A stretch of DNA of 64,000 nucleotides from Anaerolineae bacterium (lineage in GTDB: Bacteria; Chloroflexota; Anaerolineae; Anaerolineales; E44-bin32), in NCBI GenBank assembly GCA_011192015.1, contig DUET01000074.1, forward strand, positions 96,875 through 160,874, written 5' to 3'. Both the position numbers and the translations under genes were made by a program. Every line of letters begins with the position of its first letter. Position 1 is the stretch's first letter. Below the pieces are notes generated by a model that was not told the origin of the DNA, searched no databases, and was given only the letters and a program-made list of their open reading frames with translations. Below, in pieces: positions 1 to 64,000 of the stretch.

Positions 1-1179
1 CAACCCCAATCCGTATCTCTCGATGTGCATCAGCGCGGAGGCAACTCCCATGTTCGATTCGAGACGAAGCGGCAATCGCCCGATGAAATTGGCTTGATTA
101 TCTGCAAGCTCTTGCGCCGTGATTCCGTCCGAAAACACGTGCCTGAGTTCCTGCAGAATCAGATCGATGGCTCGTTCGAGGTTGGCGGGATTGACCCCGG
201 CCATGACCTGCCAGGGGCCCGGCCCCAATCCGCCCACCACACTACTGTAAGCGTAATAAGCCAGGCCGGCCTGCTCGCGGACCACTTCTCCAATCCGCCC
301 CATCATACCAAAGCGTCCTAAGGCACTGTTGCCCAAAGCCGCCGGCAGATAATCCTGATCCTTGCGACGTGGTCCCGGCACCCCGATGATAATGTCGGAT
401 TGTACTTTACCCGCAAGGAAAGCATCCCGTCGTACTCGTGCTTTCAGCGGTTTGGTCGGTGGAAGGTCCGCCCTTGGCTTCTGATGCGTGTTCTCCCATC
501 CGCCCAGATGTTTTGCCACCAAATCGGCTGCGTTCTGACGCTGGATGGCTCCAACGACGACGATGATCATGTTCTGGGGGCCATAAGTCCGCTCATGGAA
601 GTTTCGCAAATCACCGGATACCAGAGGAACAACGGTTTCACGAAATCCATCACTGGGAACTCGATAGGGATGGTCCTCATAGGCCAGATCATTGAACGCT
701 TGCTGTGCAACGGCACGCGTTTCCTCGTCTCTGATCGCCAGAGCGGTTAATTTCTGCCCCCTGAGCAACTCAACTTCTCCCTCCGGGAAGGTCGGTTCGA
801 AGAGAACATCCGAGATCAATTCAAGCATCGACTCTGTATCCTCGGCCAAACCCTTTGCGGTAAGAATCGTGCTGTGTGCTCCCACGCCTACACTGAGCAT
901 AGCGCCCTGCGCTTCCAGGATCTCATAGATCTCCTGGAATGTTCTGCGATGGGTGCCTCGGGTGAGGGCAGAAGCCGTCAGATCGGCCAGCCCACTCTTC
1001 TCCAGAGGGTCATCCAGCGAGCCCGTTGATAGATTGACCAACAGATTCACAGAAGAGGCTGCAAAACTCTCTCTGGCTAGAACGATTGCCTGGTTGGGAA
1101 GCTCCTGACGCAGGACGTCATCTGGTCCGGGCAGCGAACCTTGTCCGGCATCATTCGCCCTGGTGTTGCGATCATGCAT
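1..1179 (-). CDS. M16 family peptidase-like protein, non-catalytic partner (C-terminus outside window)
   Basis: This frame is open from an ATG at 1179 to the window edge (393 codons) and is absent from the ORF track because no stop is inside the window. The fold is M16 (insulinase/processing peptidase), but where a catalytic subunit has HxxEH this protein reads GLADLTASAL, so no zinc site is visible. The motif REQAGLAYYAYSS matches the substrate-binding region typical of the non-catalytic half. The start ATGCATGA overlaps the last codons of the upstream M16 gene by 8 bases, so the two are very likely translationally coupled. In the family such pairs form a heterodimeric zinc protease in which this subunit helps bind substrate. 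The physiological substrate cannot be told from sequence. The fold call is firm; the heterodimer is inferred. Confidence 0.85.
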   Translation of the reverse strand, partial: MHDRNTRANDAGQGSLPGPDDVLRQELPNQAIVLARESFAASSVNLLVNLSTGSLDDPLEKSGLADLTASALTRGTHRRTFQEIYEILEAQGAMLSVGVGAHSTILTAKGLAEDTESMLELISDVLFEPTFPEGEVELLRGQKLTALAIRDEETRAVAQQAFNDLAYEDHPYRVPSDGFRETVVPLVSGDLRNFHERTYGPQNMIIVVVGAIQRQNAADLVAKHLGGWENTHQKPRADLPPTKPLKARVRRDAFLAGKVQSDIIIGVPGPRRKDQDYLPAALGNSALGRFGMMGRIGEVVREQAGLAYYAYSSVVGGLGPGPWQVMAGVNPANLERAIDLILQELRHVFSDGITAQELADNQANFIGRLPLRLESNMGVASALMHIERYGLGL

Positions 1180-2470
1180 GGATCCCCACTCCTGTGGGAA
1201 CGTAGACGCCCACAATGCGATTCTCAGGAATCAGATACTTGCATGCAGTTTCCAGCAGATCCTCGGGACGCATGGTTTGGATGCGATCCAGATACTCCTC
1301 CACCCACGTGTGTTCTGAGAACATTTCGCTGAAGCCCAACCAAAACGCCTGCCTGGTGATGGTTTCGTAGTCATAGGAAAACAAGGCGCGCGCCTGCTTG
1401 ATGGCCTTTTCGATCTCGATGCGCGTGACCGTTTTCTCGAGGATCTTGGTTATCTCAGTGTCAAAAGCCGCCAACACCTTCTCAACCTTCTGCTCGGGAG
1501 CAAGGGTGATGTGGAACCAATATAAGTAGGGATCGATTGTTGCCCACAAGCCGCCTCCCACACCGGCGGCCAATCCAGGCTCCACAAGAGCGCGGTAGAG
1601 CCGCGTGGTCTTGTTGGAGAGGGCGGATCCAAGAAGGCTCAAACTGGACGCTCCTGAGAGCATGCTGTCAAGAACCACTAGGGGAAGGAAATCCGGATCC
1701 GGGCCCGCCGGGGCGTGGTAGGCAACCTTGAGGAAACACGTTTTCCCCGGACCTTGCACTTCCACCCGCCGCTCCTCCGTCTGCTGGGGTTCCGAAGAAG
1801 GGGATTGGTCCCAATGCTCTCCGGAGGGGATCGGTTCGTATAATTCTTCAATTCTCCGAAGCATGGCTTGAGCGTCGATGTCCCCTGCCATGGCCAAGAC
1901 GGCATTGCTGGGATTGTAGCCCCGCTGATAGTGGGCATAGAGATCATCACGGCTCATGGATTGCAGATCGGCAAGATCTCCAATCACCTCATGGCGATAG
2001 GAGTGAACGTTGAACGCGGCACGCTGCATCTGTTCTTCGATCCGAAAGGTGGGTTGGTTTTCCCGCCCCTGCCGTTCGGAAATGATCACCGTACGCTCGC
2101 TCTCGACCTCCTCAGGATCGTAGAGACTGTTGACCATTCGATCGGCTTCGAGACGCAGGACCAGATCGATGTGATCCGCTGGCATGGTCGCCAGATAGGT
2201 TGTGAAATCGAGCCAAGTCATGGCGTTCCATGTCCCCCCATGCAACGACATTGCTCGATCGAGCACGCCGGCAGGAAAAGTCGGAGTGCCTTTAAACTGC
2301 ATGTGTTCGACCCAATGAGAAATGCCCGTCAACCCAGGCTGTTCATTGCGCGAGCCCACGCGATACCAGATCCAGCAGCTGGCAGCGGGCGCGGTGTGAT
2401 TTTCCAGAAGGCGGATCTTCAGTCCATTCTGCAGTTGTGCTCGAAGGATGGGTTTGGTCCCGACACTCAT
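1172..2470 (-). CDS. M16 family zinc metallopeptidase (catalytic subunit)
   Basis: A 432-aa protein with the inverted zinc motif HWVEH at residues 52-56 (two His ligands and the catalytic Glu) and a conserved downstream acidic segment ([10 protein letters not shown], about residue 123-132) that supplies the third ligand in M16 enzymes. Length fits the ~420-450 aa single-unit bacterial class related to mitochondrial processing peptidase. No signal peptide is obvious. It overlaps the 3' end of the UDP-glucose dehydrogenase gene by 4 bases (ATGA) and overlaps the following inactive M16 partner by 8 bases, so all three are probably one transcript. Likely role is ATP-independent degradation or processing of peptides together with the partner. 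The substrate is unknown. Confidence 0.93.
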
Positions 2471-3819
2471 GCCGGCGCCACCTGGGATTCCTGTAATTCA
2501 TCCAGGGGTTCCCCATCCGGGCCGTAACCTCGGCCCATACCTCGATAGTGGAAACCCAATTGCGCCATCTCGATGGGATCATAAATATTACGACCATCGA
2601 TGATGTTTGGATTGCGCATGGAAGCATGGATTCGTTTGAGATTCAATTGTTTGAACTCATTCCACTCCGTACAAACGATCAAGGCATCGCAACCTTCCGC
2701 AAGTGTATAGGGGTCGGGAGCCATTTCCACGTCCGGCATGAGTGTTGCGGCTCGAGGCATGCCCACAGGATCGTACGCTCGAACATGCGCTCCAGCCTTG
2801 CGTAGATTCTGCGCAACCTCCAGAGACGGTGCCTCGCGCATGTCGTCCGTGTTGGGTTTGAACGTCAGCCCCAAGAGACCGATGTTCTTGCCCTTGATGT
2901 CTCCTGCCAGTTCTCCAAGCTTCTCGATCAACTGGCGGCGCCTGTCCGTATTGATCTCCATCACTGCCAGCAGCAATTGGGGATGGCGCCCCTTTTCCTC
3001 AGCCATGTAGGTCAATGCCATAACGTCCTTGGGAAAGCAAGAGCCTCCGTATCCTAAACCTGCCTCGAGGAACTGGTTGCCGATGCGCGGGTCGTATCCC
3101 ATCCCAGCAGCGACGTCCTTGATATCCGCACCCAACGCTTCACAGATGTTGGCGATTTCGTTGATGAAGGAAATCTTGGTTGCCAGAAATGCGTTCGAGG
3201 CGTACTTGATCATCTCGGCGGTGCGCAAATCGGTGATCATGATGCGCGAGCGTAAGGGCAGATGGAGTTGAGCAACCTTCTCGGCAGCGTCCATGTCCAA
3301 CGAACCCAGCACCGTTCGTGCCGGGCTCATGAAATCATGGATCGCCATTCCCTCACGCAGGAATTCCGGGCACGAGACCACAGAGAAGGGGATGGCCTTG
3401 GGTTGATGGTCGCGGATAATATCTGCCACCCAGTCTCCTGTTCCCACTGGCACGGTGGATTTGTTGATCACAATCAGGGGTTCCTTCATGGTCTCGGCGA
3501 TGGACACGGTTGCAGCGTGCACATGTTTCATATCCGCTTCGCCGTCCACGCCCGAAGGAGTACCCACAGCGATGAAGGAAAATTCTGCGTCTGTGAGGGC
3601 ATCTTCATAGGATGTAGTGAAACGCAATCTACCAGCATCCATATTGCGCGTGATCAGTTCCTCCAATCCGGGTTCATAGATGGGCATTTTGCCTTCTTTC
3701 AAAATGGCAATCCGCTTACGATCAATGTCCAGAACAACCACATCATTGCCCAGATCCGCAAAGCATGCGCCCGTGACAAGTCCCACGTAGCCAGCACCGA
3801 CGACCGCAATTTTCTTCAC
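2467..3819 (-). CDS. ugd: UDP-glucose 6-dehydrogenase
   Basis: A 450-aa enzyme of the UDP-glucose/GDP-mannose dehydrogenase family that oxidises UDP-glucose to UDP-glucuronate with two NAD+, supplying precursors for surface polysaccharides. The N-terminal Rossmann motif is [12 protein letters not shown], the catalytic cysteine is Cys261 in [10 protein letters not shown], and the C-terminal UDP-binding domain contains [16 protein letters not shown]. The start is a GTG preceded by GGAGGG at ordinary spacing. It is the first gene of a likely three-gene unit with the M16 pair. Upstream on this strand there is a possible extended -10 (TGGTATCAT, about 3863-3871) but no clear -35. No glycosyltransferase genes lie alongside, so the polymer served is unknown. 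Confidence 0.95.
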
Positions 3820-3953
3820 GATCCCTCCAGGATTATCAGATTAGGCTTTCGATTTCCGCACAATGATACCATTTCAATCCCCCGATCGTTGTAGGTCGTT
3901 TGTCAATGCTCATCCTTCTTCAGAAAAAGGGTGTGCTTGCTTCATGAAATCTG

Positions 3954-3969
3954 TTGACATACACTATGT
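3954..3969 (+). promoter_or_regulatory. TTGACA -35-like box overlapping a small palindrome upstream of the Rrf2 gene
   Basis: TTGACA (3954-3959) lies 68 bases before the Rrf2 start and is overlapped by the inverted repeat ACATA-CAC-TATGT (3957-3969). A convincing -10 at 17 bp is not visible, so the promoter is uncertain. The palindrome position suits autoregulation by the Rrf2 protein. This is an inference only. Confidence 0.3.
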
Positions 3970-4027
3970 TGCGAGAACTGGATGACTCCGACCCTGAAAG
4001 GTTAGAAAACCCCACAAGGAGACGAAC

Positions 4028-4459
4028 TTGCAGATCACCCGACAGGCCGACTATGCCGTGCGAGCGGTTTTGTATCTCTCCAAGCTCACCAATGGCGGGC
4101 AAGCTACCACAAGTCAAATCGCACGCGATCGAGAGATCCCTCCTTCGTTTCTGGCTAAAATTGTGTCTCAATTATCCATCGCCGGGGTAGTGAATACATC
4201 ACGTGGAGCCCGAGGTGGCGTATCCCTTACACGACCGCCCAACAATATCACCCTGTTGGAAGTTGTCGAAGCGATCGATGGCCCAATTTGCCTGAACGAA
4301 TGTGTCAACGATCCCTCTGTCTGTAATTTCTCCGGTACCTGCATCGTTCATGAATTTTGGACGAGTGCACAAGCCGACCTCGTCGATCGATTGGCAACCA
4401 CAGATTTCCACATGCTGTGCTCCAATGGTCGGACTCAGGAAGCAGATATCGCTCTTTAG
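4028..4459 (+). CDS. Rrf2 family transcriptional regulator with probable Fe-S cluster
   Basis: A 143-aa protein starting at TTG with AAGGAG six bases upstream. The N-terminus (MQITRQADYAVRAVLYL) and winged-helix segment (TSQIARDREIPPSFLAKIV) are typical Rrf2. The C-terminal part has four cysteines in CLNECVNDPSVCNFSGTC, the arrangement that ligates an iron-sulphur cluster in IscR/NsrR/RsrR-type members, so it probably senses redox state, nitric oxide or Fe-S supply. It is transcribed towards the nitroreductase gene 300 bases downstream, which has its own promoter and could be a target. No isc/suf genes are in the window. Family is certain; the signal is not. Confidence 0.92.
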   Translation: MQITRQADYAVRAVLYLSKLTNGGQATTSQIARDREIPPSFLAKIVSQLSIAGVVNTSRGARGGVSLTRPPNNITLLEVVEAIDGPICLNECVNDPSVCNFSGTCIVHEFWTSAQADLVDRLATTDFHMLCSNGRTQEADIAL

Positions 4460-4706
4460 CCGGAATGAATTTCGAGGTTCTTCTCTCAAACCAAACCGGC
4501 GCGATCTTGAGTTAAAATCCGATACTCCATCGCCATAGAAACGAGCAGCCTTGCGCCGCAATGGAAATGCCCTGGCGTTAGGGTTGAGACTCGAAGGCGA
4601 TGGGTTTTCACTGTGTACACATGAGAGGTACGAGGTATCAGACACAGCAGGAACGCCCCTTGTGATGCCGGGAAGACACGCCAAACCCAAGATTCAGGAG
4701 CAGGGC
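4460..4706 (+). other. Intergenic region, no gene recognised
   Basis: About 250 bases between the Rrf2 gene and the nitroreductase promoter. The only structure seen is a 10-bp perfect palindrome TGTGTACACA (4612-4621). A 72-aa plus-strand ORF (4551-4769) overlaps the nitroreductase start, lacks a ribosome binding site and resembles nothing recognised. Confidence 0.4.
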
Positions 4707-4735
4707 TTGGATGAGGGCATTTGGGGGCCTATAAT
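4707..4735 (+). promoter_or_regulatory. Sigma-A promoter of the nitroreductase gene
   Basis: TTGGAT (4707-4712), a 17-base spacer and TATAAT (4730-4735) place the transcription start near 4742, about 18 bases before the ATG at 4760, with AGGAG (4749-4753) between. It may also drive the hut genes, since no separate promoter is clear before hutU. Confidence 0.7.
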
Positions 4736-4759
4736 GGCATCGATCGACAGGAGTAGAAA

Positions 4760-5272
4760 ATGGAAGTAGCTGAGGCCATTCGTTTGAAACGTGCTGTTCG
4801 AAAATATCGGGATGAATCCATCCCTGATGACGCTCTTGACCACATCCTCAATGCAGGACGCAGAGCCCAATCTTCCAAGAACACACAACCCTGGCATTTC
4901 ATCGCCATCCGCGATCGTGAAACGCTCAAGGATCTCGCTCAGCTCGGTAATTATGCCGATCATCTTGCAACGGCCGCCTTGGGTATCGCCATCCTCACAC
5001 CGGATCCCACACAGCGCTGGTCGATCATGTTCGACGCCGGACAGGCAGCCGCCTACATGCAGCTGGCGGCCTGGGAGCTGGGTATTGGATCCTGCATCGC
5101 CACGATCCACAATTTCGAACCATCACGAGTTTTGTTGGGATTTCCCAAGGATCTGCATCTACATGTTGCCCTTTCCTTTGGATATGCCCAGGATCCCACG
5201 CAGATGCATGCAAGACCACGAAAAGCAGGCCGGCGCGGTGTCGAGGATGTGGTTCATTTCGAACGCTGGTAA
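4760..5272 (+). CDS. Nitroreductase family protein (FMN-dependent oxidoreductase)
   Basis: A 170-aa protein of the nitroreductase/flavin reductase fold. The N-terminal FMN phosphate-binding pattern is KRAVRKYRDESIPDD, followed by AGRRAQSSKNTQPWHF, and the second half holds DAGQAAAYMQLAAWELGIGSC, the dimer and FMN contact helix seen across the family. Members use NAD(P)H to reduce nitro compounds, quinones or other acceptors as homodimers. The specific substrate cannot be predicted. A good promoter and ribosome binding site precede the ATG. The gene lies between an Rrf2 regulator and hutU, so it may belong to the regulator's redox-responsive set or be the first gene of the hut transcript (92 bases to hutU). 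Confidence 0.92.
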   Translation: MEVAEAIRLKRAVRKYRDESIPDDALDHILNAGRRAQSSKNTQPWHFIAIRDRETLKDLAQLGNYADHLATAALGIAILTPDPTQRWSIMFDAGQAAAYMQLAAWELGIGSCIATIHNFEPSRVLLGFPKDLHLHVALSFGYAQDPTQMHARPRKAGRRGVEDVVHFERW

Positions 5273-5363
5273 TCTACCTCATCGATGAGATCGTTGCGAT
5301 CCTCAGCGAGTTGATGAAGCGAAATGCCGCGCGATTGATCGCGCTCCGACAATGGAGGTCTAC

Positions 5364-7016
5364 ATGCCAAGTTCAGAACCCATCCGCGCACCTCGCGGAA
5401 CGAAACTGCACTGTAAATCCTGGCTCACGGAAGCCCCCTTCAGGATGCTCCAGAACAATCTCGATCCCGAAGTCGCCGAACGTCCCGAAGACCTTGTGGT
5501 CTATGGCGGTCGTGGTCAAGCCGCGCGTGATTGGCCCAGCTTCCACGCCATCCTCGAGAGTTTGAAGCAGCTCGAAGATGACGAGACGTTGCTCATACAG
5601 TCCGGCAAGCCCGTGGGCATATTTCGAACCCATCAGGATGCGCCGCGTGTGCTGCTTGCCAATTCCAACCTCGTTCCCTATTGGGCCACCCAGGAGCATT
5701 TCGACGAATTGGCTGCCAGGGGTTTGATCATGTACGGTCAGATGACCGCCGGCTCCTGGATCTACATCGGTACCCAGGGCATCCTGCAAGGAACCTATGA
5801 AACACTGGGTTCGCTGGCCCATCAGCGCGGCTGGCCATCGTTGAAGGGGAAGCTGGTGCTCACGGCGGGATTGGGAGGCATGGGAGGCGCTCAGCCGCTC
5901 GCCATCACGATGAACGAGGGTGTAGGGTTGATCGTCGAGGTCGATCCCGCACGCGCCCAGCGCCGTTTGGATCACGGATATGTCGATACCGTCGTCGATG
6001 AGCTCGAAGAAGCCATGACCATGGCTCAGGAAGCGTTGGATGAAGAACGCCCCCTCTCCGTTGGTCTCATTGGCAACGCTGCGGATATCTTTCCAGAGTT
6101 GGCATTGCGCGGAGTGACGCCGGATGTGGTCACGGATCAAACCCCCGCGCATGAGCTGCTGTCCTACATTCCCCATGGGCTCGGCATCGAGGAGGCAAAC
6201 AACCTGCGGCAGACGAATCCTGATGAATATCGGACACGGGCTTCGCAATCCATATCCCGACACGTGGAAGCCATGCTTGCCTTCCTACAAAATGGTGCCG
6301 AGGTCTTCGATTACGGCAACAATCTACGCCAGCGCGCATTCGAAGCCGGTGTCAAGGACGCCTTCAACTACCCCGGCTTCGTTCCCGCCTACATCCGCCC
6401 GCTATTTTGTGAAGGCAAAGGTCCCTTCCGCTGGGTCGCGCTCTCTGGAGAGGAAGAAGACATCTATCGGACGGATGAGGCGGTCATGGAGCTCTTCCCA
6501 GAGGACGAGCACTTACGCCGTTGGCTCACACTTGCCCGCGAGAAGGTCCAATTCCAGGGGCTTCCGTCTCGCATCTGCTGGCTGGGGTATGGGGAGCGCG
6601 CCAAAGCCGGATTGCGCTTCAACGAACTCGTGGCCTCGGGCGAAATCAAGGCGCCGATCGTCATCGGCCGCGATCATCTGGACTCGGGCTCCGTGGCATC
6701 TCCCAATCGCGAGACCGAAAGCATGCGCGACGGTTCGGACGCCATCAGTGACTGGCCCTTGCTGAATGCCATGCTCAACGCTGTCGGAGGCGCCACGTGG
6801 GTTTCCTTCCACCACGGCGGCGGTGTGGGCATCGGCTTCAGCCAGCATGCAGGACAGGTCATCGTTGCCGACGGAACGTCAGAAGCTGCGCGCAGGTTGG
6901 AGCGTGTGCTGACAACAGATCCCGGCCTGGGAATCGCACGCCATGCCGACGCAGGCTATGAGCAGGCCATCGATGCCGCCAAGCGACACGGTATCAAGAT
7001 TCCCATGTTGAAGTGA
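5364..7016 (+). CDS. hutU: Urocanate hydratase
   Basis: Converts urocanate to 4-imidazolone-5-propionate in histidine catabolism, using tightly bound NAD+ as an electrophile. The protein has [14 protein letters not shown] at the N-terminus, the NAD-binding glycine run [12 protein letters not shown], and the active-site segment [10 protein letters not shown] holding the conserved cysteine. At 550 aa it matches the family. The ORF track starts 12 bases earlier at 5352, but GGAGG at 5354-5358 is correctly spaced for the ATG at 5364, giving an N-terminus ([12 protein letters not shown]) like known HutU proteins. An MFS transporter and hutI follow on the same strand. Confidence 0.97.
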
Positions 7017-7098
7017 AGGTGCTGCGCAATTCCGAGCCTCCCCCCATCCCGAACGATCATCGAGCGCAGCATCGCGCTCGGATTCATCGCGCCGGATC

Positions 7099-8271
7099 GT
7101 GCGCCCGATGAAGGAATCTCATCCCACTGGCTTGCGCAGTCATCTGGCTGCTTTCTTCTCCCTGCGCCTGATCCTCAACACCGGATTCCGCATGCTCTAC
7201 CCCTTCCTGCCGGCCTTTGCGCGTGGAGCGGGGGTGAGTGTGAACACCATCGCGGCTGCCATCACAGCCCGTTCCAGCCTGGGGGTCGCCGCGCCCTTGC
7301 TCGGACCGGCAGTGGATCGATGGGGTCGCAAGTTCGGCATGCTGTTCGGATTGATCCTCTTCAGCGCCGCCATGGGGGTGATGGTCATCTGGCAGAGCTA
7401 TACCGCCCTGCTCGCATCCCTGCTTCTCGTCGGATTGAGCAAAGTTATCTTCGACCCTGCGATGCAATCCTTCCTCGGCGATCATGTGGACTACACCCGG
7501 CGTGGTCTTGCGATCGCTTTGACCGAATTCGGTTGGTCGGGCTCCTTCCTGCTCGGAATGCCGCTCATCGGTTGGCTGATGGCGCGATGGGGTTGGCGAG
7601 CACCCTTCCCCTTCCTGGGTGTGTTGGGACTGCTGGGCATGTTCGCGCTCTGGATCCTGCTGCCTGCAGAGAGGGTCTCTCCCTCCGACCATCTGCGCTT
7701 CTCACAGCCCTGGCGCATCGTCTTGGCCAATCCCACGGTCCTGGCAGCGCTGTCAGTGAGCTTGATCGTGAGTACCGCCTACGACAACGTGGCCATCGTC
7801 TACGGTCTTTGGATGGAACAATCCTTTGGCCTTCATTTGGTGGCATTGGGAGCCACATCAGCGCTCATCGGCGTGGGCGAATTCTCTGGTGAGGGTTTGG
7901 TCGCTGGCCTATCGGATCGTCTGGGAAAACGTAGGACTGTCGCATGGGGAATCGCCCTCGCCGCGGGCGCGTGCGTGGTTCTGCCCTTGATGGGCAGCAC
8001 GCTTCCAGGTGCTCTGATTGCTCTCTTCTTGATCTACGTCGCGTTCGAGGTTGCGGTGGTCAGCGCGATTCCCATGATGACCGAGCTTGCGCCTGCGGCG
8101 CGTGCCACGGTGATGGCAGGCAATGTAGCGGCACTCTCCCTCGGTCGTGCGTTGGGAGCTTCCCTCGGTACTGCGCTGTTTTCCAGAGGTATTTGGCTCA
8201 ATTGCATCACGTCGGCAGGATTGGCCCTGCTGGCCATGGCTATCCTGCTGCTATTCGTGCGTGTAGAATAG
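7099..8271 (+). CDS. Major facilitator superfamily transporter
   Basis: A 390-aa, 12-helix MFS permease. The loop between helices 2 and 3 has the family signature GPAVDRWGRKFG, and there is a central cytoplasmic loop near residues 185-205. The start is a GTG at 7099; an in-frame ATG at 7108 is an alternative. It lies between hutU and hutI (82 bases after hutU, 22 before hutI), so it is probably co-transcribed. Import of histidine, urocanate or a related compound is a reasonable guess from context, but many MFS proteins of this shape are drug or sugar exporters and no substrate residue is diagnostic. Confidence 0.9.
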   Translation: MRPMKESHPTGLRSHLAAFFSLRLILNTGFRMLYPFLPAFARGAGVSVNTIAAAITARSSLGVAAPLLGPAVDRWGRKFGMLFGLILFSAAMGVMVIWQSYTALLASLLLVGLSKVIFDPAMQSFLGDHVDYTRRGLAIALTEFGWSGSFLLGMPLIGWLMARWGWRAPFPFLGVLGLLGMFALWILLPAERVSPSDHLRFSQPWRIVLANPTVLAALSVSLIVSTAYDNVAIVYGLWMEQSFGLHLVALGATSALIGVGEFSGEGLVAGLSDRLGKRRTVAWGIALAAGACVVLPLMGSTLPGALIALFLIYVAFEVAVVSAIPMMTELAPAARATVMAGNVAALSLGRALGASLGTALFSRGIWLNCITSAGLALLAMAILLLFVRVE

Positions 8272-8293
8272 ATTCCTGTTTGACCTTAGGTGA

Positions 8294-9604
8294 ATGCACA
8301 TGCTTGATGCAGACTTGCTGGTCCACAACGCATCGCAGCTCCTGACACTCGCTGGTGGCCCTCAAAGGGGAAGCCAATTCGGCACACTGGGTATCATCGA
8401 GGATGGAGCTGTCGCCATCAGCGGAAGCGAGATCCTCGAGGTGGGAACCAGCCTCGATCTGACGGAGCGAGTTCGAGCCCGCCATCAGGTCGACGCATCC
8501 AATCGGGTTGTGCTTCCGGGCTTCGTCGATCCTCACACGCACTTGGTTTGGGCAGGGGATCGGGCGCGTGAGTTTGAGATGCGGCTTTCGGGTATGACCT
8601 ACATGCAGATCATGGCCGCCGGCGGGGGAATCCGTTCTACAGTGGCGAAAACGCGCCAGGCGGATCTCGAGACGCTAAAATCATCCGCCCGAACGCGCAT
8701 GCGCACTATGCTGCTCCATGGGACCACGACGGCGGAATCGAAGACGGGGTACGGATTGGAAACGGAAACCGAGCTCCGCATGCTGGAGGCGATCGTACAA
8801 CTCGATGACGAAGGACCGATCGAATTAGCGGCCACGTTTCTCGGTGCCCACGCCATTCCTCCGGAATACGACAAGCGCGCAGATGCCTATGTCGATCTTG
8901 TGTGTGATGAGATGCTGCCCGCAATCAAGCAGGCGTGGCAGTCCATTGGGGGAGGGCGAGAGCTCCCCTTCGTGGACGTATTTTGTGAGAAGGGCGCTTT
9001 TAATCTGGAACAGAGCCGCTGCATCCTCGAACGCGCGCAGAGCTTGGGTTTCCCCCTCAAAATACATGCGGATGAATTTCTCGATTTAGGCGGAACCGGA
9101 TTGGCAGTTCAAATGGGAGCCGCATCAGCCGATCATCTGGTGCACACGCCCGAGCAGGACATCATCGCCCTGGGCCAGAGCGACACCGTAGCGGTGGCCC
9201 TGCCCTGCACCCCGTTCGGTCTGGCCGAAACGGAGTACTCACCGGCTTCCGCCATCCTGGATGCCGGAGGCATCCTGGCACTGGCCACGGATCTCAATCC
9301 CGGAACGGCTTGGTGTGAGAGCATGCAATTTGCCATCGCACTCGCTTGCCGATTCATGCATCTGACCCCCTCTCAGGCCATCGCCGCTGCCACGATCAAC
9401 GCCGCAGCGGCTCTGCAACGAGCGGATCGGATTGGCAGCCTGGAAGCAGGCAAGCAGGCGGATTTGATCCTGCTCAATGTCGATGACTACCGTCACTTGG
9501 GATACCGCTTTGGCACGAATCTTGTAAGTTCTGTAATCAAGCGAGGGAAGATCCTCATCGAAGGAGGACAGGAGAGATGGACATCCCCACCACTCTCGAG
9601 CTAA
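8294..9604 (+). CDS. hutI: Imidazolonepropionase
   Basis: Hydrolyses 4-imidazolone-5-propionate to N-formimino-L-glutamate, the step after HutU. It is an amidohydrolase-superfamily enzyme of 436 aa. The metal-binding HxH is in VDPHTHLVWAGDR, later ligands fall in KIHADEF, and an Asp/Asn pair is in ATDLNPGTAW, as is typical of HutI. The ATG at 8294 is preceded by a weak AGG; an in-frame ATG at 8300 is also possible. The 3' end overlaps a small membrane-protein ORF by 28 bases. hutH (histidine ammonia-lyase) and a formiminoglutamate hydrolase are not in this window, so the rest of the pathway must be elsewhere if present. Confidence 0.97.
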   Translation: MHMLDADLLVHNASQLLTLAGGPQRGSQFGTLGIIEDGAVAISGSEILEVGTSLDLTERVRARHQVDASNRVVLPGFVDPHTHLVWAGDRAREFEMRLSGMTYMQIMAAGGGIRSTVAKTRQADLETLKSSARTRMRTMLLHGTTTAESKTGYGLETETELRMLEAIVQLDDEGPIELAATFLGAHAIPPEYDKRADAYVDLVCDEMLPAIKQAWQSIGGGRELPFVDVFCEKGAFNLEQSRCILERAQSLGFPLKIHADEFLDLGGTGLAVQMGAASADHLVHTPEQDIIALGQSDTVAVALPCTPFGLAETEYSPASAILDAGGILALATDLNPGTAWCESMQFAIALACRFMHLTPSQAIAAATINAAAALQRADRIGSLEAGKQADLILLNVDDYRHLGYRFGTNLVSSVIKRGKILIEGGQERWTSPPLSS

Positions 9605-9747
9605 TCGGAAAAGGGATCGCCGCCATCATCATGCTGATCTTGGCTTTCTACGTCCTAAAGGTCGTGCTGAAGTCCACGCTTCGCTTGTTGAGATTCGGCT
9701 GTCTGATCGCTATCGCAGGCTTTGCCCTTATCTGGTGGTTGGGGTAG
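9577..9747 (+). CDS. Small two-helix membrane protein (56 aa), not in the ORF track
   Basis: ATG at 9577, preceded by AAGGAGG (9561-9567) and GGAG (9571-9574), opens a 56-codon frame overlapping the last 28 bases of hutI. The product has an N-terminal amphipathic start (MDIPTTLELIGKG), a hydrophobic helix (IAAIIMLILAFYVLKVVL), a basic turn (KSTLRLLRF) and a second hydrophobic helix ending LIWWLG. The strong ribosome binding site and overlap argue for a genuine, translationally coupled gene. It is shorter than the 60-aa cutoff of the track. Function unknown. It may be unrelated to histidine use. Confidence 0.65.
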   Translation: MDIPTTLELIGKGIAAIIMLILAFYVLKVVLKSTLRLLRFGCLIAIAGFALIWWLG

Positions 9748-9795
9748 ATATCGACAGCCGCGATTCCTCTCCATCCGAACGCTCTTCGAATGCAA

Positions 9796-9827
9796 ACGGA
9801 CAGATGGAAGCATCCACATCTGTCCGT
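9796..9827 (+). terminator. Hairpin between the convergent hut and PspC genes
   Basis: Perfect 11-bp stem ACGGACAGATG / CATCTGTCCGT with a 10-base loop, 48 bases after the small membrane ORF. No long T-run follows on either strand, so it may be a factor-assisted or bidirectional terminator. Confidence 0.5.
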
Positions 9828-9876
9828 AGCTATGAGGATACTTAGTTAGATCAGGTCCAAATCTACTGCTTTCGAT

Positions 9877-10065
9877 CTAGGCTCTGGGAATCACGATCCA
9901 CAGAATGATGTACGGCAGCAGGCCTGGGATTCCACCGGGGAGGAAAGCGATCAGGAACGCTAGTCTGAACCACCATGGATTGATGCCGTAGAATTCACCC
10001 AGCCCGCTGCAAACACCGGCCACGATCCCACCCCCACGTGTTCTTCTCAGGACCTTTTCAGACAT
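9877..10065 (-). CDS. PspC-domain membrane protein
   Basis: A 62-aa protein with the PspC domain: VLRRTRGGGIVAGVCSGLGEFYGINPWWFRLAF followed by a hydrophobic C-terminal helix ending LWIVIPRA. The track starts 30 bases upstream, but AGAGGTGAG sits just before the ATG at 10065, giving the usual N-terminus MSEKVLRR. Stand-alone PspC proteins are membrane-associated and in some bacteria take part in the envelope-stress phage-shock response. No pspA or pspB is nearby. It is monocistronic, running towards hut across a shared hairpin. Domain is certain; function in this organism unknown. Confidence 0.9.
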   Translation of the reverse strand: MSEKVLRRTRGGGIVAGVCSGLGEFYGINPWWFRLAFLIAFLPGGIPGLLPYIILWIVIPRA

Positions 10066-10163
10066 TTCTCTCACCTCTTCTCTCCATGTACGCACGTTTC
10101 ACACAACATTCAACCAGCATTGGGATTTTTAGCTTGACTTCTGACTGACAACATGCAGAGAAG

Positions 10164-10192
10164 ACGAGGCTCCTCGCAGGGAGGAGCCTCGT
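10164..10192 (-). terminator. Terminator downstream of groEL
   Basis: Perfect 12-bp stem ACGAGGCTCCTC / GAGGAGCCTCGT around a 5-base loop, located 58 bases beyond the groEL stop. On the minus strand it is followed by the pyrimidine-rich CTTCTCT, so it resembles an intrinsic terminator with an imperfect U-tract. Confidence 0.75.
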
Positions 10193-10249
10193 TTGCGGCT
10201 CCGCATGTTCAGGCAGAGCATATTACTTGGTATCGCTTGTCGCTGCGGT

Positions 10250-11905
<1,656 letters not shown>

Positions 11906-11945
11906 TTATAAGGCGTATGGTCAACGAATGGTGATAGAACCGCGC

Positions 11946-12239
11946 TTATTCGATCAGCGCGAGAATGTCACTCTCTCTCAGAATCAACAGCTTGTCGCCG
12001 TTGATCTTGATCTCCGTGCCTCCGTACTTGGCGAAAAGGACTTTATCGCCTTCGGAGACGTCCATGGGAACTCGATTGCCGCTATCGTCGCGACTGCCCG
12101 GCCCAACGGCCAAGACTTCGCCCTTCTGGGGCTTTTCCTTTGCCGTTTCAGGAAGCACGATGCCTCCGGCGGTGACTTCCTCCTCTTCGAGCGGCTTCAC
12201 CAGCAGGCGATCGCCCAGCGGTTTTACCTTGAGTGACAT
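11946..12239 (-). CDS. groS: Co-chaperonin GroES (10 kDa)
   Basis: A 97-aa co-chaperonin. It begins [14 protein letters not shown], carries the mobile-loop contact [13 protein letters not shown] and ends with the usual [18 protein letters not shown] strong ribosome binding site (GGAGGAGG) precedes the ATG. The CIRCE operator and sigma-A promoter lie 52-118 bases upstream. First gene of the groESL operon. Confidence 0.98.
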
Positions 12240-12290
12240 GCGAACCCTCCTCCATTGATTTTGAGCTGATTGGGTGACACAGATTGCAAG

Positions 12291-12317
12291 TTAGCACTCA
12301 AGACGGGCGAGTGCCAA
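12291..12317 (-). promoter_or_regulatory. CIRCE operator of groESL
   Basis: TTAGCACTC-N9-GAGTGCCAA, matching the CIRCE consensus (TTAGCACTC-N9-GAGTGCTAA) except for one base in the second arm. It lies between the groESL promoter and the groES ATG. CIRCE is the binding site of the heat-shock repressor HrcA, whose gene is not in the window. Confidence 0.95.
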
Positions 12318-12328
12318 CTTGCGAAAAT

Positions 12329-12357
12329 AGTTTACTCAAATCAATACGGGGTGTCAA
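12329..12357 (-). promoter_or_regulatory. Sigma-A promoter of groESL
   Basis: On the minus strand: TTGACA (12357-12352), a 17-base spacer and TAAACT (12334-12329), ending 11 bases before CIRCE so that HrcA would block initiation. The -35 hexamer contains the TGA stop codon of the preceding TPR gene. Confidence 0.85.
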
Positions 12358-13796
12358 GGGGAAGGAGTGGAGGACGGTTCCGGGGACTGAGTTGTGGTGG
12401 GCGTGGGTGTTGGTTCAGGGATGCCTGCTCCACCAAAACAGCTGCGTGCCAGGATCAATCTCCCCTCCTCCACAATGCTTGCCACGATAGGATCCCCTCC
12501 GTACGGCGAGGTCATGATCTGCGTGAATACGCGTTCGGCTTCGTCGCAGGCAAAGCCGTAACCCGGGCTTCCGCTGTAATACGCTAAAGCTGACCCGTAG
12601 GTGTAGTAATACACCAAGCTTTCGCTGTTCAAGGTGAGTCCTTCGATTGGGCTGCCGTAGGCTTCGGCATCCGCATCCGATCCACAAGCGAACACGAACT
12701 CACAAAGCACGGCTCTGCTCTCCTCAGCCGTGCATCCATCGACAGCGCATTTGAGCACCGAGATCGAACTCTCGTAGTTGCGCGCCTTGTAGAAGACGAC
12801 CCCCAACAACCCGTAGATGTTGGCGTTATCCGGATTGAAAGCCAACGCTCGTTCGACATTCAGAGCGCTGATGAAGAATTCCCCCATCTGCAGGTAGGTT
12901 CGCGCGATGGCCAGATACGGAATGGGATCCTCGATCCCTAATTGCTCGTTCATCTGAGCGGCTTTGTTGAAGAATGTGAGTGCCTCGTCGGGCTTGGACA
13001 AGCGGCGATAGTTCACGCCAATCCGAATGTAGAGAAACGTCAAATTGGGGGCTACTTCAGTCGCCCGAATGTACTGTTCGATGGCCAAGTTGTAAGCCCC
13101 GAGATTCTCCAAAACCGTCCCGTAAATCCGATACACATCAACAGCGAACTCACTGCCAACTGCAACACTCTCCGCCGCCAGCTCGGCGAATTGGGAGGCC
13201 TGGGCATATTTCTGCTGATCGACTTGAACCTCGGCGTAGATGGCCAGGGCCAGGGGATCATCCGGAGCAAGATGCCTGGCGAGCTCCACAGCGCTCGTTG
13301 CCTCGGTGATATGGGCCTGCCAATTGGTTTCGTCCGCCGCCGCCAGCCAATCGTAAACCAGCCCTCGAATGGCATGCACGTAGCTATCATCTGGGTCCAG
13401 TTCAGCCGCCTGGTCGATCGCTTGGCGTGCTTCCTGCAGCATGGCCAGACGGTCCCCAAAGCTCGGCTCCGACTCGCTGCCATAGGTTTGTACACGAGCC
13501 AGATCCGCCCATAACCGGGCATTCTGCGGATCGAGCTGCGTGCCATGCTGGTAGGCCTGGATAGCGTCCCCGAGGTTTCCGGAGGAGAAATGCGCCTTGG
13601 CTTCCAGTGCATAGGAGTAGGCGGTACGCGTGGAAATGGGTGTTGGCAGGAACAGGGGTTGGACCACGTTCCCGATCTCTACCATCCAATACAAACCCAG
13701 TCCAGCCAGGATCAACACCAGGTAGACCAGGATTCTCCAGGGTCTGAATCGGCGACCCCTTCCACTAAGAGAAAGTCGTTCCCCTTTGAGCTCCAT
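12354..13796 (-). CDS. Membrane-anchored TPR protein (second of tandem pair)
   Basis: A 480-aa protein. A basic cytoplasmic N-terminus is followed by one transmembrane helix (about residues 23-43), then a long TPR region from about 58 to 400 (for example AIQAYQHGTQLDPQNARLWADLAR and AIEQYIRATEVAPNLTFLYIRIG), and a Pro/Thr/Ser-rich tail. The bulk is predicted outside the membrane, so it is probably a scaffold for envelope proteins. Several cysteines in the last third could form disulphides. It lies 20 bases after the similar gene 13817-15262, with the same helix-then-TPR plan, so the two look like an old duplication. It ends inside the -35 box of groESL. No enzymatic motif. Confidence 0.85.
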   Translation of the reverse strand: MELKGERLSLSGRGRRFRPWRILVYLVLILAGLGLYWMVEIGNVVQPLFLPTPISTRTAYSYALEAKAHFSSGNLGDAIQAYQHGTQLDPQNARLWADLARVQTYGSESEPSFGDRLAMLQEARQAIDQAAELDPDDSYVHAIRGLVYDWLAAADETNWQAHITEATSAVELARHLAPDDPLALAIYAEVQVDQQKYAQASQFAELAAESVAVGSEFAVDVYRIYGTVLENLGAYNLAIEQYIRATEVAPNLTFLYIRIGVNYRRLSKPDEALTFFNKAAQMNEQLGIEDPIPYLAIARTYLQMGEFFISALNVERALAFNPDNANIYGLLGVVFYKARNYESSISVLKCAVDGCTAEESRAVLCEFVFACGSDADAEAYGSPIEGLTLNSESLVYYYTYGSALAYYSGSPGYGFACDEAERVFTQIMTSPYGGDPIVASIVEEGRLILARSCFGGAGIPEPTPTPTTTQSPEPSSTPSP

Positions 13797-13816
13797 CTTC
13801 GATCAAAATCTCCGAT

Positions 13817-15262
13817 TCAGGGGGTTGCGGTCGGCGTCGTTGCAGCAGAGAAGGCGCTGCACATCTCAAGAGTTAACTCGGCGTTCTCGGCCGCCACTTC
13901 ATCGTCAGGAACGCCCAACAGCAGCGCGCGGGCAATCTCTCGTGCTAATTCACATTGTCCATTTCGGGCCAAGGCCAAGGCATAGGTGTAGTAGAAGCCC
14001 ACCGCGCGGGAATCCCCAGGCTCCAGCGGGAGCCCCACGACATAGGCGCCCTCAACGATGGACACAACCGTTCCGTGGAGGTCAATCGGATTCTCGACTC
14101 CGCTGATCGGAACGGGTGGAATGCCATCGTCGATTTCGATCACCAGCGCCACCAACTCGCCATCCCCGCCAGGTATGGCAATCACATTGACGACATCGCC
14201 CACCTCAATCCCGGCGTCGACGCGTGCATCCGGATCGACCAGCAGTTCCTGATCATCGATCACCCACTGATCCGGCATCATGCCACCATGGATCGCCATC
14301 CCCAATTCCTTGATCGCCGGCAGCACCTGATTGTTGTTGTAATACATGCGTCCGAGATCGCCGTGAAGATAGGGATCCGAGGGATCCATGTGCATGGCCT
14401 CTTCAGCCCACTGACTGGCCTTGCCGAATTCTCCAATGCGCGCATGCGTCAGCGCCAACCTCCGGTAGGGAAGAACATCGGTCGGCGATAGCACACTCGC
14501 CCGGGTGTAGCTCTCGATTGCCTTGGTGGTATCGTTCAGCGCCAGGTACATGTCCCCAATCGACATGTGCAGGATGGCCAGATTGGGATTGATGCTCACG
14601 GCGGTTTGATAGGACTCGATCGCCTCGGCGTAGCTGCCGGTCATCTCCCAGACGTATCCCAATGCCCGGTGGGCTTCCAACAGGCTTGGCGCCATCTCTA
14701 CGGCAGCTCGCGCCTCATCCAATGCTTCCCTGTAATTCCCGGGACTAACATCGATCAGAATTTCGGCGTAATAGGCACGCGCCAGAGCCAGATTGGGATC
14801 CATCTCCAGCGCCAGTTCGATCTTCTCCAGAGCTTCAACATACCGACCCTGAAAATCAAGACTCCATGCGAGTACAGCGTAGGCGAGCGCAGAATTCTCA
14901 TCGATCAAGAGAGCATTGCTGGCGTTCTCCTCCGCTTGCTCGTATTTTCCCAAGAAGACTTCCAACCGCGCCAGCGCGATATAGTGCGCCGGCTCGTCGG
15001 GATCGACGCTGATCGCTTGCGCGTAGGCTTGTTCGGCTTGTGCAAGTTTCCCGCTCTGAAACAGCGTCTCCGCCTCGGTCACAAAGGCAACCGGGCTCTG
15101 CGTCTCAGTCGGTTCAGGAATGAACGGGGGCGGTACCGAAGGAACGACCACACGCTCAACATAGATCAAGATGCCGATGAGAATAAGCAGCAGAAGCACG
15201 CGCCATGGATTGGAGCGGCGTCGTTTCTTCCTCATTTTCCACTTACTGCCACTGAGATACAT
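13817..15262 (-). CDS. Membrane-anchored TPR protein with embedded beta domain (first of tandem pair)
   Basis: A 481-aa protein with basic N-terminus (MRKKRRRSNPWR), one helix (about residues 20-40), a proline-rich spacer and about eight TPR units between residues 58 and 330. Residues about 330-412 are not TPR. They are beta-rich and resemble DUF5666-type modules (QELLVDPDARVDAGIEVGDV, then HGTVVSIVEGAYVVGLP). A short helical stretch and a Thr/Pro tail follow. Met1 or Met10 (15235) could start; neither has a clear ribosome binding site. Promoter TTGACG-18-TAAGAT lies 52 bases upstream. Probably an envelope scaffold; no known function is recognised. Confidence 0.82.
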   Translation of the reverse strand: MYLSGSKWKMRKKRRRSNPWRVLLLLILIGILIYVERVVVPSVPPPFIPEPTETQSPVAFVTEAETLFQSGKLAQAEQAYAQAISVDPDEPAHYIALARLEVFLGKYEQAEENASNALLIDENSALAYAVLAWSLDFQGRYVEALEKIELALEMDPNLALARAYYAEILIDVSPGNYREALDEARAAVEMAPSLLEAHRALGYVWEMTGSYAEAIESYQTAVSINPNLAILHMSIGDMYLALNDTTKAIESYTRASVLSPTDVLPYRRLALTHARIGEFGKASQWAEEAMHMDPSDPYLHGDLGRMYYNNNQVLPAIKELGMAIHGGMMPDQWVIDDQELLVDPDARVDAGIEVGDVVNVIAIPGGDGELVALVIEIDDGIPPVPISGVENPIDLHGTVVSIVEGAYVVGLPLEPGDSRAVGFYYTYALALARNGQCELAREIARALLLGVPDDEVAAENAELTLEMCSAFSAATTPTATP

Positions 15263-15313
15263 GATGCTATGATCTTCCTCGGGCGGATACGAACGCCATG
15301 GGATGGGATGTGC

Positions 15314-15343
15314 ATCTTACCACCCCGTCTGGAACACCGTCAA
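15314..15343 (-). promoter_or_regulatory. Promoter of the TPR gene pair
   Basis: Minus strand TTGACG (15343-15338), 18-base spacer, TAAGAT (15319-15314) preceded by TGG, i.e. an extended -10. It lies in the divergent region facing the 15452 membrane-protein gene. Confidence 0.65.
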
Positions 15344-15451
15344 GAACCACCCCCTGATCCCCCCTAGAGAACCTTCATTCCTATTTCGAACAGAGCGAAT
15401 CGAAGCCAGGCACGGTTGTTGCAACCATCCACGTGCACATATGGAGGCCAG

Positions 15452-15916
15452 ATGCAAATCCAACAGCTCCTTCTCCTGCTTGGTGTCGGCGCACTCTACT
15501 TGGGATACGCGGGCGTGATGGGCGTTTTGATCCGCCGGGCGACATCTTCCTCGTCTCGTCCCCTCGACGGGCTCCTGGCGTTCGCCCACGGATTGTTGCT
15601 CGTCCTGCCGGCTTCGATCCTGGTCCTGGGTTTGGTCGAGTTGTCCTTGATCATGCGATGGATCCTGCTTGTTGCGGGATTGATCATCCTGATCCTGGGC
15701 GCTAAACAACCCCAATGGGCTCCACAGAAATTGTGGCGCCGGTCCTTCGGACAACGCTACTTTGCCATCGCCATGGCTTTGGCTGCCTTCTGGGCGCTCT
15801 GCATGGCGGCTGCCAAGTCAAGTTTGGTCCCCGCCCTCCTGGGTGTGGTTGCAGCCATCGCCTGCGGACTCTCTCTCCACCTGGCCCCGCCTGACGTCAC
15901 GTCACCTTTGAGGTAA
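15452..15916 (+). CDS. Four-helix membrane protein of unknown function
   Basis: A 154-aa hydrophobic protein with four predicted helices (about residues 4-27, 43-66, 68-86 and 103-145, the last possibly a helix pair) and basic loops (RR, LWRRSFGQR). The track begins 36 bases upstream, but GGAGG at 15443-15447 is spaced for the ATG at 15452 (MQIQQLLLLL). No family is recognised. It is followed 47 bases later by rnz on the same strand. The gap contains a short CCGCCT-GCC-AGGCGG hairpin (15923-15937), so the two may be separately transcribed. Confidence 0.7.
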   Translation: MQIQQLLLLLGVGALYLGYAGVMGVLIRRATSSSSRPLDGLLAFAHGLLLVLPASILVLGLVELSLIMRWILLVAGLIILILGAKQPQWAPQKLWRRSFGQRYFAIAMALAAFWALCMAAAKSSLVPALLGVVAAIACGLSLHLAPPDVTSPLR

Positions 15917-15963
15917 AATGAACCGCCTGCCAGGCGGCAAATGACGTTAGATCGGGGTTCTCC

Positions 15964-16884
15964 TTGTTTGAGCTTACCTTTCTCGGAACCTCTGCATCAG
16001 CCCCCTCTGTACGTCGGGGGCTATCCGCGCAGATCGTGAGTTATCGGGATCACCGCTTCCTGATCGATTGCGGCGAGGGAACACAGCGTCAAATCCTTCA
16101 ATCAGGGATCGGATTTCGCCGTTTAAACCGCATCCTGATCACTCACGGGCATCTCGATCACATCCTCGGCCTGGCGGGATTGCTGTCCACATTCATGCGC
16201 TGGGAAGCCATCGATCGTCTCGAAATCTGGGGAGGCCGGTGGGCTTTGGAACGCATCCGCGATCTTCTCTTCGGCGTCGTTCTGAGAGGCCATCGCCCCC
16301 CGATCGATATCGAGTTGATCCCCATCAAGAAGGGCCTCCTCTTCGAGGATGACGGCTTCCGGATCTCCGCCTTCCCGGTCACCCATCGCGGCCGCGACAG
16401 CTATGGCTACCGTTTCGACGAACCTCCCAGGCGGCCCTTCCTCCCCGAACGAGCTGAAGCGTTGGGCATTCCCTTTGGTCCCTTACGGCGCAGGCTCGTG
16501 GAGGGCGAAACGGTTACGCTGCCCGATGGAAAGGTCGTTACGCCGGATGATGTTCTGGGACCTGTTCGCCCCGGAACGCGCCTGGTGCATGTGGGTGATT
16601 GCGCGCGCATCGACAACATCATTCAGGAATGCCATCAGGCTGACGCCATCGTGATCGAATCCACCTACTTGGAAGATGAACGCGAGCTGGCGCGTGAATT
16701 TGGGCACATCACGGCTCATCAAGCTGCTGAATTAGCCGTTGCCGCTGAGGCGCATCAGCTTTTCCTGACCCACATCTCCCGCCGCTACCGCGACCGTCAG
16801 ATCCTCGAAGAGGCCAGCGCTGTTTTTCCCAACACCACCGTGGCGCGCGATTTCGACCGCTACGAGATCCGGCGATCTGAGTAG
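15964..16884 (+). CDS. rnz: Ribonuclease Z (tRNase Z)
   Basis: A 306-aa metallo-beta-lactamase-fold endonuclease that removes the 3' trailer of tRNA precursors. The zinc motif HxHxDH is THGHLDH (residues 60-66). Other family residues are in HVGDCARID (Asp ligand), the ESTYL and GHITAHQAAELA motifs, and FLTHIS near the C-terminus. Length fits the short bacterial form. The start is a TTG giving MFELTFLGTSASAPS, the usual RNase Z beginning. tRNA genes without encoded CCA need this enzyme, and the tRNA-Gln in this window has no encoded CCA. Confidence 0.96.
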   Translation: MFELTFLGTSASAPSVRRGLSAQIVSYRDHRFLIDCGEGTQRQILQSGIGFRRLNRILITHGHLDHILGLAGLLSTFMRWEAIDRLEIWGGRWALERIRDLLFGVVLRGHRPPIDIELIPIKKGLLFEDDGFRISAFPVTHRGRDSYGYRFDEPPRRPFLPERAEALGIPFGPLRRRLVEGETVTLPDGKVVTPDDVLGPVRPGTRLVHVGDCARIDNIIQECHQADAIVIESTYLEDERELAREFGHITAHQAAELAVAAEAHQLFLTHISRRYRDRQILEEASAVFPNTTVARDFDRYEIRRSE

Positions 16885-16988
16885 AAAAGCTCCGCATCAA
16901 ACTCGCGCCTATCCCCATGGAATTTGATATGTACATACGCCCCCTGTATTCCCTGTAAGCTCCTTAAGGCTGGCAGGGTACTCGCACA

Positions 16989-17017
16989 TTGACCCAGGGC
17001 ATCAGGGGCGATAGAAT
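16989..17017 (+). promoter_or_regulatory. Promoter of the FmdB-type gene
   Basis: TTGACC (16989-16994), 17-base spacer, TAGAAT (17012-17017), ending 29 bases before the ATG at 17047. The remainder of the 160-base gap after rnz shows nothing else clear. Confidence 0.7.
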
Positions 17018-17046
17018 CTCTAAACAGCGGAACCACTGAGGCAAAC

Positions 17047-17271
17047 ATGCCGATCTACGAATATGAATGCCAGGATTGCCAGCAACGCTTCGAAGCCCTT
17101 CGAAGGATGACTGATGCAGACGCAGCCATCGCCTGCGAACACTGTGGAAGCGGGAATACCAAACGCGCGCTCTCCGTCTTCTTTGCCCAAAGCGGCGGCA
17201 AAGTGATCGCAGGAAGCAATGGGAATTGCTCATCATGCACCGGAGGGACTTGCTCGACGTGTGGATTCTAA
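17047..17271 (+). CDS. FmdB/zinc-ribbon family small protein
   Basis: A 74-aa protein with the FmdB-type zinc ribbon: MPIYEYECQDCQQRFEALRR and CEHCG supply two CxxC pairs. The C-terminus is Gly/Ser/Cys-rich (NCSSCTGGTCSTCGF) and could bind additional metal. FmdB-like proteins are widespread and proposed to be regulatory, but their function is mostly unproven. It has its own promoter and a strong terminator follows. Confidence 0.9.
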   Translation: MPIYEYECQDCQQRFEALRRMTDADAAIACEHCGSGNTKRALSVFFAQSGGKVIAGSNGNCSSCTGGTCSTCGF

Positions 17272-17299
17272 GTTCCCTACGATAAGGAAACCGCAATCC

Positions 17300-17336
17300 A
17301 AAAGTGCCACTTGCCGGATGTGCAAATGGCGCTTTT
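17300..17336 (+). terminator. Bidirectional intrinsic terminator
   Basis: AAAAGTGCCACTTGC / GCAAATGGCGCTTTT form a 15-bp stem with two G-T type mismatches and a 7-base loop. The A-run on one side and T-run on the other allow termination of both the FmdB gene (plus) and the Mth938-like gene (minus). Confidence 0.8.
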
Positions 17337-17374
17337 CTTCTATCCCATGATCAGCTTGTAGTCGGAGAATTACA

Positions 17375-17734
17375 TCAGCAGGTGAGATGGATCGCAAGCG
17401 CCACGCGTGCTTGCTCAGCCTGCTGATTGTAGGCTGCGCAAGCCTGCTTGCTCCTCAAAACCACGGGTTCGATTCCCCTGGATTCGAGTTCACGCAAGAC
17501 TTCATCAGGAACCTTCATGGATCCAAAAAAACCCGCTCCGATGATGAGCACCTGGGGCGGATCTTCGAGCACAGTTTCCAAATCCGACAACGCAAGCAGA
17601 TGGCTCTCCTTTCGGTGCCAATCTCTCTGAACACTCTCAGGGAAGAGAATAACATCCCGACGGTACGTGATCCCATCCACGATGATGGATCCGAAGCGAT
17701 AAGCCTCGATCTTGGGTACAGGGTTGGTACTCAT
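17375..17734 (-). CDS. Mth938-like domain protein (DUF498)
   Basis: A 119-aa protein of the Mth938/NDUFAF3-like family. The N-terminal beta segment is RFGSIIVDGITYRRDVILFP, and the core VLIIGAGFFGSMKVPDEVLRELESRGI plus VLRSKQACAAYNQ matches the family. The eukaryotic relative NDUFAF3 assists complex I assembly, but bacterial members are unassigned and the proximity to nuo here may be chance. It overlaps the acylphosphatase stop by 4 bases (translational coupling). Confidence 0.85.
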   Translation of the reverse strand: MSTNPVPKIEAYRFGSIIVDGITYRRDVILFPESVQRDWHRKESHLLALSDLETVLEDPPQVLIIGAGFFGSMKVPDEVLRELESRGIEPVVLRSKQACAAYNQQAEQARVALAIHLTC

Positions 17735-18024
17735 TCAGCTGCCGCAGTCCTGCGCAGTTCGAAGGTGGTGGAATCCTGAAGGGGTGTCAACCAATTCGTT
17801 TCCACATGATCCACGCGCGCCGCGGACGGACCCCTTTGGCACCACGCAATCATGCGATGAACACTCTCGGTTTCCCCCTCAAAGATGGCTTCAACCGTCC
17901 CATCGAACAGATTGCGCACCCAGCCATGAATGCCCATGGAAACTGCACGTTCCTTGACATAGGATCGGAAATAGACGCCCTGCACACGACCGGAAATGAC
18001 GACGTGCGCTCTCACAATCCCCAT
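17731..18024 (-). CDS. acyP: Acylphosphatase
   Basis: A 97-aa enzyme hydrolysing acyl phosphates. The signature GRVQGVYFRSYVKERA carries the catalytic Arg, and GIHGWVRNLFDGTVEAIFEG carries the catalytic Asn. The ferredoxin-like fold length is normal (~90 aa). Transcribed ahead of, and overlapping, the Mth938-like gene. About 150 bases upstream hold no recognised feature. Confidence 0.95.
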   Translation of the reverse strand: MGIVRAHVVISGRVQGVYFRSYVKERAVSMGIHGWVRNLFDGTVEAIFEGETESVHRMIAWCQRGPSAARVDHVETNWLTPLQDSTTFELRRTAAAE

Positions 18025-18175
18025 CTACGACACTCTCCAGAAGCCTGCTTCCTTAACCAGAATATACAATGAAACTGCCTCTTACCCGAAATCAAACCCG
18101 ATTCATGGATAAGCGAGAGATCATCCCTACGCTTCGCAGCACTCGGTTGCAACCGTAAGATTTCCAGTCTGGATC

Positions 18176-18790
18176 CTAATGCAAGTAAAGCTCGTGCAAC
18201 CTTTCCAACGACATCCACATGCGCGCCCTCACCAGGTCCGTAAGGCTTCTGGTTCGCGTAAAACCTGGATTGAAGGTCCACATCAAGGCCATGGAGAAGA
18301 GATTGTCCCAGAAGGCTCGCCGCCATAAACGGACACCTGGCCGCTCCTTGAGAGTCGTATCGAAGCCTAGTTTCTCCAGTATCGGTTCCACCTTATGAAT
18401 GTCGGTTACCATGCCGAACTCGGCGCGCAACGCGATGAAAGACCCTCGATTCGAATCAGATCCGCACCAGTCGCTCAGCAGTCTCAATGAAATATGGAAG
18501 TGACGCAACAAGGCTCTTCCTCGAGCCAAGCCTTGCTTGGTGAGCAGATGATTAGCCAGCCGCTCATTCCACAAGTGAAGATCCAGCACCGGATCGCCCG
18601 TGCGCACTTGTTTTCCGTCGGAAAGCATGATGTTCATGTCGCTGATGCCCGGCGAGATTCGGAGCAGGCAATCGGGATGGTCGCTGTAGCAGACAACGCC
18701 ATAGTGGCGTCGTAACATGCCATCGATTGCTTGTATGGTCCACCGAATCAAACCGCCAGGCGGGAGGTACTTGTTCACACCCTCCCCCAT
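18176..18790 (-). CDS. YkoP-like domain protein
   Basis: A protein of about 204 aa from the ATG at 18790. The track's longer start (18835) would overlap the upstream gene by 61 bases; neither start has a clear ribosome binding site. Features are an N-terminal LIRWTIQAIDGMLRRHYG, the segment LSDGKQVRTGDPVLDLHLWN, and a C-terminal basic region ending MSLERLHELYLH. These recall the YkoP-like domain found in Firmicutes and attached to polysaccharide deacetylases in other bacteria. The assignment is from memory of the pattern and needs a profile search. No catalytic motif seen. It overlaps the DMT-type membrane gene by 16 bases, so the two are probably one operon. Confidence 0.6.
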   Translation of the reverse strand: MGEGVNKYLPPGGLIRWTIQAIDGMLRRHYGVVCYSDHPDCLLRISPGISDMNIMLSDGKQVRTGDPVLDLHLWNERLANHLLTKQGLARGRALLRHFHISLRLLSDWCGSDSNRGSFIALRAEFGMVTDIHKVEPILEKLGFDTTLKERPGVRLWRRAFWDNLFSMALMWTFNPGFTRTRSLTDLVRARMWMSLERLHELYLH

Positions 18791-19185
18791 GCGATGAGCA
18801 TCAAACCAAGAAAGACGAACGCCACACCCAACCACTGCACGCCCGAGAAGCCTTCACGAAAGATCAGATACGCGCTGAAGACCTCCGCCGATACGAATGC
18901 CAAGCCGATACCGATGGCGCTCGCTAACTGAACAGAGGCAAATCGAACCAAGCCGGCAAAGGTAAGCTGGGTGCCAAGACCAAAGGCGCTGCCTATGATC
19001 TGCCAGATGAGAAAATCCTTGAAGGACTCACTTCGCCCGGAGATGGCGAAGCTTGTCGTGGCGCCTATATTCACGATCTGGTTGAGGACTGCAATGCCTA
19101 GGATGAGGATGCCTCCACGAGTCGAGGGAGCCATGCCGAATGGGCCCGAAGGATCTGGAAGGGGAATCGAGCGAAGCCACTTCAT
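18775..19185 (-). CDS. Small DMT-superfamily (EamA/SMR-like) membrane protein
   Basis: A 136-aa protein with four helices (about residues 25-45, 55-80, 85-108, 115-135). It ends with the EamA/SMR-like pattern VQWLGVAFVFLGLMLIAWG. It lacks the membrane-embedded Glu of EmrE in helix 1, so a multidrug proton antiporter is not supported; it could act as a half-size transporter. First gene of a two-gene unit with the YkoP-like protein. Substrate unknown. Confidence 0.75.
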   Translation of the reverse strand: MKWLRSIPLPDPSGPFGMAPSTRGGILILGIAVLNQIVNIGATTSFAISGRSESFKDFLIWQIIGSAFGLGTQLTFAGLVRFASVQLASAIGIGLAFVSAEVFSAYLIFREGFSGVQWLGVAFVFLGLMLIAWGRV

Positions 19186-19336
19186 CGACCTTTCCCTCCT
19201 CTGAAGCTGCTGATGGCCTGTTTGTCTAGCATAGCCGATGCGGGATGAAAAGGGAATGTGTTACGCCACTCCACCTTTCCTCTGATGGTTGCTCATTCGA
19301 TACCTCAAGCCATCACGAAATCCGTATAGAAAAGAA

Positions 19337-19363
19337 CATTCCCACCCCGTTGGGGTGGGAATG
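19337..19363 (-). terminator. Terminator of the nuo operon
   Basis: Perfect 12-bp stem CATTCCCACCCC / GGGGTGGGAATG with a 3-base loop. On the minus strand it is followed by TTCTTTTCTAT. It lies 56 bases after the nuoN stop and is one of the strongest terminators in the window. Confidence 0.9.
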
Positions 19364-19418
19364 ATGCAAATTGAAAGCTGATTCCTGCCGGAGTCTACGA
19401 TTCTTTGACTGGCTATCT

Positions 19419-20867
19419 TTAGGGCAACAATACCATGTGTGCATTCCCGGCGATCTCGAACAACGGTCCTGGAAGCAACCCGAGAACGAGCGTTGCCAGC
19501 GCTGCCAATCCAACCGAGAAGTTCAGCCAGAATTCCGACCGGGTTTCCGGTTCTCCCGGACGCATGTACATCATCACGACCACCCGCAAGTAGTAGAAGG
19601 CGGAGATCAGCGAGGTGATCACGCCGACCAAGGCCAAACCGATCAGATCGGAAGCGATGACCGCGCGGAAGACGTAGAACTTGCCCACGAAACCGACCGT
19701 GGGGGGTATGCCGGTCAGGGAAAGCATGAAGATCGTCATCATGATGGCCAGCAGCGGGCGCCGCGCGCCCAATCCTGCATAGTCCTCGATCTCCAATCCC
19801 TTTCCTTCCTTCTTCTCCAAGGCCAGCACCACCGCCCAGGCTCCGAGATTGGTGATGGTGTAGGCCATCAAGTAGAACAAGGCTCCGCTGACGGCCTCGG
19901 GCGCCAACTCCGTCTTCCCTGCAGCCGGCAAGGCCATCAGGATGTAGCCGGCATGCGCGATGCTCGAGTATGCCAGCATGCGTTTGATGTTGGTTTGCGC
20001 GATGGCGGCTATGTTGCCCCAGGTCATCGTGAGAGCAGCGATCCACACCACCACCGGCATCCAATCCGCAGCCAGCTCGGGGAATGCCGCCAGGAATACC
20101 CGCAGCAAGCCTGCAAATCCACCCGCCTTGGCACCGACGGCCATGAAAGCCGTCACCGCCGATGGAGCCCCCTGGTAGACGTCCGGGGTCCACATATGGA
20201 AGGGGACTGCAGCGACCTTGAAGCCCAATCCCACAAGGATCAGCCCCGCGCCGATCAGGAGCAGCGTGCCCTCTGCCTGTCCGGCCTGGAGGGTCGTCAG
20301 GATGGCATCCAGATTCGTGGTTTGCGTGGCTCCGTAAACCAGGGCGATACCATACACCACAAAGCTCGATGCGAACGCCCCAAGCAGGAAGTACTTCATC
20401 GCGGATTCTTCGGATTCGGGTTTCGGGCGTGCGAAACCAGCCAGCACATAGAGCGGGATCGACAGAAGCTCTAGCGCCAGGAAGATCACGATCAAGTCGC
20501 CCGCCTGCGCCATGAGCATCATGCCGGTAACAGAAAACGGGAGGATGGTGTAGTACTCCCCACGTTCGATCCCTTGGCGGCGGATGTAATCATACGCAAG
20601 GGCGATGCCGATCAATCCGCTGATGATGAACACCAATTGCAGGAAGGATGCGTATCCATCGGCGATGATCATGCCGCCGAAGGCGACACGCTCCTCGCCA
20701 AACTGCAGAATGACCACAACCAACGCAGCCAGAAGCCCGATGGCGGATAGCAGGGCTGTGATGCCCTTCCGCTCTCGTGGTATGAACAGATCCACGAGGA
20801 GGATCACCATCGTCCAACCGGCGATGATCAACATGGGGAGAATGGCCAGGAAATCGCTGCTGCTCAT
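19419..20867 (-). CDS. nuoN: NADH-quinone oxidoreductase subunit N
   Basis: A 482-aa antiporter-like membrane subunit of complex I with about 14 helices. Landmarks: NIAAIAQTNIKRMLAYSSIAHAGYILM holds the conserved lysine and discontinuous helix, and LTGIPPTVGFVGKFYVF is the second broken helix. It is one of three proton-pumping channels (L, M, N). Last gene of the nuo operon, starting 3 bases after nuoM; the terminator follows. Confidence 0.97.
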   Translation of the reverse strand: MSSSDFLAILPMLIIAGWTMVILLVDLFIPRERKGITALLSAIGLLAALVVVILQFGEERVAFGGMIIADGYASFLQLVFIISGLIGIALAYDYIRRQGIERGEYYTILPFSVTGMMLMAQAGDLIVIFLALELLSIPLYVLAGFARPKPESEESAMKYFLLGAFASSFVVYGIALVYGATQTTNLDAILTTLQAGQAEGTLLLIGAGLILVGLGFKVAAVPFHMWTPDVYQGAPSAVTAFMAVGAKAGGFAGLLRVFLAAFPELAADWMPVVVWIAALTMTWGNIAAIAQTNIKRMLAYSSIAHAGYILMALPAAGKTELAPEAVSGALFYLMAYTITNLGAWAVVLALEKKEGKGLEIEDYAGLGARRPLLAIMMTIFMLSLTGIPPTVGFVGKFYVFRAVIASDLIGLALVGVITSLISAFYYLRVVVMMYMRPGEPETRSEFWLNFSVGLAALATLVLGLLPGPLFEIAGNAHMVLLP

Positions 20868-20870
20868 GGT

Positions 20871-22379
20871 TTAGTGCACCGCCAGTGCAGCCGTCTGCAA
20901 GATGTCCACGACCTTCTGAACCGAGGGGCCCATCAACTCAAAGAAGGGTTTGGGGTACAACCCGATCCAGAAGATCAGGATCAGCAGCGGCAGCAATATC
21001 ACGATCTCGCGCCAATTCAGGTCCTTCAGTCCCTTGTTCTCATCCTTGTCGAGCGGACCCAGGAAGAGCTTCTGGAACATGTACAACATGTAGATCGCTG
21101 CCAGGATCACCCCTGCCGCAGCAAAACCGGCATACAGACGAGAGCCAATCGGCGAGGACCCAAACGCTCCCAGCAGGATGGTGAATTCTCCCACGAAGCC
21201 GTTCAACCCTGGAAGGCCCATCGATGAAAGCGTGACGATCAGGGTCAGGATGGCGTAGACCGGCATTACCTTCCACAGCCCGCCAAAGTCATCCATCTCG
21301 CGCGTGTGCCGTCGTTCGTAGATGAATCCGACGATCAAGAACAAGGCGCCCGTACTCAAGCCGTGGTTGATCATCTGCAGGATGCCGCCCTGGATGCCTT
21401 GCATGTTGAGGGCGAACAAGCCCAGCATCACGAATCCCAGGTGGCTGACGGAGGAATAAGCCACGAGTTTCTTGACATCACGCTGGGCGTAGCTCACGGC
21501 GGCACCATACAGGATGCCGATCACCGCCAGCAACGCCATCCAGGGGGCAAGTTTCAGGGATGCCTCCGGGAACATGGGGATGTTAAAGCGCAAGAAACCG
21601 TAGGTTCCCATCTTCAGGAGCACGCCGGCCAGGATCACGGATCCGGCGGTGGGTGCTTCGACATGGGCGTCCGGGAGCCAGGAATGCAGCGGCCACATAG
21701 GCACCTTGATGGCAAAGGCGGCTGCAAAGGCAAGGAAGAGCCAGATCTGCAGCTGCGGATCGATGCCTCCGGTTTGGATCAACTCCGGAATGGAGAAGGT
21801 GCCTTGATTCAACCCGAGCCACAGGATCGCCAGCAGCATCAGGATCGAACCCGCCATCGTGTAGAGGAAGAACTTGATGGCCGCGTACATACGGCGCGGA
21901 CCACCCCAGATGCCGATCAGGAAGTACATCGGCACGAGGGTGAACTCCCAGAACACGTAGAACAGGAACAGATCCTGCGCCAGGAAGACTCCCACCATGC
22001 CCAGTTCGAGCAGCAGGAAGAAGGCCATGAATTCCTTCACGCGCTCCTCGATCGCCTTCCACGTGGAAAGGATGGAGATCGGCGTAAGCAGGGTTGTCAG
22101 GAGCACGAGCAGCAGGCTCAGTCCATCGACTCCCATGTGGTATTTAATGTCCCAGCCGGCCACGGTGATCCAGGTCACTTCCTGCACCATTTGCAGGTCC
22201 GGATCATTGATGTTGAAGTCCGCCAGCATTTTGATGGAAAGCGCGAACGTGATCACCGAGGCAATCAACGCCGTCCAGCGTATGGCATTGTGGCGGTTCC
22301 GAGGCAGGAACAGGATGATCAAAACGCCCACGATGGGAAAGAAAGTCACCAGATTGAGGATCGAAAGCAAAGAAGTCAT
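20871..22379 (-). CDS. nuoM: NADH-quinone oxidoreductase subunit M
   Basis: A 502-aa proton-channel subunit. The essential Glu lies in FFLLLELGMVGVFLAQDLFLFYVFWE, Lys in the discontinuous-helix region SYAQRDVKKLVAYSSVSHLGFVMLG, and the second broken helix is SSMGLPGLNGFVGEFTIL. Length and helix count (14) are normal. It starts 19 bases after nuoL. Confidence 0.98.
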   Translation of the reverse strand: MTSLLSILNLVTFFPIVGVLIILFLPRNRHNAIRWTALIASVITFALSIKMLADFNINDPDLQMVQEVTWITVAGWDIKYHMGVDGLSLLLVLLTTLLTPISILSTWKAIEERVKEFMAFFLLLELGMVGVFLAQDLFLFYVFWEFTLVPMYFLIGIWGGPRRMYAAIKFFLYTMAGSILMLLAILWLGLNQGTFSIPELIQTGGIDPQLQIWLFLAFAAAFAIKVPMWPLHSWLPDAHVEAPTAGSVILAGVLLKMGTYGFLRFNIPMFPEASLKLAPWMALLAVIGILYGAAVSYAQRDVKKLVAYSSVSHLGFVMLGLFALNMQGIQGGILQMINHGLSTGALFLIVGFIYERRHTREMDDFGGLWKVMPVYAILTLIVTLSSMGLPGLNGFVGEFTILLGAFGSSPIGSRLYAGFAAAGVILAAIYMLYMFQKLFLGPLDKDENKGLKDLNWREIVILLPLLILIFWIGLYPKPFFELMGPSVQKVVDILQTAALAVH

Positions 22380-22398
22380 AGCCGTTCCTCAGCGCGAT

Positions 22399-24474
22399 TT
22401 ATCGAAATAGAAAATACCCGAGAACCAAGATCACGCCCGCAAAGACAGAGAGGGCGTAATTTCGTACATAGCCCGTCTGCAGCGTACGCAGACGCGCCGC
22501 AACTCCCTTGGTGACATCCGCCAGACCGTTGGCGATGCCATCGATCACTCGCAGATCGAAGGCCTGACTCAACCACCATGCCAACCCGCGGAATCCTCGC
22601 GCCAGCACGCTGTCATGGAACCAGTCGTGCCAGAAGCGCCAATCCACGATGTCGGCGAAGAAAGCCGCCAGCGCAACGTAGGGGCGAATGATCAGCAGAT
22701 CATACAGCTCATCCACCCACCACTTGTTGTGCATCCCCACGAAGATCGGACCCAGAATCTTGCGCAGCGGGTCGGGCTCCCCCTTCTTCATCTTGGTGCG
22801 ACCATAGATCAAGTATGCCAGCGTGATTGCTAGTAGAGCCAGCAAGGTGGAGAAACCCGCCACTATGAAGTTGAATTCGCCAGCGTGGACGTGCTCCAGG
22901 GTGTGGTGCAGCCAATCGGTGAGCGAGTGCACGCCGGGCAGATTCAGGATGCCGCCCAGGACCGAGAGTGAAGCCAGGGCGATGAGCGGGACGGTCATCA
23001 CCGGTGGATTCTCCATGGCATGCGCAGCGGCTTCGGAGCGCGGTTTCCCGAAGAAGACCATCAGGATCTGCCGCCCCATGTAGAAGGCCGTGAAGAAAGC
23101 AGCGATGGCAAGCAGCCAGTACACTGCCGGATTGGCATGGCTGGCATCGGCGAGGATTTCATCCTTGGAGAAGAAACCAGCCAGCGGTGGAATGCCCGAG
23201 AGGGTCAGCGCGCCGATGAGGTACACCCAGAAGGTGATCTTCATCTTCGAGCGGAGTCCACCCATGTTGCGCATGTCCTGCGGGTCGAATGGCGGTCCCG
23301 TCGCCTCCTTCCCATGCTCGATGTGGTGATGGCCGTGTTCGATGCCCTGGATCACCGACCCCGCCGAAAGGAAGAGCAGTGCCTTGAAGAAGGCATGCGT
23401 CACCAGGTGGAACATGCCCGCCACATAGGCTCCGAGCCCGACCGCGGCCACCATGAAGCCCAGCTGGCTGATGGTGGAGTAGGCCAGAACGCGCTTGATG
23501 TCGAACTGTCCTACGGCAATCGTGGCGGCGAACAACGCCGTGGCGCCTCCTACGATGGCCACCATGGTCGACGAGAAGGGAGCCAGCTCGAAGAGCACGT
23601 GATTGCGAGCGATCATGTAGATGCCCGCCGTGACCATCGTGGCGGCGTGGATCAACGCCGAAACCGGCGTGGGGCCGGCCATAGCGTCCGGCAGCCATAC
23701 AAAGAGCGGAATCTGGGCGGATTTGCCCGTTGCGCCCAGGAGCAGGAAGAGCGTGATCGCCGTGGCCACACCACCCACCGCCGCTCCGGCGGCCTGCGCC
23801 GATGTAAAGACCTGATCGAATTCCAGGCTTCCAAACTGCCAGAAGACGAGGAACATGGCAATCAGAAACCCGAAGTCTCCGATGCGGTTGGTGATGAAAG
23901 CCTTCTTGCCGGCAACCGCATTCCCGATGCCGTCCTCCCCCTTCTCAAACCAGAACCCGATCAGCAGGTAGGAACAAAGACCGACGCCCTCCCATCCGAC
24001 GAACATCATCAGGAAATTGTTCGCCGTCACAAGGACCATCATGCTGGCCACGAAGAGGTTGAAGAACACGAAGAAGCGTGTGTAACGACCCGGATCACCC
24101 TGGAAGCGCACGTCTTCGTGCATGTAGCCCACAGCATAGATGTGAATCAGCGTGCTGACGCCTGTGACCATCAAAACCATGGCCACAGAAAGCGTATCGA
24201 TCTTCAACGACCAGGCCACATCCAGAGTGCCAATCGTGATCCAATCGGCCACCATCACATTCACGCCCTCAGGATGGCCGCGCAGGGCGATGAACTGCAG
24301 TACGGCGACAGCGAAGGACAGACCCACGGCCGTGCAAGCCACGGCACCCGTGAAACGCTCACCGAAACGGCGTCCGACGATGATGTTGATCAAAAGTCCT
24401 AAAATCGGCAAGAAGATAATCAGCGGTGCGAAGGAGAACAAGCCTCCGTTCACTCCAACTTCAATCGATGCCAT
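22399..24474 (-). CDS. nuoL: NADH-quinone oxidoreductase subunit L
   Basis: A 691-aa distal proton-channel subunit with the extra C-terminal lateral helix that runs along the membrane arm. Landmarks: the Glu in MMFVGWEGVGLCSYLLIGFW, Lys in GQFDIKRVLAYSTISQLGFM, a His-rich loop (IEHGHHHIEHGKE), and the broken helix SGIPPLAGFFSKDEIL. The track starts at a TTG six codons earlier; GGAGG spaced 8 bases from the ATG at 24474 (MASIEVGVNG) makes that the better start. Confidence 0.97.
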   Translation of the reverse strand: MASIEVGVNGGLFSFAPLIIFLPILGLLINIIVGRRFGERFTGAVACTAVGLSFAVAVLQFIALRGHPEGVNVMVADWITIGTLDVAWSLKIDTLSVAMVLMVTGVSTLIHIYAVGYMHEDVRFQGDPGRYTRFFVFFNLFVASMMVLVTANNFLMMFVGWEGVGLCSYLLIGFWFEKGEDGIGNAVAGKKAFITNRIGDFGFLIAMFLVFWQFGSLEFDQVFTSAQAAGAAVGGVATAITLFLLLGATGKSAQIPLFVWLPDAMAGPTPVSALIHAATMVTAGIYMIARNHVLFELAPFSSTMVAIVGGATALFAATIAVGQFDIKRVLAYSTISQLGFMVAAVGLGAYVAGMFHLVTHAFFKALLFLSAGSVIQGIEHGHHHIEHGKEATGPPFDPQDMRNMGGLRSKMKITFWVYLIGALTLSGIPPLAGFFSKDEILADASHANPAVYWLLAIAAFFTAFYMGRQILMVFFGKPRSEAAAHAMENPPVMTVPLIALASLSVLGGILNLPGVHSLTDWLHHTLEHVHAGEFNFIVAGFSTLLALLAITLAYLIYGRTKMKKGEPDPLRKILGPIFVGMHNKWWVDELYDLLIIRPYVALAAFFADIVDWRFWHDWFHDSVLARGFRGLAWWLSQAFDLRVIDGIANGLADVTKGVAARLRTLQTGYVRNYALSVFAGVILVLGYFLFR

Positions 24475-24497
24475 CCACACACCCTCCGCCAATATGC

Positions 24498-24803
24498 CTA
24501 GCCGCGCAGCTTATTGATTTGGTCGATATCGATGCTGTGCCGAGTCTTGAAGATGGTCACGATCAGCGCCAAACCGACGGCCACTTCGGCTGCAGCAACC
24601 GCAATCACGAAGAACACGAACACTTGTCCAGGCAACTCGGAAAATTGCCTGGCGAATGAGATGAAGGCCAGATTGGCCGAATTGAGCATCAGTTCAATCG
24701 ACATGAAGATGACGATCGTGTTGCGGCGGATCAAGACGCCCAACACACCCAGCGTGAACATCACGCCCGAAAGAGCCAGCAGGTAGGTCGTTGGGATGTT
24801 CAT
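24498..24803 (-). CDS. nuoK: NADH-quinone oxidoreductase subunit K
   Basis: A 101-aa three-helix subunit. The two conserved membrane glutamates are in [17 protein letters not shown] and [15 protein letters not shown], both needed for the proton-coupling path between the quinone site and the pumps. It overlaps nuoJ by 4 bases. Confidence 0.98.
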
Positions 24804-25318
24804 CGGCTCTCCTTACGTTCGTTGCGTGAAAGTACGATCGCACCCACCATGGCCACCAGCAGCAGCACCGAGGTGATCTCGAAGGGAATCAGATACGTAC
24901 GGAACAGCTCGGATCCGACGGACGCCGGGCTGCCGAAGCCCTCGACCACGGACTGCACACTCTCCGCCAATACATCCATGCGTGTGTAGAGCATCAACCC
25001 GAATTCACCCACGAGGATCAATCCGAAGATCAGCGCCACCGGAAGCTGCCACGGTAATTTCCTCGAGGTTTCAACATGCTCGGCTCCAAGCAGCATGATC
25101 ACAAACAGGAACAACACCATGATGGCGCCCGCGTAGACCGTCACCTGCACCAAGGCGATGAAAGCCGCATTCAGCAGCAGATACAAGACGGCAACTGTGA
25201 TGAAGTTCATAACCAGGAAGATCGCCGAATAGATTGCATTTCGGCTGATAAGCATGCTTACCGCCGATGCGATGGCTACTGCTGCCAGGCCTAAAAAGAT
25301 GATCACGTCTATGCTCAT
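24800..25318 (-). CDS. nuoJ: NADH-quinone oxidoreductase subunit J
   Basis: A 172-aa membrane subunit with five helices. The TM3 pi-bulge segment is [24 protein letters not shown]. The track's ATG is two codons upstream (25324), but AAGAGG is spaced properly for the ATG at 25318 ([10 protein letters not shown]). A 108-base gap with no recognised feature separates it from nuoI, the largest internal gap in the operon. Confidence 0.96.
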
Positions 25319-25426
25319 ACACATGCCTCTTGCTTGTACGATCGCAGCGCTTGGTCGACAACGAAGATGGCCGTGCGTGGTTCTGGCAAGCCGCCTTCAG
25401 TTTTGTTCATCGATACCCATCCCCCC

Positions 25427-25930
25427 TCAATCCGGATCTTCCATTTCAGGAATGGCTTTGCCGAAAGCTCCGGGTGGAACGGTCATCGGTGTCGCCCTGC
25501 CTTCAGGCGGAACCGGCACGAGCAGCCTGTCTTTGGTATAGATGGCGTCCCTTCGGTTCAGATAGGACAGCTCATAGTTATGCTCAAGCACGATCGCTTC
25601 TGTCGGACAGGCATCTTCGCAGAAACCGCAGAAGATGCAGCGCAGCAAGTTGATCTCGTAGATGCTGGCGTAGCGCTCACCTGGTGAGTAGCGTTGTTGG
25701 TCGTTGTTCTCAGCGGCTTCGACGAAGATCGCTCCCGCCGGACACGCCGCTGCACACAGAGCACAGCCGATGCATCGCTCCAATCCGTTCTCATAGCGTT
25801 GCAGCACATGGCGTCCGCGAAAACGGGGACGAACCGGCCGCTTGACATCGGGATATTCAATGGTAACAGGCTTCTCGAACATGCTCTTGAAAGTCGTCCA
25901 CATGCCTCGAGCGATTTCTAAGGCGAACAT
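25427..25930 (-). CDS. nuoI: NADH-quinone oxidoreductase subunit I (2 x [4Fe-4S])
   Basis: A 167-aa peripheral-arm subunit with two ferredoxin motifs, [14 protein letters not shown] and [14 protein letters not shown], holding clusters N6a and N6b in the electron path to N2. The C-terminal tail is Pro-rich. It starts 3 bases after nuoH. Confidence 0.98.
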
Positions 25931-25933
25931 GCA

Positions 25934-26941
25934 TCAGCCTCCAACCAGCACAAACGCTGCCGTGCCCATCACGTTCAGCAGAGCAAGCGGTAGTAGGATC
26001 TTCCATCCAAACGCCATCAGGCGATCATAGCGGAAGCGAACCAGGGTGGCCCGCATCCAGACCATGATGAAGAGCACCACAACGGTCTTCAGAACCAAGT
26101 AGACCGGTCCCAACAATGGGAACTGATTTACAAACGGTCCCCAATAACCGCCCAGGAAGAGCGTAACGGCGATCATGCTCACGGCAATCATCTTGTCGTA
26201 CTCGGCCATGAACATCAGCGCAAACTTCATTCCCGAATATTCGGCATGGTATCCGGCCGTCAATTCCTGCTCGGCTTCGGGCATGTCGAAGGGATCACGA
26301 TTGACCTCCGCCACGGCCGCAAGCAGGAAGATGATGAAGCCCAGAGGTTGAAGCCAAATGTACCAGCGGAAACCTTGCTGCGCGTTCACGATATCATGAA
26401 GGCTCATGGAATTGGCGAGCAGGATCGGGCCGATGAACGCCAGGGCAAGGGCGAGTTCATAGCTGATCATCTGCGCCGTGGCACGAATGCCACCCAGCAA
26501 GGCGTACTTGTTGCTGGAGGCCCAACCGGCGATCGTTATGCCATACACAGCGATCGAACTCACGGCCATGATGTACAAGACACCCACATTGATGTCTCCA
26601 GCAATCCCAAGGGTAATCGGATAGCCGAACAACACCATGTCAGGTCCCAGAGGAACTACAGCTAAAACGATCAGGGCGGGGATCACCGTGATCACCGGAG
26701 CCAGGATGAAGAGCGCCTTGTCGGCGCGATCGGGGATCACCTCTTCCTTGAAGATCAATTTAATTCCATCGGCCACAGGCTGCAGCAGCCCCCAGGGCCC
26801 TGCCCGGTTGGGGCCGATGCGGACCTGGATGCGTGCTTGAACCCGGCGTTCGAATAAGGTGAGATAGGCAAAACCGCCGATGAGTCCGACGATGATTACG
26901 ATCGACTCGACCGCCCATTCCACCAAATGTGGGATGTCCAT
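25934..26941 (-). CDS. nuoH: NADH-quinone oxidoreductase subunit H
   Basis: A 335-aa membrane subunit of eight or nine helices at the junction of the two arms, forming the quinone chamber and proton E-channel. Typical segments: ERRVQARIQVRIGPNRAGPWG, the acidic loop EVNRDPFDMPEAEQELTAGYHAEYSG split over the third cytoplasmic loop, and MRATLVRFRYDRLMAFGWK. It starts 9 bases after nuoG. Confidence 0.98.
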   Translation of the reverse strand: MDIPHLVEWAVESIVIIVGLIGGFAYLTLFERRVQARIQVRIGPNRAGPWGLLQPVADGIKLIFKEEVIPDRADKALFILAPVITVIPALIVLAVVPLGPDMVLFGYPITLGIAGDINVGVLYIMAVSSIAVYGITIAGWASSNKYALLGGIRATAQMISYELALALAFIGPILLANSMSLHDIVNAQQGFRWYIWLQPLGFIIFLLAAVAEVNRDPFDMPEAEQELTAGYHAEYSGMKFALMFMAEYDKMIAVSMIAVTLFLGGYWGPFVNQFPLLGPVYLVLKTVVVLFIMVWMRATLVRFRYDRLMAFGWKILLPLALLNVMGTAAFVLVGG

Positions 26942-26950
26942 GGCCCTCCC

Positions 26951-29461
26951 TTAACTCCCAACGGAGCGAATCTTCACAGCCACTGGAGCTGCCAATGGAA
27001 CTCCAAGGCTGCGAGGCACGAGAACCACACCGCGAGGCACTTCCTCTTCGATCACCGTTCGCAGGCGCTGCTCGCCGCCATTCCACGTGACATCGACTTC
27101 ACCCCCGTCGGAAATCTTCAGCCGTTTGGCATCCTCAGGATTGATATGCAGACACAGGGAAACCAATCTCGAAGAAAGCACCTGGGATGGTTCAATCGTC
27201 GTGCCGCGATCGTAGAGCTTCGTGATAGGAATCATCATGATGCCGCGCTTGCTGGAAACCCGGGCGGGTGTTGACCACTCGATCTCAAACGCTTCGCCGC
27301 GCTCGACGCCCGAGGGAAGTTGTACGCCCACCCCCTGCTGATTGGGATTGGCGGTGCCTCCGAAATAGAGATCCTTGCCGCCGACTGGCGGCCACTGCGA
27401 TTCGGCATGCGCCAGCGCGGCGTAATCCAACCCTGCATAATCACCATTCTCGGATGCGATCTCCAGTAGAACTGCTGCCGCCGATGGTCTTGCAGGTTCG
27501 AGCCCCATGGCCTCACCGATGGCTGCCAGGATCTGCCAATCGGGTCGTGTTTCTCCCAGAGGCGCGATTGCCGGATAGAAGCGTTGAACACGACGCATGC
27601 CGTTGGTGTAGGTACCCTCGCGTTCCGCAAAGGACTGCGCTGGCAGGACGACGTCCGCCGCCTTCGCAGTCTCGGTGAGGAATAATTCCTGAACCACGAG
27701 GAACTCGATTTCCGCCAGCATGCTGGCCAGTGCTGGATCATCACCAGCAGGGTCAGCCGCCATCACGTAAACGGCCTTCGTTCCCTTGAGGGCTTCCTCC
27801 AATCCCTGCGGGTGGGGAGCCAAGCCCATGTCCCAGGCTCCTTGGCTGTTGCAGCGCGGCCAAACGGCCACCAGCCCATTGTTGGGGCGAGCCACGTGAC
27901 CGGTCGCTGAGAGCAGGCTCGCACAAGCCTGAGCCAGGGCATGAGATCCCTCGTAGTCCATTCCTTCATGCCCGTAGAACAACAAGGCGTTGGGCGCCTT
28001 GGCGAAGGTCTCGGAGGCTTCTCTCGTCTCATCCGAGGCGAACTTGGCCAGGGCACCGTCGCCATTGACGGCATGCAGCAGCCCGAGCATCGTATGCGCC
28101 GCTTCACCGTACGTATAGCGCAGGGTGTGTGAAGCATAGGCATCCAAACGCGTGGTTCGCGCGTTGGCGACGATCAATTGCGCACCACGTTCGACAGCCT
28201 GTTTGATTCGAAGCCACCAGATCGGAGCCTCCTCATGGAGATCTGAAGCCACCACAAGGATGCAGTCACCGGCACCTAACCGGGCGAGATTGGTTTCTGC
28301 CCCAACGCCGACCTGCTGGACGAGATCACCCCCAGCCATGTCGCCATGCTGTACGGCCTGCCCGCCGAGCCCTTCCATCAGGTGTCGCATCAGGAAGAGA
28401 TCCTCGTTGCTGGTCCTTCCGCCGGCAATACCGAGGATCGATCCATCGGCAGCCTTCAATCCGTCGACAACACGCTTCAGGGCCTCCTCCCAGCTCGTCT
28501 TGACCAGCTTGCCTTTACGTTTTATCAGCGGTTGGGAAAGGCGGTCTTCGCTGGAAGCGTAGTGATGTGCGAAGCGTCCCTTATCGCAGATCCAGATCTC
28601 ATTGACGGTGTCGTTATGGCGCGGTATCACGCGCTTGATCACCTCGGCACCCTTGGATCGCGCTTCGCGTCGCGAATGGAGCGTGATGTTGCAACCCACC
28701 GCGCAATGCGAGCAGATCGAAGCTGCTTCACTCAGCTCCCAGGATCTGGCGCTGAAGCGGAAATCTGCGGTCGTGAGGGCTCCCACGGGACAGATATCAG
28801 TGGTGTTTCCTGAGAAGTAGGAATTGAAACCCGGTTCGGAGTAGGTGACGATCTCCAGTTTTCTGCCTCGCTCACTGAAGGCGATCACGGGGTCATCGAC
28901 GATCTCCGTTTGGAAGCGGATGCAGCGGGAGCACTGAATGCAGCGCTCTCGATCCAGGAAGATCAGTTCGCCCAGGGGTACATGCTTGTCCAGGCGCATC
29001 TTGTCTTCGTAAAGGAAGCGACTCTCCCCTGGACCATGCTTCATGGTCAGGTTCTGCAGCGGGCATTCGCCGCCCTTATCGCAGACCGGGCAATCCAGCG
29101 GATGCGAGGTAAGCAGGAATTCGACGACCTGCTGGCGTTCCTTGATGGCGCGCTCGCTGTTGACGAGCACCACCCAGCCTTCTCCGACGGGTGTGGTGCA
29201 GGCGGTCTCCAGCTTGGGACCGAACTCGATCACCGCATCCCCGTTCTCATCGCGCACGACCGCACGCGTCGCCCGGTCGATCTTGGGACGTCCGATCTCC
29301 ACCAGGCACATGCGGCACATGCCCACGGGTTTCAGCTTCGGGTGGTAGCAGAAGACGGGAATCTCGATCCCGATCTTCTTGGCTGCGTCTACGATCAGCG
29401 TGCCTGCGGGCACGGTGACCTCAACACCGTCGATCGTCAGGGAAACCAAGGCTTCGCTCAT
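26951..29461 (-). CDS. nuoG: NADH-quinone oxidoreductase subunit G (Fe-S, molybdopterin-type fold)
   Basis: An 836-aa subunit. Near the N-terminus are the [2Fe-2S] N1b ligands (CYHPKLKPVGMCRMC), then N5 (DCPVCDKGGECPLQN with an upstream His), N4 (CIQCSRC ... DICPVGAL) and a fourth set CSHCAVGC plus a later Cys (WICDKGRFAHH) corresponding to the N7-type cluster kept in some bacteria. The rest is a molybdopterin-oxidoreductase-like domain without cofactor. It overlaps nuoF by 4 bases. The C-terminal domain resembles the molybdopterin dinucleotide-binding fold. Confidence 0.97.
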   Translation of the reverse strand: MSEALVSLTIDGVEVTVPAGTLIVDAAKKIGIEIPVFCYHPKLKPVGMCRMCLVEIGRPKIDRATRAVVRDENGDAVIEFGPKLETACTTPVGEGWVVLVNSERAIKERQQVVEFLLTSHPLDCPVCDKGGECPLQNLTMKHGPGESRFLYEDKMRLDKHVPLGELIFLDRERCIQCSRCIRFQTEIVDDPVIAFSERGRKLEIVTYSEPGFNSYFSGNTTDICPVGALTTADFRFSARSWELSEAASICSHCAVGCNITLHSRREARSKGAEVIKRVIPRHNDTVNEIWICDKGRFAHHYASSEDRLSQPLIKRKGKLVKTSWEEALKRVVDGLKAADGSILGIAGGRTSNEDLFLMRHLMEGLGGQAVQHGDMAGGDLVQQVGVGAETNLARLGAGDCILVVASDLHEEAPIWWLRIKQAVERGAQLIVANARTTRLDAYASHTLRYTYGEAAHTMLGLLHAVNGDGALAKFASDETREASETFAKAPNALLFYGHEGMDYEGSHALAQACASLLSATGHVARPNNGLVAVWPRCNSQGAWDMGLAPHPQGLEEALKGTKAVYVMAADPAGDDPALASMLAEIEFLVVQELFLTETAKAADVVLPAQSFAEREGTYTNGMRRVQRFYPAIAPLGETRPDWQILAAIGEAMGLEPARPSAAAVLLEIASENGDYAGLDYAALAHAESQWPPVGGKDLYFGGTANPNQQGVGVQLPSGVERGEAFEIEWSTPARVSSKRGIMMIPITKLYDRGTTIEPSQVLSSRLVSLCLHINPEDAKRLKISDGGEVDVTWNGGEQRLRTVIEEEVPRGVVLVPRSLGVPLAAPVAVKIRSVGS

Positions 29462-30714
29462 TTTCCGTCCACGGCGTGGGCTTCAAAATCGGATCGGAAG
29501 CGGGCAATGTCGGCTACGACCTGGGCGGCAGCAAAATCGCCCAGCGCACATAAGCATTTACCCACAATGCTGTTGGCCACGCTATCCAACAGATCGATGT
29601 CCTCCGATGTGGCCTTTCCATCTTGCAGGCGTTTGAGAATATTGAGCATCCAGTAGGTACCCTCGCGGCATGGCGTGCATTTACCGCAAGATTCATGCTT
29701 GAAGAAATCAATGATCTTGTATGTCAGCCAACTGATGTCCACACTATCGTCGATCACGATCACAGAAGCGGAACCCAGATCCGAACCGATGTCGCGCACC
29801 GATTCGTAGTCCATGGGTGTATCCAACACTTCATCCGTGGCCACCAAAATGGCGGCGGAGGCTCCCGCGGGCAGGATGGCCTTGATCGAACGGCCGTCAG
29901 GAATGCCCCCTCCATGCTCGAAGATCAATTCACGGAAGGTGGTGCCCAGGGGAAGTTCGTAATTTCCGGGGCGGACCACATGGCCCGAGAGGCTGAAGAT
30001 CTTATTCCCCGTGCTCTTCTCCGTGCCGATCGAACGATACCAATCCGCGCCGCGCGAGAGGATCGGAGGCAGGTTGGTCAACGTCTCGACATTGTTGACG
30101 ACGGTGGGTTTCCCGTACAGCCCCTCGGCCGCGGGGAATGGCGGTCTCAGACGTGGTTGACCGAGCTTGCCTTCCAAAGACTCGAGCAGCGCTGTTTCCT
30201 CGCCGCAGATATAGGCGCCGGCGCCGAGGTGGACGCGGATATCGAGGTGATAGTCCTTACCGAAGAGCTTCTCCCCTAGCAGCCCCTTCTTGTAGAGCTG
30301 GTCGATGTGTCCTTCCAGCGTATGGGCAAGATCCCAGAATTCACCGCGGCAGTAGACAAAGGCTTCATGTGCCTGGGCGGCATAGCAGCAGATGGCAACG
30401 CCTTCAAGGAACTGGAAGGGATTGCGCTCCATGATCTCACGATCCTTGAAGGTTCCCGGTTCGGATTCATCGGCATTGGCCACAACATAGCGAGGATAGA
30501 CATCAGGGGTGAGGAAACCCCATTTGACGCCGGCCGGGAACCCTGCTCCACCCCGGCCGCGCAATCCGGCGGTTCGGACAATGTCGATCACCTCTTGGGG
30601 TTTCTTCTTCGTGACGACTTCCTTGAACGCCTCAAAGCCACCGTTGGCCATGTAGACATCCAACTTGTCGATGTCCGGGATATCGCGATGGCGCAGCAGA
30701 ATGTGTTCAGCCAT
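29458..30714 (-). CDS. nuoF: NADH-quinone oxidoreductase subunit F (FMN, NADH site)
   Basis: A 418-aa subunit oxidising NADH. The NADH/FMN site is GLRGRGGAGFPAGVKWGF, FMN contacts lie in ANADESEPGTFKDREI and GAYICGEETAL, and the N3 [4Fe-4S] ligands are ESCGKCTPCREG with a later Cys in NSIVGKCLCALGD. It overlaps nuoE by 8 bases, keeping the E-F-G dehydrogenase module together. Confidence 0.98.
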   Translation of the reverse strand: MAEHILLRHRDIPDIDKLDVYMANGGFEAFKEVVTKKKPQEVIDIVRTAGLRGRGGAGFPAGVKWGFLTPDVYPRYVVANADESEPGTFKDREIMERNPFQFLEGVAICCYAAQAHEAFVYCRGEFWDLAHTLEGHIDQLYKKGLLGEKLFGKDYHLDIRVHLGAGAYICGEETALLESLEGKLGQPRLRPPFPAAEGLYGKPTVVNNVETLTNLPPILSRGADWYRSIGTEKSTGNKIFSLSGHVVRPGNYELPLGTTFRELIFEHGGGIPDGRSIKAILPAGASAAILVATDEVLDTPMDYESVRDIGSDLGSASVIVIDDSVDISWLTYKIIDFFKHESCGKCTPCREGTYWMLNILKRLQDGKATSEDIDLLDSVANSIVGKCLCALGDFAAAQVVADIARFRSDFEAHAVDGK

Positions 30715-31207
30715 CTTTGTGCCTCTTGCGGATTTCCTGGATCAATGCCATGGCGCTTTCTACCGTTTGGTCCTCATGATAGTGGATGCCTTCCGCGTCT
30801 TGAACTTGAAACACGGGGGCCCTGTCGCAAGCGGCCAGGCACTTCACTTCTTCGACCGTGAAGAGGCCATCCTCTGTTGTCTCCCCGAAGCGGATGCCAA
30901 GTTGTGCGCAAAGCTGTTCCGCAAATTCCTCCGCACCGCGCAGCGCGCACGGAGTATCCGTGCAGATCTGGATGCGGTACTTCCCGCCCTGTTCATCGTA
31001 GTAGAGCGTATAGAAGCCGATCAGTGAGCCGACCTCCGTGGGTTCCAGCTCGAGCAGCTCGGCGATTTCCACCAGGGCGGCGGGAGTGATGTGACCATAC
31101 TCCTGCAAAGCCAGGTGGAGCAACGGCATGACTGCGGAACGCTTCTGCTCAGAAGGATACTTCTCAAGAATGGCCTTGATCTCTGAGCGGTGATTGTCTG
31201 CGAGCAA
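30707..31207 (-). CDS. nuoE: NADH-quinone oxidoreductase subunit E ([2Fe-2S])
   Basis: A 166-aa thioredoxin-like ferredoxin subunit. Cluster N1a ligands are CTDTPC and CLAAC. The helical N-terminus (IKAILEKYPSEQKRSAVMPLL) matches the family. A 54-base gap separates it from nuoD. Confidence 0.97.
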   Translation of the reverse strand: MLADNHRSEIKAILEKYPSEQKRSAVMPLLHLALQEYGHITPAALVEIAELLELEPTEVGSLIGFYTLYYDEQGGKYRIQICTDTPCALRGAEEFAEQLCAQLGIRFGETTEDGLFTVEEVKCLAACDRAPVFQVQDAEGIHYHEDQTVESAMALIQEIRKRHKDG

Positions 31208-31261
31208 GGTTTCGGCTCCTCGATATCTTTGCCCGGATCGGGCAGCTTCTCCCGATCGAGC

Positions 31262-32521
31262 TTATCGATCTACGTCTCCCAGGATGGGATCAAGACTGCT
31301 GATGATGGCCACCAGATCGGCCACCAGGCACCCCTCGGCAAGAACGGGCAAAACCTGAAGGTTGCTCAAGCTTGGGGTTTGGAAGTGGACTCGGTAGGGT
31401 TTGGGGCCACCATCACCAACCAGGTAGCATCCGATTTCACCCCGTGCTGACTCCACAGGCACGTACACGGCGCCTTTCGGTGCAGAAAAACCCTCGGTCC
31501 AGAGCTTGAAGTGATGGATAAGAGCTTCCATGCTGTGACCGAGCTCGGATCGCGGGGGGGGCACGAATTTCCGGTTGTTGCTGCGCCAGGGCCCTGCGGG
31601 GATACTGTCCACCGCCTGCTGAATGATGCGCAGAGATTGGCGCATCTCCTCGATGCGTACGATATAGCGATCGTAGGTATCACCCTTGGATCCGAGGGGA
31701 ATGTCGAAATCGTAGCGCTCGTAACCCGTATAGGGTACAGCTCTTCGAAGGTCGAAGGGTTCGCCGGCGGCGCGGAGTGCAGGCCCTGTCAAACCCCACC
31801 GAATGGCATCCTCGCGTGAAATTTCACCGATGCCTCGAGTGCGATCGATGTAGAGCGGATTGTTGCTCAGTAGATCCTCGTATTGCTGGATGCGCTTAGG
31901 GAAGATCTTCACGAAATTCCGAACCGCGTCCTCAAATTCATCCGGCACATCCCGCCAAAGCCCTCCCGGTCGGATGTAAGACGTCATCATCCGCGCGCCG
32001 GAGCACATCTCGAAGATGTCCAGGATGATCTCCCGCTCCCGGAAGCAATAGAGGAATACGGATGCCGCAGCCAGATCCAGCGCATGCGACGCCAGGAAGA
32101 TGAGATGGGAGGCGATGCGCTGCAATTCGACCAGGATCACTCGAATCACCTGCGCGCGTTCGGGAACATCGATGTCGATCAGCTTCTCGACCGCCAGCGT
32201 AAAGCACAGGTTGTTGCCGACGGTGTTCAAATAGTCCATGCGGTCGGTCATTACAAGCGCTTGATCATACCGCTTGGACTCCATGTTCTTCTCGATGCCC
32301 GTGTGCAGAAAGCCGATGTCCGGGTTGCAGCGAACGATCCTCTCACCATCGAGTTCGAGCAGCAGGCGCAGCACTCCATGCGTGCTGGGGTGTTGGGGTC
32401 CCATGTTCAAGACCATGGTTTCGCCCGAGATGGCACGCTCGCTTACCAGGTGTTTGAGCTCCTCGAACGTGACTTCCAGATGAGGTTCCAGCATATTCTC
32501 AATCCTTGACATCATGGGCAT
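31262..32521 (-). CDS. nuoD: NADH-quinone oxidoreductase subunit D (49 kDa)
   Basis: A 419-aa subunit related to the large NiFe-hydrogenase subunit, forming the quinone site with nuoB. The N-terminal loop MVLNMGPQHPSTHGVLRL contains the conserved His, and GFLHTGIEK, ARMMTSYIRPGG and the C-terminal SLDPILGDVDR are all typical. Methionines at positions 1, 3 and 4 all remain possible starts. It begins 3 bases after nuoC. Confidence 0.97.
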   Translation of the reverse strand: MPMMSRIENMLEPHLEVTFEELKHLVSERAISGETMVLNMGPQHPSTHGVLRLLLELDGERIVRCNPDIGFLHTGIEKNMESKRYDQALVMTDRMDYLNTVGNNLCFTLAVEKLIDIDVPERAQVIRVILVELQRIASHLIFLASHALDLAAASVFLYCFREREIILDIFEMCSGARMMTSYIRPGGLWRDVPDEFEDAVRNFVKIFPKRIQQYEDLLSNNPLYIDRTRGIGEISREDAIRWGLTGPALRAAGEPFDLRRAVPYTGYERYDFDIPLGSKGDTYDRYIVRIEEMRQSLRIIQQAVDSIPAGPWRSNNRKFVPPPRSELGHSMEALIHHFKLWTEGFSAPKGAVYVPVESARGEIGCYLVGDGGPKPYRVHFQTPSLSNLQVLPVLAEGCLVADLVAIISSLDPILGDVDR

Positions 32522-32524
32522 CAG

Positions 32525-33046
32525 CTACTCTTTGGCATACCGTTTTCGACGATCGATCTCGTCGAAATTGAAGCTGAATTGGATTTCCTCATAACCCAGA
32601 GGATAGTCCTTGCGCAGAGGATGTCCTTCCCAATCCTTGGGCATGATCAGACGTCGCAGATCTGAATGGCCTTCGAAGAGGATGCCAAACATGTCGTAGA
32701 CCTCGCGCTCGAACCAATTCGCGTTCAGGTACACGCTCTCAATCGTCGGCAATTCCGCATCTGCGCCTTGCAGCGGAATGCGCAGCCCCAGGTATTGACC
32801 ATGGGGAATGCTGAAAACCTGATAGATCACGGAAAAGCGCGGTTCATCCGGCCAGTAATCAACAGCCGTCAAGGACGCCAACCTGTTGAAACCCAATTCC
32901 GGCGTATCCCGCAGAATCTCGCAGGCTCGAACGATGGCTTCGCGATCGAGCACAACCGTGGTTTCACCCCGGAAGCTCTCCACCTCGAGCACCCCGGAAC
33001 CCAGTTCCTTCTTGAGCGCCGCGACCGCTCTATCACTCAACGTCAT
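32525..33046 (-). CDS. nuoC: NADH-quinone oxidoreductase subunit C (30 kDa)
   Basis: A 173-aa peripheral subunit. Landmarks: [21 protein letters not shown], the family signature [26 protein letters not shown], and the C-terminal [10 protein letters not shown]. The track begins at 33091, but that codon lies in the loop of an 11-bp hairpin. The ATG at 33046 ([15 protein letters not shown]) has AGAAGGA upstream, so it is preferred. Confidence 0.93.
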
Positions 33047-33071
33047 CGATCCGTATCCTTCTGACAGCTTG

Positions 33072-33102
33072 GCCGACCGGAGCTTGATCATCTCCGGTCG
33101 GC
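33072..33102 (-). other. Intercistronic hairpin between nuoB and nuoC
   Basis: Perfect 11-bp inverted repeat GCCGACCGGAG / CTCCGGTCGGC around a 9-base loop, just after the nuoB stop and before the nuoC ribosome binding site. There is no U-tract, so it is more likely an RNA processing or stability element, or a translational modulator, than a terminator. Confidence 0.6.
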
Positions 33103-33118
33103 AGTTGGCTTCATTCTT

Positions 33119-33601
33119 CTAAGACCAATCCTGGATCTTCTCGGCCATGACTTTGTCACGCAACGTCAGAATGCCATGGATCAAAGCCTCAGGTCGAGGG
33201 GGGCAACCGGAAACGAAAACATCCACCGGCACGATTTCATCCACGCCCTGCACGATGGCGTAGTTGTTAAAGATGCCGCCACATGAAGCGCAGTCCCCCA
33301 TGGCGACGACCCATTTGGGTTCCGGCATCTGATCATACAAACGCCGAAGCACAGGGGCCATCTTGCGGGTTACACGTCCTGCGACGATCATCAGGTCGGA
33401 TTGACGAGGCGTTGCTCGCATGAGTTCCATGCCGAAGCGGCTCATGTCGTAATCCGAAGCCTGGGCAGCCATCATCTCAATCGCACAGCAGGCGAGGCCG
33501 AAGAGCATAGGCCACATCGCACGTGTGCGCGACCAATTCACGACCTTCTCGAGCGTGGTGGTTACAATGCCCAGCCGACCAAGCTTCTGTTCTACTCCCA
33601 T
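33119..33601 (-). CDS. nuoB: NADH-quinone oxidoreductase subunit B ([4Fe-4S] N2)
   Basis: A 160-aa subunit carrying the terminal cluster N2. The tandem cysteines are in [14 protein letters not shown], with further ligands in GDCASCGG and [10 protein letters not shown]. It overlaps the nuoA 3' end by 10 bases. Confidence 0.98.
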
Positions 33602-33948
33602 TCCAAAGCCCCTTTCCGCCAGGCATAGATGTAACCAACGAACAAGATGCCGATGAACACCAGCATCTCAATCAGTCCAAAGAGCTTGAGCTCTCTGAGA
33701 ACCACTGCCCAGGGCAGGAGAAATACGATTTCCACATCGAAGAGAATGAAAAGCACTGCCACGAGGTAAAAGTGAACTGGCATGCGTCTCTGTCCTGCAC
33801 CATAGGGCTTCATGCCAGATTCGTAAGGTGCCCCTTTGGTTATTGTAGGGCGCCGCGGCCCGAAGAGATGTCCGAGGATAACGACGATAAAGGCTATGGC
33901 CGTGGCAAAGAAGACAAGAACGGCAATCGGCAGGTAGTCACTCGGCAT
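33592..33948 (-). CDS. nuoA: NADH-quinone oxidoreductase subunit A
   Basis: A 118-aa three-helix subunit starting at the ATG at 33948 with AGAGG five bases before it. The track uses a GTG ten codons upstream that lies within an inverted repeat and would add an atypical N-terminus. Family segments: [23 protein letters not shown], split by the conserved loop, and [14 protein letters not shown] with the membrane Asp/Glu. First gene of the nuo operon. Confidence 0.96.
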
Positions 33949-33961
33949 TGGAGCCTCTGAA

Positions 33962-33978
33962 GTGAGTTGGGAACTCAC
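33962..33978 (-). promoter_or_regulatory. Inverted repeat in the nuo leader
   Basis: GTGAGTT-GGG-AACTCAC, a 7-bp perfect inverted repeat between the nuo promoter and the nuoA start. On the plus strand it is followed by TTTTTT, but no plus-strand gene needs a terminator here, so an operator or leader hairpin is more likely. Confidence 0.4.
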
Positions 33979-34013
33979 GTTTTTTGTCTTACCGATCCTG
34001 AAAAAGTCTGTTC

Positions 34014-34042
34014 ATTTTATCACAAGCGCGTAGAGGGGTCAA
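34014..34042 (-). promoter_or_regulatory. Sigma-A promoter of the nuo operon
   Basis: Minus strand TTGACC (34042-34037), 17-base spacer, TAAAAT (34019-34014). The expected start near 34007 gives a leader of about 60 bases before the nuoA ATG. No other promoter of this quality is seen within the operon. Confidence 0.8.
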
Positions 34043-34183
34043 ACCACCAGTCAGAATCCACCCCTTTTCGCTGATGAATGATGTCTTTCATCATTCCCAT
34101 GGGATGACTATTTCCATGGATTCGGACCTCGTTTCAAAGTCGATAGGTCGATAGGATGATTGGGAAACAGAATTCATACCCAC

Positions 34184-34212
34184 AACCGGCGCCCGACAAT
34201 CGGACGCCGGTT
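34184..34212 (-). terminator. Hairpin downstream of rpoD
   Basis: AACCGGCGCCCGA / TCGGACGCCGGTT, a 13-bp stem with one G-T type mismatch and a 3-base loop, 39 bases after the rpoD stop. There is no strong U-tract. A second, weaker hairpin (GAATGATG-TCTTT-CATCATTC, 34076-34096) lies nearer the nuo promoter. Together they probably separate the dnaG-rpoD and nuo transcripts. Confidence 0.6.
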
Positions 34213-34250
34213 CATGGATCCCGCTCAAATTCCAGAAGGTAATTCTTAGG

Positions 34251-35813
34251 TCAAGAGAGATAATCACGCAGATGCCGGCTGCGTGTAGGATGCCGCAATT
34301 TTCGCAGCGCTTTGGCTTCGATCTGGCGGATCCTTTCTCGAGTAACGTTGAAATGCTTTCCGACCTCCTCGAGAGTGTAGTCCTTTCCATCCAGAAGACC
34401 AAACCGCATCTCCAGCACCTGCCGTTCGCGCTCCGTCAACACCGAAAGGGCGTTCTGTACCTGCTCCTTGAGCAGCTCCCGGGCAGCGGTCTCAACCGGC
34501 TCGGGCATGGTTTCGTCCTCGATGAAATCACCCAGTTGGCTCGAATCTTCCGAGCCGACCGGTGTCTCCAAGGACATGGGTTCCTGGGCGATCCGGATGA
34601 TGCGCCGTACCTTTGCCGCCGCTCTCCGCCATTTCCGCTCCAGCGATGGTTCCACAACGCTGTCACTCTCCAAGGACGCTTTGATCGCTGCGACCTCTTC
34701 CGGCTCGAGCAGCTCCATCTCCAGCGCCAATTCTTCGGAAGTCGGTTCTCGGCCCAATTGCTGCAGCAGACGTCGTTGGATCCTCATCAAGCGGTTGATG
34801 GTTTCGAACATGTGCACCGGGATGCGAATGGTGCGCGCCTGATCGGCGATCGCCCTGCTTATGGCCTGGCGAATCCACCAAGTGGCGTACGTGCTGAATT
34901 TGTAGCCCTTGGCGGGATCAAATTTCTCCACCGCTCGCAGCAGTCCGATGCTCCCCTCCTGGATCAGATCCAGGAAGGCAATCCCCCGACCCATGTACCG
35001 CTTGGCAACGCTCACCACGAGTCGCAAATTGGCTCGGATCAAGGCAGAACGGGCTTCATCCGCAAGCCGGTCCACCATCCGCTTGTCCTTGTTCAGATCC
35101 CGGACGCTCGGCAGCCAGCGCAGGTAGGTCCGCCGGCTCGCCAATCCCTTACCCTTGTTCAAATGATCCGCAAGGCGTTGCTGGACATCCGGAGGCATCA
35201 AGTAGAAACCAATCAGCACGTCCAGGAAATTACGCGCCACTTGCTCCCAGGCAGGATCGTTGCCCCACAAACCATTGTCGAGCCATGTGCGGGTGTAGGA
35301 CGCGTGGTCACCCCACCACTCATCCCGCAGCACAATGGCTTCATCCAAAACTTGCACCATGTCCGGCTCGGGATGCTTCAACCGTTTGGCATCTTCCAGA
35401 ACACGCTTCCAGGCCGTTTGCATGTCATCGAACATGATGCGATGCGCGGTTACGATATCCGCTTTCTTCTTCGAAGATCTGGATTGAAGGCGAACGATAT
35501 GACGGGCGGCTTCCATACGCGTTGCGAGCCATAGTTCCTGATTGGAGGAAAGTAACTCGACCCGACCGATCTCTTTAAGATAGAGCCGGACGGGATCATT
35601 GGTCAGCTCGAAGGCGATGATGAGTTCCTCGGGTTCGCTGGAATCCGATTCCACCTCCACCTTAGTTTCCGCAATCTCTTGCGGATCTGGTTCCAGATCC
35701 ATGGTTTCCTTATCCACCAATTCTATCGGATCGATGTCAAACAAGTCATCGAAATCGAATGATGCTCGTTCTTCCGGCTCCACTCCGGCATCTTTTTCGT
35801 TTTCTTCCACCAT
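34251..35813 (-). CDS. rpoD: RNA polymerase primary sigma factor (RpoD/SigA)
   Basis: A 520-aa group 1 sigma factor. Region 1.2 (about 71-103) contains [23 protein letters not shown] helical non-conserved region spans about 104-255. Region 2 (about 256-332) contains [20 protein letters not shown] and the -10 recognition segment [19 protein letters not shown]. Region 4 (about 456-515) contains [19 protein letters not shown] and the helix-turn-helix [20 protein letters not shown]. Within region 3 there is an extra ~25 residues (about 372-398) before [17 protein letters not shown]. The acidic N-terminus is short compared with region 1.1 of E. coli. It starts 5 bases after dnaG and shares its transcript. 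Confidence 0.97.
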
Positions 35814-35818
35814 CTTCC

Positions 35819-37768
35819 TTACCGCCCTTGCTGCAACAGGGGGCTTGGTTGCATACCCTGTCGTTGCATGATCGCCTGATCCAGGCGCGCGATGTGCATT
35901 GTCAATACGTGTACCTCTCGGATCAGGTTCTCGATCCCGGGTCGCTGCATCATGGAGGTTTCCCCCTCCATCTCCTGTGCTGATTGAAGCTGAAAACGCA
36001 ATTGAGAAAGTCGCAATTCCTGATCATGTTTCCGCAGACGCAGGAAATTCGTCAACACCTCATCCAACACCCTCGGTCGGTCGAGATCAATGTTCTGAGT
36101 CTTCTGCACTAATTCACCCGCAATATCCAACAAGGGTTGCAGGAGGGCCTTTCGCCAATGAGCCGAAGGTTCTTCGGTTTGTTGCTCCAAAGCCTCCCGT
36201 ACCGCCTGGAAGATTGCCTGGCGCTCGCTGCCGCGAAAATCAGTCGGAGCTAATATTTCCAGATCGATGGATTGCAGCGCCCGATCGATCCGGTAGGTCA
36301 ATTCCGGATCTCTCAGGAGAAGCCCCAAGCAGAAACCATCCAACACGCTGGCACTCGATTGCGGCGAAACAGCCGCATCGTCATCCACACCATCATCAAC
36401 TTGTGCAGGCTTCATTCTTCGGTGTTGAACGCGCTTTGGTTTCCAGGCAAGCAGGGCTCGTTCATCGACCTTCAACCTACGCGCCAGATTCTGACGATAA
36501 ACCTCACGTTCCCAAGGATCGATCACATCCTCGATGAGGGGGAGAACCTGCTGGGCAATTGTAGCCTTGGCCTTGGCATCCTCGAGATCCTGACCCCCGA
36601 TAAGGACCTCCAAGACGTAATCCACCACGGACTTCGCCCCCTCCAGCATTCCTGTCCAGGCGGATACATCCTCGGCCACAATCTCATCCGGGTCCTGCCC
36701 AGGAGGCAGCGTGACGACGCGGATATCGGCGTCCAGCCGTCCTTCCTGTCGTACAAGGGTGCGGGCATTGAAGACATGTTCCGGCTGGCGCTCCAGCGAT
36801 TCGCGCGCCAGTGTCAGGCCGCGCAACGTACCTTGATCACCCGCAGCATCGGCATCGAGCGCCAGGACGATGCGCCGAGAAAACCTCTTCAGCAAGCGCA
36901 GTTGAGCCTCCGTGAGTGCTGTTCCCATGGGCGAGACGACGTTTGCATACCCTGCCTGATGGAGCGCGATAACGTCCATATAACCTTCAACGATCACGAC
37001 CTGATCCACGCTGCGTATGGCTTTACGCGCCTTATCCAATCCATAGAGCAGTCGTCCTTTGTCAAACAGGACCGTCTGCGGTGAATTCATGAACTTGGGC
37101 ACATCGTTCGGATCCACAACCCGAGCGCCAAAACCAGCCATCCTGCCTCTCGCGTCGCGGATCGGGATCATGATGCGGTGTCGAAATCGATCGAAGTACC
37201 CCCCACTTTCCCGTTCACTGGACATTCCTGCCTGGGCGATCTCCTCGTCATCATAGCCCTTCTCATGCAGAAAATGCTGAGTCGCCTCCCAGGCTTGGGG
37301 CGCATAGCCGATCTCGAAGCTCTCCAAGGCATCATCGCTCAGGTTGCGCTTATGCAGATACTCAAGCACCGGCGCTCCCGCCGGTGTTTGCAGGAGGTGA
37401 TGGCGATAGAAGGGGATCGTTGCCTCCAGCAGGTCCCGCAGACGCTGCCCAGCTTCTTCGGCTTCTTCCTGTTCCGGCGTTCTGGGCTTCAGGGTGACGC
37501 CTGTCCGTTCTGCCAGATAGCGAAGCGTCTCTGGAAAATCCCAACCCTCCTTCTTCATGAGGAAACTGAAGACGTCCCCACCTTCGTTGCATGCTCCGAA
37601 GCAACGCCATGTTCCACTCTCCGGAAACACCACGAACGCAGGTGTGCGAGTGTTGGGATGGAACGGGCAGAAGCCGGTGTAATTCTTGCCCGACTTGCGG
37701 AGTTTGACCGTTTCGCCAATCACTTCTACTGGGTCGATACGATCCTTGATCTCATCGACTACGCTCAT
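35819..37768 (-). CDS. dnaG: DNA primase
   Basis: A 649-aa replicative primase. The N-terminal zinc domain is [19 protein letters not shown] followed by [16 protein letters not shown]; the second pair is CxxxC instead of the common CxxC (FGAC versus FGC). The TOPRIM catalytic core has [18 protein letters not shown] and [11 protein letters not shown]. The C-terminal third is the DnaB-interacting helical region. It is followed at 5 bases by rpoD, the conserved dnaG-rpoD pairing. A TATAAT promoter lies about 250 bases upstream. Confidence 0.97.
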
Positions 37769-38020
37769 CGATCCGCAAAGGCTCCTCGTGCTGCATCACA
37801 TGTCGGCGATGCAGCATCCTTCAACGTCGCCATGAAGTTCATTGGCTGGTGTCGATTCGCAACCATGATCTCGGCTGTGTAGGTGCTTTCAACGCTGATG
37901 CCCGTGATTCGCCGAAATCTACCGGCATACGTCCTGCTTCTTGCCGCTTCATCGCCGTCCGCCGGGCATCAGGGGCAGATCGTCTTGCGAGTTCACACCA
38001 AGTTTCGGCAAGCAGATGGA
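37769..38020 (-). other. dnaG leader region, no gene recognised
   Basis: About 250 bases between the TATAAT box and the dnaG start. Minus ORF 37839-38120 (93 aa) and plus ORF 37849-38130 run through it but show no family resemblance or ribosome binding site and are judged spurious. A long untranslated leader is therefore predicted. Confidence 0.45.
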
Positions 38021-38049
38021 TTATAGCGTTCCCTGCTTTGTATGAGCAA
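38021..38049 (-). promoter_or_regulatory. Promoter of dnaG-rpoD
   Basis: Minus strand TTGCTC (38049-38044), 17-base spacer, perfect TATAAT (38026-38021). It lies just after the 3' end of glyQS, so dnaG-rpoD can be expressed independently of the upstream genes. Confidence 0.65.
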
Positions 38050-38085
38050 ACCACCCGCTCCCAACCGGCGAATGCCGGGCAGCAA

Positions 38086-41000
38086 TCAGAATCCCTCCAG
38101 GTAAGAAAGATCCACCACACCGTCAGCTAAATCGACGATGCGTTGCAGCACTGCCAGACGATTGGTCTTCAGCTCCTGATCCTCGCTCATCACAAGCACC
38201 TCATCAAAGAATGCCGTAATCGCCGGGATCATGGGTTCGAATGCCTTGAGGAAATCTTCCACGGAACCAGGAGCACGTTCCTTGGCTTCGGCCTTCTTAA
38301 AAACCGCATGCAGGGCACGCTCCTCGTCTTCGACAAACCGAGCCTCGTCCACTGCGAAGCGTCCCTCCAGACCACGGAGGATACGGGCACATCGAGCATA
38401 GGCCTGCAGGATCGCAGGCCAATCCTCACGCTCCAACCATTGAGACAGAACCTGAACAGCCTTGGCCGATCTTACGGGATCATGCCCCTGGACTGTCAGG
38501 ACCGCATCCACGACATCGTAGTGAAAATCCCGCGCCAGCAACAACGCCTTCAAGCGCGCGATGATGAATTCCAGACATTGTGCTTGTGCAGTTTCACCTC
38601 CCCGCAGAGGCAATCCCTTTTCCGCCAACTGAAGCCCCTGCCGAAGGTCGAAATGCAAGTCATGCTCCAACAGGTTCTGCACCAAACCTATTGCCGCTCT
38701 TCGCAAAGCGAAGGGGTCCTTTGCCCCTGTTGGCGACAATCCAACGGCGAACAATCCCATCAGCGTATCCAGGCGATCTGCAATGCCTATCGCTAATCCC
38801 GCTGCGCTGGCAGGCAGCTTATCCCCCGAGAAACGCGGCAGGTAGTGTTCCAAGATCGCTTCCGCCACTTCCTCGCTTTCACCCGCCCTCAGGGCATACT
38901 CGCGTCCCATCTCGCCCTGCAGTGCGGTCATCTCGACCACCATGTGGGTGGCGAGATCGGCTTTGCACAATGACGCCGCCCTCAGAGCGATCTTGCGCTC
39001 AGCGGCCTTCATGTTCAAGTCATCGGCGAGTTCGGAAACCAAGCGTTGTATGCGATTCGTCTTGTCGAGCATGGAACCGAGCTTGGTCTGAAAGGTGAGT
39101 GTCGCCAACTCGGGAACGTAGGCTTCGAGTGGATTCTCGAGGTCGCGCCGAAGGAAGTAATCCGCATCCGAGAAGCGAGCACGGGTCACGTGCTCATTGC
39201 CCTTGATCACCGCAGGCATGTCCAGGAGTTTCCCGTTGTTGACCGCCACGAAAAAGGGAAGCAATTTCCCCTCCATCTCGATGGGGAAATAGCGCTGGTG
39301 CTTCTTCATCACGGAGACCAACACCTGCTTCGGAAGCGAAAGGAAGGTGTCTTCGAATTCTCCTCGGAAGGCGAAGGGAACCTCTACCAGATGCGATACC
39401 TCTTCCATCAATGCCGCATCTTCGTTGACTTCGCCGTCGACTGCTTGCGCCAATTCTGTAACCTGATTCCAAATCAGCTGACGGCGCTCGGCGATATCCA
39501 GCACAATCCCTGAATCTGAAAGCGCCTTGAAATAAGCTTGTGGATTCTTCACATGGATCGGGATGGGTTCCGTGTACCTCGGGGGGAATGTCTCCTGCCT
39601 GGCTTTTATATTCGCGAATTCGAGCTCCACCAGATGCGCACCATGCAGCGCCAGGAGCCATCGAATCGGGCGCGAGAAAGTCACACCGCTTGCATTCCAG
39701 CGCATCGATTTCTCGAAGCGCAAGCCATCCAAGAGCCTCGGAACCTGCTCGCTCAGAACATCGTCCGCGGTCCGCCCGGGCTGCTTCGTCTCCGCGATAA
39801 CGTAGCGGCCCCCATCCATTTCTCGCGCTTCGAGCGCCTCGACTTCAATCCCCTGGCTACGGGCAAAGCCCTGCGCAGCCTTCGTGGGTTTGCCTTTATC
39901 GTCGAACGCCCGGTCTGCCGGCGGCCCCTTAGCCACGACTACCCTCTCATCCTGTCGAGGCGCGAGCGCTTCCACGAAGACCACCAGCCGCCGCGGCGTG
40001 CCTTCGACCTTGATGCCACCATGCTGTAGATTCTGCTCCCCAAGCATTGCATCCACAGAATCGCGCAACTGAGCAACAGCGGCATCCACATCCGCCGGCG
40101 GCAACTCTTCCGTGCCTACCTCCAGCAGGAAAGGAGCTGGTTTATTCGGCGCGGGCGCCACATCCGAAGCAGGTTCAGTTGCAGGTTTGACGCTCGGCGC
40201 AAGTTTAGACCAGGGATGGCCGAGCTCCTCGCGTTGAGCTAAATAAGCATCTGCCACGCCGCGCGCGAGCTCGCGCATGCGTCCGAAGAGGGCTGCGCGC
40301 TCGGCTACGCCGATGGCCCCACGCGCATCGAGGATATTAAAAATGTGTGATGATTTGAGCACGTAATCGTGGGCGGGGACCACCAAACCCGCCGCAAGCG
40401 CCGCCCGCGCTTCTTCCTCGTAATTCTCGTAGATCACGCGCAGACGCTCGATATCAGCATGGCCGAAGTTGTAACCACAATGCTCGATCTCGGCTTGAAG
40501 ACTCAGATCGCCGTAGGTGAGATATGGATTCCAGGCGATGTCGAGGAACGTCTCCACTCCCTGCAAGGCCAGCGCAATGCGCTCCAAACCGTACGTGATC
40601 TCCACGGACACCACATCCACCGGCCTGCCGCCAGCCTGCTGGAAGTAGGTGAATTGTGTGATCTCCTGGCCATCGAGCCAGACTTCCCAACCCAAACCCC
40701 ATGCGCCCAGCGCTGGCGCTTCCCAATTATCTTCCACGAAGCGAATATCACGGACCTGGGGATCGATCCCCAGTGCTTTCAGCGATTCGAGGTATTGCTG
40801 CTGCGGATCACCAGGGTCCGGCTTGAGGATGACCTGCAACTGGTAGAAATGCTGCCAGCGATTGGGATTGTCCCCGAAGCGTCCATCGGCAGGTCGGATG
40901 GAGGGCTCTACGTAGACCACATTCCAGGGTTCCGGACCGAGAACCCGCAGGAAAGTGGCAGGATTCATCGTGCCCGCGCCGACTTCGGTGTGGTAGGGCT

Positions 41001-41091
41001 GCCAGATCACACAGCCCCGATCTGCCCAGAACTGCAGAAGGGTCTGGGTGATGGATTGGAATGTGGGAGGCGTTTTCTCACTCAAGGTCAA
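38086..41091 (-). CDS. glyQS: Glycyl-tRNA synthetase, alpha and beta subunits fused
   Basis: A 1001-aa single chain. Residues about 1-300 are the class II catalytic alpha subunit: [42 protein letters not shown] and [19 protein letters not shown] proline/alanine-rich linker follows at about 300-325. The remainder is the beta subunit, beginning [16 protein letters not shown] and including [14 protein letters not shown] and [16 protein letters not shown]. It charges tRNA-Gly. In most bacteria of this type glyQ and glyS are separate genes; fused forms are known in Chlamydia and some other lineages. No frame break occurs. It lies 15 bases after recO. Confidence 0.97.
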
Positions 41092-41106
41092 TTCCTCACT
41101 GGGGCA

Positions 41107-41901
41107 TCAGGTCGTGGTTTCGGCTTTGTAGGCCTTGGTGGCCAATTCGTTCACGCGCCGCAGGAAATCCGGTGTATGGAGACGTTTCTCCAACAAATAG
41201 GTCAGGTAGCTCTCCAGCAGTCTGTCGAGTTCGGCATGCACCTTGGAACGAATCTTCGCTGTGGCTGCAACTGCATAGGCGTTGCGCTGATAATAGCGCA
41301 GGACCTTGAGCGCCGCCAGTGAGATCGGGTGCGCATGCTTCCTTCCCGCCCCGCAGTTTGGGCAGAGTATTCCCCCCATGTCTACAGAGAAGAATTGATC
41401 CTGTGGCTTAAGCTCCTTCCCACACCCCAGGCATCGGAAGAGTTCGGGGCGATATCCGACCAGTTCGAGCAAGCGCAGTTCGAAAAAGCGAACCACGACG
41501 CTCCCTTCATCCTCCGCCGCCAAACGTCCCAACGTCTTCAGCAACAGGTCGTAGAGGCGCTGTGTCTCCCCCTCCTCCACCGTAAAACGATCGAGCAGTT
41601 CCACAACGTAGAAGGCCTGGCCTAATCTCTCCAGATCACCTCGCAGCGATGTGAAAAGTTCCACCGCCTCGGCTTGGGTGATGACATCGAGATTTCGCCC
41701 GCGCGCCAGCATCAATCTGGCGCGCGTGAGGGGTTCGAGATGGCCCGCCTTGCGTGATCGCAACCTTCGAACACCCTTGGCAACCACCCGCAATTTGCCA
41801 TGGTCTGGAGTGAAAATTGTCAGCAGGCGGTCCGCCTCGCCGAGGTCCTGACGGCGCAGAATCACTGCCTCGCTTCGATAGATCCGTTCTCTGGAGGGCA
41901 C
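41107..41901 (-). CDS. recO: DNA repair protein RecO
   Basis: A 264-aa recombination mediator that loads RecA with RecF/RecR. The N-terminal OB fold begins RIYRSEAVILRRQDLGEADRLLTIFTP, and the helical C-terminal domain has a zinc finger CLGCGKEL ... CPNCG. It lies 42 bases after cdd and 15 before glyQS in the conserved block. Confidence 0.95.
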   Translation of the reverse strand: MPSRERIYRSEAVILRRQDLGEADRLLTIFTPDHGKLRVVAKGVRRLRSRKAGHLEPLTRARLMLARGRNLDVITQAEAVELFTSLRGDLERLGQAFYVVELLDRFTVEEGETQRLYDLLLKTLGRLAAEDEGSVVVRFFELRLLELVGYRPELFRCLGCGKELKPQDQFFSVDMGGILCPNCGAGRKHAHPISLAALKVLRYYQRNAYAVAATAKIRSKVHAELDRLLESYLTYLLEKRLHTPDFLRRVNELATKAYKAETTT

Positions 41902-41943
41902 AGGGGGATTATACCAGCGGCAATCGGTGTCGAAGGAAACGCC

Positions 41944-42354
41944 CTATGAGGCGTTTAGGTCTCCAGGACCAAAGGATTCGGGTAACAGCGCTCCAACGGA
42001 GGACTCTCTGCAAACCTTGCCATCCTCGTCCACCATCAACACCAGCATGTCCAACCCGAACTCGGACATGACCTGGCGGCAGGAGCCGCATGGCGACCCG
42101 CCATTCTCTGTGGCCACGACGATGGCTTTGAACTTGCGCTCCCCTTCGGAGACCGCCTGGAAGATCGCCGAACGCTCAGCGCACATGCTCACAGGATATG
42201 CAGAATTCTCGACTTTCGATCCAGTGTAGATTTCACCCGAATCGGCGAGCAGTGCCGCGCCTACCGCGTATTTGGAATATGGCGCATACGCGTTGCGCCG
42301 TACTTTCAAGGCTCGCTCGATGAGCTCATTTCGTAGTTGATCGGACAGTTTCAT
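41944..42354 (-). CDS. cdd: Cytidine deaminase
   Basis: A 136-aa homotetrameric-type zinc enzyme deaminating cytidine and deoxycytidine. The active site is CAERSAIF and PCGSCRQ, and the nucleoside contact motif is KVENSAYPVSMCAER. The ORF-track start (42378) is replaced by the ATG at 42354, preceded by AGAGGA, giving MKLSDQLRNELI. The first 29 bases overlap the 3' end of the CBS-domain gene. Confidence 0.95.
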   Translation of the reverse strand: MKLSDQLRNELIERALKVRRNAYAPYSKYAVGAALLADSGEIYTGSKVENSAYPVSMCAERSAIFQAVSEGERKFKAIVVATENGGSPCGSCRQVMSEFGLDMLVLMVDEDGKVCRESSVGALLPESFGPGDLNAS

Positions 42355-43639
42355 CAGAATCCTCTTCGGAGGTCGCATCCGGTGCTGTCAACCACTTGGC
42401 TCGTACTTTGCGAATTCGCTTCCCCACAACCTGCTCCACGATCATCCGCATGCCACCCACCTCCACGACCTCACCCGGTGTTGGGATCCTTCCCAGGTGG
42501 CTGTAGATGAAGCCCCCCAGCGTTTCACTCGTATCTTTTGGTAATCCAACACCGGTGATGGCATTGAAATCGTCGAGATCGATCCTGCCCCGAAAGATGA
42601 ATTCCGCATCGCTGACCTGGCGAAAGGGTAATTCCTCCATGGTGTCGTATTCGTCGTGGACCTCGCCCACGATCTCCTCGACGATGTCCTCGAAGGTCAC
42701 CAGACCTGCTGTTCCCCCATATTCATCGACCACGATTGCCATTTGTATGCGGCGGGCCTGCATCTCTGTGAGCAGGTCATCCACCTTCTTGGCTTCTGGC
42801 ACAAAATAGGCTTCTCGCGCCAGATCGGAAACCTTGCCATCATGCTCGCCGCGTTGCCAGGCAGCCAGCAGATCCTTACCATACACGATCCCGATCACGC
42901 GGTCGATGGAACCGGAGAAGACGGGGGCGCGTGAATATCCCGTTCGAAGCAGCAGATCAGTGGCCTCAGTCAAAGGAGTGTCATCCTCGAAGGCCAGGAT
43001 GTCGATGCGTGGAACCATCACTTCTCTCGCCAGCGTGTCTCCAAGCTGGAAGATCGAGTAGATCATCTCACGCTCATCCTGTTCGATGGCTCCACCTTCC
43101 TCCCCTGCGTCCACCAGAGTCTTGATCTGCTCTTCGGTGACCACGGGGAAGGCCCGCCCTCTCGGCGAGTCGGATAAGCGCTGCGCCAAACGGCCCAACG
43201 GCCAAACGATGGGTTGGAACAAACTGATCAGGATGGACGTGGGCAGCGCCAAACGAACCGCCCAACGATCCGGATCACGTAAAACGAGATTCTCCACCAG
43301 GAAGAGGATCACTCCCACACCGATCCAGATCCCAATCAGCGCCAAGACGAACCCCAGGGCATTGCTCCCCTCCGGCCCCACCAGGATCATGTACGCCACC
43401 ATGCCCAGGGCCACCGTCGCCAATCTCAACAGACTCTGTCCGGAGCGCATGGTCAGGATCAAGCGCGTGGCCTCTTCCACCAAGCGACCGGCAAGTCTGG
43501 CTCCTGGAACCTCATCTTTCTCCATGCGTTTGAGATGGGCGCGATTGCTGTTCTTCAGTGCGGTTCCCCCCGCCATCATCAGCATGTTCAACATGAGAAG
43601 AAATATCGAAATCAGGATTGCCGTCAATTCACTCATCAT
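42326..43639 (-). CDS. CNNM/CorC-HlyC family membrane protein with CBS pair
   Basis: A 437-aa protein: a DUF21-type transmembrane domain (about 1-165), a CBS pair (about 205-330, with EVMVPRIDILAFEDDTPL and VVDEYGGTAGLVTFEDIVEEIVGE) and a CorC_HlyC domain at the C-terminus (about 340-420). Relatives are implicated in magnesium or cobalt efflux and magnesium homeostasis, and in several genomes they occur beside cdd, era and recO as here. It overlaps glmU by 11 bases and cdd by 29. The acidic C-terminal tail (SEEDSDET) is not part of the known domains. Confidence 0.92.
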   Translation of the reverse strand: MMSELTAILISIFLLMLNMLMMAGGTALKNSNRAHLKRMEKDEVPGARLAGRLVEEATRLILTMRSGQSLLRLATVALGMVAYMILVGPEGSNALGFVLALIGIWIGVGVILFLVENLVLRDPDRWAVRLALPTSILISLFQPIVWPLGRLAQRLSDSPRGRAFPVVTEEQIKTLVDAGEEGGAIEQDEREMIYSIFQLGDTLAREVMVPRIDILAFEDDTPLTEATDLLLRTGYSRAPVFSGSIDRVIGIVYGKDLLAAWQRGEHDGKVSDLAREAYFVPEAKKVDDLLTEMQARRIQMAIVVDEYGGTAGLVTFEDIVEEIVGEVHDEYDTMEELPFRQVSDAEFIFRGRIDLDDFNAITGVGLPKDTSETLGGFIYSHLGRIPTPGEVVEVGGMRMIVEQVVGKRIRKVRAKWLTAPDATSEEDSDETVRSTTK

Positions 43640-44984
43640 CTGCTTTCAACTTACGAACCACTCGGGCAGGAACGCCCACAGCTATACAGTAATCAGGAAC
43701 ATCCTTATTCACGACCGCTCCGGCCCCCGTGCGCGCCCCCTTGCCCACCCGCACAGGCGCAACGAGCATCGTGTCACTGCCGATAAACGCCCGTTCTCCA
43801 ATATCGGTTTGGTGTTTCTTCTCTCCATCGTAATTGCACGTGATCGTACCCGCACCGATATTGGCCTCCGCGCCCACGGTGGCATCTCCAATGTACGAGA
43901 AGTGTCCCATCTTTGCGCCAGGACCCAATCGGCTGTTCTTCACCTCGCCGAAGTTTCCCACATGCACACCGTTGCATAAGTGGGCCCCTCGTCGCAAGTG
44001 GGAAAACGGCCCCACACGGACATCATTCTCGAGTACGGCTTCCTCCACGACGGATGCTTCGATGTGGCATCGATCGCCGATGGTCGATGCTCGGATGATG
44101 CTGTTGGGTCCAAGACGACATTCCTCACCGATCACCGTTGCCCCTTCCAAATGCGTGTTGGGCAATAATACCGTGTCCACACCTATGCGAACTTCATGGC
44201 CGATGTAGGTCGTGGCGGCATCCACAAAGCTGACGCCCTGAGCCATCCAATGCCGGTTGATGCGCTTTCTCAAGGCCATCTCCGCTTCGGCGAGGTGCTC
44301 ACGAGTGTTGATCCCAATCACTTCGTCCTCGTCGGTCACATGCATACATCCGATTGACGAGGATTCTTTCACAGCCAGTTCCACCAGATCAGTGAGGTAG
44401 TACTCGCCCTTGGGGGATTGCTTCAATTTCGGCAGGTTCTCCCAAAGCCATTCAGCGCGGTAGCAATAGGCTCCCATGTTCAATTCGCGGATGGCTAGTT
44501 GAGCAGGGGATGCGTGGGCTTCTTCCATAATACCGGTGATCTTTCCCTGGTCGTCGCGCAGGATGCGTCCAAAACCACGCGGCGATTCGCCGTGCATTGC
44601 CAACAACGAGAGGACACCCTCGTGCTTGGACTGCGTTTCGATCAATTCCCGCAGCGTTTCGCTGCGCAGGAGCGGCATGTCCGCATGCACGACAAGCACC
44701 AGATCGGATTTCCCCCTTAGCCTCTCTGCAGCCTGCGCCACGGCATGTCCCGTACCCAAGCGCTCCTCCTGCACGATGAGCGCAACCTCGTCCCCGACAG
44801 CTTGGCGATAGATTTCCGTTTCTGGCCCAACAACGACATATGGCGGACGCCCACAGGCATCTTTGCAAGCCTCAATCGACCATGCGACCATGGGCCTTCC
44901 GCCAAGTAGGTGAAGCGTCTTGGGTAGATCGGACTTCATACGCGTACCAAGACCAGCAGCCAGGACCAAGGACTCAGATAGCAC
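43629..44984 (-). CDS. glmU: Bifunctional UDP-N-acetylglucosamine pyrophosphorylase / glucosamine-1-phosphate N-acetyltransferase
   Basis: A ~451-aa enzyme making UDP-GlcNAc for cell-envelope polymers. The N-terminal uridyltransferase domain has LVLAAGLGTRMKSDLPKTLH, and the C-terminal half is a left-handed beta-helix acetyltransferase (VRVGPFSHLRRGA, GAGTITCNYDGEKKHQT). The track starts at 45005, but GGGAGG (44995-44990) is correctly spaced for GTG at 44984, and the earlier ATG falls within a -10-like TATTAT. First gene of the glmU-corC-cdd-recO-glyQS unit. Confidence 0.94.
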   Translation of the reverse strand: MLSESLVLAAGLGTRMKSDLPKTLHLLGGRPMVAWSIEACKDACGRPPYVVVGPETEIYRQAVGDEVALIVQEERLGTGHAVAQAAERLRGKSDLVLVVHADMPLLRSETLRELIETQSKHEGVLSLLAMHGESPRGFGRILRDDQGKITGIMEEAHASPAQLAIRELNMGAYCYRAEWLWENLPKLKQSPKGEYYLTDLVELAVKESSSIGCMHVTDEDEVIGINTREHLAEAEMALRKRINRHWMAQGVSFVDAATTYIGHEVRIGVDTVLLPNTHLEGATVIGEECRLGPNSIIRASTIGDRCHIEASVVEEAVLENDVRVGPFSHLRRGAHLCNGVHVGNFGEVKNSRLGPGAKMGHFSYIGDATVGAEANIGAGTITCNYDGEKKHQTDIGERAFIGSDTMLVAPVRVGKGARTGAGAVVNKDVPDYCIAVGVPARVVRKLKADDE

Positions 44985-45003
44985 AACGGCCTCCCTGTGG
45001 GAC

Positions 45004-45011
45004 ATAATAGC
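45004..45011 (-). promoter_or_regulatory. Extended -10 promoter candidate of glmU
   Basis: Minus strand TGCTATTAT, a TGn-extended -10, about 20 bases before the preferred GTG start. There is no consensus -35. It is consistent with a short leader containing only the ribosome binding site. Confidence 0.4.
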
Positions 45012-45126
45012 AGGTTGAGCGCTTCCGTGCTGCTAGATCACTGGCGCTAATGCACAGTTCAGGGGGGAAACGTTTCTGAGGGTCTTCGTCAGACACAGAG
45101 GTTGACATGCAATCGAATGCGCGAGG

Positions 45127-45197
45127 TTGGGGCGCCAGGATTCGAACCTAGATCCACGGATTCAAAGTCCGGTGTGCTGCCGTTGCACCACGCCCCA
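45127..45197 (-). tRNA. tRNA-Gln (anticodon TTG)
   Basis: A 71-base cloverleaf: acceptor TGGGGCG/CGCCCCA, D arm GTGC-AACGGCA-GCAC, anticodon loop CTTTGAA (anticodon TTG, CAA codons), and T arm CTAGG-TTCGAAT-CCTGG. Discriminator A is followed by CCT, so CCA is not encoded. The outermost anticodon-stem pair (27-43) is a C-U mismatch. A TGATACAAT extended -10 (about 45226-45233) lies 29 bases upstream. Confidence 0.95.
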
Positions 45198-45225
45198 ACG
45201 ATAATCTCCTATGCGAGCGCTCAAC

Positions 45226-45233
45226 ATTGTATC
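45226..45233 (-). promoter_or_regulatory. Candidate promoter of tRNA-Gln
   Basis: Minus strand TGATACAAT fits an extended -10, with the start expected about 20 bases before the mature tRNA 5' end. No convincing -35. Confidence 0.4.
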
Positions 45234-45316
45234 ACACGAGTCCGCCATCCTAGAGAACACGATGCATGGGTTCCTGGTTCTATTGGAAGGAAATGAACTC
45301 CCCAACGCAAACCAAT

Positions 45317-46327
45317 TCATCCTGAATGGGATCCGTCAACGAGCCAACAGGAAACCCGATGATCCCCGTTCACAGAGATCAAACTTGGCTCCTCGATCGA
45401 ACAATGATGGACAGCAATGGGACAGCGTGTATGGAAACGGCAGCCCTGTGGGGGATCAAGGGCACTGGGCGTTTCCCCTGAAAGCAGAATGCGTTGATTC
45501 TTACTCCCTTGCGGCAACGCCGGTACTGCCGACAGCAGAGCTCGAGTGTAGGGATGCAGCGGATGGGAGAAGATGGTCTGCCGACGGGCTATTTCGACGA
45601 TCTTGCCAAGATACAGGACGGCCACCCGATCTGCCACATGCTCGATGACGCGCAGATCGTGCGCAATGAAAAGTAACGACAAACCCAACTCGGACTGCAG
45701 GTCACCGAGAAGATTGAGTATGGAAGCCTGGATCGAGGCATCCAGTGCCGATACGGGTTCATCTGCCACCACAAATCTTGGCTGCAATGCAAGCGCTCTT
45801 GCAATGCAAATACGTTGCTGCTGTCCGCTTGAGAATGCTCCCGGGTACCGATCGGCAAGATGTCGGTCGATGCCCACCTTGCGCAGCATTTCCAACGCCG
45901 TTTCCCGGTAGGCTCCGGGACTGTCCGGGCGATGGATGAACAAGCCTTCGGAAACGATGTCGACGACCCTCATGCGCGGATTGAGGGAAGCGTGGGGATT
46001 CTCGAAGATGATCTGCATCTCACGACGAATGTCCTTCGAAGCTTCTCGCCCGAGTGAAGCCATGTCGCGCCCATCGAATTGGATCGATCCCGATGTCGGT
46101 TTGATCAAATCGAGGATGCACAGGCCAATCGTTGTCTTACCGCTGCCGGATTCCCCGGCCAAACCAAGCGTCTCTCCCTCTCTGATGTCGAAACTCACGC
46201 CGTCCACGGCATGTTTCCAGCCCCGAACACGCCCCAACGGGCCCCCACGATAGGGGTAATGCTTCACGAGGTTTCTGACGACGACGAGGGATTTGAGATT
46301 CGGGATCTCATGCCATTCTTTGTTCAT
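45317..46327 (-). CDS. Oligopeptide/dipeptide ABC transporter ATP-binding protein (OppF type)
   Basis: A 336-aa ATPase energising peptide uptake. Walker A GESGSGKTT, Walker B FVVADEPVSALD, and switch His in FIAHDLRVI. The C-terminal oligopeptide-type extension contains the CRFHTRCPIA motif (four-cysteine type cluster region). The ABC signature reads FSSGQQQR where FSGGQ is normal, changing the first glycine to serine. It overlaps the upstream OppD-type gene by 4 bases. It probably works with that subunit and the fused permease at 52672-55371. Confidence 0.93.
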   Translation of the reverse strand: MNKEWHEIPNLKSLVVVRNLVKHYPYRGGPLGRVRGWKHAVDGVSFDIREGETLGLAGESGSGKTTIGLCILDLIKPTSGSIQFDGRDMASLGREASKDIRREMQIIFENPHASLNPRMRVVDIVSEGLFIHRPDSPGAYRETALEMLRKVGIDRHLADRYPGAFSSGQQQRICIARALALQPRFVVADEPVSALDASIQASILNLLGDLQSELGLSLLFIAHDLRVIEHVADRVAVLYLGKIVEIARRQTIFSHPLHPYTRALLSAVPALPQGSKNQRILLSGETPSALDPPQGCRFHTRCPIAVHHCSIEEPSLISVNGDHRVSCWLVDGSHSG

Positions 46328-47436
46328 GCTTGGGAAACCGCGCCCTGTACGCCTGCTCCAATGGAACCCGATTGGGGTTCGCTCAGGGGAGGTCTATGGC
46401 GGCCATGTCCGTGATACAACCAGCATCGCACCAGGCGATCATCAACGACTGGTCTCAACGCAGGCGCATGCAGCTGACAGATTTCCAATCCGTAATCGAG
46501 GCGCGCCTGACAGCGCGGCGCGAATCGGCAGGCTGGGGGTAGATCGGCTGGGTTGGGAGCCGTTCCAGGAATCGTCTCGAGGTGTTCTCCCTTCCGGGGC
46601 ATGGAGGTTATCGCTGCCATCAATCCCACCGTGTAGGGATGAAGGGGCGTGGAAAACAGCGTATCGACATCGGTCTGCTCGACGATCTGCCCTGCATAGA
46701 TAACGGCTGCACGATCAGCCAATTCCGCCATCACACCCGGATCATGCGTGATCAGGAGAATCGCAGTACCCGTCCTCTGCTGAATCTCTCGAAGCAGATC
46801 GAGAATCTGCGCCTGGATGGTGACGTCCAAAGCGCCTGTAGGCTCATCTGCGATCAGAAGCCCCGGAGAGCCGGTAATGGCAAGCGCAATCCCAACCCTC
46901 TGAGCCTGGCCTCCGGACAATTCATGCGGAAAAGCCTGCGCCAGTTCCTCCGGATCGGGCAATCCCATCCTGTCGAGCAGAGCGACAGCTTCCTGCAATG
47001 CTGCATCCCTATCGTTGCGACGTTTCAATTGGATCGCTTCCACCATCTGGTTGCCCACGGTAAACACCGGATTGAGGCTCGTCTTGGCCTGCTGGAAGAT
47101 CATGGCTATTTTCTCAGTTCGCACGGCTTGCATCTGGGTTTCATCGAGGTCGAGCAGATTCACACCATCATAGAGCATGCGATCCGCATCCGTTCTTCCC
47201 GGGGGTGTGATAAGCCGCAGGAGGGAAAGTGCGGTCACAGTCTTTCCCGATCCCGATTCTCCGATCAGAGCGAAGATCTCCCCCCGCAGAATGCACAAAT
47301 CCAATCCATCCACCGCCTTCACGATTTGCCCATCGAGATGGAACCAGGTTCTCAAGCCCTGCACCTCGAGAATAGGCGATTGTTTACGGTTCTTTCTCGC
47401 GCTTGGGCGCTCGGATGGATTCTCCCTCTTTTTCAT
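46324..47436 (-). CDS. Oligopeptide/dipeptide ABC transporter ATP-binding protein (OppD type)
   Basis: A 370-aa ATPase starting at the ATG at 47436 with GAGG four bases before it; the track adds one TTG codon. A basic N-terminal extension (KKRENPSERPSARKNRKQ) precedes the ABC domain. Walker A GESGSGKTV, signature LSGGQAQR, Walker B LLIADEPTGALD, switch His in LITHDPGVM. The C-terminal cysteine motif is CRFAPRCQARLD...CQL. The partner of OppF downstream. Separated by 296 bases from moxR upstream. Confidence 0.93.
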   Translation of the reverse strand: MKKRENPSERPSARKNRKQSPILEVQGLRTWFHLDGQIVKAVDGLDLCILRGEIFALIGESGSGKTVTALSLLRLITPPGRTDADRMLYDGVNLLDLDETQMQAVRTEKIAMIFQQAKTSLNPVFTVGNQMVEAIQLKRRNDRDAALQEAVALLDRMGLPDPEELAQAFPHELSGGQAQRVGIALAITGSPGLLIADEPTGALDVTIQAQILDLLREIQQRTGTAILLITHDPGVMAELADRAAVIYAGQIVEQTDVDTLFSTPLHPYTVGLMAAITSMPRKGEHLETIPGTAPNPADLPPACRFAPRCQARLDYGLEICQLHAPALRPVVDDRLVRCWLYHGHGRHRPPLSEPQSGSIGAGVQGAVSQA

Positions 47437-47439
47437 CAA

Positions 47440-47735
47440 ACCTCAGCATAACTCGCAGCGGAATCTGTCGGATTTGCCAGCTGGTCCTGTATCGCCGCCA
47501 AACGTGCAGCCTCCAGGATTATATCCCTTCGGAAGGAAACGGATCGCGCGGCAGGATGGTTCCCATGCAAGGGAAGAACCGGCTGGGTGATCCCATCAGC
47601 GGCTGGTAGAGGATGAGAATGAGCAGGGGAAGCCGACACCATCTAAGATGCGCTAGTGGTTGGTTTTGAAACTCAATCCGTTCTGGCGGCACGGGATACC
47701 CCCCAGACCACCCTCACACGTCCACTCCTACATGT
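47440..47735 (-). other. Intergenic region between moxR and oppD
   Basis: Nearly 300 bases with no recognised gene. A perfect TATAAT (47523-47518, minus strand) lies about 80 bases before oppD but has no good -35, so a promoter for oppD-oppF is possible. The 68-aa ORF 47436-47642 ends in TGATG at the oppD start but has no ribosome binding site and no recognisable family. Confidence 0.35.
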
Positions 47736-48689
47736 TTACGGTTCGGAAGCGGCTCCTGCGGGCACCGTGACCCTCGAGAGAACTTCTTCAAGCACTCGCT
47801 TCTCATCCAGATCGCGCAAATGGGCGCCAGGCGCGAGAATCAAACGATGGCCCAATACGGGAACAGCCAACTCTCTTGCGTCATCGGGAACGGAATAGTC
47901 TCTGCCCTCCAACGCAGCCCGTGCCTGGATGCTCCGATACAATCCCAGGCTGCCGCGGGGGCTGGCTCCCAGATACACATCCGGGTGATCACGCGTCTGT
48001 CGAACCAGATCCACAATGTATTCCTTCAGCGGGGTTGAGATATGGACCTTCTTGATCTCATTCTGCATCCGCAGGACTTCCTCCACGGAAGAGACGGATT
48101 CTAACTTATCGATGGGATGATTGTATTGCTGGCGATCCATGACATCGATTTCATTTTCCCGATCCGGGTATCCGAGCTTGATCCGCATTAGAAAGCGATC
48201 GAGCTGCGCTTCGGGAAGGGCGTAGGTGCCCTGGTATTCAATGGGATTCTCCGTGGCGATGACCATGAATACCGGAGAGAGAGGATAGGTGATGCCATCC
48301 ACCGTGACCTGCCGTTCCTGCATCGCCTCCAGCAACGCCGACTGAGTTTTCGGCGTGGCTCGATTGATTTCGTCGGCCAGAACGACTCCCGACATCACAG
48401 GCCCCGGGCGGAAGATGAATTCCTGCTTGGCTTGGTTGTAGATGGTAACTCCGGTGACATCGCTGGGGAGCATGTCCGGGGTGAATTGAATGCGTCCGAA
48501 AGAGCATCCCATCGATGTGGCGATGCTGCGTGCGAGCATCGTCTTTCCTAATCCTGGAACATCATCGATCAAGATGTGCCCCTGACAGAGCAAGCCAATC
48601 ACGGCCAATTCGACCGCTTCTCGCTTTCCGACGATCACGCTTTCGATGTTATGAATGATCTTTTCCGCAAATTCTTTGACAATGTCCAT
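47736..48689 (-). CDS. MoxR-family AAA+ ATPase
   Basis: A 317-aa AAA+ protein. Walker A is DDVPGLGKTML, Walker B VVLADEINRATPKTQSALLEAM, sensor 1 VIATENPIEYQGTYALPEAQLDRF, and the C-terminal lid has GASPRGSLGLYRS. The track's start (48794) would overlap the preceding gene by 100 bases; the ATG at 48689 (MDIVKEFAEKI) is 5 bases after that gene's stop. MoxR ATPases usually act as chaperones for von Willebrand-type or DUF58 proteins, and here the neighbour is a DUF58 protein. Unlike the common order, moxR comes second in the transcript. Confidence 0.94.
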   Translation of the reverse strand: MDIVKEFAEKIIHNIESVIVGKREAVELAVIGLLCQGHILIDDVPGLGKTMLARSIATSMGCSFGRIQFTPDMLPSDVTGVTIYNQAKQEFIFRPGPVMSGVVLADEINRATPKTQSALLEAMQERQVTVDGITYPLSPVFMVIATENPIEYQGTYALPEAQLDRFLMRIKLGYPDRENEIDVMDRQQYNHPIDKLESVSSVEEVLRMQNEIKKVHISTPLKEYIVDLVRQTRDHPDVYLGASPRGSLGLYRSIQARAALEGRDYSVPDDARELAVPVLGHRLILAPGAHLRDLDEKRVLEEVLSRVTVPAGAASEP

Positions 48690-48694
48690 ATTCT

Positions 48695-51600
48695 TTATCC
48701 ATCGATTTTGATGGTCGCTGGTGGCGGAACTTGCCAGATCAGCGACCAAAGGATCGGGGTCATTCTTGCACGCTTGAGCAACCACAGCAACCAAAGCCTG
48801 GAACGCAATCGCTTGTAAGCGCGCACAACTTCCTTGGTATCTACTTCAGCCCCTCCTCTAGGGCTGAAGACAAGCAGCACAATTGCCCTCACCAATACTT
48901 TCACGTCATTATTGGCCACCATAAGCCAATCGTTCCACCGGCTCGTTCGCCCCATGATCCGGCTGTATTGCGCATAGATAGAGGCAACATCAAATGGCGT
49001 ATGGAAAAGCTTCAATAGTATGCCTGCTTTTTTCGAAAGGCGGAGGAAGCGACCGTACGCTTTGGGTATGAGTTCTTCAGCAGAAAGGCGACTCAAGAAA
49101 TAGTCCGATAGATAGATGGCTGCAGCGAAACCACCAACCACGAGCACCAACCCAACGGTTATACCCACAGGCCAAACCCAATTTGAGATCTCAGGCTTCT
49201 CCTCGATCGGCTCCATATCGAGCGGCGTGCTGGCTGGGATCGTTGGTAGGGGTTCTGCCGGTCTTTCCAGTTCGGCACGCCCCGGCGTTGGCTCGAATGG
49301 TATCCATCCATAACCGGGGAAGTAGATTTCCGCCCACGCATGCGCCTGATCCTCGGTGACAAGATAGGCTCCGAGGGATTCGTCGTATTGTTCGGCAACA
49401 TGGCCTGTGATCAAACGGGCTGGAATCCCTGCCGCTCGGGAAAGAACGACCATGGCCGTGGCGAAGTAATCGCAATAGCCTTCTTCCAGCGTGAACAGGA
49501 AATATTGGGTGACATCCCGTCCTGCCGGCGCGAGTGACACGTCCAGCGAGTAATCCAATTCCCTGAGGTAACTCTCCAAGGCGATGGCACGATCGTAGGG
49601 TGTGGCTTCGATAGCCGTAAGATCACGCGCCAATGCCAGCACGTCATCAGGTACGGTCGGTGGAAGCGCCAAATATCGATCTATGATCCAATCGGGATAG
49701 GATCGCCTGGCGGATCGCAGCTCTGTCTCACTGTACAACGGCATGATCGAGTCGACGCGATAGGCCGTCGCTGAAATCATGGCGCCAAACAGGTCGAAAG
49801 CATCCATCCCCTCATCAACCGTTCTCCAGGCGGCTGTGGTGACTTGATCTGTGCGTATGGGTACCCCGACGGCATGCAGTAATCCCTCGTATCCCTCCAC
49901 GATGTCCAGGCTCTGACGAACGACATGGTAATTCTCCGGCCAAGTAAGCAGCAGCATCTGCCCGGCGCGATATTCGGAGAATCCCGCATACTCCGAAGCC
50001 CAACCCTGCCCCGTGTAGCGATCGTAGCTCAGACTGCGTATATAAATCCGTTCCGGTGGAATTGCACCCTCAACAGTCAAATCCAGACCCGGCCAGACCC
50101 CAAGTTTGATCGTCATAACAAGTTGTTCGGAAAGCTCCGGTCCGGACCCGAGCAGATGTTTGTTCGGGAGCGTCTCCGTATTGAGGGCATCCAGGGAACT
50201 TCGATGCTCCATGCGCGAACCAAATCCCAGGGAATCGCTAATCTCGGTACTATCCTGCTCGATATTCAGAGCGTTTTGAATGGCCTCTCGAATGCTGCTG
50301 AGGGAAATCGAGGGACTTACAATGGAAACCACCATCAATCCAGCTGCCAAGGCGCATCCGGCTATCGCCACGCGCGGACTGATCGAATCTTCAAAGAGCA
50401 GAAGGCCTTGTTCCCATTCGTGCTCATGCTCTTCATAGCGCACGAATACCCTTTGGAGGATCATCGCTCCCAGCATAAATGCAAGAATAAAACCGGGCTG
50501 ATCGGTGATCCCAGAGCTGATCGCCACGAGTAAAAAGGCTGGCGCTCCCGCTAAAACCGGATTCCTCTGCTTCACCACACCATACAGCGCCCAACCCGTA
50601 GCGAACCAAGCCGTGATACCCCACAGGATGACCACAACCACCGGATCAAAATACGCCTCGCCCTGGACCACCCCCGCCAGCCATTCCCACAGACGGGCTC
50701 CAAGCAAGCCCATTTTTTCCCCCAGCAACGCGAAGGAAGCTTGCAATGCTTCGGTTTCCGGGCCCGCGCTATCACTCACCAACGCACGCAAACCAACTTG
50801 GATATAGGTTACGATTTGAGACCCGATATCGCTCAACAGAACTTCCAGCCGACCAACCCGGATCATCGAGAGAATGATCCCGAAAATCCCGCTCAACACG
50901 CCCATGATCCATGGAGGCATGGTGAAGAGCAACAGTAGTCCGTTGATCAGCACTCCACCGCCGGTCATGAACCAAAGGAAACTATCATCCACTCCTTGAA
51001 TTGCATCTCCGAGCGTGCTTGCCATTCCCCACAGCAGCAGGGAGACCAATCCAATCGTGCGCAGATACCGGAGCCCCTTCTTCCACACGCTTCCGCGTCG
51101 CTCGCGGGTGGTTTTCTCCTGAACTTTCGGAAACAATAACCAATCCCACGGTTTTTCCTCAGGTTCTTCAGGCTGATCGAGGATGTCAGCGGTGATGATG
51201 TAATGGGTGATGCCCAAACGGATGAGCTGGTCCCGAATGGAACCTGTGCTCTCTGAGCTTCCGAATGTCGATGGATCCAGAAGGACGATTGTGGGGATGA
51301 CGCCGGATTGTCGTAGGATTTCAAGCGTCTCAAGCCACTCGGAGGACATGTTCGCGGTGATGATCACCAAGCTCACTTGCCGCTCCACAGACTCGCGAAT
51401 GCTCTCCAGTAGTTCCTTCAAACGAACCTGTCCGGGTCGCGCGGTTGCTAAAGATCGTAGGATCTTCCATAGGTGGGCATCGCCCACTGCGGGAGTATGC
51501 CAGAGAAACTCTTCCCCGTGGCCGATGAACCCGATGGCCTTACCCATCTGGTTGTAATGATTCACCAGGGATGCGGCCAGGATGATCCCATACTCCTCCG

Positions 51601-52369
51601 TGTTCCGCTGACCCTCACCGATTTGAACTTCCGCATCCAAATCCAAGACCAACCAAGCATCGCTGGATGGTTCGCTATCGAAGATCTGGACATAGGGTTC
51701 GTTTCTTCGAGCAGTGGTCGGCCAATGAATCCAACGCAAACTATCGCCATGCGTATAACTACGGACTCCTCCAGCAGCTACGGTCTGCTCCAAACCCTGC
51801 GCACGCGTTCTCCCTTCTCCAGCGCGACCGCCAGCAGCAATCTCGATTTGGGGCAGATCGATCACCTGAGGGGCCACCATCATGGTCGTGGTTTCGGGAT
51901 ATTCGACACGCACGCGATACATGCCCAGGGGATCCGAGGCTTCAAGGATGGTGGGGCCCATCGTGTACAAACCCCGGCGCGTGCACTTCCCACGGCTGAA
52001 CCAATGGCGATATCGACCCTTGCTGAAATCTCGAACACTGCTGATGCCATAGTCGTGCATGTCCGATTGGTCGATGATCCGGACCCACAATCCCGGTACC
52101 CAGCCGTCGTTGGCGATGATGACTCGTTCCTGTAATTGATCACCAACGCTCATCCAGCCAAAGCGCATTTCGCGTTCCAACCGCAAGCCGTCTTTCAAGG
52201 AGCGCGCCCAGAGATAGCTGACCAACCACGCGCCACCCAGGCCTGTGAATAAAATCATCCATCCTTTGTGAGGAAAGAAGAGTTGCACGAGCAGGACGAT
52301 CAACGCCATCACCGCTATGCCGCGGGACTCGAGCTGGAGGGTCCGGATGGGCTTTTCAAAACCCGACAT
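48695..52369 (-). CDS. DUF58 and TgpA-type transglutaminase-like membrane protein, fused
   Basis: A 1224-aa chain combining two proteins usually encoded separately beside MoxR. Residues about 15-50 are two helices. About 60-395 is a DUF58 domain with GDSLRWIHWPTTARRNEP. A polytopic membrane segment of several helices covers about 435-690. An extracytoplasmic transglutaminase-like domain follows with Cys966 (EEGYCDYFATAMVVLSRAAG), His1010 (DQAHAWAEIYF) and Glu1026 (WIPFEPTPG) where many relatives have Asp. A final helix (about 1055-1080) and cytoplasmic tail close the protein. The track starts 50 codons upstream; that extension has no domain, and AGG lies seven bases from the ATG at 52369. Role unknown; TgpA-like proteins are thought to modify or cleave envelope proteins. 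Confidence 0.9.
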   Translation of the reverse strand: MSGFEKPIRTLQLESRGIAVMALIVLLVQLFFPHKGWMILFTGLGGAWLVSYLWARSLKDGLRLEREMRFGWMSVGDQLQERVIIANDGWVPGLWVRIIDQSDMHDYGISSVRDFSKGRYRHWFSRGKCTRRGLYTMGPTILEASDPLGMYRVRVEYPETTTMMVAPQVIDLPQIEIAAGGRAGEGRTRAQGLEQTVAAGGVRSYTHGDSLRWIHWPTTARRNEPYVQIFDSEPSSDAWLVLDLDAEVQIGEGQRNTEEYGIILAASLVNHYNQMGKAIGFIGHGEEFLWHTPAVGDAHLWKILRSLATARPGQVRLKELLESIRESVERQVSLVIITANMSSEWLETLEILRQSGVIPTIVLLDPSTFGSSESTGSIRDQLIRLGITHYIITADILDQPEEPEEKPWDWLLFPKVQEKTTRERRGSVWKKGLRYLRTIGLVSLLLWGMASTLGDAIQGVDDSFLWFMTGGGVLINGLLLLFTMPPWIMGVLSGIFGIILSMIRVGRLEVLLSDIGSQIVTYIQVGLRALVSDSAGPETEALQASFALLGEKMGLLGARLWEWLAGVVQGEAYFDPVVVVILWGITAWFATGWALYGVVKQRNPVLAGAPAFLLVAISSGITDQPGFILAFMLGAMILQRVFVRYEEHEHEWEQGLLLFEDSISPRVAIAGCALAAGLMVVSIVSPSISLSSIREAIQNALNIEQDSTEISDSLGFGSRMEHRSSLDALNTETLPNKHLLGSGPELSEQLVMTIKLGVWPGLDLTVEGAIPPERIYIRSLSYDRYTGQGWASEYAGFSEYRAGQMLLLTWPENYHVVRQSLDIVEGYEGLLHAVGVPIRTDQVTTAAWRTVDEGMDAFDLFGAMISATAYRVDSIMPLYSETELRSARRSYPDWIIDRYLALPPTVPDDVLALARDLTAIEATPYDRAIALESYLRELDYSLDVSLAPAGRDVTQYFLFTLEEGYCDYFATAMVVLSRAAGIPARLITGHVAEQYDESLGAYLVTEDQAHAWAEIYFPGYGWIPFEPTPGRAELERPAEPLPTIPASTPLDMEPIEEKPEISNWVWPVGITVGLVLVVGGFAAAIYLSDYFLSRLSAEELIPKAYGRFLRLSKKAGILLKLFHTPFDVASIYAQYSRIMGRTSRWNDWLMVANNDVKVLVRAIVLLVFSPRGGAEVDTKEVVRAYKRLRSRLWLLWLLKRARMTPILWSLIWQVPPPATIKIDG

Positions 52370-52671
52370 GACATTACCTACGGCCAACCGCACGAGAGAT
52401 TTAGGACAGTTCTCAATGCTATCCTGGAGCGACGAATGCCCGATGGCGGTATGTGCTGCTTTGATGATGGTATCGTAGCATCGATGGCTGTTGCTAATCA
52501 GCCCCGATGATCCTTGCATGGGCCAATATCGCCGGGACTATCCAATGCGTTAATCATGCTGGATCCGCTGCCGAAGGGAATCTAACGGCAACAAATCATG
52601 GAACAAATTGATTGTCGCGCACATCGCAAGCATGATACCAAACCTGGCGGCCTGCTTCGATGATCTGAGTG
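52370..52671 (-). other. Intergenic region upstream of the DUF58-transglutaminase gene
   Basis: About 300 bases after the fused-permease stop. No gene is recognised. The 50-codon upstream extension of the DUF58 frame falls here and is judged non-coding. Only a weak promoter-like pair (TTAGCA-17-GATACC, minus strand, about 52500-52472) was seen. Confidence 0.35.
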
Positions 52672-55371
52672 TCATTCCTCCCGCAATCTTGGATTGAGGA
52701 CTCGATCCAAGGCGTAACCGATCAACGCAAAGGCAAATCCGGTCATCAGGAGCAGGGCGATGGGGCCCAGCACATAGTAGCGCGATCCCCAACTGGCGCC
52801 CTGATTCAGAGCTTGGTAGATCACTCGGCCCCAGGTTGGATACATGGATTTGATGTTGAACATGCCCAGGGTTGCCTCGAGAAAGACAAAGGCGGGGACC
52901 AGGGTCACCAATTGCGGAATGAGCACGGGGATGATGCGCGGCATCATGTAGCGCAGGATGATGCGCCAATTGCTGACACCATAAGCTTGCGCAGCCTCGA
53001 TATAGGGAGCTTCTTTGATCTGCAGGAAGGCTGCGCGGAAGGATTTCGTTGGACTGCCGAAAACATTCAAGATGACGATAATCCCCAGGATGGTCCAGAT
53101 ATTGACGTTGAAGACGGCATAGAACAGGACCCCCAGGGCGAGGATAGGCAGGATCATGTTGGCCTCGGTGATACGCTGGATGAGGGCATCCAACCACCCC
53201 CCGAACCATGCACCAGCCGCGGCGAGTACCATCGAGGCCACTGTCGTCAAGACAGCTCCGAAGAGCCCGATCGCCAGGGCAAACGGCATGCCCCACAGCA
53301 GCGGAACCAGCAGGTCGCGGCGCATGAAGTCGGTCCCCGCCATACCATACACCTGTCCCAGAATTACCAACTCTGCATCCAGATCCGCATCATCTTCAAA
53401 CAGCAATCCCTCGATTCGCAGCTCGTAGGTCCCCTTGAGAGGAGCCGTGGAGTCAGAATTCGGATCCAGAAACAGCTCCGATAAATCAGGGTCGCCTCTC
53501 CCGATGGGATCTTGTTCATCCCATACGTCCAACGCAAAGGGCGATACCTCGGCATGTCCTGGCGTATGCTCGGCTAGATCGATGCGCGATCCCGCTGCGA
53601 CGGACATCTGTTTCAGCTCGATCTCGCGTCCATCAGGCGTGATCCAGGTCATGAAAACAAAAGGTCTCTTGAGTTCAAACTGCGGGGTGAAATCAATCAG
53701 CAGTTCCTCAGGCATGGCTGCATAGGAATAATCGAACGAGAAGGTGATGAACACACTCGAAGTCTCATTCGAACCTGGTTCGATGGTTTTCTCAACACCG
53801 TCGTCATGTTCGGTGAGCACAACCGTTGAAAGAAGGGTATCCTTTCGAAACCAATTGATCCATTCTGGTTGTGCAAGTTTCGGAGCGTAATACTTCCCGG
53901 TCAATCCTTCTGTGTACCAGCGTTCACCCACCTCCAGATAAGGAAGTTCAACTACAGCATAGATCGAGCCCCCGACAAGCAAGGCGATGATAGCCAATCC
54001 CACGATGGCTGAGGGATAACTGAACAACTCCCCCATCGTCTTCATCGAAGCCCGCCATCTGGCTTTGAAGAACTCCCAATTGGAGCTCGTGGGAAGCGTT
54101 GCACGTTGCTTTGGCAGAGGCCTGCGTTTCATGCGAGGCGGCGCAATGCTCGTTGGCGATCGCCTCTTCATCCACCATTTCCTGAGGCTGGAAAGCCACG
54201 ATGTCCTCTGGACAATTCGCAATGCTGAATCCTGCTTCTGCATCCTGATGCGGGGATCGACGATGGCATAGATCAAATCCAGAAGAAGTACCGTAAAACC
54301 CAGGATGTAAGCAAAGACGACCACGATGGCGATGACGATCACCATCTCTCCGGGGAACATCTGCTCGCTCCAGAAGTTGGGGAGGGATAGGATGTAGAGG
54401 TTCCCGATACCCGGCCAACCGAAAACGATCTCCAGGGCTGTGGTCATTTGCCAGAAGGAAACCAAAGTCAGCGCAAAGCTTGTGATCACATAGGGCAACG
54501 CTGGTTTCAAGACGTGACTGCGATTGATCGTCTTTTGGGGCAAACCAATCGCCTGAGCAAGTTCAACATAATCCTCGCGGGCATAGATCAGGAAGAATGT
54601 ACGCCATGTATAGACGAGTTGGAAAAGCAGGCTGATGACGATGGCCGATACCGGCAGGAGCATATGCTTGATTACAGCAAGTACGTAACCGATCTTCGTT
54701 TCCGGGGGAAACGGATCGTACATGCCTCCGAAGGGAAGCAGGCGTAATTCCAGTGCGAAGATGAAGATCAGCAAGAGGCCGAGAACCCAACTGGGAATGG
54801 ATGAAAATGGTGCCAAAAGGGAAAGTAATTTGTCCTGCCATTGCCCATGCTTTCGGGAAAGAGAAAGCGCAAGAGGGATTCCGATCATGAAGATCAGGAG
54901 GTACGCCGATCCCACCAGGAGCAAAGTGTTCGGAAGATGCTGGAAGATGATGGATTTTACATCATCATAATCCTGCCGCATGGCTCGTGCACCAGGTGCA
55001 GAAGAGAGGTTGAGGAAGCGTATACTTCCCCAATTGAGCGTCAGAGCATTGAACGTCCAGCGGATATGCCGCGGCCAGAATGGAAGGGACAATCCTGTTT
55101 CATCCGCCATATTGTTATAGACGAGCATGACGACTTGTTGCAGACACTCCGAGTCAGCACCCACGAGTCCATAAGACGTCCATCGTGCTTCCTCGATGAT
55201 TCTTGCCTCGACATTCTGATCGATCTGCCCTCCTGAGTTGGCCAGCAGAACGGCGCCGAACGTCCCCAAAATAATGGTGACGAGGATCATTCCGGCCCTT
55301 AAAAGGACGAACCGAATAACGCTTCGCGCAGTGCTGGAATCTTGATCTTGAGACTGGAATGCAGATCCCAT
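52672..55371 (-). CDS. Dipeptide/oligopeptide ABC transporter permease, DppB-DppC fusion
   Basis: An 899-aa chain joining both permeases of a peptide importer. Residues about 1-375 are DppB-like: six helices, the ATPase-contacting EAA loop near EDYVELAQAIGLPQKTI, and the typical end IYAIVDPRIRMQ. A basic, proline-rich linker spans about 375-445 (RKWWMKRRSPTSIAPPRMKR). Residues about 446-899 are DppC-like: one helix (about 452-476), an extracytoplasmic insert of ~200 residues (476-678), then the conserved loop GMAGTDFMRRDLL and five helices, with EAA loop EAPYIEAAQAYGVSNWRI and end DRVLNPRLREE. Both halves resemble the separate permeases at 58889-61375. No adjacent binding-protein gene. Confidence 0.93.
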   Translation of the reverse strand: MGSAFQSQDQDSSTARSVIRFVLLRAGMILVTIILGTFGAVLLANSGGQIDQNVEARIIEEARWTSYGLVGADSECLQQVVMLVYNNMADETGLSLPFWPRHIRWTFNALTLNWGSIRFLNLSSAPGARAMRQDYDDVKSIIFQHLPNTLLLVGSAYLLIFMIGIPLALSLSRKHGQWQDKLLSLLAPFSSIPSWVLGLLLIFIFALELRLLPFGGMYDPFPPETKIGYVLAVIKHMLLPVSAIVISLLFQLVYTWRTFFLIYAREDYVELAQAIGLPQKTINRSHVLKPALPYVITSFALTLVSFWQMTTALEIVFGWPGIGNLYILSLPNFWSEQMFPGEMVIVIAIVVVFAYILGFTVLLLDLIYAIVDPRIRMQKQDSALRIVQRTSWLSSLRKWWMKRRSPTSIAPPRMKRRPLPKQRATLPTSSNWEFFKARWRASMKTMGELFSYPSAIVGLAIIALLVGGSIYAVVELPYLEVGERWYTEGLTGKYYAPKLAQPEWINWFRKDTLLSTVVLTEHDDGVEKTIEPGSNETSSVFITFSFDYSYAAMPEELLIDFTPQFELKRPFVFMTWITPDGREIELKQMSVAAGSRIDLAEHTPGHAEVSPFALDVWDEQDPIGRGDPDLSELFLDPNSDSTAPLKGTYELRIEGLLFEDDADLDAELVILGQVYGMAGTDFMRRDLLVPLLWGMPFALAIGLFGAVLTTVASMVLAAAGAWFGGWLDALIQRITEANMILPILALGVLFYAVFNVNIWTILGIIVILNVFGSPTKSFRAAFLQIKEAPYIEAAQAYGVSNWRIILRYMMPRIIPVLIPQLVTLVPAFVFLEATLGMFNIKSMYPTWGRVIYQALNQGASWGSRYYVLGPIALLLMTGFAFALIGYALDRVLNPRLREE

Positions 55372-55583
55372 GGTGATTTTCCCTGGTGATTATTATGATT
55401 GGAAGTGAGGCATGCATGTTCCGTGTTTACTACCTGGAAATGAGCCTCTTGGTTCGAATCTAGTGAAGCGCTTTGAATGCTGATAATGTCCGGTTAGCCC
55501 AAGTCAACCACTCCATGCAAGCAATCATCCATCTTCCCAGCGGGAAAAATGGGATCGCATCGCGGCCTGGAGAAGAAAGAAAC

Positions 55584-55658
55584 TTGCAGAGAATCACCCT
55601 TGAATAGAAACGTTCCATATCCGGAAACGCTTAGACCTATTCGGGCGATTCTCTGCAA
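55584..55658. repeat. Long imperfect inverted repeat / structured element
   Basis: Outer arms TTGCAGAGAATCACCC (55584-55599) and GGGCGATTCTCTGCAA (55643-55658) match over 16 bp with one mismatch. After a 2-base bulge they continue as GAATAG / CTATTC, and the interior can pair again (CGTTCC / GGAAACG). The whole ~75 bases folds into a long hairpin on either strand. Read on the minus strand it is followed by GTTTCTTTCTTCT and lies 75 bases after the 55734-56468 gene, so it may serve as a terminator or a small structured RNA. A MITE-like element is an alternative. The rest of 55372-55733 holds no recognised gene. Confidence 0.7.
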
Positions 55659-55733
55659 ATTACCATTCCCTCTCTGGTGATCGGCGTTGTTTAGGTGAAG
55701 AGCGAAACCAGATCAGGTGAGTCGTAGCATATA

Positions 55734-56468
55734 TTATTGGGCTTCAATCCGTATCAGGTAAACCGTAGAGATGGTCAATGCAAGCAGAAGGGTGAGCACC
55801 AGGATGATTCCCCCGAACATCCAGTTGCCCGTCATGCCAACAATGGTGCCGGCGATGATGCAAACCGCCAGGCCTGCCATATTTGCGAAGGCTCCCAATG
55901 CCCTGGCCCTCAAGGGGCGATTCAAAAGCACCCACAGAACCACACCTACAAACATGCAGACGAGTGCTATGGTGGCCAGGGAGAAGAAGATCTGATTCCC
56001 CGTGAGGAGGGTTGTTTTCACATACAGAACCCCGCAGGCTCCTTCGCTGGCAGGGAAATCATATCGAGGGAAGCGACGGATTTTTACGAGGATCAATCGT
56101 TCGAAGGCAACATCGTCTGGCGTTATGGTCCAATAGATGGCGCCGGTTTCGCCTGCTTCCAAGGGCAAGGCCGTGTTGTCCTCCGTGATCAGCGTTGCGC
56201 TTCCCTGACTGATGTAAGTTCGGAACCTGAAATCAATAGCGCGATTGGAAGTGTTTGTTAACGTTACGGATACTCTGCTGGTCTCCTTGTCGGTGATGAT
56301 GATCGGGCAAGCCAGATTCTTGAGGGGCGCATCGAAGCGATAGGTTGCGCCGAAGCGCATGGCTTCAAAATCCCCCACGATCGTGATTCCTTCCAGGGCT
56401 ATGCCGATCACTGCACCAATAATGAAGAGTAGGATTGCCAACGCTCGAGTTACATTCTTCCCCATCAT
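55734..56468 (-). CDS. Membrane protein with extracytoplasmic beta-rich domain, unknown function
   Basis: A 244-aa protein. Helix at about residues 8-30, then ~130 extracytoplasmic residues with the look of an Ig-like beta sandwich (VSVTLTNTSNRAIDFRFRTYI, LEAGETGAIYWTITPDD, two cysteines at about 54 and 144), then three helices (about 158-180, 190-212, 215-238). AGGAG lies five bases before the first of two ATG codons. No family is recognised. It stands between two peptide-transport gene sets, so an accessory envelope role is possible but not shown. Confidence 0.7.
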   Translation of the reverse strand: MMGKNVTRALAILLFIIGAVIGIALEGITIVGDFEAMRFGATYRFDAPLKNLACPIIITDKETSRVSVTLTNTSNRAIDFRFRTYISQGSATLITEDNTALPLEAGETGAIYWTITPDDVAFERLILVKIRRFPRYDFPASEGACGVLYVKTTLLTGNQIFFSLATIALVCMFVGVVLWVLLNRPLRARALGAFANMAGLAVCIIAGTIVGMTGNWMFGGIILVLTLLLALTISTVYLIRIEAQ

Positions 56469-56701
56469 GAAACTCCTGTGTGCTGTCCCTGGTCCATGCC
56501 GCCCTTCTGATCAATCGAGAGATGAAACTTGCGAAGGTCTCAAAGGCACAGGGTCAAAAGACATCCAAAAGGATGAAACGTAAGGTCGCGAGAGAACTCC
56601 TTAGCAATGGGAATACGCTTGTGGTTTGATCTCTTTGGCGGTAATTCGCTATGTAAGGACTCGGTAGTTTCGATTTGCGATTACGAAGCCTGCAAGAAGC
56701 T
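56469..56701 (-). other. Intergenic region
   Basis: About 230 bases between the small membrane protein and the 55734-56468 gene. A TTGACC (minus strand, about 56551) has no matching -10 at normal spacing. Nothing else is recognised. Confidence 0.3.
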
Positions 56702-56932
56702 TTATTGTCTGTCGTTGTCCGCCTTCTTTCGAAGATAGATATCCAGGGCTCCATAAAGTCCAAGGAGCAGACCAACCACCGAGGCGCCGTAGGAGGCAAA
56801 ACCCAAGAGGAAGCCCGGGTTGATGAGCCTGATGACCATCAGCAATGGAACCACAAAACCGATGAGCACCAGCACGAACCCAATGAGTATGAAACGGAAG
56901 GCTCGCGTGGTTATCACTGGTACAACCAACAC
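56702..56932 (-). CDS. Small two-helix membrane protein (76 aa)
   Basis: GTG-started frame overlapping the 3' end of the dppF-type gene by 19 bases. Two long hydrophobic helices (about 12-36 and 42-66) and a charged C-terminus (RKKADNDRQ). Overlap suggests co-translation with the transporter operon. No family is recognised; it could be an accessory subunit or a spurious overlap. A GTG five codons further in is another possible start. Confidence 0.55.
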   Translation of the reverse strand: MLVVPVITTRAFRFILIGFVLVLIGFVVPLLMVIRLINPGFLLGFASYGASVVGLLLGLYGALDIYLRKKADNDRQ

Positions 56933-57912
56933 GCGACCTGGTGGCCGGGAACGGGTTCGAAATCCGGAGGTTCCTTCACTTCACACAATCCCTCGATGAG
57001 CTTGGGACATCGCGGGTGGAAGCGGCAGCCAGGTGGAGGTTCGATCAAGCTCGGCGGCTCTCCAGGAGGAACGTCCTTCATGATAAGCGCATTTTCAGCA
57101 TCCGGATCCGAAGTCGCAGCCAGCAGGGCTTCGGTGTAGGGATGCATGAAGTTGTTCAGCAGTTCATCCACGGTTGCTTTTTCAACCAGTTTGGCCGCGT
57201 ACATGACGAAGATGCGCTCCGAGAAGTATCGCACTGTGGAGAGATCGTGGGTGACGTAGATCACCGCAAGGTGGTGAGAATCCTGCAATCCTCGTAACAG
57301 TTTGAGAATCTCAACCCGCACGGAGGCATCCAGCATGGATACTGGTTCGTCGGCGACGATGAGCTTGGGTTCGAGAATCATCGAGCGCGCAATCACGATA
57401 CGCTGCTGCTGCCCCCCGCTGAGCATGTGCGGAAACTTGGGCAGGAACTCCTCCACAGGCTCCATCTTGACCTCTTTCATCACATCGTGGATGCGCTGCT
57501 TGCGGACGTTCCTATCCCTGACGCCATTGACGATCAGCGGTTCTTCCAGCGTGCGGTTTACGTTCATGAAGGGTGCCAGTGCACCATACGGATCCTGCTG
57601 AACAAAACCTACCATGGCGCGATAATCCCTTGTTTCACGCCTGCCTTTGTCGCTCAGATCCTGACCTTGAAACCAGATAGAGCCATCCGTGGGAGTATTG
57701 AGCCCCAGGATGGTCTTCATCAAGGTGGTCTTTCCACATCCGCTCTCGCCGACGATGCCGATCGCCTCACCTGCCTCGAGAGTAAAGTTCACACCATCGA
57801 CAGCGCGTACGTATCCTGCGCGTCCGAATCCCCAGCGACGCAGTTCAAACCAAACGCGCAAATCCTCAACCTTCAGTAGTTTTCCATTCATGCTGCTTGT
57901 GTCCATGGACAT
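56914..57912 (-). CDS. Dipeptide ABC transporter ATP-binding protein (DppF type)
   Basis: A 332-aa ATPase. Walker A GESGCGKTT, Q-loop VGFVQQDPYGALAP, signature LSGGQQQR, Walker B LIVADEPVSMLD, switch His VTHDLSTVR. The C-terminal extension has the family cysteine motif CRFHPRCPKLIEGLC. It lies 15 bases after the DppD-type gene and is the last canonical component of the operon that begins with the binding protein. Confidence 0.94.
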   Translation of the reverse strand: MSMDTSSMNGKLLKVEDLRVWFELRRWGFGRAGYVRAVDGVNFTLEAGEAIGIVGESGCGKTTLMKTILGLNTPTDGSIWFQGQDLSDKGRRETRDYRAMVGFVQQDPYGALAPFMNVNRTLEEPLIVNGVRDRNVRKQRIHDVMKEVKMEPVEEFLPKFPHMLSGGQQQRIVIARSMILEPKLIVADEPVSMLDASVRVEILKLLRGLQDSHHLAVIYVTHDLSTVRYFSERIFVMYAAKLVEKATVDELLNNFMHPYTEALLAATSDPDAENALIMKDVPPGEPPSLIEPPPGCRFHPRCPKLIEGLCEVKEPPDFEPVPGHQVACWLYQ

Positions 57913-57927
57913 GCTATGCTCCTCGCT

Positions 57928-58884
57928 TCACGCATACAGCCAGCATTTGACGCTGCGTCTACCTGTGGTCAGCATCGGGGGATCTTGATCGCACTGGTCA
58001 AAGCGCTTCGGGCACCGCGGTGCGAAACGACAACCCTCGCCAAGACCGATCAGGCTTGGCGGCTTTCCACTGATGAACTCCGGTTCCTCGTCCCCTCGCA
58101 ACCTGGGCACGCTTGCCAGCAGCTTCTGTGCATAGGGATGGCGGGGGTTGGCGAAGAAATGCGAAGCGTCGTCAACTTCCACGATCTGCCCGGCGTACAT
58201 CACAGCGACGCGATTGGCCAGTTCGCTGGAGGTGGCGATATCATGCGTGATCAGGATGTAGCTGATCTCCATCTCCTGCTTGATGCGTTTGAGCAGGTTG
58301 AAGATGTTGGCCTGTGTGAGAACATCCAGCGCGGATGTGGGCTCATCCAGAATGACCAGGCTGGGCACGGTTGTGAGCGCCATGGCAATAGCGATGCGCT
58401 GCCGCATGCCGCCACTGAGCTCGAAGGCATAGCGGTTCAAGAATCCCAGTGGGACTCCCACGCGCTGAAACATGGTGCTTGCCTGTTCCAGCGCATCCTG
58501 CTTCTTGGCAGCAAAGTGCACCATCATGGGTTCAGCCACTTGATCACCAACACGCAGTACCGGATTCAAAGCATTCATGGCCGCTTGGGGCACCATGGAC
58601 ATCTTCACCCAGCGAACCTGTCGCCGGAATTCCTCATCACTGAGCGTCATCACGTCCGTGTCCCCCAGGTGAACCTTACCTTCGTATTTCGCCACATTGC
58701 GTGGAAGAAGACGCAGAATCGCTCTTGCCAAGGAGGTTTTCCCGCATCCGGATTCACCGAGAATCACGATGGCTTCCGTGCGGTTGAGTTCCAAGTCGAC
58801 ATGATCGACTGCCTGAACATCTCCATGTGTAGTGCGGAAGTAGAGATTCAGGTCTTCAACGCGGAGTAGGCTTGCATCTGTCAT
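57928..58884 (-). CDS. Dipeptide ABC transporter ATP-binding protein (DppD type)
   Basis: A 318-aa ATPase. Walker A GESGCGKTS, signature LSGGMRQR, Walker B LVILDEPTSALD, switch His ITHDIATSS, and C-terminal cysteine motif CRFAPRCPKRFDQC. It pairs with the DppF-type subunit as the nucleotide-binding heterodimer and begins 4 bases after dppC. Confidence 0.94.
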   Translation of the reverse strand: MTDASLLRVEDLNLYFRTTHGDVQAVDHVDLELNRTEAIVILGESGCGKTSLARAILRLLPRNVAKYEGKVHLGDTDVMTLSDEEFRRQVRWVKMSMVPQAAMNALNPVLRVGDQVAEPMMVHFAAKKQDALEQASTMFQRVGVPLGFLNRYAFELSGGMRQRIAIAMALTTVPSLVILDEPTSALDVLTQANIFNLLKRIKQEMEISYILITHDIATSSELANRVAVMYAGQIVEVDDASHFFANPRHPYAQKLLASVPRLRGDEEPEFISGKPPSLIGLGEGCRFAPRCPKRFDQCDQDPPMLTTGRRSVKCWLYA

Positions 58885-58888
58885 CGGA

Positions 58889-60238
58889 TTAAAGGCCTCG
58901 CAATTTAGGGTTGAAAATTCGATCCAGAGAGAAGCCCACCAACGAGAAGCCGATTCCCGTCAGAGTCAGCAGGATCGCGGGTTCAAGCATCCAGTAATAG
59001 TAACCGTTGTAGACGGCTGCGTTACCCCATGCATCGTAGATGATCTTTCCCCATGTTGGCAGAACAGGATCACCCAAGCCCAGAACCGCAAGGGTCGCCT
59101 CCAGGAAAACGAACGTGGGAACCGAGAGGATCAGGGCGGGAATCAGGACGGGGATGAGGCGCGGGAGGAGATAGCGCATGACGATGCGCACATCACTGGC
59201 TCCGTAGGCCTGCGCGGCCTCGATGTAGGGCGCTTCCTTGACCTGCAGGAACATGGCGCGATAGGTCTTGATCGCTGCGCCGAAGATGATCAAGAGGATG
59301 GTAACGCCCAGAATGACCCACAAGCTTTTCGAGTAGAACGTTCCCACCATGATGAGGATCGACAGGAATGGAAGCGTCAAGTTGACCTCGGTGATGCGCT
59401 GGATGATCCCATCCACAACGCCTCCAAACCACACGCCGAAGGCGGCGATGATGATCGTCGATACGGAGGAGCCGACAGCTCCCACGAGACCGAACGCCAA
59501 CGCAATGGGTGCCCCCCAGAGCAGCGATACCATCAGATCGCGGCGGCGGTGATCCGTTCCCGCCAAACCGTAGACCTCCCCATGCAGGACGAATTCGGCA
59601 TCGATGGTTGAGTTCTCCTCGAAGGTCAGCACCTTGAGCTCGACCTGATACTCCCCTTTCAGCGGAACGGGGTCTTCGGGATCCGAATCCGGATCCTGGA
59701 ACAGCGCAATGCGGGCAGCATTGTTACCCAGTCTGCGGGTCAGCCTCTCATCCTGGGAGAAGCGATAGGATTCCTGCCGGCTGACGCCCATGTCTACGAT
59801 GCGGAACTCGCGTCCATCCGGTGTGGTCCAATAGACAGACACGAATGGTTCATTCTCCACATATTCGGACGTGAAGAAAAACGCCAACTCCTGTGGGAAT
59901 TCATCATAGGGGTAGTCAAAGTGGAATGTATACGTGAGATCACTGAAACCCGCAGAGGTTTCCTTGGTTTCCAGGTCCACTGATTCATCCGTGTTGAGGA
60001 TGGCGATCGATTCTGGAAGTTGATCTGACCGGAAGAGATTCACCCACTTCGGCAGGGCATTGCGAGGATTCATATACCAAACATCAGGGCCACCTCGCCA
60101 AAGCCTGAGGGCCTCATCGTAGGGGATGGAAACAATCGCGTAGACCGCCAGCGCGATCACGCCAAGCAGCACCAGAGATCCCATGACCGCCGATGGATAT
60201 CGCAGTAGGTCCTTTAGGGAAGCCTTGATGGATTGCAT
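58889..60238 (-). CDS. Dipeptide ABC transporter permease (DppC type) with large extracytoplasmic insert
   Basis: A 449-aa permease. DppC proteins are usually ~300 aa; the extra length is an insert of ~190 residues (37-226) between helix 1 and the conserved loop YGLAGTDHRRRDLM. The insert is beta-rich and similar to that in the fused permease (both have a TPDGRE turn and PLKG.Y...L segments). The remaining part is typical, with EAA loop EAPYIEAAQAYGASDVRI and C-terminus DRIFNPKLRGL. It lies 3 bases after dppB. Confidence 0.93.
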   Translation of the reverse strand: MQSIKASLKDLLRYPSAVMGSLVLLGVIALAVYAIVSIPYDEALRLWRGGPDVWYMNPRNALPKWVNLFRSDQLPESIAILNTDESVDLETKETSAGFSDLTYTFHFDYPYDEFPQELAFFFTSEYVENEPFVSVYWTTPDGREFRIVDMGVSRQESYRFSQDERLTRRLGNNAARIALFQDPDSDPEDPVPLKGEYQVELKVLTFEENSTIDAEFVLHGEVYGLAGTDHRRRDLMVSLLWGAPIALAFGLVGAVGSSVSTIIIAAFGVWFGGVVDGIIQRITEVNLTLPFLSILIMVGTFYSKSLWVILGVTILLIIFGAAIKTYRAMFLQVKEAPYIEAAQAYGASDVRIVMRYLLPRLIPVLIPALILSVPTFVFLEATLAVLGLGDPVLPTWGKIIYDAWGNAAVYNGYYYWMLEPAILLTLTGIGFSLVGFSLDRIFNPKLRGL

Positions 60239-60241
60239 AGT

Positions 60242-61375
60242 TTAACTACTCCCAGCGCCGATTTTCACTCGAGGATCAACCAGCGCGTAAACGAAATCGA
60301 GCAGAAACACGGTCAGTACGAGCATGTAGGCATAGATGATCGTCAATCCGACGATGACCGCCGTGTCGTACAAACCGATTGCGGTGTAGTAAGTACGCCC
60401 CAAACCCGGCCAAATGAAAACCGTCTCCAGGATGATCGACCCCGTCCAGAGAGCGATCAGGGTGAGGCTGAAGTTGGTGATGATCGTCGGGAGGGTCGGC
60501 CGCAGGATATAACGTCGCTCGATGGCACGATCCGAGAGGCCCTTGGCCTTTGCCATGTCGACGTAATCCTCGCTGGAATACACCAGGAAGAACGTTCGCC
60601 AGTTGTAGATTCCCAGAAAGATGTTTGCAATCACGATTGCGGAAACCGGAAGAATGGCGTGTTTGAGTACGGAAAGCGTGTACCCAAGCTTCGTTTCCGG
60701 TGGTGGCGAATCCACCATGCCATTGAAGGGAAGGATGCGCAGCACCGCCGCGAAAATGAGAATCAGGAAGATGCCATAGAACCACGATGGTGCTGAGGAT
60801 GAGGGAGATAGGGCGATAACGAGCCTGTCCAGGAAGCTTCCGTATTTCCTCGATAGGGCAAGCGCAGCGAACACGCTGCCGAAGAAGAGAATGAAATTCG
60901 CGACTCCCATGATCAGCAGAGTCGGCCCCAGGCGTTCCTGGATGATCAGCCTGACCTCCCGCGAGCCCTCGTCGCTCGTCATGAGTTGGGCGCGTCCTAA
61001 ATCGAGCACCATGGCTTTGAAGAGAAATCGGAAACTGCGGATCACGAACGGCTGATCCAAGCCCAATCGGCTTTCCTCAAGCGTAACCTGCTCCGCGATC
61101 CAAGCAGCTCTAACGGACGGATCCAAGGTTTTGAAATTGGGATCGTTCTGGATCACCAATGCGATGTTCTCACGAATCTGCCCGCGTATGATGCTGTCCA
61201 CATAGCCGCCCATGTTGGCGATCAAGATGGTCAGGTAGACACCAACGACAACGGTTAGGATGAGGATGACAAAGCGAACACCGGTATATTTCGCCACTCT
61301 CGTAAGCGTGCCTACGAGCGGGTTCTGCTCAGGAACGTCCCCACCTGCTTGAAGTGCGTGAGCTTCCGAACTCAT
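60242..61375 (-). CDS. Dipeptide ABC transporter permease (DppB type)
   Basis: A 377-aa six-helix permease. N-terminal cytoplasmic segment and helix (about 30-52), a ~90-residue extracytoplasmic loop, then five helices with EAA loop EDYVDMAKAKGLSDRAI and end VYALVDPRVKIG. Similar to the N-terminal half of the fused permease at 52672-55371. It begins 102 bases after the binding-protein gene, with a hairpin in the gap. Confidence 0.94.
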   Translation of the reverse strand: MSSEAHALQAGGDVPEQNPLVGTLTRVAKYTGVRFVILILTVVVGVYLTILIANMGGYVDSIIRGQIRENIALVIQNDPNFKTLDPSVRAAWIAEQVTLEESRLGLDQPFVIRSFRFLFKAMVLDLGRAQLMTSDEGSREVRLIIQERLGPTLLIMGVANFILFFGSVFAALALSRKYGSFLDRLVIALSPSSSAPSWFYGIFLILIFAAVLRILPFNGMVDSPPPETKLGYTLSVLKHAILPVSAIVIANIFLGIYNWRTFFLVYSSEDYVDMAKAKGLSDRAIERRYILRPTLPTIITNFSLTLIALWTGSIILETVFIWPGLGRTYYTAIGLYDTAVIVGLTIIYAYMLVLTVFLLDFVYALVDPRVKIGAGSS

Positions 61376-61418
61376 GACATTTACCTCGTAGTGTGAGTTA
61401 GTTCTCTCTCAGAAGAGG

Positions 61419-61455
61419 ATAGGGGCAAGGTATTCTTGCCGCCCTGCCCCTATCT
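61419..61455 (-). other. Intercistronic hairpin between binding protein and dppB
   Basis: GATAGGGGCA / TGCCCCTATC (10-bp perfect arms, 17-base loop), with an alternative inner stem GGCAAG / CTTGCC. There is no long U-tract. Such a structure is expected to protect or partly terminate the binding-protein mRNA so that it is made in excess over the membrane parts. Confidence 0.6.
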
Positions 61456-61477
61456 CATATGCATGTTGCAACGGCCT

Positions 61478-64000
61478 CTACTCGGTCACGAACTCGAGCG
61501 AGGAGATCGTAGGAATGCTGACGGGGATCGCAACAACCGCAACTTCGATCTTGTTGGATCCTGCTGCCAGCGCACCTGTCGTTTCTGCGCTCAAGGTGAA
61601 CTCGAAGACGCCGCCACCCAGCGCTGTGGCATCCACCACTTCGACGATCGCACCCGTGGCATCGTAGAGGATGTACTTCACGGTGGCGATCTCATCGTCG
61701 GGATAGGGCTCATCAGCGTAGGTTACGTAGATGGTGTAGGTGACTGCTTCACCGATGGTCACCCGTCCGGGGCCATCCAGCTCGACAACCGCCAGCTTCG
61801 GCTCGGCGAATCCAGACCACTTGCTCGACAGATCGACGTAGTTCTCGTAGTGCTTGAGCGTGGCGGTCTTCTCAACCAAGAGTACCTGGTCGAGGTAGTA
61901 CGGACCCGTGCCGACCCAGAAGTGACCGTGGTCTGCGTACCAGGCCTGGAGGTTGGCGTAGCGCGTTGCAGCCTCGTCGGCCGTGATGTAGGCACCAAGC
62001 GTCGGTTCGTAGGGGATGTAGGTATCAGCAGCAGCCTGATCCAGATAACCGCTCAGGATCTCCAGGCTGGGGCCGCCGATCCAGCTCATCCAGTCCACTT
62101 CCAACGCATCCGACTTGTCGGACGAGTACGCCAGCGCTTCACCAGCTTCGGCGAGGTTGGCCACAGCCATCATAGCCCAGGAGCTGTTGCCGTAGCCATA
62201 CTCAGGCCAGAACTGCGTGCGGAAAGGAACCGCGCACTGTTCGGCATCCAGGTAGTACGTGTCGCTGTAGAGCTCGATGCTCAGCGGATCTTCTGACAGG
62301 ATGCGCCATCCTTTGAACGTGGACTGGAAGGATGCAAGCGTGCCAGCGTACGATTCGTCATAAATCGCGCTGTCCTCTTTACCCCAGTCGAACGTAAAGA
62401 TCATGGCCATGACGAAGTCACCGATGCTCATTGCGCTTCCATCATGCCAGAAGACGGTGTCGAACAGGTCGGCTGGGTAGTTGATGATCACGTGACGCTT
62501 GGCGGTGAGGCCTTCGGGATACAGATCACCAACCGTGATGAAGGTCTGCGCCACGGGATCCCAATCGATCCAGACATCCGCCGGCACGTCGATCTGCGGC
62601 AAGAAGCTCAGATCCACCCAGTCATAGGTCTTGCCAACAGGCAGGCCTTCCTGGATCTCCACCGAGGCGCTCTCAATGCGCTGAGGCAGAGTGAGGCCAG
62701 TGTGAGGATTGGGGATCGCGTCCCAGTCGTTGGTCGCAATCTGCCACTGGGAGTCGTAGGTCCAGTTGCTGCCTGCGGGCGGGTTCGGGGGGTCAACGAA
62801 CAGGTCGGGCGTACCCCACCTGACGATGCCGCCCTCGAACGCATCGTAGCGCAGCGTATGCGGCCAGAGTGTGTTGATGTCGACGCCTGCGGACAAGTCG
62901 TAGGCTACATCCAGGGAGGGGTGCCACGTGCTCGCACCACGACCGTCCACCACCCAAACCTTGTAGGAGTGGTTGAAGGTTTCAGCCAAGCAGATCTCGA
63001 ACAAGTCTCTGCGTTCGTCAAGAGTCGAGAAGGTGTTGTTGGCCAGCGCTTCGGAGCAATCAAAGAACTCATCTGAGAGCTCGTAGGCCTGCCACAGCGG
63101 GCTGAACCCGTAGCCACTGTTGGGTGAGTAGAAGAACTGGAAGTCGCCACCATCATCGCGCGCGACTGCGCCGGAGCCCCAGGCGCCGGTGTACAGGTGC
63201 CATAGGCCGTCATTGGGATCACCCAGGATCCACAGCGGCGATGCCTCGGATGAGGTCTTGTACTGGCGATCTACTGCGAAGCCAACCGCTTCAAGCTGAT
63301 TGGCAACGTAGTCGCCAATGGGGATGCGGGTGCCGTCGGAGTCATTGCGGATGAGGAAGATCAGCTCGATGACTTCGCCTTCGTAAGTCCACATGTCATC
63401 AGCATTCTTCACCGCACCCATGGCTTCCAGTTCCGTGGTGAACACGGCATCTGCCTTCTCGAAGTCATATGCATACTTGGCTTCGAGGGGGCGGATCAAG
63501 TCGATGTAGCGTGCGTAGTCCGGGAAGCCCGACACCAAGCTGAAGAACTTCGGAATGGCCGTTCCACCGTAGATCTCCTGATCGATGTAGTCTCGATCAA
63601 TCAGCCAGTTTAGAGCCTCGCGGATATTCGCACTGTAGAAGGGGTTGAATCCACCGGTTCCATCAAACACAGGACCCACGGGGTTAAGGGTGATGTCGTA
63701 GTAGAGACCGAACTGGTAGGATCGCTCCAGACCAGCCGCTTCAATGGCCTCGAAGTCCTGCGGTGTGGAAAGGTTGGAAGCATAGAGGTCGACAGCGCCA
63801 GCATCGATCTGCGTCACGGCGGTGTCAGACCCAACGACGGACATAGCGACCGTATCCAGCCAGCCGCCCCGGCGTGTCGACACTGGGGCCTCAGGCTCAA
63901 CTGGCACCTCAACGGTCACTACCTCTCCTGGCACCTCAACTTCCACGGTGACTGTGGGGCCTGCACAAGAGCCCAACGTCAGGGCCAGCACAGTCAATCC
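61478..64000 (-). CDS. Peptide ABC transporter substrate-binding lipoprotein (SBP family 5), N-terminus outside window
   Basis: Over 840 residues are visible. The frame stays open to the window edge; the visible beginning GLTVLALTLGSCAG is the end of a signal peptide with a lipobox (LGSC), so the true start lies just outside. A short Val/Glu/Pro-rich spacer follows (VEVEVPGEVVTVEVPVEPE). The main body is a family 5 solute-binding protein (for example FYSANIREALNWLIDRDYIDQEI). It is larger than the usual ~550-aa proteins. The last ~110 residues (after about 730) form an Ig-like beta domain (VELDGPGRVTIGEAVTYTIYV). It delivers peptides to the DppB/DppC permease downstream. Confidence 0.92.
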   Translation of the reverse strand, partial: GLTVLALTLGSCAGPTVTVEVEVPGEVVTVEVPVEPEAPVSTRRGGWLDTVAMSVVGSDTAVTQIDAGAVDLYASNLSTPQDFEAIEAAGLERSYQFGLYYDITLNPVGPVFDGTGGFNPFYSANIREALNWLIDRDYIDQEIYGGTAIPKFFSLVSGFPDYARYIDLIRPLEAKYAYDFEKADAVFTTELEAMGAVKNADDMWTYEGEVIELIFLIRNDSDGTRIPIGDYVANQLEAVGFAVDRQYKTSSEASPLWILGDPNDGLWHLYTGAWGSGAVARDDGGDFQFFYSPNSGYGFSPLWQAYELSDEFFDCSEALANNTFSTLDERRDLFEICLAETFNHSYKVWVVDGRGASTWHPSLDVAYDLSAGVDINTLWPHTLRYDAFEGGIVRWGTPDLFVDPPNPPAGSNWTYDSQWQIATNDWDAIPNPHTGLTLPQRIESASVEIQEGLPVGKTYDWVDLSFLPQIDVPADVWIDWDPVAQTFITVGDLYPEGLTAKRHVIINYPADLFDTVFWHDGSAMSIGDFVMAMIFTFDWGKEDSAIYDESYAGTLASFQSTFKGWRILSEDPLSIELYSDTYYLDAEQCAVPFRTQFWPEYGYGNSSWAMMAVANLAEAGEALAYSSDKSDALEVDWMSWIGGPSLEILSGYLDQAAADTYIPYEPTLGAYITADEAATRYANLQAWYADHGHFWVGTGPYYLDQVLLVEKTATLKHYENYVDLSSKWSGFAEPKLAVVELDGPGRVTIGEAVTYTIYVTYADEPYPDDEIATVKYILYDATGAIVEVVDATALGGGVFEFTLSAETTGALAAGSNKIEVAVVAIPVSIPTISSLEFVTE

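Follow-up and report, generated by a model that had tools for sequence, protein, structure and literature searches.

A predicted beta-sandwich domain in a DppC-type permease, its circularly permuted binding protein, and a possible docking role

The window that we analyzed, a stretch of 64,000 nucleotides from an Anaerolineae bacterium, carries on its minus strand the operon of an Opp/Dpp-type (type I) peptide importer. The solute-binding protein (SBP) of this operon is a natural circular permutant of the family-5 SBPs, with one fixed breakpoint near SBP_bac_5 position ~145, and its DppC-type permease bears a large extracytoplasmic insert. We favor, with some reserve, the reading that this insert is a dedicated extracytoplasmic dock for the SBP, in which case the importers that possess it would make up a distinct subclass. 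A key issue for ABC importers is how an SBP is held on its permease and opened there, and here both partners are apparently altered at once.

The DppC insert and its predicted fold

The DppC/OppC-type permease of the operon (permC; 449 aa, 58889-60238, minus strand, reading frame beginning at 60238) matches BPD_transp_1 over residues 263-447 with a score of 64.4 bits against a curated cut-off of 26.4, as expected for a DppC/OppC protein. Likewise, it has the coupling helix and the GTD loop at homologous positions (Opp4C 58-278; EAA..G segment EAAQAYGAS). The NCBIfam DppC/OppC-type profiles, Opp4C included, reach permC only from about residue 215-226 onward, and a Pfam search of permC did not return the OppC_N domain (PF12911), which is present in a remote relative, L136. 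Helix 1 comprises residues ~14-37, GTD begins at residue 227 and a second hydrophobic stretch begins at ~234. Between them lies the insert (residues 37-226; 59561-60130, minus), which is acidic (36 D+E, 16 K+R), lacks Cys and is followed directly by the loop GTDHRRRDL (59534-59560, minus); GTD..RRD is invariant in a family alignment. The initial annotation had described an insertion of ~190 residues just before this loop. Its coordinates are exact, but ~190 residues is the length of the entire helix-1-to-GTD segment: in solved DppC/OppC chains the part that aligns with the GTD region begins at residue 64-84, compared with ~226 in permC, which leaves a net gain of ~145-160 residues. Thus, permC shares with DppC/OppC of the E. 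coli DppBCDF type (PMC12136057; PDB 8z1v, 8z21, 8wd9) the BPD_transp_1 core, the GTD..RD loop and the SBP-B-C-D-F operon, and differs from them by this gain, which is predicted to fold as an ectodomain between helices 1 and 2.

The insert sequence gave no match in Pfam or NCBIfam, and its best match among PDB sequences had an E-value of 0.54. An AlphaFold2 model built with 82 aligned relatives predicts an all-beta sandwich (mean pLDDT 88.2, core 92-98) of about nine strands and short helices, with the strands at 41-182 of the modelled stretch; the core corresponds to permC residues 76-219 (59582-60013, minus). The initial annotation had allowed that the insert might be an already described standard domain or might yield no predicted fold, and we found neither. 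These results support the view that the insert, as modelled, is one conserved, foldable extracytoplasmic domain and not a described one. A Foldseek search of the model against the PDB returned only generic jelly-roll or beta-sandwich look-alikes (pro-BMP9, CBM61). Because the top matches have TM-scores of at most about 0.4, no solved structure is close to the predicted fold and the function of the insert cannot be read off it.

Within the insert, conservation is unevenly distributed. Helix 1 is followed by a lead-in of ~33 residues (IPY.EA.RLW....W..NP..APPAW.N.F; residues 38-70; 60029-60127, minus), which has a mean p-distance of 0.30 compared with 0.55 for the beta part and whose P, W and APP.W positions persist in remote homologues. 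The insert can therefore be divided into a lead-in that is conserved and a beta-sandwich that varies. Conserved alignment positions fall largely in the lead-in, TPDGRE and KG.Y.

The insert recurs far beyond chance. A homologous ectodomain insert is present in the window in a fused DppB-DppC permease (899 aa, two BPD_transp_1 stretches; 52672-55371, minus), where sequence comparison with permC places it at residues 476-678 (53338-53946, minus). This homology had been proposed in the initial annotation, and it is borne out by C-halves that are 42% identical over 464 columns and by the presence in both of the motifs TPDGRE, PLKG.Y and G.VYG.AGTD. A third copy, also fused, is encoded elsewhere in the same genome, in Chloroflexota, the phylum to which the window belongs, 30 of 301 genomes carry the insert, and relatives occupy at least 476 stretches in GTDB contigs. 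The domain is common, and the claim that it is conserved across paralogues stands, except that it is not peculiar to the two paralogues of the window but is a hallmark of a large operon family. The best 80 of these relatives are nearly all from Anaerolineae and Caldilineae, with some from MAGs labelled Bacillota, and they include three cultured Anaerolineae (Anaerolinea thermolimosa, Longilinea arvoryzae and Bellilinea caldifistulae). In another phylum, to which a MAG labelled Bacillota had led, the insert is present in 15 of 250 genomes and a remote second insert subfamily, that of L136, in 22 of 300. The two subfamilies are weakly homologous; the profile of the first meets L136 at 16.6 bits. 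A search of the plasmid collection for relatives that bear the insert and span 80% of the query gave none.

Most of the 80 loci have the gene order SBP, DppB, insert-bearing DppC, DppD, DppF. In the window, the DppB/OppB-type permease permB (377 aa; 60242-61375, minus) is recognized by BPD_transp_1 and the Opp4B profile, and the DppD/OppD-type and DppF/OppF-type ATPases atpD (57928-58884, minus) and atpF (56914-57912, minus) each by ABC_tran and oligo_HPY.

A circularly permuted binding protein and its pairing with the insert

The SBP gene (61478-64000, minus) encodes 840 aa in the window, its 5' end being cut by the contig end. Part A (residues 48-291; 63128-63859, minus) matches SBP_bac_5 positions 148-361 in Pfam and is the canonical C-terminal part placed first. 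Part B, the canonical N-terminal part placed second (approximately residues 468-722, WHDGS ... GTGPYYLD; 61835-62599, minus), is assigned from a profile alignment to PDB 7fi3 and from Pfam matches to SBP_bac_5 25-152 in homologues. The second half of the window SBP alone gave no Pfam match to SBP_bac_5, and those of close relatives match it at positions 25-152 or 23-76, the matches being weak but consistent. The best PDB match to a profile built from 30 family members is 7fi3, the 732-aa Thermococcus kodakaraensis OppA with a bound pentapeptide, with both domains significant and in swapped order: profile positions 481-733 align to chain residues 65-307, and positions 70-310 to residues 324-585. 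The motif [IV]R.A precedes WHDG in 62 of 66 full-length SBP relatives, the remaining 4 being without a WHDG match. When the model of the window SBP (pLDDT 92, pTM 0.87) is aligned in sequence order by Foldseek, no more than about half of any canonical SBP is covered. The permutation is clearest in the 574-aa SBP of L136, where SBP_bac_5 141-353 (153 bits) is followed by 7-144 (87 bits). Similarity to SBP_bac_5 extends over both parts, being weak for the second part in the large type and strong in the L136 type, which places these proteins in family 5 (cluster C), although the SBPs of insert operons depart from the canonical part order of that family, with 148-361 placed ahead of 25-152. The closest solved relative, T. 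kodakaraensis OppA, is likewise a long family-5 SBP with an oligopeptide ligand, and by this homology the substrate of the importer is probably an oligopeptide; OppA is canonical, whereas the window SBP has its parts swapped and an added Ig-like C-terminal tail (approximately residues 738-840; 61481-61789, minus; weak FlgD_ig match, beta strands in the model). This tail is absent from the compact SBPs of the L136 type.

Insert and permutation occur together. A long match to the permuted SBP is present in 29 of the 30 insert-bearing Chloroflexota genomes and in none of the others (n = 301 in total); the sole exception is G106, in which the insert is present but no SBP was found. The Fisher value for this association is 1.4e-39, a figure that ignores kinship and is not to be read as a probability. 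The remote subfamily served as a blind test after L136 had been noticed, with 19 further loci. All 18 of its insert operons that have an SBP in view have a permuted one, and the 19th is a contig fragment without an SBP. A haloarchaeal match proved to be an ordinary insert-less DppC with a canonical SBP; as an insert-less control, it was scored canonical by the same procedure as the 18 loci. In a reverse search with the L136 SBP, long matches were confined to 21 of 300 genomes, each of which also bears the insert, and matches elsewhere were part-length. The genome from which the window comes has two other DppC-like matches, both near SBPs whose parts match in canonical order.

In another DppC-like protein of the same genome (L004; G000:C89:43460-47233), helix 1 and a GTN loop are separated by a long segment that differs from the insert and looks unrelated to it. 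By eye, this segment partly resembles a solute-binding fragment (VGKVGGTTTLDGLIGVDTRIGIVRGS).

A second type of permutation sets a limit on this pairing. The SBPs at L166:5750-7471, L167:6350-8035, L168:6665-8410 and L169:6056-7705 are also circularly permuted and also belong to Opp operons, but they break at ~285, in contrast to ~145 in the window type, and their DppC proteins are ordinary and insert-less (290-316 aa). In the two tested by Pfam (L166 and L169), SBP_bac_5 287-366 is followed by 1-284, giving a breakpoint of ~285. Natural permutation of family-5 SBPs therefore arose more than once and, since these permuted SBPs stand beside ordinary DppC proteins, permutation as such needs no insert; it is the break at ~145 that the insert accompanies. 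Permutation of family-5 SBPs at two points would bear on automated annotation and on biosensor design. The literature that we searched, with subscription journals largely outside its coverage, described neither a family-5 SBP with circular permutation nor this DppC insert, and nothing on the pairing of the two.

We also compared the evolutionary distances of the subunits by a mirror-tree analysis of 61 complete operons, in which the partial correlations control for rate-matched columns from the other subunits. Distances of the beta-domain correlate with those of the SBP with an r of 0.84 and a partial r of 0.64. The corresponding partial r values with the SBP are 0.30 for DppB, 0.09 for the transmembrane part of DppC, and 0.15 and -0.12 for the ATPases. 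A permutation test of the whole insert against the SBP gave a p of 0.0005, and the strongest signal comes from SBP part A and the region around the canonical termini. These sequence comparisons support the conclusion that the beta-domain and the SBP evolve together to a greater degree than the SBP and any other subunit tested. They support, in turn, contact or a tight functional dependence between the two, although such a signal falls short of proving contact and can also reflect shared exposure or shared substrate-driven selection. The docking of a modified binding protein, as proposed in the initial annotation, agrees well with a cognate SBP that is permuted and co-evolves with the beta-domain; the docking step itself would be our extrapolation from these patterns. 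The gating of large peptides, offered there as another possible role, would likewise be conjecture.

A candidate dock for the binding protein

In the mechanism that we propose, the conserved lead-in (IPY.EA..LW..W..NP..APPAW.N) would anchor the insert on the membrane side of DppC, and the variable beta-sandwich would contact the permuted SBP, mainly its part A. The insert would keep the rearranged SBP in register over the pore, and the peptide would thereby be released into the DppB/DppC cavity. The contact, its geometry and any effect of the insert on transport are what we infer here. We are evenly divided on the broader reading that receptor and dock were rebuilt together, with an SBP permuted at one fixed point, a DppC beta-domain that receives it, conservation of the pair across at least two phyla and a docking geometry unlike any seen in solved Opp/Dpp complexes.

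In the maltose importer, the P2 domain sits between helices 3 and 4 of MalF. This domain (residues 91-271) is one of the extracytoplasmic parts of the permease that known type I importers use at the SBP (PMC3150292). The DppC insert is comparable to MalF-P2 in being a large extracytoplasmic domain of one type I importer permease subunit, with the dock role proposed here by analogy; it differs in its position between helices 1 and 2 of DppC and in having a circular permutant as its partner SBP. The DppC beta-domain would thus play the role that MalF-P2 plays for MalE, by means of another domain at another place. We found no indication of a homologous fold, with no MalF structure among the 50 Foldseek matches listed and no sequence match. 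A second precedent is the scoop motif of E. coli DppB, which is likewise an extracytoplasmic permease element at the SBP interface and is inserted into the SBP cleft (PMC12136057). The scoop is about 30 residues long and belongs to DppB, whereas the insert is a ~145-residue beta-domain in DppC.

The co-occurrence of insert and permuted SBP could also reflect shared descent. One ancestral operon could have gained an ectodomain in DppC together with a permuted SBP and passed them on by vertical descent and operon transfer, with no interaction between them. The operon is compact and moves as a block, most carriers within a phylum are related, and the weak homology of the two insert subfamilies (16.6 bits) is compatible with such a history. 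We nevertheless regard co-inheritance alone as rather unlikely, because the beta-domain tracks the SBP better in rate-matched columns than do the transmembrane part of DppC, DppB and the ATPases, all of which are equally co-inherited, and because the association of insert and permuted SBP persists across very divergent members. The same covariation bears on the idea that the insert is a lid that shuts the outward cavity during release and has no part in recruiting the SBP. Closure of that cavity during release has been proposed for the DppB scoop, and the insert is joined to DppC in the periplasmic region between helices 1 and 2, a place at which E. coli DppB and DppC differ (PMC12136057). Good conservation of the lead-in would also suit a lid. 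A pore lid should co-vary with the transmembrane part, however, and the beta part is fast-evolving and co-varies with the SBP, so that we consider this role improbable.

The jelly-roll-like appearance of the insert raises the further idea that it is a ligand- or surface-binding domain for peptide, glycan or cell-wall material close to the importer, and weak Foldseek matches to carbohydrate-binding modules (TmCBM61, CBM6) point in that direction. Their E-values of 1e-3 to 1e-4, TM-scores of at most about 0.4 and identities of 7-15% are typical of generic beta-sandwiches, and conservation is concentrated largely in the lead-in, TPDGRE and KG.Y; such a function is, in our estimate, highly improbable. 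Counting against the dock reading itself are the orphan fused permeases that retain the insert without an adjoining SBP, and genome G106. The many sequences and cultured hosts make the coupling of insert and SBP directly testable.

Fused permeases and neighboring genes

Seven fused permeases group together in a single, fully supported clade. None of the six fused permeases examined away from the main operon has an adjoining SBP or cognate ATPases, and their neighbors included no conserved partner among the proteins compared. The fused permease is thus a single-origin, mostly orphan offshoot of the insert operon family. The window copy and that of L083 stand after the main operon. Since both halves of the fused permease retain the coupling regions, it may share the SBP and ATPases of the operon.

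Two further genes flank the fused permease. Between it and the operon, a 244-aa protein (55734-56468, minus) has, by eye, predicted membrane helices and an extracytoplasmic stretch. Relatives of this protein follow the operon in L069 and L108 only, among the loci scanned, and its link to the importer is uncertain. Downstream of the fused permease, a 1274-aa open reading frame (48695-52519) resembles, by eye, a DUF58 and transglutaminase-type membrane protein.
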